From NCBI GenBank assembly GCA_004322045.1, contig SCRN01000010.1, positions 62,001-126,000 on the forward strand: a DNA stretch of 64,000 bases, read 5' to 3'. Under the pieces are notes generated by a model. It was given only the letters and a program-made list of their open reading frames with translations. It did not search any database and was not told the DNA's origin. Source of the stretch: Paraburkholderia sp. Its GTDB lineage: Bacteria > Pseudomonadota > Gammaproteobacteria > Burkholderiales > Burkholderiaceae. This document shows, in pieces, positions 1 to 64,000 of the stretch (positions are counted from its first letter, which is position 1; each line of letters starts with the position of its first letter). Position numbers and translations under genes: made by a program.

Positions 1-839
1 GGGGCGCGACGCCGGTGCTGGCCAAGTATTACCGCGCGGTCACACGGCTTTGCATCGCTTTCGCATTCATCGCCGATATGTCGATGCTGGTGCTCGGCGG
101 CAAACTGAAGCGGCGGGAGCGATTGTCGGCGCGGCTGGGCGACATGCTTTCCGCGCTCGTGCTGATGTCCGCCACGCTCAAGCGCTTCGAAGACGAGGGC
201 GCGCACGCCGAGGATTTGCCGTTCGTGCGCTGGGGGCTCAAAGACGCGCTACTCGCGGCCGATCAAGCGCTTGAAGGCCTCTTCGCGAATTTCCCCAACC
301 GCCTCGCCGCCGCGATCATGCGCACGCTCGCGTTTCCTTATGGCTTGCGGCAGCGCCCGCCTTCCGACGCGCTCACCAGCACGATCGCACTGCTGCTTCA
401 AACACCTTGCGATGCGCGCGAGCGCTTGCTGGCCGGCTCGCACGTGCCGGCGGAGCCGGATCCCCGCGATCCGATCGCATGCGGTGAGCGCTTGCTCGCA
501 CTCGGCCAAACAGTCGCGGAAATCGAAGCGAAGCTGCACGAGGCCGTTCGCGGAGGCCGCGTAAAGCCGATGCCGCAGAACTTGGCCGAGGTGCCCGGCT
601 GGGCGCGTGCGCTCGAGGCGGGCGGGATGATCGAACCTCGCGAGCGCGAGGCGTTGATCTGCTATGCCCGCGACGGCGCCGCGTTGATCAGCGTGGACGA
701 CTTCCCGGCCGATTTCGACCGTTCTGAAGCCCAGTCAAGCGGCCTCGATCGGCCCGCACCTGCGCCCGAGCCGGAAACATCTCCGCCGATGCGCCCAGAC
801 AGGCCGGCCGATCTGTCGGTCGATGTGGACGGGCATTGA
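1..839 (+). CDS. fadE: Acyl-CoA dehydrogenase FadE, C-terminal part (cut by window edge)
   Basis: The reading frame is open from the first bases and ends at 839, so only the last ~279 residues are present. The visible part matches the C-terminal region of the large FadE-type acyl-CoA dehydrogenases (DUF1974): a helix with LGGKLKRRERLSARLGDMLS, then SATLKRFEDEG, FPNRLAAAIMR, and a late INVDDF-like element (here ISVDDF). FadE catalyses the first oxidation of fatty acyl-CoA beta-oxidation. The last ~40 residues are Pro/Glu-rich and probably disordered. fadD follows 56 nt downstream on the same strand, which supports a fatty-acid catabolism role. Family assignment is firm; the catalytic core lies outside the window. 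Confidence 0.9.
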   Translation, partial: GATPVLAKYYRAVTRLCIAFAFIADMSMLVLGGKLKRRERLSARLGDMLSALVLMSATLKRFEDEGAHAEDLPFVRWGLKDALLAADQALEGLFANFPNRLAAAIMRTLAFPYGLRQRPPSDALTSTIALLLQTPCDARERLLAGSHVPAEPDPRDPIACGERLLALGQTVAEIEAKLHEAVRGGRVKPMPQNLAEVPGWARALEAGGMIEPREREALICYARDGAALISVDDFPADFDRSEAQSSGLDRPAPAPEPETSPPMRPDRPADLSVDVDGH

Positions 840-895
840 CCGATTCGCTGAAACGCGGCGGTTCAAGAAGACGATGACAACAGTGAGATAACGAT

Positions 896-2710
896 ATGAA
901 TCAGCCTATCGCGCAGCAAGCCACCACCGATACCGCAAACGCCCCCGTCAATGCGAGCGCCTCGCAGCAACACGCGGCGCAAAGCAAGGCCGATCAGCCC
1001 AACACCGACGGCATCTGGTACGCCTCCTATCCGCCCGGTGTGCCGCATGAGATCGACGTGACGCAATATCAATCGGTCGCGCATTTCTTCGACGAATGCA
1101 CCTCCCAGTTCCGCGGTCGCACGGCGTACGTCAGCGTCGGCTCGGAAATGACATACGACACGTTGGCCCGCAAAGCGAAGGCGTTCGCCGCGTATTTGCA
1201 GCGCGTGGGCATCCGGCGCGGCGATCGCGTCGCGATCATGCTGCCCAACTCCTTCCAATACCCCGTGGCATTGTTCGGCGTGCTCAAAGCCGGCGCCGTC
1301 GTCGTCAATGTCAATCCGCTCTACACGCCGCGGGAACTGGCGCATCAATTGAAAGACAGCGGCGCCAAGGCGATCGTCGTCTTCGAGAACTTCGCGAAGA
1401 CGCTCGAACAGGCGCTGCCCGGAACGGCCGTGGAGCATATCGTCGTGACCGCGCTCGGTGATCTACTCGGCGACAGGCTCAATCTCAAGGGACGCTTGCT
1501 GAATTTCGCGATCAAGCGCGTGCAAAAGATGGTGCCGCCCTACCGCTTGCCCAACGCCGTGCGCTTGGGCCGCGCACTCGCACTCGGCGCGAAATCACCG
1601 TTCTCGCCGACGATCGTCGCGCACGACGAGCTGGCTTTCCTGCAATACACGGGAGGCACGACCGGCGTCGCCAAGGGCGCGATGCTTACACACCGCAACA
1701 TCGTCGCCAATCTGCTTCAAGCGAAGGCGTGGGCCGAACGGCAACTCACGAGCGAGATCGAGACGGTACTGACGCCCTTGCCGCTCTATCACATCCTCTC
1801 GCTCACGGTGAGCGCGCTCATCTTCCTTGGTCTTGGCGGGCGCAACGTCTTGATCGCCAATCCGCGCGACACCAAACGCGTCATGCAGATTTTGCGCAAG
1901 CAGACGTTCACGGGCATTCTCGCAATCAATACGCTTTATAAGGCGTTTCTAGACAACGAAGAATTCTGCAAGCGCGACTTCTCCAATCTGAAGCTCGCGA
2001 TGGCAGGCGGCATGGCCACGCAACGCGCCGTCGCCGAACGCTTCAAAGCGGTGACGGGCAAACCGATCGTCGAAGGCTACGGCCTCACGGAATGCTCGCC
2101 CATCGTCGCGCTCAATCCCGTCGATCTTCAACACCTACGCGATTTCGACGGATCGGTTGGCTTGCCCGCCCCGTCGACACTCGTACGGTTCCGTAAAGAC
2201 GACGGCACGTGGGCGAACATTGGAGAAGCGGGCGAACTCTGCGTCAAAGGCCCGCAAGTCATGAAGGGATACTGGATGCGGCCCGACGAGACGGCGAAGG
2301 TCCTCGACGACGACGGCTGGCTAGCCACGGGCGACATCGGCCTCATGGATTCGGCAGGCTTCATCAAGCTCATCGATCGCAAGAAGGACATGATCCTCGT
2401 GTCCGGTTTCAACGTCTATCCGAGCGAAATCGAGGACGTGATCGCCATGCACCCGGGCGTCAAGGACGTTGCGGCCATCGGCATTCCCGACGACGTGCAG
2501 GGCGAGCGCGCCAAGGTGTTTATCGTTGCGCGCACACCCGGCCTCACCCGCGAAGACATCCTCGATCACTGCCGCAAGAATCTCACGGGCTACAAGGTAC
2601 CGAAGTTGATCGAGTTTCGCGACGAGCTGCCGCAAACCAACGTCGGCAAGATTTTGCGCCGTGCCTTGCGAGACGAAGAGCTCGCCAAGCTGGAAAAATT
2701 GCACTCGTAA
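896..2710 (+). CDS. fadD: Long-chain fatty acid-CoA ligase FadD
   Basis: 604-residue AMP-forming acyl-CoA synthetase (ANL superfamily) that activates fatty acids to acyl-CoA at the inner membrane. Landmarks: the P-loop [12 protein letters not shown] near residue 251, YGLTECSP near 395, the hinge/adenylate region [20 protein letters not shown] near 480, and the C-terminal catalytic lysine in TNVGKILRR near 581. The N-terminal ~40 residues are Ala/Gln-rich and polar, longer than in typical ~560-residue FadD proteins, so a later start is possible, but no better start with a ribosome-binding site was seen. It lies 56 nt after fadE and is probably co-transcribed with it. Confidence 0.93.
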
Positions 2711-2958
2711 GAAAACGTTACCAATTCGCGCCCTGCTTTGGGCCGTTCACGCGCCAATACGGCGCTAGGCGGCCGCACCGCGCGCCAACGTCGTGCGACG
2801 CATCGCCCGGAAACGCCTTGCCGGCGCTTACGCCCTTCCCGATCTTCGCCAAATCGATACACGCGCTGCGCACACGGGGTAAAATCCCCGCCAATCGTGC
2901 GCGTATCGTCGCGCAGCCGCCAACCAACCCTGGAGCAGCCCCCGCTGCAGTCCTAGCA
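2711..2958 (+). promoter_or_regulatory. fadD-hfq2 intergenic region with candidate promoter
   Basis: 248 bp without a gene. A -10-like TAAAAT at 2880-2885 sits inside a small GGGG/CCCC dyad about 75 nt before the hfq2 start. No convincing -35 is visible 17 bp upstream. It is a possible start of an independent hfq2 transcript. Confidence 0.3.
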
Positions 2959-3480
2959 ATGCCGAATCCTTCAGAATCGCATCCGCAGAACGACTTCATG
3001 AACGCCGCGCGCAAGGAGCGCAAGCGCGTCGAGATCTACCTCGTCAACGGCATTCGCCTGACGGGATGCATCGAATCGTTCGATCAATACCTCGTCATGC
3101 TGCGCACGCCCGTCGGGCTGCAAGGCATTTACAAACGCGCCATTTCCACGATTCAACTCGATACAGGCACACGCCCTGGCCCGCGCGGGCCGCGCACCGG
3201 CGGCTATGGCGAGCGCCATGGTTCGCGCGAAGGCTCCGGCCCCCGCGAGGGCCGCGAGCCGCGCGAGGGGCGCGACCACCGGGAACCGCGTGAGCCACGT
3301 GAACCACGCGAGTATTACGGCGCCCCGGCAGGCCCGGACAACCGCTCGTCGGATGCGCCGGTGGTCGTCACGCGCCGGCGCCGCCCGTTCAGCACCCTGC
3401 CGGGCAGCCCCGGTAGCGCCGGCAATAACAACGGCAACGACAACAACAGCAACGGCGATTCGGGCAGTCAAGACGAATAA
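2959..3480 (+). CDS. hfq2: Hfq-family RNA chaperone with long disordered tail (Hfq2 type)
   Basis: 173 residues. The N-terminal ~70 residues form an Sm/Hfq fold: Sm1 with [19 protein letters not shown] and an Sm2 box YKRAIST, close to the YKHAIST of classical Hfq. Hfq rings bind sRNAs and A-rich mRNA sequences and mediate riboregulation. Unlike ~79-residue housekeeping Hfq, this protein carries a ~100-residue tail rich in Arg, Glu, Gly and Pro (GREPREGRD followed by repeated REP), then an Asn/Gly/Asp-rich end. Burkholderia species are known to encode such a longer second Hfq. The ATG at 2959 was chosen because the Hfq domain begins just after it; the frame is open far upstream but overlaps fadD there. 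Confidence 0.87.
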
Positions 3481-3489
3481 GCGCCGTTG

Positions 3490-3520
3490 CCGGCAGCGGC
3501 CCGTGCGTGGTCGCTGCCGG
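3490..3520 (+). terminator. GC-rich hairpin after hfq2
   Basis: Perfect 9-bp inverted repeat (3490-3498 with 3512-3520), 10 nt after the hfq2 stop. There is no T-tract, so it may be a weak terminator or an mRNA 3'-end stabiliser. It also lies downstream of the convergent gene ending at 3541. Confidence 0.4.
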
Positions 3521-3540
3521 GCCCGCCATGCGCCTTCGGC

Positions 3541-3864
3541 TCACGCACTCTTGAACGAATAATCACGTTCAACCTTGCAGATGCGCGTGACGTATTCTTC
3601 ATACCAGTTCGCTCGCCCCCGCTTTTGCGCGACAAGATGCGTCGCGTCCGCCTTCCAAGCCGCAATCGATTCCAAATCGCGCCAATAGGACACGGTTATC
3701 CCCACCCCGTCACGCGCCGACTCGGCCCCGAGGTAACCCGGCTGCTTCTCGGCGGCCTCGCACAAAATGCGATCCATTTCCGCATAGCCATCGTCGACCT
3801 GCGTGCGAATCGACGTAAAGATCACGGCGTAGTACGGCGTTGCACCTGTTTTCGCGAACGACAT
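3541..3864 (-). CDS. Antibiotic biosynthesis monooxygenase (ABM) domain protein
   Basis: 107 residues from the ATG at 3864, which has a perfect AGGAGG 6 nt upstream; a longer open frame to 3948 has no such site. The sequence has the ABM/dimeric alpha-beta barrel pattern: AVIFTSIRT strand, a helix, QPGYLGAESARDG, then VSYWRDLESIAAWKADATH and a C-terminal strand. These small cytoplasmic proteins are often quinol or polyketide monooxygenases or haem-degrading-like enzymes; the substrate cannot be told. It is divergent from the GntR regulator across a palindrome (3890-3899), so that regulator probably controls it. Confidence 0.8.
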   Translation of the reverse strand: MSFAKTGATPYYAVIFTSIRTQVDDGYAEMDRILCEAAEKQPGYLGAESARDGVGITVSYWRDLESIAAWKADATHLVAQKRGRANWYEEYVTRICKVERDYSFKSA

Positions 3865-3889
3865 TCGAGCCTCCTGGCTGGTGGTAGTT

Positions 3890-3899
3890 TGGTATACCA
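3890..3899. promoter_or_regulatory. Palindromic operator between ABM gene and gntR
   Basis: TGGTATACCA is a perfect 10-bp palindrome about 25 nt from each flanking start codon. FadR-subfamily GntR proteins are known to bind sites of the form TNGTATACNA-like dyads, so this is a good candidate for the binding site of the regulator encoded immediately to the right, controlling both divergent genes. Confidence 0.6.
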
Positions 3900-3925
3900 T
3901 TATGCCAAACATTGTGGAAACGGAA

Positions 3926-4618
3926 ATGCAAACCAAGATCGATTCCACTGCCGACGCTATCGCAGCATCGCTGCGCGCGTCGATCGCAATGGGTCAATTG
4001 AGAGACGGCGCGCGGCTCGTCGAGCGCGAGTTGGCCGATCGTTTCGCGGTCAGCCGCATTCCATTGCGCGAAGCGCTGCAGAAGCTGGAAGCCGAGGGGC
4101 TCGTCGAAATTTTCCCGAATCGCGGCGCCGTCGTGCGCGCTTTGACACAAGGCGATATCGACGAGATTTACGGGCTGCGCACGCTGCTGGAAGGCGACGC
4201 GATCTTTCGCGCGGTCAAGCGCATGACCGAGGAGACGCTCGCGCGCGCCGAGCTCGTGCACCGGCTATTGGGCAAAGCGCCGACGGCGGACAAGCAAGGC
4301 GAGCTGAATCGCGAATTTCACGAGCTGTTGTATGCACCGTGCGACAACGCACGGCAGTTGAAGGCGATCCGCGAACTGCGCGGGCAGGTCGAGCGCTACG
4401 AGCGATTGCAAAGCACGCTGCTCGCCGATACGGCCGCGTTTCAGCATGAGCACGCGGCGATCCTGAAAGCATGCCGCCTACGCGACGCGCGCGGCGCGCG
4501 GGCGATGACAGTTGCGCATCTGGCGAGCGCAAAACGCATCGTCGAGCGAGTGCTTGCGCAAGCTCAGGGTCGAGCCGATGCGGATATCGGCGCGGCTCGC
4601 GAACGGCGGCGCAAATAG
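3926..4618 (+). CDS. GntR-family (FadR/FCD subfamily) transcriptional regulator
   Basis: 230 residues from the ATG at 3926. The N-terminal winged helix-turn-helix (about residues 10-72) shows LVERELADRFAVSRIPLREA and LVEIFPNRGAVV, followed by an all-helical FCD ligand domain with the typical LRTLLEGDA and LNREFHELLY segments. The class usually senses organic acids through a metal-bound pocket. Alternative starts at 3881 or 3902 would include or abut the palindromic operator and lack a ribosome-binding site, so 3926 is preferred. Likely target: its own promoter and the divergent ABM gene. Confidence 0.85.
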   Translation: MQTKIDSTADAIAASLRASIAMGQLRDGARLVERELADRFAVSRIPLREALQKLEAEGLVEIFPNRGAVVRALTQGDIDEIYGLRTLLEGDAIFRAVKRMTEETLARAELVHRLLGKAPTADKQGELNREFHELLYAPCDNARQLKAIRELRGQVERYERLQSTLLADTAAFQHEHAAILKACRLRDARGARAMTVAHLASAKRIVERVLAQAQGRADADIGAARERRRK

Positions 4619-4719
4619 CGGGAGGCGCCGCTGCGCGACCGGCTAACCGGCCTCGAGGCGGCGATCGCGGAACCCGGCACGCGGCTCAAGGCATCCGGCG
4701 ATGCCCGAGCATGGCGCTG

Positions 4720-5496
4720 TCAATGCTTGCGGTGACGCGGCGGATGCGTGTGCGGCAAGCCTTGATTCGTCTCACGCTGCAGCAGGTGAATCTGTTGCTG
4801 CACCGCGTTCAACTGCTCCTGTGCCGCCAGCTTTTGCGACTGCAACGATGCCGCTTCCTCGCGCGCCTGCTTTTGGCGGCTCGCAGCCAGTTCCTGCTGC
4901 TTGTGCGCAACCTCGAGATCGGCCTGCAAGCGATCCGCGCGTGCTTGCGCCGCCGCGATCAGCGCTTCTGTGTATGCCTTTTGCGCCGCGAGCTTCGCGC
5001 GTTTGATTTCGACGTCGGCAAGCTGCGCGCTGCGGCGCGTGAAATCGGCGTAGACGGCCTCTGCGTAATCGGCGTTCGTCGTCTTGATCACCCGCCAGAA
5101 ATTCTTCTGCTGGAACAGAGCGACGTAGTACGTCATCTCCTTCCCATGCAGAAGCAGGCTCGCGCCATAGGTGCCGTTGTACGCCGTGCGTAGCTCGGAA
5201 AGCTCCGTGCCGCGCATCAGCCGTTGTAATTCAGCAACATTTCCTTGGCCATCGCTCGCCTCGTCGGCGGCCGTCGCCGATGCCGGTTGGTCTGCCGACA
5301 TCGCGGGCGAAGACAGCTGCGTCGATGCCACAGCCGAACCGGCCAAGACCGGTGAAGGCGCCGCCGCCGCGACCGGTGCAACGTTTGCGGCGCCGCCCGT
5401 GCTGGACTGCGCCGTGGCACAACCATTTATCCCCATTCCCCCGATTGCGATCAGCGCTGCAAGCGCGGTCCCCCGTAAACACGAATAGTGGCTCAT
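4720..5496 (-). CDS. DUF2968 lipoprotein
   Basis: 258 residues. It begins with a lipoprotein signal peptide (hydrophobic run, then GINGC with the lipid cysteine near residue 26), followed by an Ala/Ser-rich linker. The conserved DUF2968 core contains ELRTAYNGTYGASLLLHG, TYYVALFQQKNFWRVIKT and a long helix of ~90 residues rich in Ala, Gln and Arg that should form a coiled coil. The tail is Pro/His/Arg-rich. The family is largely confined to Burkholderiales and has no known function. It lies downstream of the sigma-54 activator, same strand, 59 nt apart. Confidence 0.8.
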   Translation of the reverse strand: MSHYSCLRGTALAALIAIGGMGINGCATAQSSTGGAANVAPVAAAAPSPVLAGSAVASTQLSSPAMSADQPASATAADEASDGQGNVAELQRLMRGTELSELRTAYNGTYGASLLLHGKEMTYYVALFQQKNFWRVIKTTNADYAEAVYADFTRRSAQLADVEIKRAKLAAQKAYTEALIAAAQARADRLQADLEVAHKQQELAASRQKQAREEAASLQSQKLAAQEQLNAVQQQIHLLQRETNQGLPHTHPPRHRKH

Positions 5497-5555
5497 GTGT
5501 CGTTTCCTGCGCGAATAGTTCTACTTTTTGGGACAGCTTTAACTCAAGCGCGCCA

Positions 5556-6956
5556 TTATCCCTCAGTTTCCCGCGTTTCGGGCTCCTCATCGAAGATCTG
5601 GTACTTACGCATTTTTTCCCAAAGAACCTTGCGGCTGATCCCGAGATGTTGCGCCGTATCCTGCCGCCGCCAGGCGTTCGCAGCGAGCGCCGCCAGCACG
5701 CGCGTGCGCTCGGCCATATCCCACTTGCTGCGGTCGACGACGGGCTCGTTTGCGCTCTCGGCGGGCGCGGGCTGCGCATTGCGTGCATGCGCAATGAGTC
5801 GGCGCAACCGAGGCGCGTCCCACGCGCCGATCTGCCGCACCGTCACCCCGATACGCTCGGCCAAGTTGCGCAGCTCGCGCACATTGCCGGGGAAATAGGT
5901 GTCGGCGACGGCGTCGGCCAGCCAATATGGGATCTCGGGCAAGCTCGAAAGCCGCTCGCCGCCGACTACCGACGCGATGAACGCCTTGAAGATCGCGATC
6001 TTGTCGGCGGCGCCGCGTTCTTCTAGCGACGGAATGCGCAGTTCGATCACAGCCAGCCGGTAATAGAGGTCGGCGCGAAACGTCCCATCCTTGACGAGTT
6101 GCGGCAGGTCTTTATTTGTCGCTGCGACCAAGCGAAAGTCGACTTTGACCGGCGTGGCCGAACCCACCCGCGTGACGGCGCCGTCCTCGAGCACGCGCAG
6201 CAGTTTCACTTGTTGATAGAGCGGCAAGTCGCCGATCTCGTCCAGAAACAGCGTGCCGCCGTCGGCTTGCTCGAAGTAGCCCTTGTGTGTGCCCACGGCG
6301 CCCGTGAACGCGCCCTTGGCATGACCGAAGAAAAGCGACTCGAACAGGCCGTCGGGGATCGCACCGCAATTGACGGGGACGAACGGCCCGCTTCGGTAGC
6401 GGCGGTGCTTTTCGTGCAACAACTGCGCAATGCGCTCTTTGCCGACGCCAGTCTCGCCGCGAATCAGAACGCTCGTATCGCAGTCGGCGAATGTATCGAC
6501 CTCGTGCAGCAACGCTTGCATGCAATCGGAATGCGCAACGAGCGCCGTCGGCTCGAGCGTCTGAGCCGTATGGGCGCGCAATTGCGTCAGCAGCTTGGTC
6601 ACCATGCCGCGTAGCTCCGCGCAGGTGAAATCGAGCGGCAGCACGTGCGAGTATGCGGGCGGATAGGTGGCCGGGTCGCGCTCGCGCGGCAACGCACCGA
6701 CCCAGATGACGGGCATGCCCGTATGCGCCTGCCAATCGCGCAATCGGCCGCCGCCCCCGCTACTGTCGATGACGCTCACGCTGATCACCGCCAGCGATGC
6801 GCGCGTTACGTTGCGTTCGGGGGCGTTCGTCATGTCGTCGGCGCGGATCACGTCGACGTCGAAGCTCGACATGCAGCGCACGACGCGCTCGACGATGTCG
6901 GCCTTGCCCTCCCAGACATAAATGTCCAGTTCCTCGATCGTATGGGCAGTTCTCAT
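5556..6956 (-). CDS. Sigma-54-dependent activator (AAA+, Fis-type HTH)
   Basis: 466 residues from the ATG at 6956, preceded by AGGA. The N-terminal ~130 residues look like a degenerate receiver-like domain. The AAA+ domain has Walker A GETGVGKE near residue 165, the sigma-54-contacting GAFTGA loop near 213, Walker [11 protein letters not shown] near 231 and the R-finger region [13 protein letters not shown] Fis-type helix-turn-helix closes the protein ([20 protein letters not shown]). It is the last gene of the Tad run, 37 nt after tadG, so it is the obvious candidate to drive sigma-54 promoters of the pilus locus. Confidence 0.88.
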
Positions 6957-6993
6957 CGTTATTAGGTGTCCTAGGCAACGGTACGGCAATACG

Positions 6994-8769
6994 TCAATAA
7001 ACGAGCTGCGCCGCTCCGCATGTCAGTGATAAATCATGGATCGTCGCAACGCCGAGTTGCACGCCGAGCAACTGCAAGAGCGGATCGATGGCCGGGTCGA
7101 TCCCGGAGAGGAGCGAGTCCAGAGCGGGCAGCAACGCAGCAAGCAACATGCTGTCGAGCAAACCGAGCGGCAGCGATAGGCCGCCGAGCAACGTCACTTC
7201 GAGCCCGCTCGGCTGCGCCAAAGAGGCGGTCGCGCCGGAAAGCGCGTTGGCCAGCACGCTGCCGACCGCGTTGGCGTTCGCGCTTTGATAGTCGTCATCA
7301 TTCGGCGTGACGCCGTCGAAGGTCAAGGTCGCCGCCGACGATTGCGGCACAACCGCGGGCAACGCGACGTTCGCCGTCACCTTCACGACGTTGGGTACAT
7401 TGATCAGCGTCGCGGGCGTCGTGCAACTGAGCGGCTGCGACGCCGACAGATTAGTCGGCGGATCGCCCAAACACACACTCGCGAGCCCGGGCTGCACGCC
7501 GATCGTCGACGTGCTCCCCGCCTTCGTCGACGCGCAATGCGTGGCTTGCAGCCACGCGGTGCCAGGTGCGGCTTCGAGCGAAAGCGGCAAGTTCATGCCG
7601 ACGCTGCCGATCACGGGCAGCGTCAGCGTGCCGAGCGCCACGTTCAAGTACAAGCGAACCTGCGCCGTGTGCGCTTGCGTGCGCCACTGCTGTGTCGCCG
7701 GATCGATGCCGGCCTCGCCGATCGCCAGCACGGGCGGCTCGATGATTTGCACCTTCAACGTCGCGCCGAGACCGCCGATCGCCAGCCCGGCCGCTAGCTG
7801 AATCGGCGGCTGTCCCGCCTTCGCGATTTCGGCCGCGACGAGCAGCGCATCGAGCGGGCTCACCGTCGCATCGAGCGCGCTTTGCCGGTCGGCCAGGTTC
7901 AGCGCGAATACGCCGTGTCCGCCGGCGCTCTCGCCCAGCGCAAACTGCACCGTATTGGAGATGCCGCCTTGTGCGACCGCTTGCAGCGTGGCGATGTCCG
8001 TTTGCAAGTTGGCGTCCACGATCGATGTGGACGAAAGCGCCGTGAGCATCAGCTCGGCCATTTGCGCGGCATCGACCTGCATCGACAATAGTTGATCGAT
8101 CGTGCCGACGCCCGCGGCCGCCATGACATCGCGCATCCGCACGCGCGCATTCGCGAGCGATTCGTACGAGGCGACCGATAGACTCAGGTTGGCCCCGAGC
8201 AGCGCGTTCAGCAGCGAGTTCACGAGGCCGTTCTGCAACTGGGCCAGCGACGTGCCGACGGTGAACGCACCCAGGTTCGTGGCCTTGGCCGTCGCGGTGG
8301 CGCTCATCTGCCGTGCGGGTCCTAGGAAGAAATAAGGCACCTTGCGTTGCGCCGTCACCTGGACGGCGTTCAACGGTGCGTCGACGTTGCCGGCAGCGAA
8401 ATAACTCGGGGCCGCGTTGGCCTTGGTATCCCAGCGTCCGCACACGACGGCCAGCGTTTGCCCCGCCGCGTCCGCATCGAAGCCGTTGGCCGCCGCGTTC
8501 GCGCGCGCCGTTGCCAAAGGTTGCGTGCAGGCGTCATCCATCGTTTGCGCCGCAGCCAATGCGGCGAGATCAGCCGTTCTCTGCAGCGAACGGCGTGCGA
8601 AAAAGACATTGCCGACGTCGAGGGCGCCGAGCGCCGCGACGACGATCGTCATGAACAGCGCGACGATAGGCGCGATCGCGCCGCGCTGGCGGAACCGATG
8701 CGAGCGCGCCCGCACGGCCTGCGCCGCACGCTCGCGCAGTTTTGCTGTCGACGTCGCCACGCGCGGCAC
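6994..8769 (-). CDS. tadG: TadG-like Flp pilus assembly protein
   Basis: 591 residues from a GTG at 8769, just after the upstream stop (8783) and preceded by GAGGG; an ATG-type start at 8844 would overlap the upstream gene by 62 nt. The N-terminal membrane helix [19 protein letters not shown] followed by [20 protein letters not shown] is the pseudopilin-like TadE/TadG signature. The remainder is a long extracytoplasmic region rich in Ala, Leu and Val. TadG-type minor pseudopilins act in Flp pilus assembly. It is flanked by the DUF3613 gene and the sigma-54 activator. Confidence 0.82.
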
Positions 8770-8782
8770 GATCGGCGAGCCC

Positions 8783-9196
8783 TCAGTTCGCCGCGCCCGT
8801 GGGTTGCGCGCCCCCCACGTTCGAGTAATCCGTCCGACCGGCATTGCCCTCCCCCGACAAGGTCGACCCGAACGACGCTGGAATCTTGGTGCGGAACGAG
8901 TTCATATAGCGCTCGTAAGCCAAGCTCGCTTGCGCGCCGGGCGTGGACAGCGCCGGCGCCGCGGCGGCGTTCGTTCGCTGCAAATCGAGCCATGCCGTCG
9001 TGGCCGAGCCGACCACGCTCGCGTCGGTTCGCCGCAGCGCCCCCGTATCGCCCGTATTGCCCGTGGCGGGCGTCGGCGCAATCGGGCGCTCTTGCGCCCA
9101 TGCCCTGCTCGCGACGAGCGAGCACGTTGCCGCCAGCCCTATCCCTACTGCCATCGCCGCGCGCATTGCGACGTGCATCGCCCAGTTCCGCTTCAT
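8783..9196 (-). CDS. DUF3613 exported protein of the tad locus
   Basis: 137 residues. It has an N-terminal signal peptide (hydrophobic run to about residue 34, ending ASRAWA|Q) and a DUF3613 core with TTAWLDLQRTNA, LSTPGAQASLAYERYMNSF and IPASF. Family members are small exported proteins usually encoded in tad clusters of Burkholderiales; a precise role is not known. GGAGA lies 9 nt before the start. It sits between tadD and tadG, which supports a pilus-related periplasmic function. Confidence 0.75.
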   Translation of the reverse strand: MKRNWAMHVAMRAAMAVGIGLAATCSLVASRAWAQERPIAPTPATGNTGDTGALRRTDASVVGSATTAWLDLQRTNAAAAPALSTPGAQASLAYERYMNSFRTKIPASFGSTLSGEGNAGRTDYSNVGGAQPTGAAN

Positions 9197-9276
9197 CGTT
9201 TTTCTCCGCCGAGACCATGCAGCCTGCCGACGTCACCGCTTCTATGCATCGGCAAACGTTGGGTGCCCCTATTCAT

Positions 9277-10068
9277 TCAATCGCGCGCCGACGCGCCCGC
9301 GGCCCGATAGCTCCGCGCAGCAGCCGCCACCTTCACTGCATCTTCGCGAATGGCCGCGCGCACTGCGGGCGAACATTGCTGATCGTCCATCCAAGCTCTC
9401 GCTTCTTTCGCTCGACCCTGCGCGAGCAGCAACAACGCTAGGTTCGATTTGATGCGTCCGCTGTGCGAGTCCAGTTCCGCAGCCTGCATCAACGGCACGC
9501 GAGCGCCGCCCACGTCGCCTTCGCGCAGCAGCGCATAGCCCAGATCGGACAGCGTCGCGGCATCGGTCGGGGCGAGCGCCGCGGCATGCGCCAACTCGCG
9601 CGTCGCCTCGTGGAAGTCGCCCGCAGCCCCCGCGAGCAATCCCAGCCCGCGATAGCCTCGCGCCGCGAGCGGCGTGGAGAGCAAGGCGCGGTACGCCGTC
9701 GCGCTCGCCGCAGGCTGTGCGGTTTCGCGCAAAGCATCGGCGCGCAGCAAGGTCGAGTCGGGACTCGCGCCGTACTCTTTCTCGTAAGCATCGATGTGCG
9801 CCAGCGAAGCGTAATAGAGCCCCTGCCGCTGCATGCGATCGATCAACGCGAGATACATCCCGGGGGTGTCCGGCGCGCGATCTTTCTCGGCGGCCGCCTG
9901 CGCCGCCGCGCGCTCGGCTTGCGCCCCGACGCCGTAGCCCGATTCCTTGAAGGCGCACGCGCCGCCGCCGAGCGCCAGCGCGACCGTGAGCAGAATGCGA
10001 AACGGTATATGAATCGAATAGGAATAAGCTTGCTTCATCGAAAACGCTTTCGTCGAATGTTCGTTCAT
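9277..10068 (-). CDS. tadD: TadD-like tetratricopeptide lipoprotein
   Basis: About 263 residues from ATG 10068 (an alternative ATG at 10038 begins nearer the signal peptide). A hydrophobic segment ending in GGGAC suggests a lipoprotein. The mature part has TPR-like helix pairs (YASLAHIDAYEKEYG, YRGLGLLAGAAGDFHEATREL, LSDLGYALLREGDVGGARV, SNLALLLLAQGRAKEARAW). TadD proteins are outer-membrane-associated lipoproteins needed for Flp pilus assembly, probably as scaffolds for the secretin. Position after tadC fits the standard tad order. Confidence 0.82.
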   Translation of the reverse strand: MNEHSTKAFSMKQAYSYSIHIPFRILLTVALALGGGACAFKESGYGVGAQAERAAAQAAAEKDRAPDTPGMYLALIDRMQRQGLYYASLAHIDAYEKEYGASPDSTLLRADALRETAQPAASATAYRALLSTPLAARGYRGLGLLAGAAGDFHEATRELAHAAALAPTDAATLSDLGYALLREGDVGGARVPLMQAAELDSHSGRIKSNLALLLLAQGRAKEARAWMDDQQCSPAVRAAIREDAVKVAAAARSYRAAGASARD

Positions 10069-10135
10069 GAATCGCTCGGCAAGGATCACCATTTCGGCGC
10101 CCAACGGTAGCTGCTCGCTGCTCGTCGGTAGCCGC

Positions 10136-11206
10136 TCATCGATGAACCGCCGCCAGCGATCGCATGATCGCGAGCAGGCCGGGGCCGGCGGTGACGATCA
10201 ACAGCGCAGGCAGCAACGTCACGATCATGACGCCCGTCATCTTGACGGTTAGGTGTCCTATCTTTTCTCGCAAACGCGCCCGCCGCGCCTCGCGCAGGCG
10301 ATCGCCGAATTGTTTGAGCGGCTCCTGCACCGCTCCGCCATGGCGATCGACTTGGATCATCAATCTGACGATCGCACGCAAATCCTCGTTGTCGAAGCTC
10401 GTGCCTAGACGCTGCAGCGATTGCTCGCGCGTGCGGCCCGCCGCGAACTGGCGCTGCGCGTGCTCGAGTTCGCCGCACAGGACCGGCAGCATCGAACGGA
10501 AATCGTTGACGATGACTTGCAAGCTTTGATCGAGCGATAGGCCAACGCCCTGAAGCAAGCGCAGCAAATCGACGAGCACCGGCATTTCATCGGCCACCGC
10601 GCTGCGGCGCATCGCGGCGCGACGCCCGAGCACGAACTTCGGCAGCATGAAGCCGGCGACGAACGCCGCCCCCACGAAAGCCACGCGGTAAGCCGCAGGG
10701 ATATAAGCGCTCCACAGCCAACTCGCGAGCGGGGGAAACACGAGTGCGCAAACGAGCCGCGACAGCAGGAAGCAGCCTCGCGCGTCGGCGTCGATAAAGC
10801 CGCATTGCTCGATCAACCGCCTGTCTTCGCTCGCGACGATATGCTTGCCGAGCGGCGTGTCGAGCCATTGCGCCCCCACATGACCGAAGCGCGCTCGCCA
10901 CAGCGCTATGCGCGCAGCAAGAGCCGTGGGCGGCGCGCTCGAGGCCGGGGGCGCGGCACCGCCCGGTGCGCGACGTTGCCCTGCCGCAGGCGACGCACCG
11001 CCCGGAGCCTGCGCGCGCCACTCGCCGACGCTTGCCGGCGCAACCGGTGCGGCCGCCGCGGCGGCAGAGCGGCGCTCGAGCGCATTGGCAAGCATGCGTG
11101 CGCCGCGTCTGGCCACCGCCATGCGCAATAAGACAACATAGGCCAGCAGCAAGCATCCGAACGCACCCAATGCGAGTGCCAGTGCGAAGAGCCGATCCGT
11201 TTGCAT
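10136..11206 (-). CDS. tadC: TadC inner-membrane platform protein
   Basis: 356 residues. The start is the second of two nearby ATGs (11212 and 11206), because GAGGGG is then correctly spaced; the ATG at 11212 would overlap the tadB stop as ATGA. It has an N-terminal membrane helix, a Pro/Ala/Gly-rich cytoplasmic linker (~residues 45-95), and a T2SS-F domain with VDLLRLLQGVGLSLDQSLQ and LVRLMIQVDRHGG-like motifs, ending in a hydrophobic segment. TadB and TadC form the inner-membrane platform turned by the TadA ATPase. Confidence 0.9.
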   Translation of the reverse strand: MQTDRLFALALALGAFGCLLLAYVVLLRMAVARRGARMLANALERRSAAAAAAPVAPASVGEWRAQAPGGASPAAGQRRAPGGAAPPASSAPPTALAARIALWRARFGHVGAQWLDTPLGKHIVASEDRRLIEQCGFIDADARGCFLLSRLVCALVFPPLASWLWSAYIPAAYRVAFVGAAFVAGFMLPKFVLGRRAAMRRSAVADEMPVLVDLLRLLQGVGLSLDQSLQVIVNDFRSMLPVLCGELEHAQRQFAAGRTREQSLQRLGTSFDNEDLRAIVRLMIQVDRHGGAVQEPLKQFGDRLREARRARLREKIGHLTVKMTGVMIVTLLPALLIVTAGPGLLAIMRSLAAVHR

Positions 11207-11208
11207 CG

Positions 11209-12312
11209 TCATCCCCTCAAGCGCGTCATTCGATACAGCACATAGCCGCCGAGCGCCTGTAACGCGAAAGCGAGGTAGACGAGACGACGCCCCTCGACAT
11301 CGCCCCACATCGCGCTGAAATACGCCGGGTTCGTCGCCACGAGAAAGCCCCCTATCGCAAGCGGCAACGCGACGAGCACCCAAGCGGAAAGGCGAGTTTC
11401 GGCCGACATCGCAGCGAGTTCGCGCTCGGCCTGTTCGAGATCGCGCATGAATGCCGACATCCGCTCGAGCATGACGTCCGCGCGGCCGCCGTATTTAACC
11501 GATAACCTCAGCACCGCGCCGACGAATTCGAATTCACGCGTCCGATACACCGCCGCCACGTGAGTCAACGCCCGATCGATTTCGACGCCTGCTCGCAGCA
11601 TCCTCGAAACGTGATCGAGGCATTCGCGCAGCGGCGCTTCGGTCGTTTGCAAAGCCGCTTGAAACGCGGATGGCACGCTATTGCCGAGCGTCACCAGGCG
11701 TACGATGCCGTCGAGGAACGTCGGCAGTTGCACGACGATGGCCAAGCGGCGCCGTTGTGTGCGCGCAGTGACCACGAGCGCTGCCGCCGCGGTCGCCGCG
11801 ATCGCGGCAGCGCCGGCCGCGGTCGGTCCGGCGTGCAGGCCGGTCCAGACGATGCCGAGCGCCCCCGCTGCGCACGCGATCACGGCAGGCGCACCCGCGC
11901 TCGCGAGTCCAGCACGTACGAGAAAATGCTCGATGTAAGGAGGCAGACGGCGGCGCCGTTCAGGCGAGCCGCGCTCGGCCGCGCGAGGCATCGCGCCCGC
12001 GCCGCTCGCACGCTGCACGCCCGCAGCCGCCGCGGCCGTCAATGCTGAAGCCGAACGCGCACTTGCGGCCAGCGTTGCGGCCTGTCCCTCCTGGCCCCGG
12101 TTGCCCGCGGTTGCTGCGGCTGCCGCGCCGACTGTGCCCTGTGGGCCGCCTGGGCGATGTGAGCCGCTCATGCCGGCGGCAACGACACGCCTGTCGAGAT
12201 AGCGCTGCGCGCTGACGTCGCGCTGGGTCCGCGCACCGCGCTGCCAAAGCAACAACGCCAATGCGGCGCAAAGCAGCGCGAGCGCAGCGACGCCGGCAAT
12301 GCCGCTAGACAC
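11209..12312 (-). CDS. tadB: TadB inner-membrane platform protein
   Basis: 367 residues from a GTG at 12312 with AAGGGGG 5-6 nt upstream; it overlaps the tadA stop by 8 nt, which indicates translational coupling. An ATG 30 nt upstream is possible. An N-terminal membrane helix (IAGVAALALLCAALALLLW) is followed by a Gly/Ala-rich linker, then the T2SS-F domain with LPTFLDGIVRLVTLGNSVPSA and VLRLSVKYGGRADVMLERMSAF. It pairs with TadC. Confidence 0.88.
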   Translation of the reverse strand: MSSGIAGVAALALLCAALALLLWQRGARTQRDVSAQRYLDRRVVAAGMSGSHRPGGPQGTVGAAAAATAGNRGQEGQAATLAASARSASALTAAAAAGVQRASGAGAMPRAAERGSPERRRRLPPYIEHFLVRAGLASAGAPAVIACAAGALGIVWTGLHAGPTAAGAAAIAATAAAALVVTARTQRRRLAIVVQLPTFLDGIVRLVTLGNSVPSAFQAALQTTEAPLRECLDHVSRMLRAGVEIDRALTHVAAVYRTREFEFVGAVLRLSVKYGGRADVMLERMSAFMRDLEQAERELAAMSAETRLSAWVLVALPLAIGGFLVATNPAYFSAMWGDVEGRRLVYLAFALQALGGYVLYRMTRLRG

Positions 12313-13636
12313 GGAAGCCCCCTTGCGAAAACCCATCGTCGAAGCCCGAGCCCAGCATGTTCTTGAAGCGAGCCAGTTTCGGCGAATGCGGGTGAATGCC
12401 GAGCGAGGTCCAGTTCTCGACTTCCTCGCCGTCGGCATCGAGAATCGGCTCATAACGATAGAGCTCTTGCGTCGCGATGATCGTGTCCGACAAGCCCGTG
12501 ACTTCGGTGATCGACAAGATGCGACGCCGTCCGTTGGACAGCCGGCCGATCTGCACGATGAAGTCGATCGCGTTCGCGATCTGCCGCCGCAAGCTAGACT
12601 CCGTTCCTTGAAAGCCCGCAAAGCCCGCCAGCATTTCCAGCCGATACAGGCACTCGCGCGGCGAACTTGCGTGGACGGTGCCCATCGAGCCGTCGTGGCC
12701 GGTATTCATTGCTTGCAGCATCTCCAACACTTCCCCGCCGCGCACTTCCCCAACGATGATCCGGTCGGGCCGCATCCGCAGCGTATTGCGCAGCAGATCT
12801 CGGATCGTCACGAGCCCCGAGCCGTCGAAGCCGCCGGGCCGGCTCTCCAATCGCACGACATGGGGGTGATTCAGCGACAACTCGGCCGTGTCCTCGATCG
12901 TCACCACACGTTCGGGCTCGGGAATATGAAAGGCGAGCGCGTTCAGCAAAGACGTCTTGCCCGAGCTCGTGCCGCCCGACACGAGCACATTGCAGCGCGC
13001 CGCTACGGCCGCTTCGAGCAAGGCGCCGATTTCCGCGTTGTAGGTGCCGTTCGCGAGCAGATCGGCCGGCCGCAGCGGATCTTTGCGAAACTTTCGGATC
13101 GAGACGACGGGGCCGTCGATCGATAACGGCTCGATGACGACGTTGACGCGTCCGCCATCGGGCAAGCGCGCATCGACCATGGGGTTCGATTCGTCGAGCC
13201 TGCGCCCGATCGGCGCGAGAATACGCCGCACGATACGCAGCAAATGCGCGTTGTCCGCAAAGCGCACGGGCATCTTCGTCAAGATCCCGTGGCGCGAGAC
13301 ATAGACATCCCGGTAGCCGTTCACGAGGATGTCTTCGACGGCCGGGTCGCCCAGCAAATCCTCGATCGGGCCGAACCCGGCCAGCTCTTTCGTCAGCGCT
13401 TCGGCGATGAGCCTCACCTCGCTCTCATTGATCGGGATATGGCGCAAGCGCACGAAGCTGTCCATTTCCAAGTCGACGAACTGATTGATCGCAGCGCGCG
13501 ACCATCGGCCGAACTCCGCGCCGAGTTCTTCGATTCGCGTGAGCAAATGCTCGTGCGCGGCGTTCTTGATGTCCTGGAACTGCTGCGTATGCGCGAACGA
13601 GGAGGCATCGTCGGCAAATTCGATTTCGTTTGCCAT
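12305..13636 (-). CDS. tadA: TadA/CpaF secretion ATPase
   Basis: 443 residues; type II/IV secretion ATPase of the TadA/CpaF branch that powers Flp pilus assembly. Walker A is GGTSSGKTS near residue 221. The Asp box [12 protein letters not shown], Walker B region [15 protein letters not shown] and the His-box-like [15 protein letters not shown] are all present and intact. The N-terminal domain carries [14 protein letters not shown]. The start at 13636 is 3 nt after the tadZ stop. All catalytic elements are present, so the machine should be functional. Confidence 0.95.
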
Positions 13637-13639
13637 CGT

Positions 13640-14911
13640 CTATGACCGCTTCGGTGGAAGGTGAATGGATCGCATGAATTGCGCAAGCCGCGAGCGCAGC
13701 GCTGTCGCGCCGCCGGAATGGTCAAGCTCGGCCGCATGCGCGTCATGCCGCGGCGCGATTCGATCGGCGAGCGCATCGACGGCGCGCACATAGGGGTCGC
13801 GCTCGGCCGTATCGATGAGTAGCTTGCCTTGATTGGCCGCCTGCGCGAGCGGCACGCGCCGCGAGGGCAATGTCGCGACCAGCGGCAACCCGAGCCGCGT
13901 CGCAATCTGCTCGGCCGACAAGCCGAGCCGAGCGTCGAATCGCGTCACGACTACACCGATGCGCCCCGTATCGAACTGCGCGGCGGCCAGTTCTCGCAGC
14001 AAATCGACGGCCGACACCACCGAGGCGATCGCGGGCTCGCACACGAGCCAGATCTCGTCGGCCGCCTGCGCGACCTGCGCGACGAAGTCATGATTCGAGA
14101 AACCGCCGAGGTCGACGATCTGCTGGTCGAAGAATGCGCGCAACCGCGTGAGCAGCGCGACCGCCGACGCGTACGACACTGTCCGCAACGCGGACAGATC
14201 GGGCGAAAGCGACGTCAACGCAAGACCGCTTGCATGGCGGGCCAGCGCCGTATGGACGAAAGTTTCATCGAAGCGCCGAAGATTGCGCACGGCTTCCACG
14301 AAGTCGAACTCGCTGCGCGTGTCGAGATAGAGCATGCCGTCGCCCGCGGGCAGGCCAAGGTCGATCAACGCGGCATGCCGTCCGGCTCGCGCCCCTCTGC
14401 GCTGCAACAGCACACTTAAGTTTGCTGCGAGCGTCGATACGCCCACGCCGGCCCGTGCGCCCAGCAACACCGTGAGGCGGCCATGGCGCGCCGGCACCTG
14501 CACGACGTTTTCGAGCACCTCCCGGGTTACGCCGACCGCCTCCTGCACGGCGCCCGCGAGATCGACGAAGTCGCGCACCCCAGCGCGCAACGCGGCGATC
14601 GCGCTTTCGGGTTCGCCGAGCTTACCGACGGCGACCACCGGTACCTGCGGCGAGAGCGCGCGCACCGCTTGCACCGCGCGCGTCGCCGCGTCGATGCGGC
14701 CGCCGCAGAAATCGACGAAAACCAGCGACGGCCGCAACGCGATCATGCGTTGCCCGAGCGCGTCCGGCTCGGGCAACGCCCCTTCCACTACGCCTGTTGC
14801 CGCGAGCGCTTCGCTAAGCCAGCGCACGTGCGCTTCATCGCTCGACGCGAACACGAAGTAATCCGCGACCACACGCGCTCGCTCAATCACGGGCTGTGCT
14901 CGTGCATTCAT
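13640..14911 (-). CDS. tadZ: TadZ/CpaE localization ATPase-like protein
   Basis: 423 residues. The N-terminal ~130 residues are an atypical receiver domain (VFVDFCGG, VPVVAVGKLGEPESA). From ~145 a MinD/ParA-like domain follows with a deviant Walker A, GARAGVGVSTLAANLS, in which the second lysine position is Val-Ser, and an IVDLGGFSNH segment. TadZ/CpaE proteins place the pilus machine at the pole. AAGGGGA precedes the ATG at 14911. Confidence 0.88.
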   Translation of the reverse strand: MNARAQPVIERARVVADYFVFASSDEAHVRWLSEALAATGVVEGALPEPDALGQRMIALRPSLVFVDFCGGRIDAATRAVQAVRALSPQVPVVAVGKLGEPESAIAALRAGVRDFVDLAGAVQEAVGVTREVLENVVQVPARHGRLTVLLGARAGVGVSTLAANLSVLLQRRGARAGRHAALIDLGLPAGDGMLYLDTRSEFDFVEAVRNLRRFDETFVHTALARHASGLALTSLSPDLSALRTVSYASAVALLTRLRAFFDQQIVDLGGFSNHDFVAQVAQAADEIWLVCEPAIASVVSAVDLLRELAAAQFDTGRIGVVVTRFDARLGLSAEQIATRLGLPLVATLPSRRVPLAQAANQGKLLIDTAERDPYVRAVDALADRIAPRHDAHAAELDHSGGATALRSRLAQFMRSIHLPPKRS

Positions 14912-14959
14912 GCTGGTCCCCTTGCGGCTCGATGCACGCCCGCCGTCCCCGTGCCGGCT

Positions 14960-16441
14960 TCATCGTGAGAATCCTGGTCCGGCGTCGCTCGAAAGCGCGC
15001 CGCCTAAGTACGAGCGCCACACCGGGCCGCCGCGCTGCTCCGATTGCTCGCCCGGCGTAGCGGGCAGCCGCGCGTTTTTCGCCAGCGGCGACACGAGGTG
15101 GGGCGTGACGATGATGACGAGCTCCTTATCGTTTTGCTGGTAGTTCAGTTGCTTGAAGAACGCGCCGATGATGGGCAGATCGCCCAGTAGCGGAACCTTG
15201 CTGACGTTCGATAGCGTTTCCCGATCGATGAGACCGCCGATGACGAAGCTCTCGCCGTCGCCGAGCTCGACCGTCGTATCGGCTCGGCGCGTCGTGATCG
15301 CCGGCACGGATACACCGTTGATCGTGACGGCGTTCTGAAAATCGAGCTGGCTGGCTTCCGGCGCGATCTTCAATGCGATGCGCTGTGCGCTGAGCACCGT
15401 CGGCGTCAGCGTGAGGCCCACACCGTAGGGCTTGTATTGGATCGATGTGGTGCCGAGCGCTTCGGGCACGGGCACCGGAATCTCTCCTCCCGCCAGGAAA
15501 TTCGCGCTTTGGCCCGAGAGCGCCACGAGCGTCGGTTCGGCCAACACCCGAGCGAGGTTGTTGCTCTCCATCAAGCTGAGGTCGGCAAAGAGTCCTCTGC
15601 CTGCCGAATTGAGCACGAGGTTGAACGCCGAAGCGATCGGCACATTGCCGACTGCCTGAAAGGCGCCCGTGCCCCCTCCCGTGACGGAGTTCAGGCCGGA
15701 GGGGCTGAACGAACCGAACGCAAACCCATTGCTCTGCTTGAACAAGTTCAAGCCCGCCGCTTTCAGGACCGTGCGGCTGAATTCGACGACGCGCACATCG
15801 ACTTGAACCACGCTGCGCGTCGCGATCGTCGATTCGTCGACGATGGTCCCCGCATCGGCACCCCCGTGCGCCCCCTCCCGTTTGCTTGCGGTAGCGCTGC
15901 GCTCGGCGCTGCGTGTCGCCTTCGAGCGCGCGTGCTCGCTCGCGGCGAGCGTCGCGAGATCGACGCCGCGTTGATGCGCTTCGAGCGTCGGCGTGCGGCC
16001 CGAGAGGACGACGTCGCCGTCGTAGGTGTCGACGTGCGGCGCGGCGCCGTCCGTCAGCGCGGCCGCCGCCGCGGGCTTGACCGTCAGCGCAACCGTTTGC
16101 GGCGCGGCGCGGCCTCGTTCCCACAACACGAGGCTCGTCGTTCCCGGCGACTTGCCGACGATGAGCACGCCGCCGCGCCCGTCTCCTTCGCGAATCACCA
16201 GGACGTCGGCGACATCGGGATTGCCGACCGCCACGCGCACGAGCGCTCGCCCAGCGCCGATCTGACGCTGCTCACCCACTGTCATGACGAGCGGCGACAC
16301 CGCCGGGACCTGCGATGCAAGACCCGGCTCGTCCTGCGCATAGGTGGTGCCCGGTAGGGCGGCGCATACAAATGCCAGGCAGCCCCCGATATGCACGATG
16401 GCTATCTGCATCCATTTCGCTGCCGTTGCTTTCTTCGTCAT
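14960..16441 (-). CDS. rcpA: RcpA/CpaC outer-membrane secretin
   Basis: 493 residues. A signal peptide ends near TTYAQ (residue 36). The N0-like BON/pilus N domain has GEQRQIGAGRALVRVAVGNP and VLVIREGDGRGGVLIVGKSPG. The C-terminal secretin domain shows NLARVLAEPTLVALSGQSA, FLAGGEIPVPVPE, and GDGESFVIGGLID, ending with LVIIVTPHLVSPL. It forms the outer-membrane channel for the Flp fibre. No separate rcpB/cpaD gene was found in the cluster. Confidence 0.92.
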   Translation of the reverse strand: MTKKATAAKWMQIAIVHIGGCLAFVCAALPGTTYAQDEPGLASQVPAVSPLVMTVGEQRQIGAGRALVRVAVGNPDVADVLVIREGDGRGGVLIVGKSPGTTSLVLWERGRAAPQTVALTVKPAAAAALTDGAAPHVDTYDGDVVLSGRTPTLEAHQRGVDLATLAASEHARSKATRSAERSATASKREGAHGGADAGTIVDESTIATRSVVQVDVRVVEFSRTVLKAAGLNLFKQSNGFAFGSFSPSGLNSVTGGGTGAFQAVGNVPIASAFNLVLNSAGRGLFADLSLMESNNLARVLAEPTLVALSGQSANFLAGGEIPVPVPEALGTTSIQYKPYGVGLTLTPTVLSAQRIALKIAPEASQLDFQNAVTINGVSVPAITTRRADTTVELGDGESFVIGGLIDRETLSNVSKVPLLGDLPIIGAFFKQLNYQQNDKELVIIVTPHLVSPLAKNARLPATPGEQSEQRGGPVWRSYLGGALSSDAGPGFSR

Positions 16442-16581
16442 GTCTTGAACGGCCCTCGCATAGGCCTCTTTTACTGATTTACTGATCGATTTTGACTGAG
16501 CCCCATCCGGCCTGTGTCGCGTTGCTGGTTACTTCGGCATGGCTTTCACCGGCAAGGTGCCTATCGACGCCATGGTCCGAT

Positions 16582-17508
16582 TCAATTCGCCGCTGCTTGC
16601 ATCTGTCCTGCGCGGATGATTTCAATACCGGCCACTGAGCGGATGGGCGGCCCGCCCGGTCTCGGAACTGTGCGCATGGGCACACCGCCTGCCGACAACT
16701 CATTGAGCGAGACCCCTGCCGCCGCCTGCACCAAGGCTTCGGACCCATCGCCGTTGCCGACGAGCGAGCTCGTATGAACGACGCCAGCCACGCGTGCTCT
16801 CGCTGCCGGTTCGAGCACATCGGCATCGCGCGGGTTGCGCAGCGCCAAGAGCACGTGCCCGGCGCTATCGGCCAATTCGAGCCGATCCACGTCCGCCGCC
16901 GGCACCGCCAGCACGGCGGTGTGCACACCCACGCCGTACTGAGCCGGGTTGCCGACGCCCGAGGCCGTGCTGCCGAACGCCAACACGCGTACGCGTGAGA
17001 GCAACAAGCGCGTCTGCGATCGGGTGATTTCCGCATTGGGCCCGAGACTCGCGCCGTCGCGCTTGAGCGTAAAAAACACGTCCACGAAATTGCCCGGCCG
17101 AACGCGATTGCCCACGGCGCTCGCTTCGTCGATATGCACGGCTACGGCCCGCTCGCCCGGCGCCACTTGCTCCGCGAACCCCGACGAAAGCTGCGCCTCG
17201 AGCACAGGCACGTTGGCGCCGATGTCCGATAGCGGTACACGCTGGGTCACAAGCGACGCATCGGAAAAAGCCCCGCTCGGCCGCATCGGCAGCATCACGA
17301 CGCGCAGGCCATCGCCCGCGATCGGCGCGCCCGCCGGCAACAAACGCGTGGCAACAACCACTGGAAAAGCGGCCTCGGGCGTAGTGCGCTTGACGACCGG
17401 CGCGGGCAGTGCCGTGTGCCGGCTGAGCGACCATGCGTAGAGTCCGAGCAACAGCGCCACGGCGATCAACGCACCGGCAGCGATCTTCGTCAAATTCAGA
17501 TGGGTCAT
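16582..17508 (-). CDS. cpaB: CpaB/RcpC Flp pilus assembly protein
   Basis: 308 residues with an N-terminal membrane anchor (ALIAVALLLGLYAWSL), an SAF domain (VVVATRLLPAGAPIAGDGLRVV) and the RcpC/CpaB domain (VAVHIDEASAVGNRVRPGNFVDVFFTL split by a short turn). These periplasmic proteins join the secretin to the inner machinery. AGGAA precedes the start. A 140-bp gap separates it from rcpA, in which no gene is seen. Confidence 0.9.
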   Translation of the reverse strand: MTHLNLTKIAAGALIAVALLLGLYAWSLSRHTALPAPVVKRTTPEAAFPVVVATRLLPAGAPIAGDGLRVVMLPMRPSGAFSDASLVTQRVPLSDIGANVPVLEAQLSSGFAEQVAPGERAVAVHIDEASAVGNRVRPGNFVDVFFTLKRDGASLGPNAEITRSQTRLLLSRVRVLAFGSTASGVGNPAQYGVGVHTAVLAVPAADVDRLELADSAGHVLLALRNPRDADVLEPAARARVAGVVHTSSLVGNGDGSEALVQAAAGVSLNELSAGGVPMRTVPRPGGPPIRSVAGIEIIRAGQMQAAAN

Positions 17509-17575
17509 GCTCGATTCCTCGCGGGCGATTCGCGGTCAGGACGTCGGCCCGCACGAGCCAATGCGGCGCGGCGCC

Positions 17576-18052
17576 TCACAGGAGGTTCTCCGGATTGAGT
17601 TGCACGGTCGCCACGCTCGACAACGTGCTAGGTAGCGCAAGACTCAAAAGCGGCAATGTCGGCACGATCGGATGACTCGCATAGTCATAGGTGAGCGTGA
17701 CCTGCACGCAGTCCATCGCACTGTCGTAGCTGCAGCTTTGGCTTTGCGCCGCGCAGCGCGCGTAGGCGCCGAGCCACGCCGCGGCCTGGCTCGCCACGGT
17801 GCATGCGTTGCTGCTGCGGGCCGAGAGTGCATCGGCCGCGCTCGCGGCATTTTGATAGTTGAGCGCCGCGCGCGCGCCCTCTTCGGCGGCCAACGTGAGG
17901 CTTTGCTCCGCGACGAACAGCACGCTATAAGTCACGATGCCGTATAGCACCGTGAACAACAGCGGAAACACGAGAGCGAATTCGACGGCCGCACTGCCGA
18001 CCGCACTGCCGGCCGCATGCAAGCGCGCTGCACGGCGGGGTACGCGCCTCAT
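17576..18052 (-). CDS. tadE: TadE-like pseudopilin
   Basis: 158 residues from the ATG at 18052, which overlaps the cpaA stop as ATGA; the frame is open a little further upstream. After a basic N-terminus comes the pseudopilin helix SAAVEFALVFPLLFTVLYG with the conserved Glu, then an extracytoplasmic domain containing two or more Cys pairs. TadE minor pseudopilins are cut by the same peptidase as Flp and prime the fibre. Confidence 0.86.
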   Translation of the reverse strand: MRRVPRRAARLHAAGSAVGSAAVEFALVFPLLFTVLYGIVTYSVLFVAEQSLTLAAEEGARAALNYQNAASAADALSARSSNACTVASQAAAWLGAYARCAAQSQSCSYDSAMDCVQVTLTYDYASHPIVPTLPLLSLALPSTLSSVATVQLNPENLL

Positions 18053-18570
18053 GTCGCCGCACCGCGCGCGAAGGCGCCGAGCCAATGCACCATCGCCGCG
18101 CCGCAGAGCAGCGCCGCATACGGGCTCGCCCGGCGGCCCGCCACCGCGAACGTTGGCTCACCGCTGCGCCAGGGCGACCACGCCGGGACCCACGTTGCGC
18201 GCGATCTCACTCGCGCGGCGACGATCAACGCAAAGGCATGCACGCCTGCGGCGATGCTCGCCATCACCCACAGGTCAAAGAGCGCCGAGACCCCGCACCA
18301 AGCGCCCAGCACCGCAAATACTTTGACGTCGGCCGCACCCATGACGCCGAGCAGGAAGAACGGCAACAACGCGAAGCAACCCGCGACCGCTCCATAGACG
18401 GCCTGCGTGACCGCGATAGCGAAGGGAGACGCGTGCAGGGCGGCGCACACGAGCGCCGCCGTCAGGCCCGCCATGACGAGCCGATTCGGAACCCGGCGAT
18501 CGCGCAAGTCGCACCCCACCACGGTTGCTGCCCACGCGAAAAAGAGAGCGCTCGCGAACGTCATGCTCAT
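18049..18570 (-). CDS. cpaA: CpaA/TadV prepilin peptidase
   Basis: 173-residue integral membrane aspartyl protease with about five or six hydrophobic segments. The two catalytic aspartates are in CDLRDRRVPNRLV (near 20) and in GAADVK, the local form of the GxGD motif (near 80). It cleaves Flp, TadE and TadG before the N-methyl-type residue. It follows flp after a 115-bp gap that holds a strong hairpin. Confidence 0.9.
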   Translation of the reverse strand: MSMTFASALFFAWAATVVGCDLRDRRVPNRLVMAGLTAALVCAALHASPFAIAVTQAVYGAVAGCFALLPFFLLGVMGAADVKVFAVLGAWCGVSALFDLWVMASIAAGVHAFALIVAARVRSRATWVPAWSPWRSGEPTFAVAGRRASPYAALLCGAAMVHWLGAFARGAAT

Positions 18571-18634
18571 TGAACGAATAGCCTAAAGAGACCGAGTGAA
18601 TCCCTGCCGATTGCCGGAGCAATCAGCACATCGC

Positions 18635-18662
18635 GGCGATTTAACGCGATCGATAAATCGCC
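18635..18662 (-). terminator. Hairpin between flp and cpaA
   Basis: Perfect 9-bp inverted repeat, GGCGATTTA (18635-18643) with TAAATCGCC (18654-18662), just after flp. The RNA is not followed by a long U-run. It may act as a partial terminator or 3'-end stabiliser so that the abundant pilin is made in excess over the downstream assembly genes. Confidence 0.5.
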
Positions 18663-18685
18663 TTTACGAATTTGTTACAAATCGG

Positions 18686-18856
18686 CTATGAAGGTTTGAT
18701 CGCGGCAGCGACCGCGGTGAACACCGAATTGATATTCGTGCCGATGTTGCCAACCACCGTAGCGATGGCGGCTGCGATGAGTCCTGCAATGAGCGCGTAT
18801 TCGATGGCGGTTACGCCACGATCGTCACGTAAGAAGCGCTTGATGAGCCGGTCCAT
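18686..18856 (-). CDS. flp: Flp-type major pilin
   Basis: 56-residue prepilin from the ATG at 18856, with GAGGAG 6 nt upstream. The leader MDRLIKRFLRDDRG is cut after Gly, and the mature protein starts VTAIEYALIAG, the Flp signature with Glu5-Tyr6, followed by a hydrophobic helix and a short tail. It is the structural subunit of the Flp pilus used for adhesion and biofilm formation. It heads the locus, as is usual. Confidence 0.95.
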   Translation of the reverse strand: MDRLIKRFLRDDRGVTAIEYALIAGLIAAAIATVVGNIGTNINSVFTAVAAAIKPS

Positions 18857-19005
18857 ATTGCTCCTCGTATAGTCGATGAACGTCGCGCGGAATTCGCTCG
18901 CTGGCACACAACGAAAGGCCGGGAGCAAGCTTCGTTGCCCGACCGATTGTGCTTCGTCTATTGCTTCGTTGGCATGGCGTTAGCCCGCGACGCGACTTTG
19001 ACCGC

Positions 19006-19020
19006 GCAATTCTAGTGCTG
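19006..19020 (-). promoter_or_regulatory. Weak candidate sigma-54 (-24/-12) promoter for flp
   Basis: On the minus strand the element reads CAGCACT-N4-TTGCG against the consensus TGGCACG-N4-TTGCW. The -12 TTGC is intact, but one of the two essential -24 G residues is replaced by A. It lies about 150 nt before flp. The sigma-54 activator in the same locus makes it worth testing; on sequence alone it is weak. Confidence 0.25.
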
Positions 19021-19177
19021 GCCTACGGAGAATGAGTCGATACGCACCTCCCTTGTGATCGGCGTTGTTCTTATTGTGGCCGACGCTAGTTGAACGAGCC
19101 ATGGCGCTACACGGCGACTCTACCCTCATCGGAGCCGCTTTGTGAGCGGCACCCACTTAGGGGTTACGATAGTTTAG

Positions 19178-19201
19178 ATTGATTCCACTAACCGAATCAA
19201 T
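19178..19201. promoter_or_regulatory. 24-bp dyad, ATTGATTC-N8-GAATCAAT
   Basis: Perfect 8-bp arms (19178-19185 and 19194-19201) separated by 8 bp, within the divergent flp/lipoprotein promoter region. The shape fits a dimeric regulator or enhancer-type activator binding site. The cognate protein is unknown. Confidence 0.45.
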
Positions 19202-19232
19202 GCCAAACATTGCGCGTGTTACGGCGCAACCG

Positions 19233-19256
19233 GTAACGAGAAGCCTCGCTCGTTAC
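19233..19256. promoter_or_regulatory. 24-bp dyad, GTAACGAG-N8-CTCGTTAC
   Basis: A second perfect dyad with the same 8-8-8 geometry but a different sequence (arms 19233-19240 and 19249-19256), 55 bp to the right of the first. Confidence 0.45.
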
Positions 19257-19468
19257 GTTACGTTCGGTTTGATCGGCCCTGCCGCACACCCAATTCCCCC
19301 CATTTATCGCCCTTCTCCGAAAACGACTCTATAACGGCGAAACCCATATCCAGGTTGCCATTGCGCCGTTTCGAATTGGCGCAGCCGCTCATTGCGCAAT
19401 GAACTGGCACGCCCATTGCAGTGCTTGCGTCCGCAACTATTTCGATAAACCCAATGCGAGGAGCAGCA

Positions 19469-20902
19469 ATGAATCCAAACAAATGTTACGGGGTATGGCG
19501 CAACACGTGGATAGCCGCAGCGGTCGCAACGTTGCTTTCGCTCACCGCCTGCGGCGGCTCTGGAACACTGAGCCAGGGGCTCGGCTCCGGTCCGGGCAGC
19601 GGCGGCGGCGGCTCGCTCGCGGCGGGCAGCGGCGGTTCGACGGGCGGGGGGTCGTCTTCGACCGGCGGCTCGGGAACGAGCAGCAGCGGCACGGGCACCG
19701 GCACGGGCACGGGCGGCGGCACGACGACGCCGACTGCCAATGCGACGGGCCAAGTCATCGGCAGCACGGGCGGCATCGTCAGCGCCATAGGCTCGACGGT
19801 GTCCGGTACGGGAACGGCGATCGCGCAACAAACGTTGCCGGGGGTCAGCCCGCAGACGACTCAGGCCGCCGGGGGCATCTTGCAGAACGTGGGCGGCGCG
19901 GTCTCCACGCTCGGCAACGGCGTATCGCAGGGTCTCGGTGAAATCGGTGCGACGAGCAACCCGGTCGGGACGACGCTCGCGAGCGCCGGACCTGCCGTCG
20001 GCCAGCTTGGCAATGCCGTCACGAGTGCAGGAGATCTGGTCACTAGCCTGGGCGCGAGCGGATCGCTTTCGCCGCTCGCCCCGGTGACCTCCCCGCTGGG
20101 CGGCGCCCTCGCCACGGCCGGCGGCGCGATCTCCAGCGCCGGCGCCACCCTCGGGGGCGCGCTCACGAGCGGCGCGGTGCAGCAAGTCACGCAACCGCTG
20201 AGCACTGCCATCACCCCCATTACGTCGGTTCTCGGTTCGACGACACAAAGCATCGGCACGTCGAGCGGAATCGGTCCGCAACTGGCTGGCGTGCTGGGCA
20301 CGATCAGCGGCGGCTTGAACCGAGCCGGCGGCGCGATTGCATCCGCCGGCGGCAATCCCGTCACGAGTGCCGTTGCCGGCGTACTTGCTTCGACCGGCGC
20401 TGCGATGACATCGGTCGGGGGCCTCGTTACGGGTGGCAGCGCGAGCACCCCGCTCGCGCCCCTCACCGGCGCCCTTTCGGGCCTCGGGGGCGCGACGGGC
20501 GGCAGTACGGCGGGCAACCCGCTAGCCCCGATCACCGGCCTCGTATCGACCATCACCGGCGCGCTCGGTTCGTCGACCACGACTTCCCCTGCCAGTGCGC
20601 TCGGTCCCGTCACCGGCCTCGTATCGACCATCACCGGGGCACTCGGTTCGTCGACCACGACTTCCCCTGCCAGCGCGCTCGCCCCCGTCACCGGCCTCGT
20701 ATCGACCGTTACCGGGGCGGTCGGCACGCCGGCCGGAGGCACGTCGGCTGGCGCCAATCCGCTGGCCCCGGTTACAGGGTTGCTCTCCACGGTCACTGGC
20801 GCGTTGACGGGCGGCAGCGGCACCACGAGCGGCAGCGCGAACCCGCTGTCAGGCCTTTCTTCGATCACGAGCGGACTCTCAGGGTCGCTCGCGAAGAAAT
20901 GA
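19469..20902 (+). CDS. Gly/Ala/Ser/Thr-rich repeat lipoprotein 1
   Basis: 477 residues from the ATG at 19469 (GAGGAG upstream). A lipoprotein signal ends in LTAC|GGSG. A Gly/Ser/Thr stretch to about residue 95 follows, then a long low-complexity region of amphipathic Gly/Ala/Thr/Leu repeats, with conserved landmarks LPGVSP, SNPVGTT, SPLAPVT and AVQQVTQPLS. The C-terminal part carries near-identical 26-residue units (see repeat at 20540). Database pipelines often label such proteins collagen-like, but no strict Gly-X-Y pattern is present. It is paralogous to the next gene and precedes a TpsB translocator, so surface exposure is likely by inference. Confidence 0.7.
   Translation: MNPNKCYGVWRNTWIAAAVATLLSLTACGGSGTLSQGLGSGPGSGGGGSLAAGSGGSTGGGSSSTGGSGTSSSGTGTGTGTGGGTTTPTANATGQVIGSTGGIVSAIGSTVSGTGTAIAQQTLPGVSPQTTQAAGGILQNVGGAVSTLGNGVSQGLGEIGATSNPVGTTLASAGPAVGQLGNAVTSAGDLVTSLGASGSLSPLAPVTSPLGGALATAGGAISSAGATLGGALTSGAVQQVTQPLSTAITPITSVLGSTTQSIGTSSGIGPQLAGVLGTISGGLNRAGGAIASAGGNPVTSAVAGVLASTGAAMTSVGGLVTGGSASTPLAPLTGALSGLGGATGGSTAGNPLAPITGLVSTITGALGSSTTTSPASALGPVTGLVSTITGALGSSTTTSPASALAPVTGLVSTVTGAVGTPAGGTSAGANPLAPVTGLLSTVTGALTGGSGTTSGSANPLSGLSSITSGLSGSLAKK
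20540..20730 (+). repeat. 78-bp in-frame tandem repeat in lipoprotein 1
   Basis: Two near-identical 78-bp units start at 20540 and 20618, and a third, partial and more diverged, at 20696. Each unit encodes 26 residues beginning LVSTITGALGSS and ending PVTG. The high DNA identity points to recent expansion or slippage. Confidence 0.85.
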
Positions 20903-20928
20903 AGCAACACATCACGAGGAGCACAATC

Positions 20929-22101
20929 ATGTCGAAGAAGCAGCAAACCCGTTCGATCGTCGCCGCCGCCCGCACCAATGCGACGACGCTGCGCGCACCG
21001 TTGACGGCGTTCGCCGTCGCCTACCTGCTGTCGGCCTGCGGCGGGAGCGAATTGTCCGCGCCGCCCGCGGCGAGCGCCGGCGGCTCGGTGACCCCTCAGC
21101 CCCAGCCCGGCCCCACGCCCACGCCGACGGCCGCCGCCACTTCGGGCGCCCTCACCACGCTCGGCGCGACGGCCACCGACCTGGGCAACACCATTTCCTC
21201 GACTGCGATCCCCGGCGTCAGCCCGGCGCTGTCGCAAGGCGTGGGCGGCACTGTAGCCGCAACGGGAGGCGTGCTCGACGCGGCGGCCAACGCAGTCACC
21301 AGCGGCCTCGGCCAGATCGGCTCCACCTCCGACCCGGTCGGCACGACGGTAGCGGGCACGGGCTCGATAATCGGCGCGACGGGATCTGTGGTCGCGGGCG
21401 TCGCATCGACGGTCAACGCCCTCGGCCAGGGACCGCTATCCCCGCTCGCCCCGGTGACGACGCCGGTCGCCGGTGCGCTGACCACAGCCGCGAACGGCAT
21501 TAGCGCCGGGGGTCAAGTGCTCGGCAATACGCTCGCTTCGTCAGCCGTTCAGCAGGTCACGCAGCCGCTCAGCTCGGCCGTCACGCCGCTCGTGATCACG
21601 CTCGGCCAGCAAACTCAAAGTGTCGGCACGACAACGGGCATCGGCCAACCGGTTTCGGGGCTGCTCGGCCAGATCGGCGGCGCAGTCCAAAGCGCAGGCG
21701 CGCAAGTGGCCGGCGCATCGGCCAACCCGCTCGCGGCCGACGTCGGCCATTTGATCTCGGGCGTGGGCACCACCATCACAAATGCGGGTGGCCTGGTCAA
21801 TCCGAACGGACCCAACGGCGCCGCACCGATCCCGGGCCTCATCACGAGCCTCGTCGGCAGTTCGACGAATGGCGTGCAGCCGGGCGCGCCCTCGGCCGGT
21901 GGCGGGAGCGGCAGCGCGGGCGCGAGCGGACCGCTGTCATCGCTGACGGGGCTGCTGTCGGGCGCCGGCGCGGCCAGCCCCCTTGCACCGCTCACCAGTG
22001 CACTCGGCTCTGCGGGCACGGCGAGCACCGGAACGAGTTCACCGACGGGCGGCCTGAACTCGTTGCTTGGGAGCTCGCCGCTGGCGGGCAAACTGCCTTG
22101 A
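20929..22101 (+). CDS. Gly/Ala/Ser/Thr-rich repeat lipoprotein 2
   Basis: 390 residues from the ATG at 20929 (GAGGAG 8 nt upstream), 26 nt after lipoprotein 1. The signal ends in LLSAC|GGSE. It shares the layout of its neighbour: Pro-rich linker, IPGVSP, STSDPVGTT, SPLAPVT, AVQQVTQPLS, QTQSVGTTTGIG, then a Gly/Ala-rich end. No known catalytic or TPS secretion domain is visible. The two genes are tandem paralogues and almost certainly one operon with the TpsB gene. Confidence 0.7.
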   Translation: MSKKQQTRSIVAAARTNATTLRAPLTAFAVAYLLSACGGSELSAPPAASAGGSVTPQPQPGPTPTPTAAATSGALTTLGATATDLGNTISSTAIPGVSPALSQGVGGTVAATGGVLDAAANAVTSGLGQIGSTSDPVGTTVAGTGSIIGATGSVVAGVASTVNALGQGPLSPLAPVTTPVAGALTTAANGISAGGQVLGNTLASSAVQQVTQPLSSAVTPLVITLGQQTQSVGTTTGIGQPVSGLLGQIGGAVQSAGAQVAGASANPLAADVGHLISGVGTTITNAGGLVNPNGPNGAAPIPGLITSLVGSSTNGVQPGAPSAGGGSGSAGASGPLSSLTGLLSGAGAASPLAPLTSALGSAGTASTGTSSPTGGLNSLLGSSPLAGKLP

Positions 22102-22282
22102 ACACCTTAGCGCCTTAGCGCATTAAACGCCGCACCCGACGCGCGAGCCTCGCCACGGCCCGCGCGGTCGGAGAAACATTGCGCTCGAGCGCGCTCAGCG
22201 CCGCATGCACGAACGCACGAACGAACGAACAAAGCAGAGTCCCAAAGGGCTCGCACAAAGAACAGGCCAACGAGGACGACAA

Positions 22283-23974
22283 ATGATTAGGACACCAAAC
22301 CAATGGTTTTGGCTCGCCGTTGCCGCGGCGAGCGCGGCAAGCTCGGCATTCGGGCAAGCACGGCCGGCAGCAAGCGGCAACCCGCTCGATGCGTTACCGC
22401 AAATCCGAACGCCTGACCGCGAACCGCAAATCAGCGTGCAGATCCAGCCGAACCCGCAGCAAGTGCAACAACTGCTCGCCACTCATCTGACGCCAAGCAA
22501 GGTGCAGATCGACGGCGTGAAGGCGATCCCGTTCGCCGATGTCGCTCGTCATTTCAGCGTGCTGGTGGGCAAAGACATCACGATCGGCGCCCTCGTCGAG
22601 GCCGCCAATGCCGTGACTCGCCTCTATCAAACGCGCGGCTACGCGCTCTCGTTCGCATTCATCCCCGCTCAGACGTTCGAAAACGGCGTCGTGCACGTCA
22701 CGGTGGTCGAGGGCTACGTTGCGAACGTCGAAATCAAGGGCAACCCTGGCAGCACGGAGCATAAGATCCGCAGCATCGCTGCTCACATTCGCAACGAACG
22801 ACCGCTGCGCCGCGCGACGTTCGAGCGTTACGTCAATGCATTGGGGCTGCTGCCCGGCGTCAAAATCGCCGCGTCGGTGCAGCCGCCGCAAACCACCGAC
22901 GGCGCGACCACACTCGCCCTGAACGTCGAGCGCAAGCCCTTGAACGTCGCCACCGGAATCGACTTTCATCACCCGGGGATACAAGCTCTCGTGACCGTCA
23001 CGGAAAACGGGCTCGCTTCGCTCGGCGAAGAACTGAGCGCCTCCACGTTGGTGCCGAAAGGCCGCGACAATCAAAGTTTCTATGCCCTACAGGGCGCCTT
23101 GCCGATCGGTGACGAGGGGCTCGTCGCAAAGCTCAACGGCTCGCACTATCGCGGCAATCCCGTCGACAACCCGGGCCTGCCTTCGTACATCAAGCGCACC
23201 GTGGTGAGCGAGAAGCTGGGGCTCGCGGCTGCCTACCCGCTCTATTTGAGCAATACGCGCAGCCTCATGGGCACCCTGTCCGCCTATGCCTCCCACGACG
23301 AAAACAGTTATCTGAATACGCTCACGGGAGCGACGCTTTCCTTGCGTTCGCAAGTGCGCGTCGTGCAAGCTCAGATCGACTATGCCGACACCCGCCAGGG
23401 GCAAACGCGCCGGGCTAGCTTAAACGTCGCCAAGGCCTTCGACGTGCTCGGCGCATCGAAGGCGGCCGACACGAACCTGCCCGGCGTGACCGAAACGAAC
23501 CCTGTCTCGCTCACCTTCGTTCGCACCGCGGCGAGCTTTTCGCAGACGAACGAATGGCCGTTCAAGATCGGAACCGCTATAGCGCTCACGGGGCAATACA
23601 GCCCGGATTCATTACCGACATCGGAGCAAATCGCCTTTGGCGCACAACGCTTTGCACTCGGCTACGAGCCCGGCGAAGCGGCGGGCGATTCGGGATTCGG
23701 CGCATCGTTCGAAGTCAACCGCGCGATTGCGGTAACGTCCCGGTATTTGCAGACGCTAACGCCCTATATCTCGTTCGACATGGCGCGCGTCTATCTGCAT
23801 ACCGGCCCCACGGCGCCGAACAAGCTGGCATCGCTCGCACTCGGCTTTCGTATCAGCGACAACAAGCACTACAACCTCGATCTTTCTATCGCCAAGGCCG
23901 TTGGGGATGCACCGATCGAAAGCCCATCGCGCAGCCCGCGGCTCAATGCGACCTTTTCCTACCAACTTTATTGA
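22283..23974 (+). CDS. TpsB-type two-partner secretion translocator (ShlB/FhaC/HecB family)
   Basis: 563 residues from the ATG at 22283 (GAGGA upstream), with a signal peptide ending at about AFGQ. A POTRA_2 domain follows (TPSKVQIDGVKAIPFADV, LVEAANAVTRLYQTRGYALSFAFIP), then a ShlB-type POTRA/hinge (VVEGYVANVEIKGN) and a C-terminal 16-stranded Omp85-like barrel ending in LNATFSYQLY with the terminal aromatic. FhaC-type proteins export large TpsA partners. No TpsA with a TPS domain is nearby; the only candidate passengers are the two upstream lipoproteins. Confidence 0.88.
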   Translation: MIRTPNQWFWLAVAAASAASSAFGQARPAASGNPLDALPQIRTPDREPQISVQIQPNPQQVQQLLATHLTPSKVQIDGVKAIPFADVARHFSVLVGKDITIGALVEAANAVTRLYQTRGYALSFAFIPAQTFENGVVHVTVVEGYVANVEIKGNPGSTEHKIRSIAAHIRNERPLRRATFERYVNALGLLPGVKIAASVQPPQTTDGATTLALNVERKPLNVATGIDFHHPGIQALVTVTENGLASLGEELSASTLVPKGRDNQSFYALQGALPIGDEGLVAKLNGSHYRGNPVDNPGLPSYIKRTVVSEKLGLAAAYPLYLSNTRSLMGTLSAYASHDENSYLNTLTGATLSLRSQVRVVQAQIDYADTRQGQTRRASLNVAKAFDVLGASKAADTNLPGVTETNPVSLTFVRTAASFSQTNEWPFKIGTAIALTGQYSPDSLPTSEQIAFGAQRFALGYEPGEAAGDSGFGASFEVNRAIAVTSRYLQTLTPYISFDMARVYLHTGPTAPNKLASLALGFRISDNKHYNLDLSIAKAVGDAPIESPSRSPRLNATFSYQLY

Positions 23975-23987
23975 GTGCTGCGATCCA

Positions 23988-24017
23988 CTTCTCTCGACTT
24001 CTCTCGACTTCTCTCGA
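23988..24017 (+). repeat. Triple decamer repeat CTTCTCTCGA
   Basis: Three perfect head-to-tail copies of a 10-bp unit (23988, 23998, 24008) in the 216-bp gap between the TpsB gene and the DUF2147 gene. It may be a slippage-prone tract; no function is evident. Confidence 0.9.
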
Positions 24018-24190
24018 ATGCGATCGAACGCGAGATCGATGCCCGGCGGTCTCGTTCCGATTAGAGGTACCACTATTAAACGAGCGGATTCTTTCGCGCG
24101 TATCCTGGGCGGATTCATAGAAGACGCAACGCGACTCGATTCGCCGCCGCGCACTGGAAAACGACAGACGGTTCACAAACAGGAGGAAAC

Positions 24191-24700
24191 ATGACGCACT
24201 TCTCGCATTACGCCAAAACGACCGCATGGAACGCCGTCAAACGCGCCTTCGTTGCGGGCGCATTGCTCGTCGGCGCCGCAGCAGCGTTCGCGCAGGGGAG
24301 CCAAACGCCGGTGGGCGTATGGCAAACCATTGACGACAACACGCATCAACCGAAGGCGCTCGTTCAAATCGCGCAAAGCGAAGATGGCACGCTGAGCGGC
24401 AAAGTCATCAAGGGACTCAATCCGGCCGATAAGCCCGGCAAGCGCTGCACCGCCTGCACGGACGAGCGAAAAGACCAGATCATTCTCGGTATGACGATCA
24501 TCAAGAACATGAAGCCGGACGGCGACAAGTGGGACGGCGGCAATATCCTCGATCCCGAGAACGGCAAGGTTTACAAGTGCAACATGCACCTCGAGGATGG
24601 CGGCCAAAAGCTTGTCGTGCGCGGCTACATTGGCATTTCGCTGATCGGCCGGTCGCAAACGTGGATTCGGCAAGACTCGGCCGCGCAAGCGCAGAACTAG
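24191..24700 (+). CDS. DUF2147 exported protein
   Basis: 169 residues; signal peptide ending near AAAFAQG (about 36). The mature domain is DUF2147: TPVGVWQTIDDNTHQPKALV, KVIKGLNP, CTACTDERKDQIILGMTII, GGNILDPENGKVYKC and VVRGYIGISLIGRSQTW. Family members are small periplasmic beta-barrel-like proteins of unknown function. AGGAGG lies upstream of the ATG. It is separated from the TpsB gene by 216 bp with its own probable promoter. Confidence 0.87.
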   Translation: MTHFSHYAKTTAWNAVKRAFVAGALLVGAAAAFAQGSQTPVGVWQTIDDNTHQPKALVQIAQSEDGTLSGKVIKGLNPADKPGKRCTACTDERKDQIILGMTIIKNMKPDGDKWDGGNILDPENGKVYKCNMHLEDGGQKLVVRGYIGISLIGRSQTWIRQDSAAQAQN

Positions 24701-24745
24701 CCCGCTCCACCGTGTAGGCAGCATTGACTCTCTCCCAGCGCACAG

Positions 24746-24767
24746 CCGGCCACTAACCGGTGGCCGG
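24746..24767. terminator. Hairpin between convergent genes
   Basis: CCGGCCAC (24746-24753) and GTGGCCGG (24760-24767) form an 8-bp stem between the DUF2147 gene (+) and the DUF4096 gene (-). There is no T-run. It is a possible bidirectional terminator. Confidence 0.4.
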
Positions 24768-24788
24768 TGCTAACACGTCGTGGCATTC

Positions 24789-25199
24789 TCAGGCCGCGCG
24801 GCGCAGTGAGGCGAGATAGGTTAGCTTCGGCAGATTCACCGTGACGAAGGGTGTCGCCGGCATGCGCGGCTGCTTGGCAACGCTTTTCACCCGCATGCGG
24901 GCTTTGATGGTGTCGCACAGATCCAACCCCGCGTCACCGTACATCCGCGTGAGGACTTGCTGGAACACGCCCGCCGCATGCCACGCCTTGAAACGCCGAT
25001 GGCACGTTTGATAGGCCGGATAGCGCTTGGGCAAGGATGCCCAGGCCGCATTGCTATAGATCACCCATAGCACACCATTGAGCACCGCGCGGGTATCGGT
25101 CAACGGGCGGCCTCGACTCCGGCCGTGAGAATTGAACTCCGGAAAGAGCGGCACGACGCTCCGCCATTGCTCATCCGTCATGTCGCTGTATGGGGTCAT
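24789..25199 (-). CDS. Stand-alone DUF4096 (IS5-type transposase N-terminal domain) protein
   Basis: 136 residues from the ATG at 25199. The sequence is the N-terminal helix-turn-helix domain of IS5-group transposases: MTDEQWRSVVPLFPEF, GRPLTDTRAVLNGVLWVIYS, LPKRYPAYQTCHRRFKAWHAAGVF. No DDE catalytic domain follows in any frame; instead there is a ~45-residue basic tail. It could be an IS remnant or a domesticated DNA-binding protein. No terminal inverted repeats or target duplications were found nearby. A similar gene lies at 53000-53398. Confidence 0.65.
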   Translation of the reverse strand: MTPYSDMTDEQWRSVVPLFPEFNSHGRSRGRPLTDTRAVLNGVLWVIYSNAAWASLPKRYPAYQTCHRRFKAWHAAGVFQQVLTRMYGDAGLDLCDTIKARMRVKSVAKQPRMPATPFVTVNLPKLTYLASLRRAA

Positions 25200-25310
25200 A
25201 GGCGCCTCCTTCTCAGAACAAGGAAATGCACGATATGCCCAGGCAGGCGCGACGGCTATCGGAATACTCCGAAAATACATTCCGCGGCCGCGAGCGCGCC
25301 GCCCAATCGC

Positions 25311-26408
25311 TTAGGTCAGCGACGTATCGACCACGCGACGCGGCGTTTCGAGGTATTCCTTGGACTGCATCTCGACGAGGCGCGAAACGGTACGGCTGAA
25401 CTCGTTCGCCATCGGTCCTTCGACATAGAGCGCTTCCGCGGGCACTGCCGCCGACATCAAGAGCTTGACCTTATGATCGTAGAACACGTCGACGAGCCAG
25501 GTGAAGCGGCGCGCCTCCGACGCCATTCGCGGCGACATCTGCGGAACGTCCGAGAGGATGACGGTATGAAAACGCGTCGCCAGTTCCAGGTAATCGTTCT
25601 GCGAGCGCGGGCCGCCGCATAGGGTGGCGAAATCGAACCAGACCACGCCATCGGCGCGGCGCAGCGCCTTGATTTCGCGCTTTTCGATATGCAGGATTGG
25701 GCTCTCGTCGGGCACGGCGGCCAATTGAGCGTACGCCTCGCGCAAGGCGCGATCGGCTTGCGCGCCGAGCGGCGTATGGTAGACGCTCACTTGCGCGAGC
25801 GTGCGCTGGCGATAATCGATGCCCGCGTCCACGTTGAGCACGTCGAGCTGCGATTTGACCAGTTCGATCGCCGGCAAGACGCGGTCGCGATGCAATCCAT
25901 CGGGATACAGCGTGTCCGGATCGTAATTGGAGGTCATCACGAACTGCACGCCGTTCATGAACAGCCGGTCGAGCAGCCGGTACAGGATCATCGCATCGGC
26001 GATATCGGACACGTGGAACTCGTCGAAGCAAATCAAGCGATACCGCTTCGCCGTGCGCCGCGCGAGTTCGTCGAGCGGATCGGCCTGTCCCTTCAGCTCT
26101 TCGAGCACGCGATGCACTTCCCGCATGAATTCGTGGAAGTGAATCCGCGTCTTGCGCTGCACCGGCACGATCGCATAGAAGCTGTCCATGAGGAAGCTCT
26201 TGCCGCGCCCCACACCGCCCCACATGTAGACGCCCCGCGGCAACTGCGGATGGACGATCAGCTTGCGCAGCGCATTGGAACGACGCGCCTTGTAGGCGAC
26301 CCACTCTTCGTAGCAGCGCTGCAACCGCTCGACGGCAGCCAATTGCGCCGGATCGGGCGCGTAACCCCGCGTCTCGAGCTCGTTCTCGTAGTATTCGATG
26401 ACGTTCAT
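25311..26408 (-). CDS. zapE: Cell division ATPase ZapE (AFG1 family)
   Basis: 365 residues. P-loop GGVGRGKSFLMDSFY near residue 65, Walker B RLICFDEFHVSDIADAMIL near 125, sensor region VQFVMTSNYDPDTLYPDGLHRDRVLPAI, and the C-terminal VDVFYDHKVKLLMSAAVPAE. ZapE is an AAA+ protein that modulates the Z-ring under stress in gamma-proteobacteria; the mitochondrial homologue is AFG1/LACE1. It follows lpdA but is separated from it by a strong terminator, so it probably has its own promoter or depends on readthrough. Confidence 0.93.
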   Translation of the reverse strand: MNVIEYYENELETRGYAPDPAQLAAVERLQRCYEEWVAYKARRSNALRKLIVHPQLPRGVYMWGGVGRGKSFLMDSFYAIVPVQRKTRIHFHEFMREVHRVLEELKGQADPLDELARRTAKRYRLICFDEFHVSDIADAMILYRLLDRLFMNGVQFVMTSNYDPDTLYPDGLHRDRVLPAIELVKSQLDVLNVDAGIDYRQRTLAQVSVYHTPLGAQADRALREAYAQLAAVPDESPILHIEKREIKALRRADGVVWFDFATLCGGPRSQNDYLELATRFHTVILSDVPQMSPRMASEARRFTWLVDVFYDHKVKLLMSAAVPAEALYVEGPMANEFSRTVSRLVEMQSKEYLETPRRVVDTSLT

Positions 26409-26419
26409 CGTGGCAACAC

Positions 26420-26459
26420 AAAAAACGAAGGCGGGAGGGATTTGCCCGCCCGCCTTCGT
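26420..26459 (-). terminator. Intrinsic terminator after lpdA
   Basis: On the minus strand a 10-bp stem (26458-26449 with 26435-26426), extended by G/C pairs, is followed by a T5 run then GTG. It lies 40 nt after the lpdA stop and just before zapE, ending the 2-oxoglutarate dehydrogenase operon. Confidence 0.85.
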
Positions 26460-26498
26460 CGTGGCCTGCCGCCCGGCCGCAACGCCGGACGCAAGCCG

Positions 26499-27929
26499 TT
26501 ACTTATTCAGCGCGCGCTTGTCGACGTCGAGCGCCGCCTCGCGCATCACTTCGGACAAGGACGGATGCGGGTGGCAGATCCGGCCGATGTCTTCCGACGC
26601 GGCCTTGAACTCCATCGCTACGACGGCTTCGGCGATCAAATCGGAAGCGTTCGCGGCAATGATATGCACCCCGAGCAGTTCGTCCGTTTTCGCATCGGCA
26701 ATCATCTTCACAAAACCGTCCGGCTTCGCGATACCGAGCGCACGGCCGTTGATCGAGAACGGGAATTGCCCCTTCTTGATCTCGCGGCCTTCCGCCTTCA
26801 ACTGCTGCTCCGTCTTACCGACCCATGCGATCTCGGGCTCGGTGTAGATGACCCAAGGAATGCAGTTGTAGTCGATGTGCGGCTTCTGACCGTCGATGAC
26901 TTCGGCCACCAGCGAACCTTCGTCTTCGGCCTTGTGCGCCAGCATCGGTCCGCGCACCACGTCGCCGATCGCATAGACGTTCGGCACGCTCGTGCGGCAG
27001 TGGTCGTCCACGTCGATGAAGCCGCGCTCGTTCGCCTTCAGGCCGATCGATTCGAGGCCGAGATTGTCGGTGTTGGGCACACGGCCGACCGATACGATCA
27101 AGCGATCGGCTTCGAGCGTTTGCGCGTTGCCGTCCTTGTCCGCATAGGCGATCGTGACGCCGTTCTTCGACGTCTTCACCTCGTTGATCTTCACGCCGAG
27201 GTGAATATCGAGGCCTTGCTTCTTGAACAGCTTCGCCGCTTCCTTGGCGAGCGCTTCGTCCGCAGCGCCGAGGAACTGAGGCAACGCTTCGAGCACCGTC
27301 ACTTCGGCGCCCAGACGGCGCCATACCGAGCCGAGTTCGAGGCCGATCACGCCCGCGCCGATGACGGCGAGCTTCTTCGGTACCGAATCGAACGCAAGCG
27401 CGCCTTCGTTATCGGCAACGATCTTGTTGTCGACGGGCACGTTCGGCAGGTGACGCGCCTTCGAGCCAGTCGCGATGATGACGTTCTTGGCCGTCACGAC
27501 TTCGGTCGCGCCTTCGCCGCTCACTTCGATCTGCACGCCGCCGTCGTTCTTGCCGACGAACTTGCCATGGCCCTTGAGCCACGTGATCTTGTTCTTCTTG
27601 AACAAATACTCGATGCCGCCCGTCATCTTCTCGACGATGCCGTCTTTGCGCGCCATCATCTTGGCGATGTCGATCTTCACGTCGCTCGCGCTGATGCCGT
27701 GCACTTCGAGGTGGTGCGACGCGTTTTCGAACTCGTCCGAGGAGGCGAGCAAAGCCTTCGACGGAATGCAGCCGACGTTCAAGCACGTGCCGCCCAGCTT
27801 GAGCGCGCCGGCCGGGTTCTTCCATTTTTCGATACAGGCGACGGTCTTGCCGAGCTGTGCAGCGCGAACCGCGGCGATATAGCCGCCCGGGCCCGCGCCG
27901 ATCACGACGACGTCAAATTCTTGGGACAT
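26499..27929 (-). CDS. lpdA: Dihydrolipoyl dehydrogenase (E3 of 2-oxoglutarate dehydrogenase)
   Basis: 476 residues; FAD flavoprotein that reoxidises the lipoyl group on E2 and passes electrons to NAD+. FAD site VVIGAGPGGYIAAVRAAQLG, redox disulfide GGTCLNVGCIPSKALL (near 45-50), NAD site VIGAGVIGLELGSVWRRLGA near 185, and C-terminal catalytic region CHPHPSLSEVMREA. Third gene after sucA and sucB, 105 nt from sucB, and so dedicated to this complex. Confidence 0.96.
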   Translation of the reverse strand: MSQEFDVVVIGAGPGGYIAAVRAAQLGKTVACIEKWKNPAGALKLGGTCLNVGCIPSKALLASSDEFENASHHLEVHGISASDVKIDIAKMMARKDGIVEKMTGGIEYLFKKNKITWLKGHGKFVGKNDGGVQIEVSGEGATEVVTAKNVIIATGSKARHLPNVPVDNKIVADNEGALAFDSVPKKLAVIGAGVIGLELGSVWRRLGAEVTVLEALPQFLGAADEALAKEAAKLFKKQGLDIHLGVKINEVKTSKNGVTIAYADKDGNAQTLEADRLIVSVGRVPNTDNLGLESIGLKANERGFIDVDDHCRTSVPNVYAIGDVVRGPMLAHKAEDEGSLVAEVIDGQKPHIDYNCIPWVIYTEPEIAWVGKTEQQLKAEGREIKKGQFPFSINGRALGIAKPDGFVKMIADAKTDELLGVHIIAANASDLIAEAVVAMEFKAASEDIGRICHPHPSLSEVMREAALDVDKRALNK

Positions 27930-28004
27930 GACAATCCTTTTGCTGACGCACCGGGGCGCGATGGATAACGCGCCGCGATGCGGTTTCGTTCGGTGCGATT
28001 GAAT

Positions 28005-28029
28005 GTGCTCGCCGGCATGCGGCGAGCAC
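28005..28029 (-). other. Intercistronic hairpin sucB-lpdA
   Basis: GTGCTCGCC and GGCGAGCAC (28005-28013, 28021-28029) form a perfect 9-bp stem six bases after the sucB stop. No T-run follows; a role in mRNA processing or 3'-end protection of the sucAB message is likely. Confidence 0.5.
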
Positions 28030-28034
28030 GAGCC

Positions 28035-29303
28035 TTACAGATCGAGCAGCAAGCGTGCCGGATCCTCGAGCGCATCTTTCATCGCCACGAGCGACAGCAC
28101 GGCTTCGCGGCCGTCGATGATCCGGTGGTCGTACGAGAGCGCCAGATAGTTCATCGGGCGGATGACGATCTGACCGTTTTCGACCACGGCGCGCTCCTTG
28201 GTGGCATGCACGCCCAGAATGGCCGATTGCGGCGGGTTGATGATCGGCGTCGAGAGCATCGAGCCGAACACGCCGCCGTTCGAGATCGAGAACGTGCCGC
28301 CCGTCATTTCTTCGATCGAGAGCTTGCCGTCCTTGGCTTTTTGGCCGTACTCGGCAATCTTCTTCTCGATGTCGGCCAGCGACATTTGATCGGCGTTGCG
28401 CAGGATCGGCACGACGAGGCCGCGCGGCGAACCGACCGCGATACCGATGTCGAAATAGCCGTGGTAGACGATGTCGTTACCGTCGATCGACGCGTTCACG
28501 AGCGGGAACTTCTTCAGCGCATGCACCGCGGCCTTCACGAAGAACGACATGAAGCCGAGCTTGACGCCATGCTCCTTCTCGAACTTGTCCTTGTACTTGT
28601 TGCGCAGGTCCATCACGGGCGCCATGTTCACTTCGTTGAACGTCGTGAGGATGGCGTTCGTTTGCTGCGACTCGAGCAAACGCTCGGCGATGCGCGCACG
28701 CAGGCGCGACATCGGCACGCGCTGCTCGGGGCGATTTTGCAGCCAAGCTTCGGCCGAACCCGGCGCCTTGACGTCCGGCAGCGACGGCTTGGCCGGTTTT
28801 GCCGCGGGTGCGGCAGCCGGCGCGCGCGCAGCGGGCGCACCCGCTGCCAGCACGTCGCCCTTCGTGATGCGGCCGTCGCGGCCCGTGCCTGCTACTTGAT
28901 CGGCCGCGAGGTTCTTCTCGGCCATCAATTTGCCAGCGGCCGGCGAAGGCGCGCCGCCTGGCGCTGCGGCAGCAGGTGCGGGCGCGGCCGCGACAGCGGC
29001 AGGCGCAGCGACCGCCGCCGGTGCTGCTGCTGCGGCCGGCGCCGCCGCGGCGCCGGCCTTGCCTTCGGTGTCGATCTTCGCGAGCAACTGCTGCGATTCC
29101 ACGATCGCGCCATCGGCGACGAGCACTTCGGCGAGCACGCCCGAATCGGGGGCCGGGACTTCCAGCACGACCTTGTCGGTTTCGATCTCGACGAGGATCT
29201 CGTCGCGCGTCACCGCTTCGCCCGGCTTCTTCTTCCACTGCAGCATCGTGCCTTCCGAAACCGACTCCGAAAACTGCGGAACCTTGACCTCAACAATAGC
29301 CAT
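28035..29303 (-). CDS. sucB: Dihydrolipoyl succinyltransferase (E2 of 2-oxoglutarate dehydrogenase)
   Basis: 422 residues. N-terminal lipoyl domain with the modified lysine in [15 protein letters not shown] (near 43); an Ala/Pro-rich linker; a peripheral subunit-binding domain [20 protein letters not shown] with [10 protein letters not shown]; and the C-terminal acyltransferase core with active-site [13 protein letters not shown] (His and Asp). It transfers succinyl groups to CoA in the TCA cycle. Operon sucA-sucB-lpdA. Confidence 0.96.
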
Positions 29304-29427
29304 TTGAACTTTCCTAAACTCTTGATCTGGTGTGGGAGGCGAACCGGCCTCGCGTCGTCATGCGCGTAGTGCGCTTCGAAGCGACGCGGGAAAGCGCCTC
29401 GCGCCTTCCCGGTTCGCAATCGTCTAG

Positions 29428-32289
29428 TTATTTAGCGATCGATGCGCTCTTGAGCCGGCCGAACGCGCCTTCGATCAGCGCCTTCTGCTGCTCGTAGTGC
29501 TTCGCGTAGTAGCCGACCGCGGGCGAGGCCGAGGCCGGGCGTCCGCTGTAAGCCAGCTTCTGCCCTTCCCTCATGCCTTCCTTCAGGTGGTGCTCGATGT
29601 AGAACCACGGCCCTTGGTTTTGCGGCTCGTCCTGCACCCACACCACTTCCGTCGCGTTGTCGTACTTCTTCAACTCCGCTTCGAACTGCTTGTGCGCGAA
29701 CGGGTACAACTGCTCGATACGGACGATCGCCACATCGTTCGCCTTCGCTTCCCGGCGATGGGCGAGGATGTCGTAATAGACGCGGCCCGAGCAGGCGATC
29801 ACGCGCTTGACCTTCTTCGCATCGATCGCGCTGTCCACTTCGCCCAAAACCGGCTGGAACGACCCGCTCGCCAGTTCGGAAAGATCCGACACCGCTTCTT
29901 TGTGGCGCAGCAGCGACTTCGGCGTGGCGACGATCAGCGGCTTGCGGAACAAGCGGATCATCTGGCGGCGCAGCAGGTGGAAGATCTGCGCGGGCGTCGT
30001 GGGCTGCACGACTTGCATGTTGTGATCGGCACACAACTGCAAGAAGCGCTCGATTCGCGCCGACGAGTGCTCCGGGCCCTGACCTTCATAGCCGTGCGGC
30101 AGCAGCATCGTGAGGCCGGACACACGGCCCCACTTCACTTCGCCCGACGAGATGAACTGGTCGATCACGACTTGCGCGCCGTTGACGAAATCGCCGAACT
30201 GCGCTTCCCAGGCGACGAGCGTATTCGGCTCGGCCGTGGAGTAACCGTATTCGAAGCCCAGCACGGCTTCCTCGGACAGCACCGAGTCGATGACCGTGAA
30301 CTTCGCTTGGCCGTCGGCCACGTTTTGCAGCGGAATGTAGGTACCGTCGTTCCAGCGTTCGCGGTTTTGGTCGTGCAGCACGGCGTGCCGGTGTGTGAAC
30401 GTCCCGCGGCCCGAATCTTGGCCCGTCAAGCGCACGGCGTAACCCGATGCGACGAGCGATGCGTAGGCCAGATGCTCGCCCATGCCCCAATCGAGCGACG
30501 ACTCGCCGCGGCCCATCGCGCGGCGGTCATTAATGACGCGCTCGACGAGCGGGTGCAGTTTGAAGTTCGCCGGAATGGTCGTGACGCGTTCAGCCAAACG
30601 CTTCAGTTCAGCCAGCGGCACGGCCGTATCGGCCGAATCCGTCCATTTGCGGTTCAGGAACGGCACCCAGTCGACAGCGTACTTGCTCTTGTAGTTCGAG
30701 AGCACGGGGTCGATCGTGTGATGGCCTTCGTCCATCGCCTGGCGGAACGCCTTGACGTAGGTCTCGGCGTCTTGCGCCCCGATCACGCCTTGCTGCACGA
30801 GCTTGTCGGCGTAGAGCGCGCGCGTGCCGGGGTGCTGGGCGATCTTCTTGTACATCAGCGGCTGCGTGACCGCCGGCGTGTCCTGCTCGTTGTGGCCGAG
30901 CTTGCGGAAGCAGACGATGTCGATCACGACATCCTTCTGGAACTGCATGCGGAAATCGATCGCGATCTGCGTGGCCAGGACGACCGCTTCCGGATCGTCG
31001 CCGTTCACGTGCAGCACCGGCGCTTCGATCATCTTGACGACGTCCGAGCAATACAGCGTCGAGCGCGCGTCGCGCGGGTCGGACGTCGTAAAGCCGATCT
31101 GGTTGTTGATGACGATGTGCAACGTGCCATGCGTGCCGTAACCGCGCGTTTGGGCGAGGTTCAGCGTTTCCATCACGACGCCCTGGCCTGCGAAGGCGGC
31201 ATCGCCGTGAATCTGCACGGGCAGCACTTGCGCGCCGCGTTCATCGCCGCGGCGATCCATCCGCGCCTTCGCCGAACCCTCGACGACCGGGTTGACGATT
31301 TCGAGGTGCGACGGGTTGAACGCGAGCGACAGATGCACCGGACCGCCTTCGGTGGCGACATCCGAGGAGAACCCTTTGTGATACTTGACGTCGCCGGCCG
31401 GCAGATCGTCGACGTGCTTGCCTTCGAATTCGGCGAACAGATCCGACGGCATTTTGCCGAGCGTATTGACGAGCACGTTCAGACGGCCGCGGTGGGCCAT
31501 GCCGATGACGATTTCTTGCACGCCCTTCGCACCCGCATGGCGAACGACTTCGTCCATTGCCGCGATGAAGCTCTCGCCGCCTTCGAGCGAGAAACGCTTC
31601 TGGCCGACGTATTTCGTGTGCAGATAGCGCTCGAGGCCTTCGGCGGCCGTCAAGCGGTTGAGAATGTGCTTCTTTTTATCGGCCGAGAACTTCGGCGTGG
31701 CGCGGATCGACTCGAGCCGTTCTTGCCACCAGCGCTTTTGCTCGGGATCGCTGATGTACATGAATTCGGCGCCGATCGTGCCGCAATAGGTATCGCGCAG
31801 GCCCTTGACGATGTCGCGCAGCGACGCTTGCTCGAACCCCAAATAGAGGTTGCTCGCGCTGAACGTCTGGTCCATGTCGGCTTCGGTGAAGTCGTAGAAG
31901 CCGGGCTCGAGTTCGGGAATGGCGGGACGTTCGCGGCGCTTGAGCGGATCGAGATTGGCCCATTGCGAACCGAGGAATCGATAAGCGCTGATGAGGGACT
32001 GAACGTAGACTTGCTTTCGCGCGGTGGCGAGATTCCCGCCTGCTTCGGCCTCGCGCGGGATGAAGGCATTGGCCTTCGCGCGCTGGGCGAACGATTCGAC
32101 GATGGGGCCATGGGCCACGTCGCTGGCCGCGCTGCCGTCCGAGGCAGGCACGTTTTGCAACGCGTCGAAATATTCGCGCCAGTTGTCGGGGACGGACGCG
32201 GGGTTATCTAGATATTGCTCGTACAATTCTTCGACGTACGGAGCGTTGCCGCCGAACAAATACGAGTTCAGCTGGAATTGCTTCATCAT
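29428..32289 (-). CDS. sucA: 2-oxoglutarate dehydrogenase E1
   Basis: 953 residues from ATG 32289, which has AAGGTGA 8 nt upstream; a GTG at 32301 is also in frame. The protein starts MMKQFQLNSYLFGG as in related Burkholderia. Thiamine-diphosphate enzyme: GMAHRGRLNVL, the ThDP/Mg region HGDAAFAGQGVVMETLNLAQ, NNQIGFTTSDPRDAR, and C-terminal transketolase-like domains (LPHGYEGQGPEHSSARIERF). It decarboxylates 2-oxoglutarate and succinylates the E2 lipoyl arm. Confidence 0.96.
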   Translation of the reverse strand: MMKQFQLNSYLFGGNAPYVEELYEQYLDNPASVPDNWREYFDALQNVPASDGSAASDVAHGPIVESFAQRAKANAFIPREAEAGGNLATARKQVYVQSLISAYRFLGSQWANLDPLKRRERPAIPELEPGFYDFTEADMDQTFSASNLYLGFEQASLRDIVKGLRDTYCGTIGAEFMYISDPEQKRWWQERLESIRATPKFSADKKKHILNRLTAAEGLERYLHTKYVGQKRFSLEGGESFIAAMDEVVRHAGAKGVQEIVIGMAHRGRLNVLVNTLGKMPSDLFAEFEGKHVDDLPAGDVKYHKGFSSDVATEGGPVHLSLAFNPSHLEIVNPVVEGSAKARMDRRGDERGAQVLPVQIHGDAAFAGQGVVMETLNLAQTRGYGTHGTLHIVINNQIGFTTSDPRDARSTLYCSDVVKMIEAPVLHVNGDDPEAVVLATQIAIDFRMQFQKDVVIDIVCFRKLGHNEQDTPAVTQPLMYKKIAQHPGTRALYADKLVQQGVIGAQDAETYVKAFRQAMDEGHHTIDPVLSNYKSKYAVDWVPFLNRKWTDSADTAVPLAELKRLAERVTTIPANFKLHPLVERVINDRRAMGRGESSLDWGMGEHLAYASLVASGYAVRLTGQDSGRGTFTHRHAVLHDQNRERWNDGTYIPLQNVADGQAKFTVIDSVLSEEAVLGFEYGYSTAEPNTLVAWEAQFGDFVNGAQVVIDQFISSGEVKWGRVSGLTMLLPHGYEGQGPEHSSARIERFLQLCADHNMQVVQPTTPAQIFHLLRRQMIRLFRKPLIVATPKSLLRHKEAVSDLSELASGSFQPVLGEVDSAIDAKKVKRVIACSGRVYYDILAHRREAKANDVAIVRIEQLYPFAHKQFEAELKKYDNATEVVWVQDEPQNQGPWFYIEHHLKEGMREGQKLAYSGRPASASPAVGYYAKHYEQQKALIEGAFGRLKSASIAK

Positions 32290-32602
32290 GTTTACGCTCA
32301 CCTTTCTTCGAGCTTCTCGAGAAATAGCGGGTTACTCAACCTTCCGCGACACGGCCTGACCGTTTAGCGGATTGCGCGAATCAAGTCTTGCTTGGAAGGA
32401 CCTAAAACTAGCAGCATCGCGCAGCATAGCACAGAACGGATATTTGAGATTGGCGACGACGTGGGATTCGCCCGCCCAACATGCCGAAAGCGGCTCGGCC
32501 GCTCTGCAAGGCGGTAGCGCCTGTGGCGCCGCGCCAACCCGGACACGTCGTCCCACCGCGTCGCATGCCAACCGAGCATGCGACGCGCGCCTCGCGAAGT
32601 CG
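32290..32602. other. Intergenic region upstream of sucA
   Basis: 313 bp between sucA and the LysE-type gene. It must carry the sucA promoter; only a weak -10 (TATGCT on the minus strand near 32425) is visible. No gene or terminator was recognised. Confidence 0.4.
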
Positions 32603-33214
32603 TTACTGGCCAACGATGGCGGCCACGCCAAGTGCGATGAACAAGGAACCCGTTGCCCATTGGCCGCACTTCAGGGCCCGTTGGCCGTTCATCGCGCCCG
32701 CACGCAAGGGATGGGCGAGCAAAACACAGATCACGTCCGAAAGCGAAAACAGCAGGTTCGCGCAAACGCCCAGCAAAAAAAGTTGCCAGCCGAGAGCAAG
32801 CGATCGCTCCGGGTCGGTGAACTGCACCAAAAACGAAAAATAAAACAGCGCGGACTTCGGGTTGGTCGCTTCGATGAACGCGCTCGATGACACGACGTTC
32901 TTTGGCAAAACGCGCGCTCCGACCGCGTCTGCCGATGCGCGAATGCGAAGGATACCCAGCCAAACGAGATACGCTCCGCTCGCCACTTTGAGTGACTGAT
33001 AGAGCACAGGTGATGCTTTTAGTACCGCAACCGCGCCCAGCGCAACGATCGCGATCTGAAACATCGCGCCCAGGTGGATGCCAAGCGCCGACAAGAAGCC
33101 AGCGCGTCTCCCGTGCTGCATCGTGAGCGAGACAGTCTGAAGCAACGCCGGCCCTGGAATAAAGCCGAACCCGACACAAGTGAAGAAAAATACTGCGGCC
33201 TGTTCGCGTGTCAT
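32603..33214 (-). CDS. LysE/RhtB-family exporter
   Basis: 203 residues with about six membrane helices. N-terminal signature GFGFIPGPALLQTVSLTMQHGRRAGFLSALG (shown in parts: FGFIPGPALL, GRRAGFLSALGIHLGA), LVWLGILRIRAS, then NPKSALFYFSFLVQF, the hallmark Asn-Pro-Lys of LysE/RhtB carriers. These export amino acids or small amphiphilic metabolites. Its ATG overlaps the stop of the radical SAM gene by one base (TAATG), so the two are translationally coupled and the exporter may remove the product or a toxic by-product of that enzyme. Confidence 0.88.
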   Translation of the reverse strand: MTREQAAVFFFTCVGFGFIPGPALLQTVSLTMQHGRRAGFLSALGIHLGAMFQIAIVALGAVAVLKASPVLYQSLKVASGAYLVWLGILRIRASADAVGARVLPKNVVSSSAFIEATNPKSALFYFSFLVQFTDPERSLALGWQLFLLGVCANLLFSLSDVICVLLAHPLRAGAMNGQRALKCGQWATGSLFIALGVAAIVGQ

Positions 33215-34806
33215 TAGAGGCTATCTCCTATCACGATTCCGTAGCGCACACACGCGGCGCGGACATGGTCTCTGGCAGCAGCAAGTCGCGCCTTCGTGAG
33301 TTCTGGCATGAGCGCGCGGATATAGTCCTCTATGGCCGTTTCGCGATCAAAAATGTCGATGTCGCGGTAGCGGCTGGCGATGTCATCCCTTAGCGAACGC
33401 GCAGAAATGCGCAACCCTAGGCTGTCGGCGATAGCATCAGCCTCATCCGGCCGACTCAGATAGCGAAAATCCTTCGAGCCGGGTTCCGGTGACAACAGCT
33501 CGATGTCAGCACTGATGATGACATCGCGACCGGCGGCCAAGAACTCGATATAAGTCGCCACATTTTCTTCCAATAGTGCCTCATTCATTCCCGCATGCCC
33601 CAACACGAAGCCGGCTTTGATTGCCACACCGTATTTGCGGGCATTCGCTAGCGCTCGCCTGTTTGCTTCGTACATTTTCCGCGCGGCGGCGATGGGATCT
33701 TTGTTGCGCAGCGGCTTGTTGAGCGCCTGCAACGATTGTTGAGCACCGGCATCCACGCCGACGAATAAGATGCGAAAGCCGATGTCAAGCATTGCCTGCA
33801 AGACATGCTCTCTTTCCATGCCGTCCGCTCGGGCATAACCGACCAGCACCGGCCGCTCGTCTGACGGCAAGGCCACCCACCAGTCCGGCCGTGACTCCGC
33901 CATCGCCAGAATCAGCCGCGCAAACGTTAGGGGCAGCTCGTCGGCGGTGACGTACAGATAGTCATAGCCGGCTTTCCATGCAGCGTGAATGACTGACCAC
34001 GCGCGCTCGCTCGGCAATTCGTTTTTCCACATCCCACCGTACTGGATGGAGCAGAAGGAACAGGCATCGTCACCGCTGAACTTGATACAACCTCGACCGA
34101 TCTCAACTGGGATACCCTTTTGCACCATTCGCCCAGTCACCTCGAATATTCGACGTCCGAGTCTAAGCGTGAAGTTCCTTCCGTAGGTACAAGAGTGCGG
34201 CAACGTCCGGTCGATCAGAGCGTACTCGACCACGCGATTGATATCTTCGCGGATGGCCGGATCAGCTACGATCCGGCCGGACTGCCACCGTATAGAACCA
34301 GGATAGATCCCATGCGCTTGATTTTGCTGTTGATCTCGCAGGTAATCCCTGAGCCCGGTGTAGACCTCGTTGCCGACGAAACCGCAATCAATGAGTTCGC
34401 CGTGGTGCTCGAGAATTTCCCGGCTTAGCGCGGTGAAATGGTCGTTTCCCATCACGACCGAAATCCGTGCATCGAGGACTTTCACCGCTCGGGCGATCCG
34501 AATCGCCGATTCGTAATTGGCCGTGATCGCGCTCAAACAGACCGCCAGCGTTCGGCTGGCGTGTTCGCGAATCGTCGCCACGATAACGTCCAGCGGATAG
34601 AGCACCCCGTCTATATAGCTTGCTTCGAAGCTGGGGAATGAATCGACATATGACGCAAGCGAAAGGATGCCAAGGTGCGGGAAATTGGCCCAGTCAGTAT
34701 GTTGGGCGCCGTTGGCAACGATAACTTCGTTGGAGCCGCTGTCGGATACCACGTCGTTGCTGTTCGGCGGGTTGATGAAGAAAACGACGGTTCTATGCTC
34801 GTGCAT
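33214..34806 (-). CDS. B12-binding-domain radical SAM enzyme, unknown substrate
   Basis: 530 residues from the ATG at 34806 (AGGG 7 nt upstream); the open frame further upstream has no family similarity. N-terminal ~190 residues resemble a cobalamin-binding Rossmann fold (FFINPPNS, PHLGILSLASYVDSF, ISVVMGNDHFTALSREIL, CGFVGNEVYTGLRDYL). The radical SAM core follows with an unusual-spacing cluster motif: three Cys in GRGCIKFSGDDACSFCSIQY, a C-x8-C-x2-C arrangement, then DYLYVTADELPLTFA and FVGVDAGAQQSLQALNK. It is in the same broad class as B12-dependent methyltransferases and Fe-S ring-forming enzymes. Operon with the LysE exporter. The local GC is lower than in the flanking housekeeping genes, suggesting acquisition. 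Confidence 0.82.
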   Translation of the reverse strand: MHEHRTVVFFINPPNSNDVVSDSGSNEVIVANGAQHTDWANFPHLGILSLASYVDSFPSFEASYIDGVLYPLDVIVATIREHASRTLAVCLSAITANYESAIRIARAVKVLDARISVVMGNDHFTALSREILEHHGELIDCGFVGNEVYTGLRDYLRDQQQNQAHGIYPGSIRWQSGRIVADPAIREDINRVVEYALIDRTLPHSCTYGRNFTLRLGRRIFEVTGRMVQKGIPVEIGRGCIKFSGDDACSFCSIQYGGMWKNELPSERAWSVIHAAWKAGYDYLYVTADELPLTFARLILAMAESRPDWWVALPSDERPVLVGYARADGMEREHVLQAMLDIGFRILFVGVDAGAQQSLQALNKPLRNKDPIAAARKMYEANRRALANARKYGVAIKAGFVLGHAGMNEALLEENVATYIEFLAAGRDVIISADIELLSPEPGSKDFRYLSRPDEADAIADSLGLRISARSLRDDIASRYRDIDIFDRETAIEDYIRALMPELTKARLAAARDHVRAACVRYGIVIGDSL

Positions 34807-35144
34807 GCGTGACCCTAGCAGTATTCCATGTTGCTTTTCGAAATCAGTCGTCCCCCTTGACGAACCCGAGGACGTTGTTTTATCCAGCTCCGCGTTTCGA
34901 GAATGTAGCGTGACGACTGGCGATTTAAAGCCTGGCAATTTTGAGAGGCTTTGCGGCCCGCGGAGCAAGTCACTCGATTTTTCAGACCAAGTCAGCCGCC
35001 AGACCGAAATAGACGGTGGGATCAGGAAAGCGCGACATGGACCGTTACTTGCGGCCCGGAGGAATGGAGGGGAATTTCGATGACCTGGCAGCACCCTGCA
35101 GCCGCTGCTCGAGCACCTCGATGCGGCGTCCAAGTCCAATACAA
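34807..35144. other. Non-coding region upstream of the radical SAM gene
   Basis: About 340 bp without a supported gene. It separates the radical SAM/LysE pair from the typA terminator and must contain the promoter of that pair; no clear promoter was identified. Confidence 0.4.
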
Positions 35145-35176
35145 AACGGCCCGGTCACTCACGTGACCGGGCCGTT
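35145..35176 (-). terminator. Strong hairpin downstream of typA
   Basis: Perfect 14-bp stem with a 4-nt loop (35145-35158 and 35163-35176), followed on the minus strand by TTGTATTGG. It is the likely end of the typA transcript, 160 nt after its stop, and could also act on plus-strand transcripts. Confidence 0.7.
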
Positions 35177-35338
35177 CAATCGCGACCATTTCGCTCCAGC
35201 ATCAAGCGCCTTCAAAGGACCTTGATGAAACAGCAACGCATCTAACTAGGCGGCTGTCGAATTCCCAACCGCATGCCTCGCGTCTGCAAGCGTGTATCCA
35301 ACTCGCCTGGCTGGCGAGCCGAGCAGCCGTGGGCCAGA

Positions 35339-37165
<1,827 letters not shown>

Positions 37166-37539
37166 AGAAGTAAGAGACGGTTGCGTACGCGAAACGGAAA
37201 CTGGATGCCCACGCCGCGATGCGGTTGGGAGACATCAGGCGAGCGGCGGGAAGCCGACCTCGAAAACTGGCGCGCGTACTTTTGGGTAACTTGCGATTCT
37301 ACCACGCGCACGTGACGCCAGCCTCGCAAACTCTCAAAGCTGTTGGAAAGCGCCCGTCCTCCCCGCCACATCCTTACCGGTCGAGTTGCAAGCGGCGTTC
37401 CGCATCGGCCGTCATAATGGGCGTTTGCTTTAAGAATTTGCTTAAAAAAGACAGACGCGAGAACCCGATGCTTGTCGGGTCGACACGGTGGTGCGTATAA
37501 TCATGCCTAGTCAACTATTGCAATCGCACGGAAATCGCC
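37166..37539. promoter_or_regulatory. Divergent typA-marR regulatory region
   Basis: 374 bp without a gene. It includes an 18-bp dyad TTTAAG-N6-CTTAAA (37429-37446), a promoter for marR (separate entry) and a dyad-like TAGTCAACTA at 37508-37517 between the -10 and the start codon, a plausible MarR autoregulatory site. Confidence 0.55.
37472..37501 (+). promoter_or_regulatory. Sigma-70 promoter of the marR-efflux operon
   Basis: -35 TTGTCG (37472-37477), 18-bp spacer, perfect -10 TATAAT (37496-37501). The predicted start near 37508 falls on TAGTCAACTA, so a MarR dimer bound there would block initiation. Confidence 0.65.
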
Positions 37540-38019
37540 ATGTCGGACTCGTCCACGCCGCTCCCGCCGGAGCTATGCGGCTACCAGATCGATGAAAGCG
37601 TCGGCTATCTGCTCGCGCGGGTGAAGTCGAGCCTCTCGAACCTCGTGACGCACCGCACGCTCAGCGAACTAGGCATTACCAGCACCCAAGCGAGCATGTT
37701 GTTCATGATCGCGAGCGGCCGCTGTTCGTTGGCGGCGGAACTGGCGCGCGACTACGGGATCGATGCGAGCGCGGTCACTCGGCTGATCGATCGGCTGGAA
37801 AAGCGTAATCTGCTTTCCCGGGTGCGCAGTTCGGAGGATCGGCGCGCGGTTCACCTGGCGGTGACGCCCGAGGGACGACAACTGGCGGCGCGCATGCCCG
37901 AGATTTTCGGCGGCGTGGTCGAGAAAGCGCTCGCCGGCTTCACGCCCGAGGAAGTGGGTTTTCTGAAAAGCATGTTGCGCCGGATTCTCGCCAACACGGC
38001 CGATCCGGCCGCAGATTAG
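37540..38019 (+). CDS. MarR-family transcriptional regulator of efflux operon
   Basis: 159 residues with a MarR winged helix: LSELGITSTQASMLFMIASG, LARDYGIDASAVTRLIDRLEKRNLLSRVRSSEDRRAVHLAVTPEG (wing with DRR). MarR proteins repress efflux genes and are released by phenolic or hydrophobic ligands. It is followed 84 nt downstream by the three efflux genes on the same strand, so the expected role is local repression of the pump. Confidence 0.88.
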   Translation: MSDSSTPLPPELCGYQIDESVGYLLARVKSSLSNLVTHRTLSELGITSTQASMLFMIASGRCSLAAELARDYGIDASAVTRLIDRLEKRNLLSRVRSSEDRRAVHLAVTPEGRQLAARMPEIFGGVVEKALAGFTPEEVGFLKSMLRRILANTADPAAD

Positions 38020-38103
38020 CGTGACGGCGCAGGGTTGTCAGCGTTTTGGCTGACACGGCAACGAGTTTCGATCTTCAATCGCCCAAAATAAGTTGCAAAG
38101 TCC

Positions 38104-39630
38104 ATGATTACACTCTCTTCGAAAAGCAGTGAGACAGCGTTCCCGCCCGAATCGGCCCGGGTGCGCCGCGGGGCGATCGCAGCAGCCATCGTCGCGCTCG
38201 TGCTGGCGGGGTGCGCCAACTACGCGGGCATTCATAGCGACAAATCGATTACCCAGCCCGCCACACTCGAATCGAGCCAGAGCCTGCCGGGCGAAGGCGG
38301 CGCATGGCCGTCGCTTGACTGGGCGCGCGAGTTCGGCGATCCGCAGTTGGCCAAGCTCATCGACGAAGCCTTGGCCGGCAGTCCCTCGATCGCTCAAGCG
38401 CAAGCGCGCATCGCCAAGGCGCAGTCGTACATCGAGAGCACACGCGCCGATCTGCTGCCCAAGGTCAACGGCAGCTACTCGGTCACGCGCGAGTTGTTCT
38501 CGGGCCACGGCCTGTATCCGCCGCCGTTCGGCGGCAACTGGTTCACCGAGCACAGCGCGCTCGCGAGCGCCTCGTGGGACCTCGATCTTTGGGGCAAGAA
38601 CCGCGAGCGCGTGAAAGCCTCCGTCTCGCAGGAAAAGGCGGCGCAAGCGGATATGCAGGAAGCGCGCATCACGCTCGCCTCGTCCGTCGCGCGTACCTAT
38701 AACCAGTTGGCTCAGCTTTACGCGCTGCGCGATATCGCCCAGCACGAGATCCGCAACCGGCAGGATGTCGGCTCGATCACGAATGGCCGCGTCACCGCCG
38801 GGCTCGACACCAATGTCGAAAAGCAAACGGCGCTCGGCAACATCGCGACCAGCCAGGCCACGCTCGCGGATCTGGACGGCCAGATCAAGTCCGTGCGCTT
38901 TCAGTTGGCGGCCCTGCTCGGCAAGGGCCCCGATCGCGGGCTGGCCATCGACGCGCCCGTGCTCGGGCCGGGCGGCGCAGTCACATTGCCCTCGAACTTG
39001 CCGGCCGATCTCGTCTCGCGCCGCCCGGACATCGTCGCGGCGCGCTGGCAAATCGAGGCTGCGCTTGCCAACGTGAAGGAAGCGAAAGCCGAGTTCTTTC
39101 CCGACATCAACCTCGCCGCAGCGATCGGATTCGACGCGTTCGGCTGGAGCCGCTTCCTGACCGCGGCGAGCCGCACCGCCCAGGCCGGCCCGGCGATCCA
39201 CCTGCCGATCTTCGACGCCGGTGCGCTGCGCGCGCAGCTGAAAGGACGCTATGCCGATTTCGAGCTCGACGTGGCGAACTACAACCAAGCGCTCGTCAAC
39301 GCGATGTCCGATGTCGCGACGCAAGTCGCATCGATTCGCGCAATCGATGCGCAGATGAACGATGCGCAGCGCGCCCTCGACGCGTCGACGCAGGCCTACC
39401 GGTTGGCGGTGATTCGCTACAAGGCTGGCCTCTCGCCGCAGTTGCAAGTGCTGACGGCGGACAGCAACCGCCTCGCGGCCGAGCAAACGGTGACCAACCT
39501 GAAGATGAAGCGTCGCGATTTGCAGTTCGCGCTGATTCGCGCACTCGGCGGCGGCTTCGACGCACAAGCGGCCGGCGTGGCCGCGCCCGCGCCGAACGAC
39601 GTCGCGGCGAAATCGCCTTCCGCGAGCTAA
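38104..39630 (+). CDS. Outer-membrane efflux lipoprotein (NodT/TolC family)
   Basis: 508 residues. Lipoprotein signal IVALVLAGC|ANYAG (Cys near 38). Two OEP repeats with long helices (LIDEALAGSPSIAQAQARIA, SASWDLDLWGKNRERV, DLVSRRPDIVAARWQIEAA, LPIFDAGALRAQL) typical of NodT-type outer-membrane factors. It forms the outer-membrane duct of a tripartite pump together with the next two genes. Confidence 0.92.
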   Translation: MITLSSKSSETAFPPESARVRRGAIAAAIVALVLAGCANYAGIHSDKSITQPATLESSQSLPGEGGAWPSLDWAREFGDPQLAKLIDEALAGSPSIAQAQARIAKAQSYIESTRADLLPKVNGSYSVTRELFSGHGLYPPPFGGNWFTEHSALASASWDLDLWGKNRERVKASVSQEKAAQADMQEARITLASSVARTYNQLAQLYALRDIAQHEIRNRQDVGSITNGRVTAGLDTNVEKQTALGNIATSQATLADLDGQIKSVRFQLAALLGKGPDRGLAIDAPVLGPGGAVTLPSNLPADLVSRRPDIVAARWQIEAALANVKEAKAEFFPDINLAAAIGFDAFGWSRFLTAASRTAQAGPAIHLPIFDAGALRAQLKGRYADFELDVANYNQALVNAMSDVATQVASIRAIDAQMNDAQRALDASTQAYRLAVIRYKAGLSPQLQVLTADSNRLAAEQTVTNLKMKRRDLQFALIRALGGGFDAQAAGVAAPAPNDVAAKSPSAS

Positions 39631-39715
39631 ACGGCGCCGCGCCATTCGAACGACAACGCAAGATTCAACGATTGAGCTTCGAGAGATCGAGACTCGAGAA
39701 ACGGAGAGCATTTCC

Positions 39716-41002
39716 ATGAGCGACACTCAACAAACCGCCGCGAGCGCGCAGTCGCGAAGCAACAACGGCAAGCGCAAGCGCCTGATGACGCTGCTCGTGG
39801 GCGTCATTCTCATCGCGGCGATCGCCTACGGCTTTTACTACTTCCTCGTCGCGCGCTTTCACGAGGATACCGACGATGCCTACGTCAACGGCAACGTCGT
39901 GCAAATCACGCCGCAAGTGACGGGCACGGTCATCGCCGTCAATGCCGACGACACGCAGACGGTCAAAGCGGGCGACCCGCTCGTCGTGCTCGATGGCGCC
40001 GACGCGCGCGTCTCGCTGCAGCAGGCCGAGGCCAATCTCGCGCAGACGGTGCGGCAAGTGCGAGGCATGTTCGTCAACAACGATCAGTACCAAGCGCAAA
40101 TCGCCCAGCGTCAAGCCGATCTGTCGCGCGCGCAAGACGACCTGCGCCGCCGCCTGACGATCGCGCAAACGGGCGCCGTCTCGCAGGAAGAAATCTCTCA
40201 CGCGCGCGACACCATGAAGGCTGCGCAAGCCGCGCTCGACGCCGCCGTGCAGCAACTCGCCTCGAGCCGCGCGCTCACGTCCAATACCACGGTTGCAACC
40301 CACCCCAATGTGCTGGCCGCCGCGGCCAAGGTGCGCGATGCGTATTTGAACAATGCGCGCAACACGCTGCCCGCGCCGGTGACGGGCTACGTCGCCAAGC
40401 GCTCGGTGCAGGTCGGCCAGCGTGTTGCCCCGGGCACGCCGCTGATGGCGATCGTGCCGCTCGGGTCGGTGTGGGTGGACGCCAACTTCAAGGAAGTGCA
40501 GCTCAAGCACATGCGCATCGGTCAACCCGTCGAACTGACGGCCGACGTGTACGGCTCGTCCGTCGTCTATCACGGCAAGGTCGTGGGCTTCTCGGCCGGC
40601 ACCGGTTCCGCCTTCTCGCTGCTGCCCGCGCAAAACGCGACGGGCAACTGGATCAAGGTCGTGCAGCGCTTGCCCGTGCGGATCGAATTGGATCCGAAGG
40701 AGTTGCAGGCTCACCCGCTGCGCATCGGCCTGTCGATGCAAGCGGACGTCGACGTCAAGAACGATGGCGGCACGCAGCTCAGCACCGCGCAAAACACCGT
40801 CTACCAGACGAACGTATTCGATAAGTACGGCGCAGAAGCCGATGCCGAGATCGCACGCATCATCGCCGAAAACGCCGGTTCGAGTGCGGGCTCGAACGCA
40901 GGCTCGAACGCTGGGCTCGCCCAGCAAAAGCAATCCGTGTCCAGCGCGCGTGCGCATTCGAGCCGCACCGCAACGGTCGCGAGCCGCGGCTCGCTGATGT
41001 AA
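39716..41002 (+). CDS. emrA: EmrA-type periplasmic adaptor protein
   Basis: 428 residues. One N-terminal membrane helix (LMTLLVGVILIAAIAYGFYYF), then a split biotinyl-lipoyl domain (DTDDAYVNGNVVQITPQVTG, AGDPLVVLDGADARV), a long alpha-hairpin coiled coil, and the beta-barrel (VWVDANFKEVQLKHMRIGQPVEL). The C-terminal ~60 residues are Ser/Ala/Asn-rich and repetitive. It links the MFS pump to the outer-membrane channel. Confidence 0.92.
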   Translation: MSDTQQTAASAQSRSNNGKRKRLMTLLVGVILIAAIAYGFYYFLVARFHEDTDDAYVNGNVVQITPQVTGTVIAVNADDTQTVKAGDPLVVLDGADARVSLQQAEANLAQTVRQVRGMFVNNDQYQAQIAQRQADLSRAQDDLRRRLTIAQTGAVSQEEISHARDTMKAAQAALDAAVQQLASSRALTSNTTVATHPNVLAAAAKVRDAYLNNARNTLPAPVTGYVAKRSVQVGQRVAPGTPLMAIVPLGSVWVDANFKEVQLKHMRIGQPVELTADVYGSSVVYHGKVVGFSAGTGSAFSLLPAQNATGNWIKVVQRLPVRIELDPKELQAHPLRIGLSMQADVDVKNDGGTQLSTAQNTVYQTNVFDKYGAEADAEIARIIAENAGSSAGSNAGSNAGLAQQKQSVSSARAHSSRTATVASRGSLM

Positions 41003-41054
41003 GCGGCGCGACGCTCATCGACACCACACCGAAGGAACCGAGGTCACTCGCCCA

Positions 41055-42614
41055 ATGGCTCAACCCCAAGTCCCGCACCCGCCGCTCACCGGTGCCCAAC
41101 TCGTGGTCGGCACGATCGCGGTGTCGCTCGCCGTGTTCATGAACGTGCTCGATACGTCGATCGCCAACGTTTCGATTCCGACGATCTCGGGCGACCTGGG
41201 CGTGTCCTCCGATCAGGGCACGTGGGTCATCACGTCTTTCGCCGTCGCCAATGCGATCTCGGTGCCGCTCACGGGCTGGCTCACGGAGCGGCTCGGCCAA
41301 GTACGCCTGTTCCTCGCGTCGATCGTGCTGTTCGTGATTTCGTCGTGGATGTGCGGGCTTGCGCCGACGCTGCCGTTCTTGCTCGTGTCGCGCGTCATCC
41401 AGGGCGCCGTGGCCGGCCCGATGATTCCCCTGTCGCAAACGCTTTTGCTTGCGAGCTATCCGCGCGCCAAAGCGCCCCTTGCGCTGTCGATGTGGTCGAT
41501 GACCACGCTGATCGCACCTGTCGCCGGGCCGATTCTCGGCGGCTGGATATCAGACAACATTTCGTGGCCGTGGATTTTCTACGTCAACATTCCCGTCGGG
41601 ATCATCGCGGCGATCACCACATGGGCCATCTTCCGCACGCGCGACTCGGTGATCAAGAAAGCGCCAATCGACTCGGTAGGCCTCGGCTTGCTCGTCATTT
41701 GGGTTGGGTCATTGCAGGTGATGCTCGATAAGGGCAAGGACCTCGATTGGTTCTCGTCGACGACGATCGTCGCGCTCGCGCTCACCGCGCTGATCGGCTT
41801 CGCGTTTTTTGTCGTATGGGAATTGACGGCCGATCATCCCGTCGTCGATTTGTCGCTGTTCAAGAAGCGCAACTTCACGGGCGGCACCGTCGCGCTATCC
41901 GTGGGCTACGGGCTCTATTTCGGCAATCTCGTGCTGCTGCCGCTGTGGCTGCAAACCTATATCGGTTACACGGCCACCGATGCGGGCCTTGTCATGGCGC
42001 CGGTCGGGCTCTTCGCGATTTTGCTCTCGCCAGTAACGGGCAAGTTCTTGCCGCGCACGGATCCACGCAAGATCGCCACGGCGGCATTCGTCGTTTTCGC
42101 GCTGTGTTTTTGGATGCGCTCGCGCTACACGACCGGGGTCGACACGTGGTCGCTCGCGATGCCCACCCTCGTGCAAGGGATCGCAATGGCGGGCTTCTTC
42201 ATTCCGCTCGTCTCGATCACGCTGTCGGGGCTGCCGGGCCATCGGATCGCGGCGGCCTCGGGGCTGTCGAATTTCGTGCGCATCATGTGCGGCGGTATCG
42301 GCACGTCGATTTTCACGACCGCCTGGGATCACCGTACGAGCTTTCACCACGCCCAACTGACGGAGCGTGCGAGCGCCTTCGATCCGACCTTCAGCCAATC
42401 GATGACGCAGCTCGGCTCGCTCGGCCTCGATACCTCGCAGCGCTACGGCATGTTCGATCGACTTGTGACGCAGCAGGCGGCCCAACTCGGCGTGAACGAC
42501 CTGTTCTATATCTCGGCCGTCATCTTCATCGTGCTGATCGCACTCATTTGGATTACGCGGCCCGAGCGCGCGGGCGGCGGGGATTCGAGCGCCGCGGCGT
42601 CGGCTGCGCATTGA
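41055..42614 (+). CDS. emrB: DHA2-family MFS drug exporter (EmrB/QacA)
   Basis: 519 residues, 14 predicted membrane helices. Signatures: MNVLDTSIANVSIPTISGDL in helix 1, WVITSFAVANAISVPLTGWL, and motif C GPILGGWIS. It is the proton-driven pump of the EmrAB-type system, exporting hydrophobic or weakly acidic toxic compounds. Last gene of the marR operon, ending 9 nt from the convergent truB stop. Confidence 0.94.
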   Translation: MAQPQVPHPPLTGAQLVVGTIAVSLAVFMNVLDTSIANVSIPTISGDLGVSSDQGTWVITSFAVANAISVPLTGWLTERLGQVRLFLASIVLFVISSWMCGLAPTLPFLLVSRVIQGAVAGPMIPLSQTLLLASYPRAKAPLALSMWSMTTLIAPVAGPILGGWISDNISWPWIFYVNIPVGIIAAITTWAIFRTRDSVIKKAPIDSVGLGLLVIWVGSLQVMLDKGKDLDWFSSTTIVALALTALIGFAFFVVWELTADHPVVDLSLFKKRNFTGGTVALSVGYGLYFGNLVLLPLWLQTYIGYTATDAGLVMAPVGLFAILLSPVTGKFLPRTDPRKIATAAFVVFALCFWMRSRYTTGVDTWSLAMPTLVQGIAMAGFFIPLVSITLSGLPGHRIAAASGLSNFVRIMCGGIGTSIFTTAWDHRTSFHHAQLTERASAFDPTFSQSMTQLGSLGLDTSQRYGMFDRLVTQQAAQLGVNDLFYISAVIFIVLIALIWITRPERAGGGDSSAAASAAH

Positions 42615-42623
42615 ACGCGCGTG

Positions 42624-43589
42624 CTATGCCGGCTTCGGCGCGCTGACGATCAAACGTTCCGGCGCAAGCACGCCGTCCGCCGCGCGTGCAACGCCGAGCA
42701 GTACGCCGTCTTCCTCGCGATAGACCCTGACACGCGCGTCGCCGCCCACCTCGCCCTGAGCACCTTCGTCGGCACGGATGGGTGGCAATTCGGACAGTCG
42801 AAGCCGCTGACCATGAAGAAAGCGCCTCGCATTGTCAGCGCCCAACCGCACGGCCGGGAACGTCGACAACAATGCATCGACCGGACGCAAGCACGCGTCG
42901 CGCGCAGCCGCGTCCATTCCCTCGAGCGTCTCGAGCGTGACGGCGTGCTCGAGCGTAAGCGCGCCCACGCCCGTGCGTCGTAGCGCAACGAGGTGCGCGC
43001 CGCACCCCAAAGCCGCGCCGATATCCTCGGCAAGCGTTCGCACATACGTGCCCTTGCTGCAAGTGACGCGAAACGTGACGTCCGGCAATGCAATGCCGAG
43101 CAGATCCAGCGCGTGAATGGTGACCGCTCTGGCGGCGCGCTCGACGACTTGGCCCGCGCGCGCATACTCGTAAAGCGGCTTGCCGTCTCGCTTGAGTGCC
43201 GAATGCATGGGAGGCACCTGCAAGATCGGCCCGCGAAAACCTGCGAGCGCGGCTTCGATGTCAGCCGCGCCGACTTGCACAGGGCATGTCTCCAGCACTT
43301 CGCCTTCCGCGTCTCCCGTGCTCGTGCGAATGCCGAGGCGCATCGTCGCCTCATAGGTCTTGTCGGCTTCGAGCAAATCCTGCGAGAACTTGGTCGCTTC
43401 GCCAAAGCAAAGCGGCAGCAGACCCGATGCAAGCGGGTCGAGGGTGCCCGTATGGCCAGCCTTTTGCGCGAGGTACAGGCGCTTGGCTCGGACCAGGGCG
43501 TCGTTGCTCGAGAGGCCGAGACCTTTATCGAGCAGTAAGACGCCGTCGAGCGCGCGACGCGGCACACGAGGACGTTGGGGTTGTTTCAT
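42624..43589 (-). CDS. truB: tRNA pseudouridine-55 synthase
   Basis: 321 residues. TruB motifs: LDGVLLLDKGLGLSSNDALVR, catalytic Asp in KAGHTGTLDPLASGLLPL (near 48), YEATMRLGIRTSTGDAEG, PLYEYARAGQ and SKGTYVRTLAEDIG. It makes pseudouridine 55 in the T loop of tRNAs. Downstream of rbfA by 58 nt in the conserved nusA-infB-rbfA-truB order. Confidence 0.96.
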   Translation of the reverse strand: MKQPQRPRVPRRALDGVLLLDKGLGLSSNDALVRAKRLYLAQKAGHTGTLDPLASGLLPLCFGEATKFSQDLLEADKTYEATMRLGIRTSTGDAEGEVLETCPVQVGAADIEAALAGFRGPILQVPPMHSALKRDGKPLYEYARAGQVVERAARAVTIHALDLLGIALPDVTFRVTCSKGTYVRTLAEDIGAALGCGAHLVALRRTGVGALTLEHAVTLETLEGMDAAARDACLRPVDALLSTFPAVRLGADNARRFLHGQRLRLSELPPIRADEGAQGEVGGDARVRVYREEDGVLLGVARAADGVLAPERLIVSAPKPA

Positions 43590-43647
43590 CGACGAATCAC
43601 TTAAAGAGCAGGAAGCCAGCCGAGACCGAGTGCTCGACCGTTCGCGG

Positions 43648-44016
43648 TCAGTCGTCTTTCGCGCGCGTAGCGTTCGCTTCGTCGATCAGACGCGACATTT
43701 CCACGCCCTTCTCGATCGATTTGTCGTAGTGGAAATGCAGCGTCGGCACGGTATGAATGTGCAGGCGCTTGAATAGCAAATTATGCAGATGGCCGGCGGC
43801 GTGATTGAGCGCCGTCTGCGTGACCTGCGCATCGCCCGTCAGCGTCGTGAAATAGACCTTGGCATGCGCGTAGTCGGGGGTGAGCTCGACGCTTTGAATG
43901 GTGACGAGCCCAATGCGCGGATCTTTCACTTCGCGCATGATGAGTTCGGACAGATCGCGCTGAATTTGATCGGCGATCTGAACGTTTCGGTTGGGAGAAC
44001 TGCGTTTCTTCGACAT
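43648..44016 (-). CDS. rbfA: 30S ribosome-binding factor A
   Basis: 122 residues from the ATG at 44016; an upstream open frame has no similarity. KH-like fold: [59 protein letters not shown]-type end (here [15 protein letters not shown]). RbfA assists 16S rRNA 5' end maturation and cold adaptation. It lies 158 nt after infB with an intrinsic terminator between them. Confidence 0.95.
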
Positions 44017-44114
44017 GATGAACCCGCCTAGCGGTGAGGCCGCGCCTGTATGCGGCCCGGGGCGCATCGCACGCGAGCGCACGTGCCATGCACGCTCGCG
44101 CCGATGCGCCGCCA

Positions 44115-44157
44115 CAAAAACAACGGGGCGGAGAGGCTTGCCGCCTGCTCCGCCCCG
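44115..44157 (-). terminator. Intrinsic terminator between infB and rbfA
   Basis: On the minus strand CTCGGGGCGGAG...CTCCGCCCCG form a stem (44157-44148 with 44133-44124, 10 bp) followed by TTGTTTTTG, 18 nt after the infB stop. It divides the usually continuous operon. Confidence 0.75.
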
Positions 44158-44174
44158 AGCCGCGCGCTCGCGTT

Positions 44175-47057
44175 TTAGAGCGTGCGCGCGACTTCCGTGA
44201 CTTCGAACACTTCGAACTGATCGCCTTCGACGATATCGTTGAAGTTCTTGACCGACATACCGCATTCGAAGCCTTGCTTCACTTCCTTCACGTCGTCCTT
44301 GAAGCGCTTGAGCGAATCAAGCTCGCCCGTAAAGATGACGACGTTGTTGCGCAGCACGCGCACCGACGACGAGCGCTTGACGACGCCGTCGGTGACCATA
44401 CAGCCGGCCACCGCGCCGATCTTCGGCACCTTGAACACCTGGCGCACTTCGACCATGCCCGTGACGATCTCGCGCTTTTCGGGCGCAAGCATGCCCGACA
44501 TCGCCGCCTTCACCTCATCCACGGCGTCGTAGATGATGTTGTAGTAGCGGATGTCGATGCCGTTCGTCTCGGCCAATTTGCGCGCCTGGGCATCCGCACG
44601 CGTATTGAAGCCGATGATGACGGCCTTCGAGGCCGTGGCCAAGTTGACGTCCGATTCGCTGATGCCGCCAACGGCGCCATGCACGATCTGAACGCGAACT
44701 TCGTCGGTGGAAAGCTTTTGCAGCGCCTGAACCAACGCCTCTTGCGAACCCTGCACGTCGGCCTTGACGATGAGCGGGAGCGACTGGATTTCGCCTTCGC
44801 CCATTTGCTCGAGCATGCTTTCGAGCTTGGCCGCTTGCTGCTTCGCGAGCTTGACGTCGCGGAACTTGCCCTGACGGAACAACGCGATTTCGCGTGCTTT
44901 GCGCTCGTCAGGCAGCACGATGACTTCCTCGCCCGCGCCCGGCACTTCGGACAAGCCCTGGATCTCGACCGGAATCGAGGGACCCGCTTCCTTGGTTGTC
45001 TTACCCGTTTCGTCGAGCATCGCACGCACGCGGCCATAAGCACTGCCAGCGAGCACGACGTCGCCGCGCGAGAGCGTACCCGACTGCACGAGGATCGTGG
45101 CCACCGGGCCCTTACCCTTGTCGAGCTTCGCTTCGATGACGAGACCCTTCGCCGGCGCCGCCACGGGCGCCTTCAATTCCAGCACTTCCGCTTGCAGCAG
45201 CACGTTCTCGAGCAGATCGTCGATCCCCGCGCCCGTCTTGGCCGACACCGGGACGAACGGCGAATCGCCGCCGTACTCTTCCGGCACCACGCCTTCGGTC
45301 ACGAGTTCTTGCTTGACGCGCTCGAGATTCGCTTCCGGCTTATCGATCTTGTTGATCGCCACGACGATGGGCACGCCGCCCGCTTTCGCGTGGGCAATCG
45401 CTTCCTTCGTTTGCGGCATCACGCCGTCGTCTGCGGCCACCACGAGAATGACGATGTCCGTGGCTTTCGCACCGCGCGCACGCATGGCCGTGAAGGCCTC
45501 GTGGCCCGGCGTATCGAGGAACGTGATGACGCCGCGCGGCGTCTCGACGTGGTAAGCGCCGATATGCTGCGTGATCCCGCCCGCTTCGCCGGCTGCGACC
45601 TTTGCGCGGCGAATGTAGTCGAGCAGCGAGGTCTTGCCGTGGTCGACGTGACCCATGACGGTCACGACCGGAGGACGCGGCAGTTGCTCGGCATCGGTCG
45701 CCTCGCCTTCGACGAGCAACGCTTCCGGATCGTCCAGCTTGGCGGCAACCGCGCGGTGACCGAGCTCCTCGACGACGATCATCGCCGTTTCCTGATCGAG
45801 CATCTGGTTGATCGTGACCATCTGGCCGAGCTTCATCATCACCTTGATGACTTCCGACGCCTTCACCGACATCTTATGGGCGAGGTCGGCCACGGTGATC
45901 GTCTCGGGCACATGCACTTCGCGCACGATCGGCTCGGTAGGCGCTTGGAACGACGTGGCGGCATCCTGATGCTTGCCGCGCCCCTTCGGGCCGCCGCGCC
46001 AACCGCGGTCGACGCCGCCGCTCGAATCGCCGCGCGTCTTGATCCCGCGGCGCTTGGCGGCGTCATCCTGCCAACCGCCCTTGCCCGGTTGCTTCTTCTT
46101 ATCCGCGCCAGGGGCCGTGGAAGGCTGGGCCGTGGCCGGCGCAGCCGTTCCAGGCGTGCTCTTGCGCGCAGCAGCGGGCCGCGGCGCTTCGCCTGCCGGG
46201 CGCACGGGCTTGTGCAGCGTGCCCTTCGCTTCGGCGGCCTTCGCCGCTTCGGCCGGCTTTGCGACGGGCGCAGGCTCGGGGGCCTTTACCTGCGCCTTGC
46301 GCGGCGTGTTCATCATTTCGCGGATGGCGCGCGCCTCGGCCTCGGCCGCTTCGCGACGCTTGCGAATCTCTTCTTGCTCGGCGCGGGCCTTTTCGGCTGC
46401 TTCGCGCGCCGCATCTTCGGCCTTCTTGGCCGCTTCGCGTTGGGCGGCGCGCTCAGCGGCCGCACGCTCATCCTCGACGGCCGTGCGTTCCGCTTCCTCG
46501 CGAGCCGCGGTTTCGGCATGCTTGGTCGCCGTTTCTTGCTCGGCCCGCAGACGCTCGGCCTCGGCCGCGCGTTCGCGCGCCTGACGCTCCGCTTCCTCGC
46601 GCTCTAGCCGCTCTTGGCGCTCGCGCAATTCTTGCGCTTGCTGCTCGAGCAACTCCGCCTCGCGGCGCGCTTCTTCCTCGCGGCGCTGCAATTCGGCGCT
46701 CTCGTCGACGGCCGGTGCGGCTTCGGCGACCGCTTCCGCGGCGCCTTCGGTTGCCTCGTCGCGCTTGACGAACACACGTTTCTTGCGAACTTCGACCTGA
46801 ATGGTGCGAGCCTTGCCCGTCGCGTCGGATTGCTTGATCTCCGACGTATGCCGGCGAGTCAGCGTGATCTTGCGCTTATCGGTATCGGCCGAGCCGTGCG
46901 ACTTACGCAAGTGGTCGAGCAGACGCGCCTTGTCCGATTCGGACAAAGCATCGTCCTCATTCGCTTTCTGGACACCCGCCGCCTGAAGCTGCTCGAGCAG
47001 CACTCCGGCTGGCATTTTGAGTTCCGCGGCAAATTGGGCTACGTTGTTACTCGCCAT
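44175..47057 (-). CDS. infB: Translation initiation factor IF-2
   Basis: 960 residues. N-terminal IF2_N domain ([24 protein letters not shown]), a ~330-residue charged Ala/Glu/Arg-rich linker, a second IF2_N ([25 protein letters not shown]), and the GTPase core: G1 [15 protein letters not shown] near 465, [26 protein letters not shown], then C-terminal domains binding fMet-tRNA. It directs initiator tRNA to the 30S subunit. Follows nusA by 95 nt. Confidence 0.97.
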
Positions 47058-47152
47058 TCATTCCTCTTAATGCAAGGACTCATTCCTTGCGGTTAGCATC
47101 GGGTCACGCGATCGCAAGATCGCTGTCTAATCAGTGCGCCATGGTCATTCAC

Positions 47153-48628
47153 TCACTGGAACCAATGTTCACGTGCTTTCATGATCAACGCCTTAGCGGC
47201 ATCCTCTTCCATTCCAATCATTTCAACCAATTCGTCGACGGCCAATTCCGCTAGGTCGTCGCGCGTTTGGATTTGGTGCTCGGCCAGCTTCGCGAGCAGG
47301 TCGGCATCCATTCCATCGAGGCTCTTCAGATCGAGCGCCACGCCCTCGACCTTCTCCTCGTTCGCGATCGCCATCGTCAGCAATGCGTCGCGCGAGCGAT
47401 TGCGCAACTCATGGACGGTGTCTTCGTCGAACGCCTCGATTTCCAGCATCTCGTTGAGCGGCACGTAGGCAATCTCTTCGAGGCTCGTGAACCCTTCGTC
47501 GATAAGGATGTCGGCGACTTCTTCATCGACATCGAGCCGCGCCATGAACAAGTCGCGCAAAACGCCGCGCTCCTGGTTCTGCTTCTGCGCCGACTCGTCG
47601 GGCGTCATGATATTGATTTGCCAGCCGGTCAATTCGCTGGCCAGACGCACGTTTTGGCCGCTGCGGCCGATAGCGACCGCAAGCTCGTTTTCGTCCACGA
47701 CGACGTCCATCGAGTGCTTCTCTTCATCGACGACGATCGACTGGACGGAGGCCGGCGCGAGGGCGCCGATCACGAACTGGGCGGGATCCTCGGACCATAG
47801 CACGATGTCGACGTTCTCGCCACCGAGCTCGTTGCGCACCGCCTGCACACGCGAGCCGCGGATGCCGACGCACGTGCCGATCGGATCGATCCGCTTGTCG
47901 TACGCCACGACGCCGATTTTCGCGCGCACGCCTGGGTCGCGAGCCGCCGCCTTGATCTCGAGCAGGCCCTGCTCGATCTCGGGCACTTCCATTTCGAACA
48001 GCTTCATCAGGAACTCGGGCGCCGTGCGCGAAAGCTCGATCTGCGGGCCGCGCGCCGTGCGATCGACCTTGGCGATATAGGCGCGCACGCGGTCGCCCAC
48101 GCGCAGATTTTCCTTCGGAATCAGTTGGTCGCGGCGCAGCAGCGCTTCGACGCGCCCCGATTCGACGATGAAGTTGCCTTTGTCGAGGCGCTTGACCGCG
48201 CCCGTCATGATCTTTTCGCCGCGCTCGAGGAAATCGTTCAGGATCTGCTCGCGCTCGGCGTCGCGCACCTTCTGCAAAATCACTTGCTTGGCCGCTTGCG
48301 CGCCAATGCGACCGAACTCGATCGACGGGATCGGCTCTTCGATGTATTCGTCGATCTCGATATCGGGTTTTTGCTCGCGCGCCTCGAACAGCAAGATTTC
48401 CTGATCCGGCTCTTGCAGACCGGCTTCGTCCGGCACGACGCGCCAGCGGCGATACGTTTCGTGCTCGCCCGATTCCCGATCGATATGCACGCGAATGTCC
48501 ACGTCTTCTTCGAAGAGCTTCTTGGTGGCCGACGCAAGAGCGGCTTCGAGCGCAGCGAACACGACATCTTTATTGACGTTTTTTTCGCGCGCCAGCGCAT
48601 CGACCAGCATCAGTACTTCGCGACTCAT
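47153..48628 (-). CDS. nusA: Transcription elongation/termination factor NusA
   Basis: 491 residues. N-terminal RNAP-binding domain ([20 protein letters not shown]), S1 domain ([21 protein letters not shown]), KH1/KH2 ([29 protein letters not shown] in parts; [18 protein letters not shown]) and two C-terminal acidic AR-type repeats. NusA modulates pausing, intrinsic termination and antitermination. Its ATG overlaps the rimP stop by 4 nt. Confidence 0.97.
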
Positions 48629-49083
48629 TGTTTGCGGCTCCTAAAGTCAACCTGCGGGACAAGGCGTGCTCGGTCCATGTCCGCGAGCGTGAAATCGAGC
48701 ATCGCGGCACCCTCCTTCCCTTCGAATTCCAAACCCACCGTTTCCCCGTTCGGCGCATGCAGGATGCCCCGGTACGTCTTGCGCCCGTTCAACGGTTTTT
48801 TCAATGTCACGACCGCCTCGCTGCCCGCGAAGCGCAAGAAATCCGCCAACTTCTTGAGCGGGCGATCCAGTCCCGGCGACGACACTTCGAGCCGTTCGTA
48901 GTCGATGTTCTCAACCGTCAGAACGTGCTGGAGCTGACGCGTGACCTTTTCGCAATCCTCGATCGCAATACCTGCGGGCTGGTCGATATAGACGCACAAC
49001 ATGCCGCGCCCAGTGCGTTCGAGGTCCACGAGCTCATAGCCCATGCCAGAGACCGTGGTTTCTATCAGTTCCGTCAGTTGCAC
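48625..49083 (-). CDS. rimP: Ribosome maturation factor RimP
   Basis: 152 residues from a GTG at 49083 with AGAGGGC upstream; homologues start [10 protein letters not shown], and a longer frame to 49116 is not preferred. Signatures [53 protein letters not shown]. RimP acts in 30S assembly. First gene of rimP-nusA-infB, translationally coupled to nusA. Confidence 0.95.
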
Positions 49084-49193
49084 AGTGCCCTCTAAGATGT
49101 TCGCGCGGACGCGCAAGCACCCAACGGGCCGCGCGCCGCGCCATGCCGGCGCGCGAAAAGGTATAGCTTGCGGAGATGCCGAACCGTTACCGC

Positions 49194-49219
49194 CAAAAAA
49201 AAATGGGCTTCACGCCCAT
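49194..49219 (-). terminator. Intrinsic terminator in the rimP leader (putative attenuator)
   Basis: On the minus strand ATGGGC-GTGAA-GCCCAT (49219-49203) is followed at once by nine T residues. It lies 285 nt after the rluB stop and 110 nt before the rimP start, but downstream of the candidate rimP promoter at 49283-49311. It may simply end rluB, but its place makes it a likely attenuator for rimP-nusA-infB. Confidence 0.7.
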
Positions 49220-49282
49220 CATCTTCTTTACCGGTGGTCGCATCTGAGCCGCACAGAAAGCCGCACGCCCAGCGACTTTGTG

Positions 49283-49311
49283 AGTTTAGCATTTTTCGCC
49301 GCGCGTTGCAA
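49283..49311 (-). promoter_or_regulatory. Candidate promoter of rimP-nusA-infB
   Basis: Minus strand: -35 TTGCAA (49311-49306), 17-bp spacer, extended -10 TGCTAAACT (-10 hexamer 49288-49283). Predicted start near 49276 gives a leader of about 190 nt that contains the terminator at 49194-49219. Confidence 0.55.
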
Positions 49312-49504
49312 AGGAGAGCGGCCAGCGTGCGCTGCCCCCCGGCCAGCGATAGGGCTGCAATGAGCACGACTTTCGAATAAGACGCAGGGTTCGCATCGGA
49401 ACACGCGTCGGCGCCCGCCTCGATACGCGCATGCGCGCATGCAACGGTGCGAGGCCCTGGCTGCGCCCGGGCCTCGCGCGACATCGACATACATGAGAAA
49501 TGCG
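49312..49504. other. Spacer between rluB and the rimP promoter
   Basis: About 190 bp with no supported gene. A GC-rich inverted repeat around 49452-49480 (GGCCCGGG/GGGCC-type) could form a structure at the rluB 3' end. Confidence 0.3.
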
Positions 49505-51292
49505 TCAACGGCCTCGCGAACGGCCACGCGGGGCCGCAGGCCGCGGACCCGCACCGCCGCTGCGGTTGCCACCGCCGCCGGTGCGGTTGCCGCCGCCCGT
49601 GCGGTTGCCACTCGGACCGCCCGGCCCGCGATTGCCGTCAGCATTGCCGCCGCCGAAAGCGCGCTTGCCGCCGCCTGAGGGGGCACGGTTGCCGCCGCCC
49701 GACGGTGCGCGGTTGCCGTCCACCTCTCCGCGTGGCGGCCGGCCCTTTTGCCCGCCGCCACGGTTGGCGCCACCTCGGTTGCCGAAGCCCCCGCCCGCGC
49801 TATCGCCGAAACCGCCCAGGCCGGCTCCGCCGAAGCCGCGGCGCCCTTGGCCGCGCCCGGGCTGCTCGAAGCGCCCGTGCGCCGTCAATACCGGCTCGCG
49901 GCTGATGAAGCCCATCGACGTCTCCATCGGATCGGGCTGACGCCGCTCCTGCCCCTGACGCCGCGCGCCCTTTTCCTCGACCGGCGCTTTCAGACCCACC
50001 GCCGCCATCAGACTGCGCACCTGGCTGTCCTCGAGCTCCTCCCAGCGGCCGCGCCGCAGACCACGCGGCAGCGAGATCGGGCCGTGACGCGTGCGAATGA
50101 GCCGGCTCACCATGAGCCCGACCGCTTCGAACATGCGCCGCACTTCGCGATTGCGCCCTTCCGCCAGCGCGACGTGGTACCAATGATTCGTACCCTCGCC
50201 GCCGCCGTCCCGAATGCGCAGGAAATTGGCAGGGCCGTCCTCGAGTTCCACGCCGTGCAGCAGCTTTTGCCGCGAGGCTTCGGACAATTCGCCCACGACG
50301 CGAACCGCGTATTCGCGCTCCACGCTGTAACGCGGATGCATGAAGCGGTTCGCCAAATCGCCCGACGTCGTCAACATCAGCAACCCTTCGGTGTTGAAGT
50401 CGAGACGACCCACGGCAAGCCATTTCGCCGTTTTCATCGGCGGCAGCTTGTCGAAGACCGACGGACGGCCTTCCGGATCGGCATGACTGACGATCTCGCC
50501 GGTAGGCTTGTGATAGAGCAGCACGCGCGGCGGCTTGGTCTGCACGCGGCGCTTGACGGGTTTGCCGTTGATCCGCACCTGATCGGTCGGCATGATGCGC
50601 TGGCCGATGTGGGCCGGCTCGCCGTTCACCGAAACGCGCCCGGCCACGATGAGTTCTTCCATCTCACGACGGGAACCCATTCCCGCTTCGGCCAAGACCT
50701 TATGCAGCTTCGGCGCATCGTCGTCCGGCGCCAGCACGCGCTTTTGCGGCGCGGGGCGCCCCGGTCGCAACATAGGCGCGCGCACGCCGTCGGTCGCGTC
50801 GTTGTCGGCGTCGAAGGCCGGCGACGTCACGTACGCGAACAGGTCTTCTTGCCCACCAGTGGACTGCTCGCCGCGCTTGCTCGCCTTGTCCTTATCCTGG
50901 CCGCCCGCCGCCTCGCGGCGATTGGCGGCCGGCTTGCGACCCGTCTTCGGCGCGCCTTTGCGCGGCGCGCGCGCCGCAGAAGCCTCAGAAGGCGTGCTCT
51001 CTTGCGCTGAAGCGGCTGCGGCGGATGGGACTTCGTCATCGCCGCCCTCCGCGCCCGGCTGCGCTTGCGCGCCGGCATCGCCCTTGGTCTTGGCGGCCGC
51101 GCGCCGACGCGCAATCAGACTGCGCGGTCCGCGTCGCAAACCGCGACGCGGACGCTCTTGGTCGCCACCGTCCGCAACAGGGGCGCCCGGTTCGGACGCG
51201 CCCGCGGGCTGGGGAGACGGTGCCTCGTCGCGGCCCGCGGCTTGTACGGCATGCCCAGGTGCGGACAAATCGGTGTCGTGGGTATTTGTCAA
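49505..51292 (-). CDS. rluB: 23S rRNA pseudouridine synthase B-type with long tails
   Basis: 595 residues. The central ~245 residues are the RsuA/RluB enzyme: S4 domain [29 protein letters not shown], catalytic Asp in [15 protein letters not shown], and [22 protein letters not shown]. It modifies U2605-type sites in 23S rRNA. The N-terminal ~200 residues are Ala/Glu/Lys/Arg-rich and the C-terminal ~115 residues are Gly/Arg/Asn-rich with GGNR repeats, resembling RGG-like RNA-binding tails. Known beta-proteobacterial RluB proteins are often extended, but this is long against the ~290-residue E. coli form. Confidence 0.92.
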
Positions 51293-51351
51293 AACAACCT
51301 CAAATGTCTATCGCGCGCGCCCATTGCGGGCACTACGTGCGTTCGGTTACG

Positions 51352-52260
51352 TCAGGCTCTTCGCGACGCGGGTTCGTCGTCGGTGAATGTGTCCGCATCA
51401 TCGGCGGGTTCGTCGCGCTGCGCGCAGTGCTCGTGCAGCGTTTGCATCGAGTGCCGATCGGCGGCGGACATGGCGCCGTCGGCCGGCGCATGCCCTTGCA
51501 GCTCGCTATCGATATCGATCTCGTTCGATGCGATTTCATCCGAGGCAGGCGCCCCGTCGCGATGGGCATTCGCGGCATGAAGCGTGCCGCCTTCGACAGG
51601 CATGGCACCGTTTGCCAGCGTATCGGACGACGCACTCACGCCGTCATGTTCTTGTTCGCCGTCGATCGGCGCCTCGCCATCGCCCAACGCTGCGTCATCC
51701 GAGAATTCGATGGCGTGCTGCGCAAGCAGATCGGCCGCGTTCCGGGCGGAGGGATCCTCGAGCGGCGGCAACTCGTCGAGCGCCTTCAAACCGAGATCGT
51801 CGAGGAACTGCTTCGTGGTCGCATACAATGCGGGCCGCCCCGGCACATCGCGATGACCGATCACTTCGATCCAGCTACGGTCTTCGAGCTGCTTGATCAC
51901 TTGCGTGTTCACGGTGACGCCGCGAATCTCTTCGATATCGCCGCGCGTGACCGGTTGGCGATAAGCAATGATCGCAAGCGTTTCCAGCACGGCACGCGAG
52001 TACTTCGGCGGCTTTTCCGGATGCAGCCGGTCGAGATAAGTGCGCATGGCCGGCTTGCTCTGAAAGCGCCAGCCGGTCGCCAGCGCGACGAGCTCGACGC
52101 CCCGCCCCGACCATTCGTTTCTCAGATCCTCAAGTAACGCACGGACTGTATCCGCCGATACGCCGTCGGCGAAAAGCTTACGCAAGTCTCCGACCTTGAG
52201 CGGTTCCTGCGCGCAAATCAAAGCAGTCTCGAGGACGATCTTCGCCTCTTGGGTATTCAT
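51352..52260 (-). CDS. scpB: Segregation and condensation protein B
   Basis: 302 residues. Two winged-helix domains typical of Scp[27 protein letters not shown], and [32 protein letters not shown] with [22 protein letters not shown]. The C-terminal ~110 residues are acidic and probably disordered. It joins ScpA and SMC in the condensin complex for chromosome segregation. It lies 59 nt before rluB, same strand. Confidence 0.94.
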
Positions 52261-52999
52261 GCAGCTAGGTCAGACCCTGTGGTCAACGAACCGGATCAAA
52301 CAGACGATATGGAACTGAAGACGCGCTCGCCCGATTCTGATCGGTCATATTGATGGGAGCACGGACCGGGGGGTGGCGATTCGAAACAGCTATCGAGCCA
52401 AGCCCAGCCGGACAAAGCAGCGGTTTTCCGGAGAAGGCGCCGCGTGACTGAACGCCATCTTACGCAAAAAGCGAGAGGCCGTAAACAACGAAACGAAACC
52501 CGGCCGGCGACGCAATGCGCGGCGCTTCGCCAAATAATGAGCACGCGGGCAAGCAGCTCCCCGGACAAACAATTCGCACCGCTTGCTGCGGTCGCAAAGT
52601 CGTTGCCGCAACCGCATGCGCCCGCCGCTACGCAATTGCGCATTAGCGAGCTAGCCGATTCGCCGTCAATTTATCGCACCGCAATAAATGCGCAAGCGCG
52701 CACATGAGGGGCGCGCGGCTGCACAAGATTGGTGATTGCCCTGATTTCCGGCCCTGTCGTTTTGGCGTCTCATACGCCCCTAGCTGACGGCCCCGCAAGC
52801 CTGGTGCGGCGGGGCTGGCAAGCATATGCCACACAGATGGCACGCTTCATGCATTTGCTCGGCGTTGCGGGGGGCGCGGCGCGATTCGATGATCCGTTCG
52901 CGGCGCCAACCGGCTCGCTGGACACTCGAACCGGGTGTCTTAAGAGTGCGCGGCACGGGGCAGCGCACCGGAGTCAGTTTCGCAGAGGTGAGGACATAT
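52261..52999. other. Long intergenic region scpB to DUF4096 gene
   Basis: 739 bp of lower coding quality; several short open frames exist, but none has a ribosome-binding site or familiar sequence. It should hold the scpB promoter (leftwards) and the promoter of the gene at 53000. No RNA gene, repeat or IS end was recognised. Confidence 0.5.
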
Positions 53000-53398
53000 A
53001 TGGTGTTCGACGATTTAAGAGATAACGAGTGGGCGCTGGTCGAAACGCTGTTCGGTGCGGAGCCTGCGCGCAGCGAGCGACGCGGACGCCCGCGCGTCGA
53101 AGCGCGCGCCGTCGTCAATGCCGTGCTGTGGGTGCTTTCGACGGGCGAAGGCTGGTCGAAGCTGCCAGGCCGGTATCCGTCGCCGCCGACATGCCGGCGC
53201 CGTTTCGACGAATGGCAAGCCGACGGCACGCTGGTCGAGATCGTCAAACGTCTGGGCGCATGCGGCCGGCAAATCTCGCTACGAGGACGTATCGGCACGA
53301 GCACGATCAAGCCGCCCGTACCGCGAACCCAAGACCGGTTGCGCGGCGCTTTCTGGACCAACCCGGAGTCGTGGCGCGCACCGGCCAAGATGGCTTGA
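53000..53398 (+). CDS. Second stand-alone DUF4096 protein
   Basis: 132 residues from the ATG at 53000, with AGAGGTGAGG upstream. The N-terminal ~80 residues match the IS5-type transposase DNA-binding domain: MVFDDLRDNEWALVETLFG, GRPRVEARAVVNAVLWVLST, LPGRYPSPPTCRRRFDEWQ. No DDE domain follows in any frame; a ~45-residue basic tail ends the protein. An intact start with a good ribosome-binding site, and the same architecture as the gene at 24789, argue for a maintained DNA-binding protein rather than random decay, though this is inference. Confidence 0.65.
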   Translation: MVFDDLRDNEWALVETLFGAEPARSERRGRPRVEARAVVNAVLWVLSTGEGWSKLPGRYPSPPTCRRRFDEWQADGTLVEIVKRLGACGRQISLRGRIGTSTIKPPVPRTQDRLRGAFWTNPESWRAPAKMA

Positions 53399-53720
53399 CT
53401 GCGGCTGCGGGCCGGTCACCCTAACCGGTGTCGCAACAGCGCGGGCATCCGGGCGATGCTCGCGCGAATAAGAGCGAACAAAGCGTATCTCGCGGCACGC
53501 GACGTGCTCGCTAAACGGCCAGCCGCCGTTTGCGCGGCATTGCACCGCCAGCATCGAGCCGGCCGCTGGGGCGATTCATTCTTGAATCGAACACGCTAGC
53601 GCATTGCGCTTCGCCAATCGAAACATCCATTTACTAATATTTACAGCGCCCTTTCGTTCGTGCGCCTATCGTGAGGCAATGCGCACATGCCGCCGGCAGG
53701 CCGTGCCGGGAGCTCATCGA
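53399..53720. other. Intergenic region, nothing recognised
   Basis: 322 bp between the DUF4096 gene and the small exported-protein gene. No gene, terminator or repeat could be supported. Confidence 0.4.
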
Positions 53721-53969
53721 ATGAAGGCTGCGAATTTCTCAACGCGTTGGGTCGTATGCAGCGTCGTGTTCGTCTGCGCCGCGCTCGCTCGCGCTCAACC
53801 TCCACATGCGCCGCCCCGCACGCCGGAAATGTCCGCAGGCTGGCGCGCGCCGCCGCCGAGCGCCCCCTCGGACGCATCGGCGCCGCGGGGCAATCTACGC
53901 GGCGACATCGAACACAACGCGCGCTGGAACGACAGCGCCACCCATCCGCACTCTCCCCCTCCCCGCTGA
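53721..53969 (+). CDS. Small exported Pro-rich protein
   Basis: 82 residues from the ATG at 53721, with GGGAG upstream. It has a signal peptide (STRWVVCSVVFVCAALARA|Q) and a mature part of ~57 residues rich in Pro, Ala, Ser, Arg and His, with no recognised domain. It is probably periplasmic. Its transcript may end at the terminator at 54083-54111. Confidence 0.55.
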   Translation: MKAANFSTRWVVCSVVFVCAALARAQPPHAPPRTPEMSAGWRAPPPSAPSDASAPRGNLRGDIEHNARWNDSATHPHSPPPR

Positions 53970-54082
53970 TCCGCGCGTATCGCACGATTCAATCCATTTG
54001 AAGCAAATAAAGGGAACCACTACCCGCCCAGCTAGTCGGAGTAAATGCCATGAGCACTGCGTGGCAGCAGAAATATCCGGTA

Positions 54083-54111
54083 CCCGTATCCTCGCGATAC
54101 GGGTTTTTTTT
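54083..54111 (+). terminator. Strong intrinsic terminator
   Basis: CCCGTATC (54083-54090), 5-nt loop, GATACGGG (54096-54103), then eight T. It lies 114 nt after the small exported gene. A short frame starting at 54050 runs through the stem and is not taken as a gene. Confidence 0.85.
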
Positions 54112-54160
54112 GAACTGCCTTGGCAAGGGAGCGGCGGCCGCTACAGCCGAGACAGCGTTG

Positions 54161-54472
54161 CTACTGCCTGAAATCGACTGCGGCGGGCGCTTCGCTCGGG
54201 GCGTATTCACTCAAGCGCGAGGTAGTCCAGGCCAGCATCCGCTCGTCGCGCGCGAGGCGATTGAATTCGGCGCGGCCTTTGTCGGTGAGTACGGCGATAT
54301 CGACGGGAGCATGGAAACCGGCCCCCGGCGCCACCGTGCGCTGGCGAACCGTCTCCATCAAGCCGAGCCCGCGCAGATATTCGAATACTCCCGGGCGCTT
54401 GGCCCACGGAACCTGACGATATTGCACTCGCCTGAGCGCTTCGAGCACCGCTTCGTTGGAATACGTGGTCAT
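54161..54472 (-). CDS. Conserved-looking hypothetical protein, winged-helix-like
   Basis: 103 residues from the ATG at 54472 (AAGAAAGAG upstream). Not recognised as a named family. The pattern of helices followed by GLMETVRQRT and VLTDKGRAEFNRLARDE resembles a winged-helix domain of the kind that ends in an LTxKGR motif, so DNA binding is possible. No catalytic residues stand out. It stands alone, convergent to the terminator at 54083. Confidence 0.55.
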   Translation of the reverse strand: MTTYSNEAVLEALRRVQYRQVPWAKRPGVFEYLRGLGLMETVRQRTVAPGAGFHAPVDIAVLTDKGRAEFNRLARDERMLAWTTSRLSEYAPSEAPAAVDFRQ

Positions 54473-54665
54473 CTCGACTCTTTCTTAAAGTGCCGCCGTC
54501 GTTGTGACGGCGCTTGCCGTACGGCAGCCGGCGCCGTGAGCGCCGAGCGGCCGAGCCGGAGCGGCATCCGGATGTACCCGGCGCCATCGTGTCGTGGGTA
54601 CTGCCTATAATCGGGCAATTTGCCGCACGTGGAAATAGGCGGTCGCCCGTGGTCCCTTTTTTTGA

Positions 54666-55442
54666 ATGCATCGCCGGCTGAGCGCGATGCGATCCCCGAA
54701 ACCATACGTTACCGCATCTCAATTGATCATATTCACTTTATTCCTGCTTTTTTCAGCAGTTTTCGTGCTGTGGCGCCGCGCACGCATGGCGATTGCCGTC
54801 ACGGCCGCCACGCTGTTTTGGCTCCTTTCGGCCGGGTGGTTGACGGCACCATTGCTCGCTGCCGTCCAGCATGATGTCGCGCCTGCAGGACCGATGCGCT
54901 TCGGCGAACGCGCCGTCATCGTCGTGCTCGGCGACGGCACCCGATACGACCGGCACGGCAACCTAGTGCCGAAAGCCGACGCACTCCGACGCATCGCAAC
55001 GGCCGCGTCTCTCTACGCCCAATGCAAGCAACGAGCAAAGCAATGCGAAGTGATTATGAGCGGTGGCAACCCGCAGGGGCATTCGGCCGCCGAAGCCGAC
55101 AACTATGCGCCGTATCTGTTGCACGCGAATGTCGCGCGTGAAGACCTCGTCCTCGAGAACACGAGTCGCACGACCTATGAGAACGCCAAACACGTCGCAC
55201 GTATTTTGCGCGACGAACGTTACGATTCGTTGATGCTCGTGACCTCGGCCTACCATATGCGGCGCGCGCTCTTGGATTTTCATCGATTCGCGCTCGAGCC
55301 CGTGCCGGTACCGGCGGGCGAGCGAATCGCCAAGCGCGGGCTGATGCCGCGTTGGTCCAACCTCGTGGCCGCCAACATCGCGGCGCATGAAGTGATCGGC
55401 ATGGCCCAGTTCCGCGTCTATCGCGCGTTGGGCTGGTTTTGA
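54666..55442 (+). CDS. YdcF/ElyC-family (DUF218) membrane protein
   Basis: 258 residues (ATG at 54687 is an alternative start; neither has a strong ribosome-binding site). Two N-terminal membrane helices lead to a DUF218 domain: AVIVVLGDGTRYD, VIMSGGNPQGHSAAEADNYA, LENTSRTTYENAKHVARIL and LVTSAYHMRRALLDF. Family members (SanA, ElyC, YdcF) are linked to envelope integrity and peptidoglycan or antigen-carrier recycling; the chemistry here is unknown. Monocistronic. Confidence 0.85.
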   Translation: MHRRLSAMRSPKPYVTASQLIIFTLFLLFSAVFVLWRRARMAIAVTAATLFWLLSAGWLTAPLLAAVQHDVAPAGPMRFGERAVIVVLGDGTRYDRHGNLVPKADALRRIATAASLYAQCKQRAKQCEVIMSGGNPQGHSAAEADNYAPYLLHANVAREDLVLENTSRTTYENAKHVARILRDERYDSLMLVTSAYHMRRALLDFHRFALEPVPVPAGERIAKRGLMPRWSNLVAANIAAHEVIGMAQFRVYRALGWF

Positions 55443-55598
55443 CGGAGTGAATCCCCACATGTAACGAGACGTAACGAATCGTCGCATTTGCTCCACACGA
55501 ATCGCGTACTTGGGCTTATGCTGGCTAGAATTTGCAGTGTCCAGCCGGACGGGCAGCATTTGGACCACCACCTATCCACTTTTCGCACGGAGGCAATA

Positions 55599-55868
55599 AT
55601 GAAGAAAGCGTCCCTGACTGTCTTGGTTTCCTTGTCGATGCTGGCCGGCGCCGCATATGCGCAATCGGAAGGCGTGACGATGAGCACCGATCCCGCCAAA
55701 GCGGCCGACGTGGAGCAACGCGCTCAAATGTTGCGGCAGCAACAGGAGTCGATGCCGTCGCACGAGGCCATGCCGATGAAGAAGAAGCCTCACCACAAAC
55801 CGATGAAAAAGCACGTCATGAAGCATAAGGCCGCAGCCGCTGCGCCCGCGAGCGGCGCCAGCCAATAA
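55599..55868 (+). CDS. Small exported His/Lys/Met-rich protein
   Basis: 89 residues from the ATG at 55599, with a perfect GGAGG 6 nt upstream. A signal peptide ends at AAYA|QSEG. The mature part has a Glu/Gln/Arg helix and then a highly basic MPMKKKPHHKPMKKHVMKHK stretch and an Ala/Ser end. The Met/His/Lys pattern suggests metal or polyanion binding in the periplasm; this is inference. It is followed by a strong terminator. Confidence 0.7.
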   Translation: MKKASLTVLVSLSMLAGAAYAQSEGVTMSTDPAKAADVEQRAQMLRQQQESMPSHEAMPMKKKPHHKPMKKHVMKHKAAAAAPASGASQ

Positions 55869-55907
55869 CCGCAACGCACGTGCGGCAGCGAGCCGCCGGT
55901 GCATGAC

Positions 55908-55941
55908 GAGCCGAAGCCGGTTTACCGGCTTCGGCTTTCTT
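55908..55941 (+). terminator. Strong intrinsic terminator
   Basis: A 13-bp perfect stem AGCCGAAGCCGGT (55908-55920) with ACCGGCTTCGGCT (55923-55935), then TTCTTTTT. It ends the transcript of the small exported gene, 40 nt after its stop. Confidence 0.9.
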
Positions 55942-56031
55942 TTTGTTCCGCGGAGAGCCGCGACCGGTGTGCTAAAGTCGCGCACCGAATCGTTTTACAA
56001 CCCGCGCGCACGAGGATGCGGAGAGGACAGC

Positions 56032-56289
56032 ATGAGCAACATCCAGTTGGATATCGAATGGACCGAAGCGGCATCGCGCAAGATCGAAAAGCTGATGCCG
56101 CGCGGATCGCAAGAGGCCTATCTCGCATTGCCGCCTGTCGAATGCCTGCCGATGGAAGGGGACGTCTTATTCCTCGGCCCAGCCGGCAAACAGCAGCCGT
56201 TCATCGTGGTTGAGCGCCAGTATCATCACGAAGGCGACGCCGATTGGACCATCATCTTGATTCTGGATGTGCCGCAGGCCAGCCATTAA
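56032..56289 (+). CDS. Hypothetical protein, 85 residues
   Basis: Starts at ATG 56032 with GAGAGGA upstream. The sequence SNIQLDIEWTEAASRKIEKL...LPPVECLPMEGDVLFLGP...PFIVVERQYHHEGDADWTIILILDVP (parts) is a compact alpha/beta protein, soluble, with no known motif. It looks like the small conserved hypothetical proteins found in many Burkholderia genomes, but no function is known. Confidence 0.65.
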   Translation: MSNIQLDIEWTEAASRKIEKLMPRGSQEAYLALPPVECLPMEGDVLFLGPAGKQQPFIVVERQYHHEGDADWTIILILDVPQASH

Positions 56290-56366
56290 GCGGCCGCGTA
56301 TTCGTTCGTTGTCCTAACGAGTCGAGAGACGTCCTAGCGTCAACCGTCGTGCCGGCTGCTGTCACA

Positions 56367-56400
56367 TAAAAAAATACCCGCGTTCCGTGGAACGCGGGTA
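56367..56400 (-). terminator. Orphan minus-strand intrinsic terminator
   Basis: TACCCGCGTTCC (56375-56386) and GGAACGCGGGTA (56389-56400) form a 12-bp stem; on the minus strand it is followed by TTTTTTT. There is no well-supported minus-strand gene just upstream, apart from a dubious 74-residue frame (56636-56412). It may serve a small RNA or unannotated short gene. Confidence 0.7.
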
Positions 56401-56783
56401 AAACCGTCGTCTTACGAGGATAGACGACGGGGCCACCGGCGCTCGCGCGAGACGCGAGCCGTGTTTTGTATGAGGCGGTGCTTCGAATGAATTCGGCCTG
56501 CTTTCATTGCCGTCGCGAAAGCATCGAAACGCTTCGCGGACGGCCCCGGCAGATCGCCAATAGTGGAAGTGAAGCGCCCGCCCCCGCCCCCCTGCATTGT
56601 TGCCCTACCGGCTGATAAAAGCAGTTTGCATGCCATTGCAAATCACGCGCGCAGTGCATTGATTTCCAAAGAAAATCCTGAAGTCGATCAAGAGAAAGCG
56701 CGGCGGCGATCAAACGTTACGCCGTAACGTCACGTGACACGCGAGGCCATGTGGGAACACGGCGCGATCGGTAACACCCAAAA
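56401..56783 (-). other. Intergenic region with doubtful short ORF
   Basis: About 380 bp between the orphan terminator and the bamC terminator. A minus-strand frame at 56412-56636 (74 residues, no recognised domain or ribosome-binding site) ends next to the orphan terminator; it is recorded here rather than called as a gene. Confidence 0.3.
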
Positions 56784-56808
56784 AGAACCCGCCGGGGCGG
56801 CGGGTTCT
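56779..56808 (-). terminator. Intrinsic terminator after bamC
   Basis: Minus strand: AGAACCCGCC/GGCGGGTTCT stem (56808-56799 with 56793-56784) and then TTTTTGGG, 40 nt after the bamC stop. Confidence 0.85.
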
Positions 56809-56847
56809 CATTGATGCTTCGCAGCTTAAAGCTGCAATTGCCGCATT

Positions 56848-58068
56848 TCAGCGCAATTGATCGACGAGGAGCGACATGATCTCCTTTGCAGGCCCCGTAT
56901 TCAGAAGGCTGCCTTTATCGTCGACGACCGCGACACGCGTTTGATTTTCGGTCACTGCCTTCACGTTGACGCGATATTGCTTCGCCACCTTCTCCTTGCG
57001 CCCGTGGAACACTTGGCTCCAGAAGCCTTGTTCCTCTGAGCTCTTGTCCTTTGGATCGACGTACCTGACGAAGTAAAGCCCCGCATCGCGATCGCGATCG
57101 TCGACGGTGAAGTTCGAGCGGTCGAGCGCAACGCCGACGCGGATCCACGCCTGGTCGTAAGGTTCGCCAAGCGTGAGTTCGGTAGACGTGTATTGCGCAT
57201 TCGTCGATGCGGACCGGGCGGCTTGCGACTGAGCCGAAAGCGCCGCGTTGCGGGCCGCGACGGCCGCCGCATTGGCGTCCGGCTTGCCGGACTTCGTCGC
57301 AGCGGCCGCACTCGCCGGCTCGGGTGCGATATCGGCCGCGACGGGGCCGGCGGTGTCGCCACGCGCATCGGCCAGCGCGAGCCCCGCCATGAGCCGCTTC
57401 AAGTATTCGAGTTCGAGCGCGGGATCGTTAGGCTTCGCTTCCCATTTGGTCGTGTCGTTGTTGACGCCTTCCAGCGCTTCGCGCATGCCCTTCTGACTGA
57501 TGAAGACGTAGGTGCCGCCATTCGGCGCGGCCTCGAGACGCGTGCGGAATTTGTTGCGCTCGGCTGCAACGTACGAATTGCCCATTGCTTTGGAGAGCGT
57601 GTCGCGGATGAGTCCTTGGCTGATCTGCGGACGCGTTTCGTTCCAATCCGTTTCGAGCACGTGCTTGTCGCGCTGATCGACGACCAGCAAAAAGCCTTGC
57701 TCTTGCCAGAATCGACGGACGCGCGGCCAGACATCGTCCGGCGAGCGGCTGTCGATGACGAGCCAGCTTTCGGTCCCGTCGCGCTGAATGTGCATGCCCT
57801 TGACGGGCGGCATGACCGCATTCTCGGGCGGCGCCACCTTTTGCACCTGCTGAAGCCCCGAGAGCGAGGCTTCGCCGCCCTGAGGCGGCAGAGAACGCTG
57901 ATCGGCCGCTTCGTCGAGGAAATTCGGCGGCACCGCCAACGATGCTTGCTTCGACTTGGAATCGCTCTTGTAGTCGATTTTCGTTGGCGAGGACGTACTG
58001 CAACCGGCGACGAGGCCGCCGGCCAAAACCAAAGCGGCGAACCGCGAGGTAAAACGAAGATCGGTCAT
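56848..58068 (-). CDS. bamC: Outer-membrane protein assembly lipoprotein BamC
   Basis: 406 residues. Lipoprotein signal ALVLAGGLVAGC|STSS (Cys near 23), then a disordered segment and two helix-grip domains of NlpB/BamC: VIDSRSPDDVWPRVRRFWQEQGFLLVVDQRD and, after an Ala-rich linker, LTLGEPYDQAWIRVGVALDR with AGLYFVRYVDP. BamC is part of the BAM complex that inserts beta-barrels into the outer membrane. Monocistronic here, with its own terminator. Confidence 0.9.
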   Translation of the reverse strand: MTDLRFTSRFAALVLAGGLVAGCSTSSPTKIDYKSDSKSKQASLAVPPNFLDEAADQRSLPPQGGEASLSGLQQVQKVAPPENAVMPPVKGMHIQRDGTESWLVIDSRSPDDVWPRVRRFWQEQGFLLVVDQRDKHVLETDWNETRPQISQGLIRDTLSKAMGNSYVAAERNKFRTRLEAAPNGGTYVFISQKGMREALEGVNNDTTKWEAKPNDPALELEYLKRLMAGLALADARGDTAGPVAADIAPEPASAAAATKSGKPDANAAAVAARNAALSAQSQAARSASTNAQYTSTELTLGEPYDQAWIRVGVALDRSNFTVDDRDRDAGLYFVRYVDPKDKSSEEQGFWSQVFHGRKEKVAKQYRVNVKAVTENQTRVAVVDDKGSLLNTGPAKEIMSLLVDQLR

Positions 58069-58214
58069 GTTCGGGAAATCCTTGCGCTTTCGCCGCCAGT
58101 GGTGAATGGATCAGCCGAGCATTTTACCGGGCTGGGCGACGCCTGTGCAAAAACACATCCCCGGCACGATTCGGTCGAGCGTGCCGATGCGTCGAGCGCT
58201 GGCCTTCTAAGGCA

Positions 58215-58451
58215 TCAATGGGGCGGTGAGCCGCGCTCGAGGATGTGCTCGAGCGCTGCGGATTTCGCCGCTTCTTCGGCCTGCAGCGCAGTGGCGAATG
58301 GGCCGTTGGCCACGTGGACGATGGGCCAGTCGGCTTCGTCGCCCGGCTCGCCCGAGACCCTGAAGCGCGCAGCGAAACCGCTTGGCGCCGCGGGCACGAC
58401 CTGGATATCCACCGAGACGCCTTCCATTTGATGCCGGACGAAGCCATCCAT
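58215..58451 (-). CDS. Small hypothetical protein, 78 residues
   Basis: Starts at the ATG 58451 with AAGGAGG 5 nt upstream; a longer frame to 58553 has no such site. The sequence begins MDGFVRHQMEGVSVDIQVVP, with a beta-rich middle (FAARFRVSG, WPIVHVANGPFATALQAEEA) and a helical end. No family recognised. It lies 146 nt upstream of bamC. Confidence 0.6.
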   Translation of the reverse strand: MDGFVRHQMEGVSVDIQVVPAAPSGFAARFRVSGEPGDEADWPIVHVANGPFATALQAEEAAKSAALEHILERGSPPH

Positions 58452-58646
58452 GGCCGCCTCCTTGTGCGTTGGGCCGCGTATCGCGAACGCGCCGACGCGG
58501 GTGCTTTCGTAGAAGCGCTGCGCCCGCGGGCACGTGTGCGGGTTGCGCCGCACCTTATGCTAGCACCGCGGTGGACGAGCCGACGCGGCGAGTGCGGCGG
58601 CTGCATCGGGCCGGCGATTCGTCGCTGCGCGCGCCAGGACCAGTGG

Positions 58647-58652
58647 TAGAAT
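58647..58652 (+). promoter_or_regulatory. -10 element of the tRNA-Leu gene
   Basis: TAGAAT lies 12 nt before the first tRNA base, as expected for a tRNA promoter. The -35 region is weak. Confidence 0.4.
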
Positions 58653-58664
58653 CGCGTCCGCCCT

Positions 58665-59054
58665 GCCCGGGTGATGAAATTGGTAAACATAGCGGACTTA
58701 AGCGATTGAGTGCCCGGCCGGAAACGGTCGGTGCAGAACCCTTCAAATTCGGCGAACCCCCTGGCGCGCCGGCGCTCGCGATAACCAATAGCGAGCGAAC
58801 CGATTGCGCCGAGGCAACGCCGAGCCAAGCCCGAAAATAAGGCCTGCTCAACGAGGCCGTTTCGCGGAAGGTGTAGAGACTAGACGGGGGGCGCCTAATG
58901 CGATGCGCACGAGCATGCTCGTGTTCGAACGCAATGGCGAAGGCATAGTCCAGCGCACGAACGACGATGCTAGCATCGTCGGCATCGAAAGATGCAGTGT
59001 GACGAAAATCCGCCGCCTCGCGGCTTGCCGGTTCGAGTCCGGTCCCGGGCACCA
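58665..59054 (+). tRNA. tRNA-Leu(UAA), interrupted by an intron
   Basis: Exon 1 is 58665-58699 and exon 2 is 59005-59054. Joined, they fold as a class II tRNA: acceptor GCCCGGG/CCCGGGC, D stem AUG/CAU, anticodon stem GCGGA/UCCGC around the loop CUUAAAA (anticodon UAA, Leu), a variable arm GCC/GGC, T stem with loop UUCGAGU, and a genomically encoded CCA. The gene is split between U34 and A35. A continuous reading of 58665-58750 does not fold as a tRNA, so standard scanners may miss it or call it a pseudogene. Confidence 0.93.
58700..59004 (+). ncRNA. Group I intron in tRNA-Leu(UAA)
   Basis: 305 nt, starting after a U (P1 with the U.G wobble: 58696-58699 with 58708-58711) and ending in G at 59004 (omega-G). 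P2 is a 7-bp stem with a GAAA loop (58714-58731). P3 pairs 58739-58744 with 58886-58891. P7 pairs GACUA 58878-58882 with UAGUC 58946-58950, next to an R-element-like AGAGACUAGACGG. P8 has CGCC/GGCG and UGCG/CGCA pairs (58892-58939). P9 is a 9-bp hairpin (58962-58981), with a further GAAA-capped stem at 58982-58995. It matches the small cyanobacterial tRNA-Leu(UAA) intron in insertion point and helix order. No endonuclease ORF. Confidence 0.9.
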
Positions 59055-59090
59055 TGGATATGTTCCGGCTTGTGCCGATGTGTTTCGAAG

Positions 59091-59124
59091 AACCCCGCTC
59101 GATCAAGGTCTTGCGGGGTTTTTT
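59091..59124 (+). terminator. Terminator of the tRNA-Leu transcript
   Basis: AACCCCGC (59091-59098) and GCGGGGTT (59113-59120) form an 8-bp stem followed by TTTT, 37 nt after the tRNA 3' end. Confidence 0.8.
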
Positions 59125-59191
59125 CTTCCTTTCTTGGAGCGGCGCGATCCTTCGACAGCCGGTCGTGTACGGTGGTAGCTATGGTGGTATC

Positions 59192-59640
59192 TGGCTGACC
59201 GAGCTCAAGCAGCGGGTTGAACCCGCACGTCAACGCGCAGCGGCAAGCGCGAATCGCGAGCTCGTCATTCTGTACTGGCAGATCGGTCAAGATATTTTGG
59301 ACCGTCAGCAACGCCAGGGATGGGGTGCGAACTCGAACGGGATCTAAAGGCGGCTTTTCCCGACATGCAAGGGTTTTCACCGCGCAATTTCAAGTACATG
59401 CGGGCGTTAGCCCTAGCATGGCCGACGCCCGCAATTGTGCAACAGGCCGTTGCACAATTGCCTTGGTCTCATATCGTGACCTTACTGGACAAGCTCAAGG
59501 AGCCGGGCGCACGCAATTGGTACGCCGCCCAATCGCTCGAGCATGGCTGGTCGCGCAACGTGCTTGCGATGCAGATCGATACCCACGCTTATTCGCGTGC
59601 CGGTGCCGGCTCGTCAGGATTTGCGCTGCATCTACTCACG
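59192..59640 (+). pseudogene. DUF1016 (YhcG-type PDDEXK nuclease) gene remnant
   Basis: Two frames carry successive parts of the DUF1016 N-terminal domain. Frame 1 (59192-59330) has LTELKQRVEPARQRAAASAN followed by RELVILYWQIGQDILDRQ; frame 3 (from ~59320) has ERDLKAAFPDMQGFSPRNF, then YMRALALAWPTPAIVQQAVA and YAAQSLEHGWSRNVLAMQI. A small deletion/frameshift near 59322 joins them, and the C-terminal nuclease domain is absent. It sits just after the tRNA gene, a common place for island debris. Confidence 0.75.
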
Positions 59641-59654
59641 TCCATGCCGCAGCG

Positions 59655-59927
59655 GTGCAAGCGGCAAGTTCCAATGACGCCCCTGCATTGCTGTCGGAGC
59701 AACTGCGCACTGCGATCTATCAGTTGCCGGACGACGAACGCATCGTGTTGTTGCTGGTGAACGTCGAACGGTTCACTCGCGAACAGGCCGCCAATATTCT
59801 CGGCATCTCGCTCGAAGTCGTAAGCCGGCCGACGAAGTGGACCCCGAACTCATGGCGAGGTGCCTCCGAACAGATCCCGCGTGAGCCTCTCGTTCCCGCT
59901 GCAAATGCATTGGGAGCGTCGAGCTGA
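59655..59927 (+). pseudogene. ECF-type sigma factor region 4 fragment
   Basis: The frame ending at 59927 carries LRTAIYQLPDDERIVLLLVN and ERFTREQAANILGISLEVVSRP, the sigma-70 region 4.2 helix-turn-helix typical of ECF sigma factors. Regions 2 and 3 are missing, and the fragment is fused in frame to decayed DUF1016 sequence. It is not expected to be functional. Confidence 0.65.
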
Positions 59928-59973
59928 GTGTCCGCCCGGAATCTATGACCTTGGCCGCTCCTACACGCGCACC

Positions 59974-60810
59974 TCAGACTCGAGGACCGCCCTCATTTGC
60001 AGCACGGGCTTCTACCGCTCGTAGCTGCGCAAGGTCCTGCGGATGCGTGATGCTCCATTGCGCTGCCGCCTGCTGTGCCGTAAAGCCGTCACGCTCTATC
60101 TTTAACTGGGCACCCAGCATTTGTGAATAGTCCGCCCGCGGACCGCCTTCATCTGCGACGCGGGCTTCTACAGCCTGCAACTGCTCGAGGTCCAATGGAT
60201 GTAGAGGCACGATCCCGATCGTCGCAACTGCCTGTTGGGCCGTTAAGCCTCGATGCTCTATATAGAACTTCGCACCCTCCAGGTGAAAATAATTCGCTCG
60301 ATCACCGCTTTCATTTGCAACGCGAACTTCGCCAGCCTGCAGCTCTTTAAGATCCTCCGGATGTGCGATGCCCCATTTTGCGGCTGCCTGTTGGGCTGTT
60401 AGGCCTTCATTTTTTATGCATTCCTCAGCATGCGACATTTCCGCATATGTTGTTCGAGGAGCAACGGAATTCTCAGAGAAATCACTCGCCCTCAGTCGGA
60501 TATCCGACAAATGATCGATAACGGCGACTTCAGGATTTTCAAGAAATCTCCTCTCAATCTCTCTAATAATATCCGTCCTCATATTCATCGGATATCTCTT
60601 TAATATCATCCAAATCCTTGGATCTGCTAGTTCGGCATCCAATTTTTCTCGCCAACCTGATTGCAAGGATTGAGGGTGCGTCGACACGTCGAAACCGCGG
60701 TTGTTCGGCAAAGAATTCTCTTTATCAGCAATTTTCTCTTGCTCATCACCCAACAGGGCTTGATTTTTATCGGGAAATTCTAACTCACCATCTGTATTGG
60801 TGATTTTCAT
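59974..60810 (-). CDS. Unknown protein with three ~53-residue repeats
   Basis: 278 residues from the ATG at 60810 (AGGA 6 nt upstream). No known family was recognised. Residues 1-125 are polar and charged, and AT-rich in codon use. From about 127 there are three repeats with period 52-55: each has a helix ending in GLTAQQAAAKW (or GFTAQQ/GLTAQQAV), a turn with HPEDL/HPLDL/HPQDL, and a helix ELQAGEVRVAN/EARVADEGGPRA. The third stops after EGGPRV. The soluble, repeat-built, low-GC character recalls secreted effectors or repeat adaptors, but no secretion signal was identified. Confidence 0.6.
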   Translation of the reverse strand: MKITNTDGELEFPDKNQALLGDEQEKIADKENSLPNNRGFDVSTHPQSLQSGWREKLDAELADPRIWMILKRYPMNMRTDIIREIERRFLENPEVAVIDHLSDIRLRASDFSENSVAPRTTYAEMSHAEECIKNEGLTAQQAAAKWGIAHPEDLKELQAGEVRVANESGDRANYFHLEGAKFYIEHRGLTAQQAVATIGIVPLHPLDLEQLQAVEARVADEGGPRADYSQMLGAQLKIERDGFTAQQAAAQWSITHPQDLAQLRAVEARAANEGGPRV

Positions 60811-60950
60811 TATCATCCTGACAGGAAAACGGAGCATAGGCTGTCGAGTTTCTCGCCAAACAAGGCACGTATGGATTCAGGTTAGCGAAAATTGTCACCG
60901 GTAAGCGAATGCCCGTGCGATGATGTGCCACGGCCAATATGAGAGATGGG

Positions 60951-61334
60951 ATGACAACTACATTCGACGAGGCGACAACAGCGGCGATCGCCGCGTTTGC
61001 CGAACTGGATTTCGAGAAGGCTGTGCAGGCGATGCGCGCCGAAGCCGACTACGACCACGAACGGGACCAGTGGATCTCCCACTACATCGACGAGCACGGC
61101 GGCGGCGCGGACGATGCGGAATACGACGCCTTGCACGCGCAGGCCCAAGCAACCCCGGAATACGCGCAGTTCGTCGATGCCGTCCGCAGGGAAATCCTCG
61201 ACTACTTCGGCGTGGCCGACGATCAATTGGACTGGGTGATCCAGTTGCGCAATGACGACACCGATGAGCTTTGGGTGGAGGTCAACGGGCGGCGAAACGT
61301 GCTCCGAACCGGTGAAGTGCGCGGCGATCTCTGA
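60951..61334 (+). CDS. Hypothetical acidic protein
   Basis: 127 residues from the ATG at 60951 (GAGAGATGGG just upstream; an ATG 12 nt earlier is possible). Mostly helical and acidic, with repeated Asp/Glu/Ala motifs (DFEKAVQAMRAEADYDHERD, HGGGADDAEYDALHAQAQ) and a beta-rich end with ELWVEVNGRR. No family, signal peptide or membrane segment recognised. It is divergent from the repeat-protein gene in the accessory tail. Confidence 0.6.
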   Translation: MTTTFDEATTAAIAAFAELDFEKAVQAMRAEADYDHERDQWISHYIDEHGGGADDAEYDALHAQAQATPEYAQFVDAVRREILDYFGVADDQLDWVIQLRNDDTDELWVEVNGRRNVLRTGEVRGDL

Positions 61335-61634
61335 TCATCGCCTTTCATTCGGGTCTCACGTCGCCTTATAGGTTGGGCTGGAGTCAGACGAGTCACGCAG
61401 TGCGCCCGACGCTTCGGCGGATCAAGTCAAGGAACGCCGAATGACGACGGGGTCGCCTAGATCGGCGACACCCATTAGCGCCCATTAGCGGACCGGTCTG
61501 TCGAAAGCATGGCTCGCTATCTCCGCATTGGGTCGACTATGCACTTGAGATGGCAGAGCAGACCGACGTTTGATAGTGCGGCGGCCCGCGGACAGTCGCT
61601 TGCCGACCAACCATTACCATACGAGTGCCTGCAC
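61335..61634. other. Intergenic region, nothing recognised
   Basis: 300 bp between the acidic protein and the ADP-ribosylglycohydrolase gene. No gene, repeat or terminator is supported. Confidence 0.4.
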
Positions 61635-62564
61635 ATGCCGACGATGACTGTGTCCCGACTAAACCGCCTGCGCGGCGGCTTGTTCGGCCTGTTGATTGGG
61701 GACGCTTTGGGCGTTCCATACGAATTCCATAGCGCGGCGTCGATCTCTACGTTAAGCACCATTGAGATGACACCACCGCCGAATTTCGAGCGCGCTCATG
61801 AAGGTGTCCCGCCCGGCACATGGAGCGATGACGGTGCGCAGACGCTTGCGCTCCTTGATGCGATATTGCGCGACCGAGAACTGGACCTAGACATGTTCGC
61901 CGACAACCTGCTGGACTGGTTTCACCGCGGAGCATTTACGCCGGATGGAAAGGTCTTCGACGTCGGCCTGCAAACGCAGCGTGCCTTTCACCAGTTAGCG
62001 TCGGGCGTTGCCCCAGCCGTCGCGGGGCCTATTGACGAACGCGATAACGGAAATGGGGCGCTCATGCGATGCCTTCCTGTCATCATGGTGGCGACGTCAC
62101 GCGAGGAAGTGATTCATCTTGCTCGCAAGCAGAGTTTGGTAACCCATGGACATGAGCGTTCCCAGTTATGTTGCGCACTCTACTGCCTGACGGCGGTGGG
62201 CATTCTTGAAAACATGTCTGCCGCAGATGCCGTACGGGCGGCAGAAGACGAATTGCTGGAACGCTACGCTGACATTGCAGAAGAAGCTGAATTGAAAATT
62301 GCGTTGGATGGTCGCTTCGACGCGCCGCAGGGATCCGGTTATGTAGTTGACAGTTTTTGGTCGGCCGTTCACTGTCTATTGTCGACGCGCAATTACGAAG
62401 ACTGTGTCAAGCGCGCGATAATGCTCGGCAACGACACAGACACCACGGCCGCTATCGCCGGTGGATTGGCAGGGGTTCTGTATGGTGAGGACGGGCTGCC
62501 GGCACGGTGGCTTGCAACTTTGCGGCGGAAAGAAGTGGTCGAGGGTCTGTTGGCGAAGCTTTGA
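61635..62564 (+). CDS. ADP-ribosylglycohydrolase-family protein
   Basis: 309 residues from ATG 61635 (an ATG at 61644 is close by; the frame is open further upstream). Core motifs of the DraG/ARH fold: GGLFGLLIGDALGVPYEFH, PPGTWSDDGAQTLALLDAIL with the metal-binding DD, RDNGNGALMRCLPV, and C-terminal MLGNDTDTTAAIAGGLAGVLYG with the second metal site. Such enzymes remove ADP-ribose from arginine or other residues, or metabolise related nucleotides. All metal ligands look intact. Alone in its orientation within the accessory tail. Confidence 0.9.
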   Translation: MPTMTVSRLNRLRGGLFGLLIGDALGVPYEFHSAASISTLSTIEMTPPPNFERAHEGVPPGTWSDDGAQTLALLDAILRDRELDLDMFADNLLDWFHRGAFTPDGKVFDVGLQTQRAFHQLASGVAPAVAGPIDERDNGNGALMRCLPVIMVATSREEVIHLARKQSLVTHGHERSQLCCALYCLTAVGILENMSAADAVRAAEDELLERYADIAEEAELKIALDGRFDAPQGSGYVVDSFWSAVHCLLSTRNYEDCVKRAIMLGNDTDTTAAIAGGLAGVLYGEDGLPARWLATLRRKEVVEGLLAKL

Positions 62565-62749
62565 GACTCCTGTCCGACGGCCGCCTTCGAATGGGACGAC
62601 TGCCCCTTGTGGGTCGAGATTCACCGCTCGGACACCTCCGGCTCGCCCGCGCGGCACGACGGCATTGTGTGGCGCAGTGCCGCCATTTTCGGCCACTCCC
62701 CATACACTGGAAGTTGTCACTTGAATAGCTGCTTCGCCACTGCAAGCCG
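62565..62749. other. Intergenic region between convergent genes
   Basis: 185 bp; no terminator or gene recognised. Confidence 0.3.
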
Positions 62750-63487
62750 TCATCGATCCTTTGCTGAATTGAGCAACGGCGGCCCACCCAATGCTCGGCA
62801 CAGCATCGACAAGTCCCTGATCGTCAGATACCAACGCGAATTCTCGCAGGTCGCGGCTTTCCCCTCTGAAAGACGTTTGCGAACGATCCATGCTGCCTGG
62901 AGGCCAGCATTCAACGATCCGAGAACATCGAGATCGAAATCATCACCTACGTGCAGTAACGCCTCCGGCTGTACGCCTACCGACTTCGCTGCTTCCAGAA
63001 AAATCCTGGCATCAGGTTTCGCATAACCAAACGTTGCGGCGCTCAGGTGCGTACCAAAGAAGGCCGCACAACCGGTGAGCCTTAAATCGGCGTTGCCGTT
63101 TGTCACAGCCACGAGCGGAAATCTGGGGTTAAGCCAGGTCAACGCTGGCCAAACGTCTTTGTAGAGTTCGACTTTCTGCCGAGCGGAATAGAACACCGTA
63201 TATGCGTCTTCAGCGAGAGCGACGTCTTCCCCGGCCAGTTTCAGGACACGCCGGATCGAGCCAAGCCGTAAGGCTTGGTAGTTGCCCGCCAGGTCCGGCC
63301 GCGAGCGTTCGTATTGATCGCGCAGCGCTCCAAGCGCTCGCCAGTTCGGCAGCGTAGCGCCCGTTCGCGGCGCGTGTTCGCGCAACCACGAGTGTAGGGC
63401 GACTTCGGCGCGCTCGACCGCCAGCCTGAATGGCCAAAGCGTGTCGTCCAGATCGAACGAGATGGCCGATACCTTGCTCAGGCGCAT
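62750..63487 (-). CDS. HAD-superfamily hydrolase (YigB-like)
   Basis: 245 residues. Motif I ISFDLDDTLWPF (nucleophile Asp near 11), motif II VAVTNGNADL, motif III Lys in GYAKPDARIFLEAA, motif IV HVGDDFDLDVLGSLNAG, with a four-helix C1 cap between I and II. The class includes phosphatases such as YigB (FMN or small phosphometabolites) and L-2-haloacid dehalogenases; DDT at motif I favours a phosphatase. It overlaps the preceding gene by 10 nt. Confidence 0.88.
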   Translation of the reverse strand: MRLSKVSAISFDLDDTLWPFRLAVERAEVALHSWLREHAPRTGATLPNWRALGALRDQYERSRPDLAGNYQALRLGSIRRVLKLAGEDVALAEDAYTVFYSARQKVELYKDVWPALTWLNPRFPLVAVTNGNADLRLTGCAAFFGTHLSAATFGYAKPDARIFLEAAKSVGVQPEALLHVGDDFDLDVLGSLNAGLQAAWIVRKRLSEGKAATCENSRWYLTIRDLSMLCRALGGPPLLNSAKDR

Positions 63488-63957
63488 AGGGATTGCAGAA
63501 GCGGCTTGGCAATCCGCAAATAGTCGACCGAATCCAGAATAATCGACTGGTCGAGCCGTCCAGCATTAAAGGCGATCTCGCCAAAGCTTTCGACGAGATC
63601 AGGGTCAACGATCAGTTTGATGTTTGCCGAGAACGAGAAAGGAGGAATGGCACCAATGACGCACCCCGTCACTCGTTGCGCCTCTTCGGGCGACGCGAGC
63701 GTTGCTTTCTTGATCCCAGCAGCCGCAGCCACTCGCTTGAAGTCGAGTCTCCTGTCTCCCGGAAGAATCGCGAGGATCAGCGCGCGGTCGTCGTCTTTGC
63801 TCCTGCAAAGCATCGCCTTCGCACCTTGTCCGGGCGCGGTCCCGCGAATCGTTGCGACCAGGTCCGAGCGCCCCTCTGCAGGATGCTCGATGACGCGGAA
63901 TCGGGCCGCTTGGTCTTCGAGCAAAGCAACCAGCTTATCAAACACGGTGGGCGTCAT
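63478..63957 (-). CDS. YbaK/EbsC-family aminoacyl-tRNA deacylase-like protein
   Basis: 159 residues. The domain shows FRVIEHPAEG, AATIRGTAPGQGAKAMLCRS (part of the conserved GxxAKxL), LAILPGDRRLDFKRVAAAAG, TGCVIGAIPPFSF and the late DLVESFGEIAFNAGRLDQS. Members hydrolyse mischarged aminoacyl-tRNAs (YbaK/ProX type). Its start overlaps the end of the upstream frame as ATGA and its stop overlaps the HAD gene, so all three are in one operon. Confidence 0.85.
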   Translation of the reverse strand: MTPTVFDKLVALLEDQAARFRVIEHPAEGRSDLVATIRGTAPGQGAKAMLCRSKDDDRALILAILPGDRRLDFKRVAAAAGIKKATLASPEEAQRVTGCVIGAIPPFSFSANIKLIVDPDLVESFGEIAFNAGRLDQSIILDSVDYLRIAKPLLQSLCA

Positions 63958-64000
63958 GCTTGAGCCGTCGAGAGCGTGCAGAACCGCTCAAGGTCGATGT
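63954..64000 (-). CDS. C-terminal end of an upstream gene (cut by window edge)
   Basis: An open minus-strand frame ends IDLERFCTLSTAQA at a TGA (63956-63954) that overlaps the ybaK-like ATG. The overlap pattern suggests a real, translationally coupled gene running out of the window; too short to identify. Confidence 0.45.
   Translation of the reverse strand, partial: IDLERFCTLSTAQA

What the first reader, a model, noticed from the sequence alone, without database searches (positions are those of the whole stretch)
58665..59054. Group I intron splitting tRNA-Leu(UAA) in a betaproteobacterium
Seen: perfect tRNA halves at 58665-58699 and 59005-59054 separated by 305 nt; insertion after U34; a U at the 5' splice site and a G at the 3' end; P1, P2, P3, P7, P8 and P9 pairings and an R-element-like AGAGACUAGACGG. 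Established: small group I introns sit at this exact place in tRNA-Leu(UAA) of cyanobacteria and plastids, and other bacterial tRNAs carry group I introns (e.g. tRNA-Ile in Azoarcus). The host and site combination here suggests either horizontal transfer into the same site or vertical inheritance within a Burkholderiaceae clade. If the genome has one such tRNA gene, splicing is essential to read UUA codons.
Basis: partly seen in the sequence, partly recalled or inferred. Interest (0 to 1): 0.88.

Follow-up and report, generated by a model that had tools for sequence, protein, structure and literature searches.

The report
Self-splicing intron inside tRNA-Leu(UAA)
The gene for one leucine tRNA of this proteobacterium is split inside its anticodon by a small intron of the RNA-catalysed (group I) kind, one of a family that sits at the same spot in many bacteria and that the standard tools tried here miss.

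Summary
Confirmed. Window 58665-59054 (+) is a tRNA-Leu(UAA) gene with a 305-nt intron (58700-59004) after U34. The joined exons are called as an intact 85-nt tRNA. The intron has the group I core, a U.G at the 5' splice site and a terminal G, and its core helices covary across relatives. The Rfam group I model misses this copy, scores four of its betaproteobacterial relatives below cut-off, and scores four cyanobacterial same-site introns well above it. No other UAA tRNA gene was found in the draft genome, so splicing is probably needed to read UUA. All 11 genus genomes held have it, mostly beside the same gene: vertical inheritance within the genus. The host is not peculiar: of 61 genomes first searched, 24 have such an intron and 10 a confirmed intron-free gene, and same-site introns occur in several phyla. 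Six gammaproteobacterial copies hold an antisense HNH-like ORF. In passing: five related introns in tRNA-Leu(CAA) follow C34, giving C-G in place of the near-universal U.G; in three near-complete genomes, one of them Ca. Vallotia tarda, no intron-free CAA arm was found. Splicing is inferred, not shown. New member of a known kind.

The parts
58665..58699 (+). 5' exon of tRNA-Leu(UAA), acceptor strand to U34
   Evidence: ARAGORN -i; sequence
58700..59004 (+). group I intron, 305 nt, Azoarcus/cyanobacterial tRNA type (IC3 label recalled)
   Evidence: ARAGORN -i; model R1 142.3 bits (the window's own copy, L001, is one of R1's 23 training rows); covariation
59005..59054 (+). 3' exon of tRNA-Leu(UAA), A35 to encoded CCA
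   Evidence: ARAGORN -i
58696..58711 (+). P1: exon ACUU (58696-58699) with intron GAGU (58708-58711); U34.G58708 at the splice site
   Evidence: sequence; invariant in 23 of 23 rows
58712..58734 (+). P2 hairpin with GAAA loop
   Evidence: 4 of 9 pairs with double changes
58739..58744 (+). P3 5' strand (CCCUUC), pairs with 58886-58891
   Evidence: 100% paired in 23 rows, 2 of 6 pairs with double changes
58749..58823 (+). P4 (58749-58754 with 58818-58823) enclosing P5
58825..58871 (+). P6
   Evidence: two outer pairs invariant, four inner pairs all with double changes but only 77% paired
58878..58882 (+). P7 5' strand (GACUA), pairs with 58946-58950 (UAGUC)
   Evidence: 100% paired; GACUA/UAGUC is GAGCA/UGCUC in 6 of 23 rows
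58886..58891 (+). P3 3' strand (GGGGGG)
58892..58939 (+). P8
58946..58950 (+). P7 3' strand (UAGUC)
58954..59001 (+). P9 (58954-58958 with 58997-59001) enclosing P9.1 (58962-58981) and P9.2 (58982-58995, GAAA loop)
   Evidence: P9 itself invariant
59004..59004 (+). terminal G of the intron (omega-G)
   Evidence: sequence; G in all 23 rows of A4
59091..59124 (+). probable intrinsic terminator AACCCCGC-N14-GCGGGGTT with T-run
   Evidence: read by eye; the scanner did not list it, its loop limit is 8

Best explanation
A functional, self-splicing group I intron of the Azoarcus/cyanobacterial tRNA type interrupts what appears to be the only tRNA-Leu(UAA) gene. The pre-tRNA is transcribed as one RNA; the intron folds (P4-P6 and P3-P9 domains), its guide GAGU pairs with ACUU of the 5' exon (P1), external GTP bound in P7 attacks after U34 (58699/58700), and the freed U34 3'-OH attacks after G59004, joining U34 to A35 and making the UAA anticodon. 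Shown: gene, boundaries, core fold by covariation, no second UAA gene in the draft, conservation in the genus. Inferred from the family's biochemistry: the chemistry, GTP use, and that the mature tRNA is made and needed for UUA codons. Its ancestry is vertical within this genus; gain, loss and transfer act on a wider scale.
For: Exact tRNA halves and 305-nt intron after U34. Core covariation incl. the P3/P7 pseudoknot, P2 and P9 hairpins. Relatives match RF00028: cyanobacterial Leu introns 77.5-96.3 bits (4 of 4 scanned), Ile2 introns 49.1-64.5 (3 of 3), beta Leu introns 29.2-39.5 (4 of 5, all under the cut-off of 50; the window copy L001 none), Arg(CCU) intron L110 none. 44 tRNA-model hits in the genome, all read with ARAGORN: Leu genes CAA, CAG x2, UAG, GAG and no intron-free UAA; R1 has a single hit in the genome. 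34 UUA codons in 20 of 35 non-overlapping ORFs of 200 aa or more taken mechanically. In the genus the introns are 73-95% identical to this one while the exons differ only in the variable arm: exons and core are under purifying selection. Genus 11 of 11.
Against: RF00028 does not report this copy. P1 and P9 cannot be tested by covariation. No RNA data: neither expression nor splicing is shown. No sigma-70-like promoter was found by the simple scan. The genome is a 54-contig draft and several common tRNAs (for example Tyr, Ala-UGC, Ile-GAU) are not among the 44 hits, so a second UAA gene in an assembly gap cannot be wholly excluded.
Confidence: 0.95

Rival explanations
1. Group I intron that needs a host protein (for example a chaperone or synthetase) to splice in vivo and is a poor ribozyme alone.
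For: Longer P5, P6, P8 and P9.1 than the 214-235-nt relatives.
Against: All core elements and both GAAA hairpins are kept; small relatives of this type are known self-splicers (recalled: Azoarcus, Anabaena).
Confidence: 0.2
2. Recent horizontal acquisition from cyanobacteria into the same site.
For: Same site and shared core; holding the beta-type Leu introns and the cyanobacterial introns together as one clade is not rejected (p-AU 0.94).
Against: Nine of ten cyanobacterial rows form their own starred clade away from the window; the nearest rows are same-genus, then Paraburkholderia and Burkholderia; 11 of 11 genus members have it.
Confidence: 0.03
3. Decayed tRNA pseudogene with a spacer, the real UAA tRNA lying in an assembly gap.
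For: RF00028 misses it; draft assembly.
Against: Exons intact and near-identical in the genus; covarying core; no intron-free UAA copy among the 44 tRNA hits; in each of 10 same-genus genomes BLAST gives one full-length place plus one 3'-exon-only match, which in the window's own genome is the CAA gene.
Confidence: 0.02

Closest known systems
[quoted passage not shown]
   Same: Same tRNA, same position (after U34), same core order, U.G at 5' splice site, terminal G; the cyanobacterial copies fetched match R1.
   Different: Nine of ten cyanobacterial copies form a separate clade; the window copy is longer and is missed by RF00028, while four of four cyanobacterial ones scanned pass it.
tRNA-Ile(CAU) introns of betaproteobacteria (PMC8450103, passages read, names Acidovorax and Burkholderia; Azoarcus recalled)
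   Same: Same core motifs (Azoarcus sequence recalled, not fetched); Ile2 introns of the order match R1.
   Different: They lie after U36 (or, in a second family seen here, after U33) of tRNA-Ile2, not after U34 of tRNA-Leu.
tRNA-Arg(CCU) introns (Agrobacterium type, recalled)
   Same: Same class of intron, match R1. PMC5733544 (passages read) cites earlier work that Leu introns are close to Ile(CAU) and Arg(CCU) introns.
   Different: Other tRNA, after U36.
tmRNA T-loop group I introns (PMC11915505, passages read)
   Same: Bacterial structural-RNA group I introns, same boundary rules.
   Different: Other gene and site; 15 sequences there have C at -1 paired with A.

Membership tests
Group I intron | Conserved P3-P8 core with P3/P7 pseudoknot | tested here: met
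   P3 and P7 100% paired in 23 rows, each with 2 pairs showing double changes; whole structure 0/500 shuffles as high.
Group I intron | U.G pair at the 5' splice site in P1 and terminal G | tested here: met
   U34.G58708 and G59004.
Group I intron | Match to Rfam RF00028 above gathering score | tested here: not met
   No match for the window copy at E<=1, for L001 at E<=10 or in the genome. L013, whose intron is 70.6% identical, scores 33 bits, E 9.5e-5, below the cut-off of 50; other beta Leu introns 29.2-39.5; cyanobacterial same-site introns 77.5-96.3. The cut-off is a curated annotation threshold, not a defining property of the class.
Group I intron | GTP-dependent self-splicing | not testable with these tools
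   Needs RNA biochemistry.
tRNA-Leu(UAA)-site intron family | Insertion between U34 and A35 of tRNA-Leu(UAA) | tested here: met
tRNA-Leu(UAA)-site intron family | Common descent with the cyanobacterial introns at that site | tested here: inconclusive
   All Leu introns as one clade not rejected (p-AU 0.82), but only 137 columns, few supported deep forks, and groups named after a first tree was seen.
IC3 subgroup | Subgroup-specific model match | not tested
   Label recalled from Azoarcus and Anabaena; no subgroup model was run.

The most novel reading that the evidence does not exclude
The tRNA-Leu(UAA) intron is not a cyanobacterial and plastid speciality but one lineage spread over several bacterial phyla, kept mobile in places by an antisense HNH endonuclease gene, and carried over into the sister tRNA-Leu(CAA), by a jump or by anticodon change of a UAA gene. 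There, five cases seen here end the 5' exon in C34 and keep the guide G, so they would splice from a Watson-Crick C-G pair, breaking the near-universal U.G rule, in what looks like the only CAA gene of three near-complete genomes.
Probability: 0.35. Interest if true: 0.72.

Novelty: new member of a known kind. Interest (0 to 1): 0.5.

Why it matters
If it works as inferred, reading UUA depends on a ribozyme in a whole genus, yet ARAGORN in default mode and RF00028 miss the tRNA and the intron, so leucine tRNA tables of such genomes may well lack UAA. The wide, patchy same-site distribution bears on the old question whether the tRNA-Leu(UAA) intron is ancient or mobile, and the HNH-bearing and C34 relatives make both mobility and the U.G rule testable.

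Tried and rejected
Rfam RF00028 as the sole test: set aside as too strict after the positive control. Tombusvirus 3' UTR hit at 59047-59135 (22.2 bits against a cut-off of 33): taken as chance. ARAGORN tRNA-Asp(gtc) with a 527-nt intron at 21804-22427: mispaired, taken as a false positive, not followed up. Deep branching order of the introns: not resolvable with 137 columns; in the free quick tree the Leu introns are not one group, yet holding them together gave a higher likelihood, so neither is claimed. Rows left out: 19 of the 191 matches before the first tree (L001, a copy of the window; the split or ORF-bearing introns L169, L172, L176, L201, L211, L244; L190, L152, L151, L153, L150, L140, L133), and a further 26 of 172 (long branches and near-copies). 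tRNA-Leu 3' end as an integration site: BLAST of the genome with the whole gene gave only the CAA-gene match besides itself. Phage records: 3 records, each with the 3' exon only, 13% of the query. Literature: ten searches were answered (two searches listed 20 of 48 and 10 of 14 papers). Among titles and abstract starts listed I saw none on tRNA-Leu(UAA) introns in proteobacteria or on tRNA-Leu(CAA) introns. Passages, not whole texts, were read in PMC8450103, PMC4033280, PMC3984707, PMC11915505, PMC6125680, PMC6274277 and PMC5733544; PMC4033280 already lists group I introns in tRNAs of alpha- and betaproteobacteria in general. Most subscription journals are not held, so novelty is not claimed.

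Full report
What was checked. The joined exons are called as a complete 85-nt tRNA-Leu(taa) with anticodon stem GCGGA/UCCGC and loop CUUAAAA.

Group I identity. The intron reads P1 (ACUU/GAGU), P2 with a GAAA loop, P3, P4, P5, P6, P7 (GACUA/UAGUC), P3', P8, P7', P9 with P9.1 and a GAAA-capped P9.2, and a terminal G (coordinates in parts). On 23 homologous cores (alignment A1) the P3-P8 structure is paired in 94.7% of 826 cells, with double changes in 18 of 36 pairs and 0 of 500 shuffles as high; P7 is GACUA/UAGUC in 17 rows and GAGCA/UGCUC in 6, and P3, P5, P6 and P8 hold double changes too. On 23 closer relatives P2, P9.1 and P9.2 hold double changes, while P1 and P9 are invariant. The structure was drawn from these sequences, which favours it on the share of cells paired; the double changes depend on that less. 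One weak spot: the inner P6 pairs are only 77% paired.

Rfam. RF00028 gives nothing for the window. As a positive control 13 loci were scanned: cyanobacterial tRNA-Leu introns scored 77.5-96.3 bits (4 of 4), Ile2 introns 49.1-64.5 (3 of 3), beta tRNA-Leu introns L052 39.5, L019 34.2, L013 33.0, L057 29.2, and nothing for L001 (the window) or L110 (Arg). L013 is 70.6% identical to the window intron over its length. The score fades along the series; that longer peripheral stems cause this is my inference. My own model R1 (156 positions) gives the window 142.3 bits, but the window copy was among its training rows.

Copy number. The tRNA model finds 44 tRNA genes in the 54-contig genome; all 44 places were read with ARAGORN. 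Leucine genes are CAA, CAG twice, UAG and GAG, plus this UAA gene, which the tRNA model itself does not list. R1 hits the genome once. UUA occurs 34 times, in 20 of 35 non-overlapping ORFs of the window taken mechanically. C34 of the CAA tRNA should not read UUA (established decoding rules), so splicing here is probably needed. Caveat: several common tRNAs are missing from the 44, as expected of a draft with collapsed repeats.

Inheritance. All 11 held genomes of the genus have an R1 hit at the Leu gene; one of them, G006, has a second hit that was not read. The ten other introns are 73.4-95.4% identical to this one while the exons differ only in the variable arm. A gene for an NlpB/DapX lipoprotein (PF06804; BamC by recall) is found beside the tRNA in 9 of 11 same-genus loci, each holding 1.5 kb of flank; L003 and L009 gave no match. 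Of the 61 genomes (own included), 24 have an ARAGORN-confirmed Leu(UAA) intron, 10 a confirmed intron-free UAA gene (G019, G020, G025, G030, G031, G032, G037, G048, G051, G056) and 27 were not determined. The nearest named relatives are Paraburkholderia and Burkholderia. The window's genus was not named. Mycetohabitans megaplasmids and Ca. Vallotia plasmids, 13 records in all, carry the same gene and intron at about 74% and 68% identity.

Spread. R1 hits 63 of 399 genomes of the order (47 of 159 genera) and 41 of 398 of the phylum; the two draws overlap, stricter filters applied, and any tRNA host counts. Hosts read among the loci I inspected are Leu(UAA), Leu(CAA), Ser(UGA), Arg(CCU), Thr(UGU) and Ile2(CAU) at two sites, after U36 and after U33; several were reassigned by eye where ARAGORN placed the boundary wrongly, and a few stayed unassigned. 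Of the other 24, two match R1 (L180, L198), two look like cut-off tRNA-Leu genes at the end of the stretch held and gave no R1 match (L175, L258), and 20 I take as chance and did not test further. The 95 fall in Gammaproteobacteria 28, Alphaproteobacteria 25, Betaproteobacteria 10, unplaced Pseudomonadota 4, Cyanobacteriota 10, Bacteroidota 7, Acidobacteriota 6, Bacillota, Chloroflexota and Planctomycetota 1 each, and 2 unranked. All 95 match R1 at E<=0.001. Many are metagenome bins, so single cases may be misbinned, and the capped scan allows no rates.

Trees. In a quick tree of 172 cores the window sits with its genus, Paraburkholderia and one other family member (15 rows, starred), next to Burkholderia, inside a starred set of 63 that is mostly betaproteobacterial but also holds Pseudomonas, Stutzerimonas and Rhodanobacter copies, a sign of transfer between classes if the weak forks hold; nine of ten cyanobacterial rows form a separate starred group, Myxacorys lies elsewhere. 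With 146 rows, holding all Leu introns together is not rejected (p-AU 0.82), nor is the beta-type Leu group (0.99), nor that group plus cyanobacteria (0.94); in all three tests the held tree was better than the free one, so the quick search was far from exhaustive. One origin at this site is allowed but not shown.

Mobility. Of 10 introns longer than 330 nt inspected, six gammaproteobacterial ones of 688-698 nt hold, on the antisense strand, an ORF of about 155 aa (longer with alternative starts) with an HNH-like motif; the other four do not. Two of the six were scanned and hit HNH_3 at E 5e-4 and 8e-4, below Pfam's cut-off. No such ORF is possible in the 305-nt window intron at that length.

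The C34 relatives. Five introns in tRNA-Leu(CAA) (L056, L103, L105, L114, L274) follow C34 while the guide still reads GAG, so the splice-site pair would be C-G. Among 141 distinct 5' regions parsed (L274 not included), 131 are T with G, 4 C with G, 2 T with A in a register I did not verify, 4 unparsed. Their exons are most like one another; compared with intron-free CAA genes and with UAA exons the result is mixed (for three of the four, some UAA exon is as near or nearer), so a jump into a CAA gene and anticodon change of a UAA gene both stay open. No intron-free CAA anticodon arm was found by exact pattern in G017, G379 and G430 (99-100% complete) or G197 (68% complete); G239 has one. G017's second contig matches a Ca. 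Vallotia tarda plasmid record in length and match coordinates. PMC6274277 (passages read) calls the G-U pair a strong requisite; PMC11915505 (passages read) reports 15 tmRNA introns with C at -1 paired with A. I did not see C-G cases in print, but the searches were narrow.

Verdict. Real, most likely functional, and a new member of a known kind; the surprise lies in the breadth of the family and its odd relatives more than in the window copy.

Noticed in passing
L056, L103, L105, L114, L274 (tRNA-Leu(CAA)): Group I introns after C34 with guide G kept, giving C-G instead of U.G at the 5' splice site; no intron-free CAA arm found by pattern in three near-complete genomes.
   Followed up: partly
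L169, L172, L176, L201, L211, L244: tRNA-Leu(UAA) introns of 688-698 nt in gammaproteobacterial bins with an antisense ~155-aa HNH-like ORF.
   Followed up: partly
L018/L299 (Ca. Vallotia tarda plasmid) and L300 (Mycetohabitans rhizoxinica pBRH01): The intron-bearing tRNA-Leu(UAA) gene lies on a plasmid or megaplasmid; in the 1.2-Mb Ca. Vallotia genome both the UAA and the CAA tRNA-Leu genes hold introns.
   Followed up: partly
L121, L126, L129, L134, L136, L137, L139, L141-L144, L146-L149: A second intron family in tRNA-Ile2(CAU), read by eye as lying after U33, distinct from the site after U36; ARAGORN splits many of these wrongly.
   Followed up: partly
L115, L116, L119; L125, L130: Related introns in tRNA-Ser(UGA) after U34 and in tRNA-Thr(UGU) after U36.
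   Followed up: no
L083 69-156 (G000:C21:3018-3105): Odd 88-nt tRNA-like gene with CAU anticodon and a long variable region in the window's genome; weakest of the 44 tRNA hits.
   Followed up: no
window 59054-59760: Two overlapping ORFs in different frames match the two halves of DUF1016_N just 3' of the tRNA: the gene looks broken.
   Followed up: partly
window 59974-60837 (-): 287-aa ORF with imperfect internal repeats seen by eye; weak HTH hit below cut-off, function unknown.
   Followed up: no
window 61509-62564 (+): ADP-ribosylglycohydrolase family gene (PF03747, E 1.4e-71).
   Followed up: no
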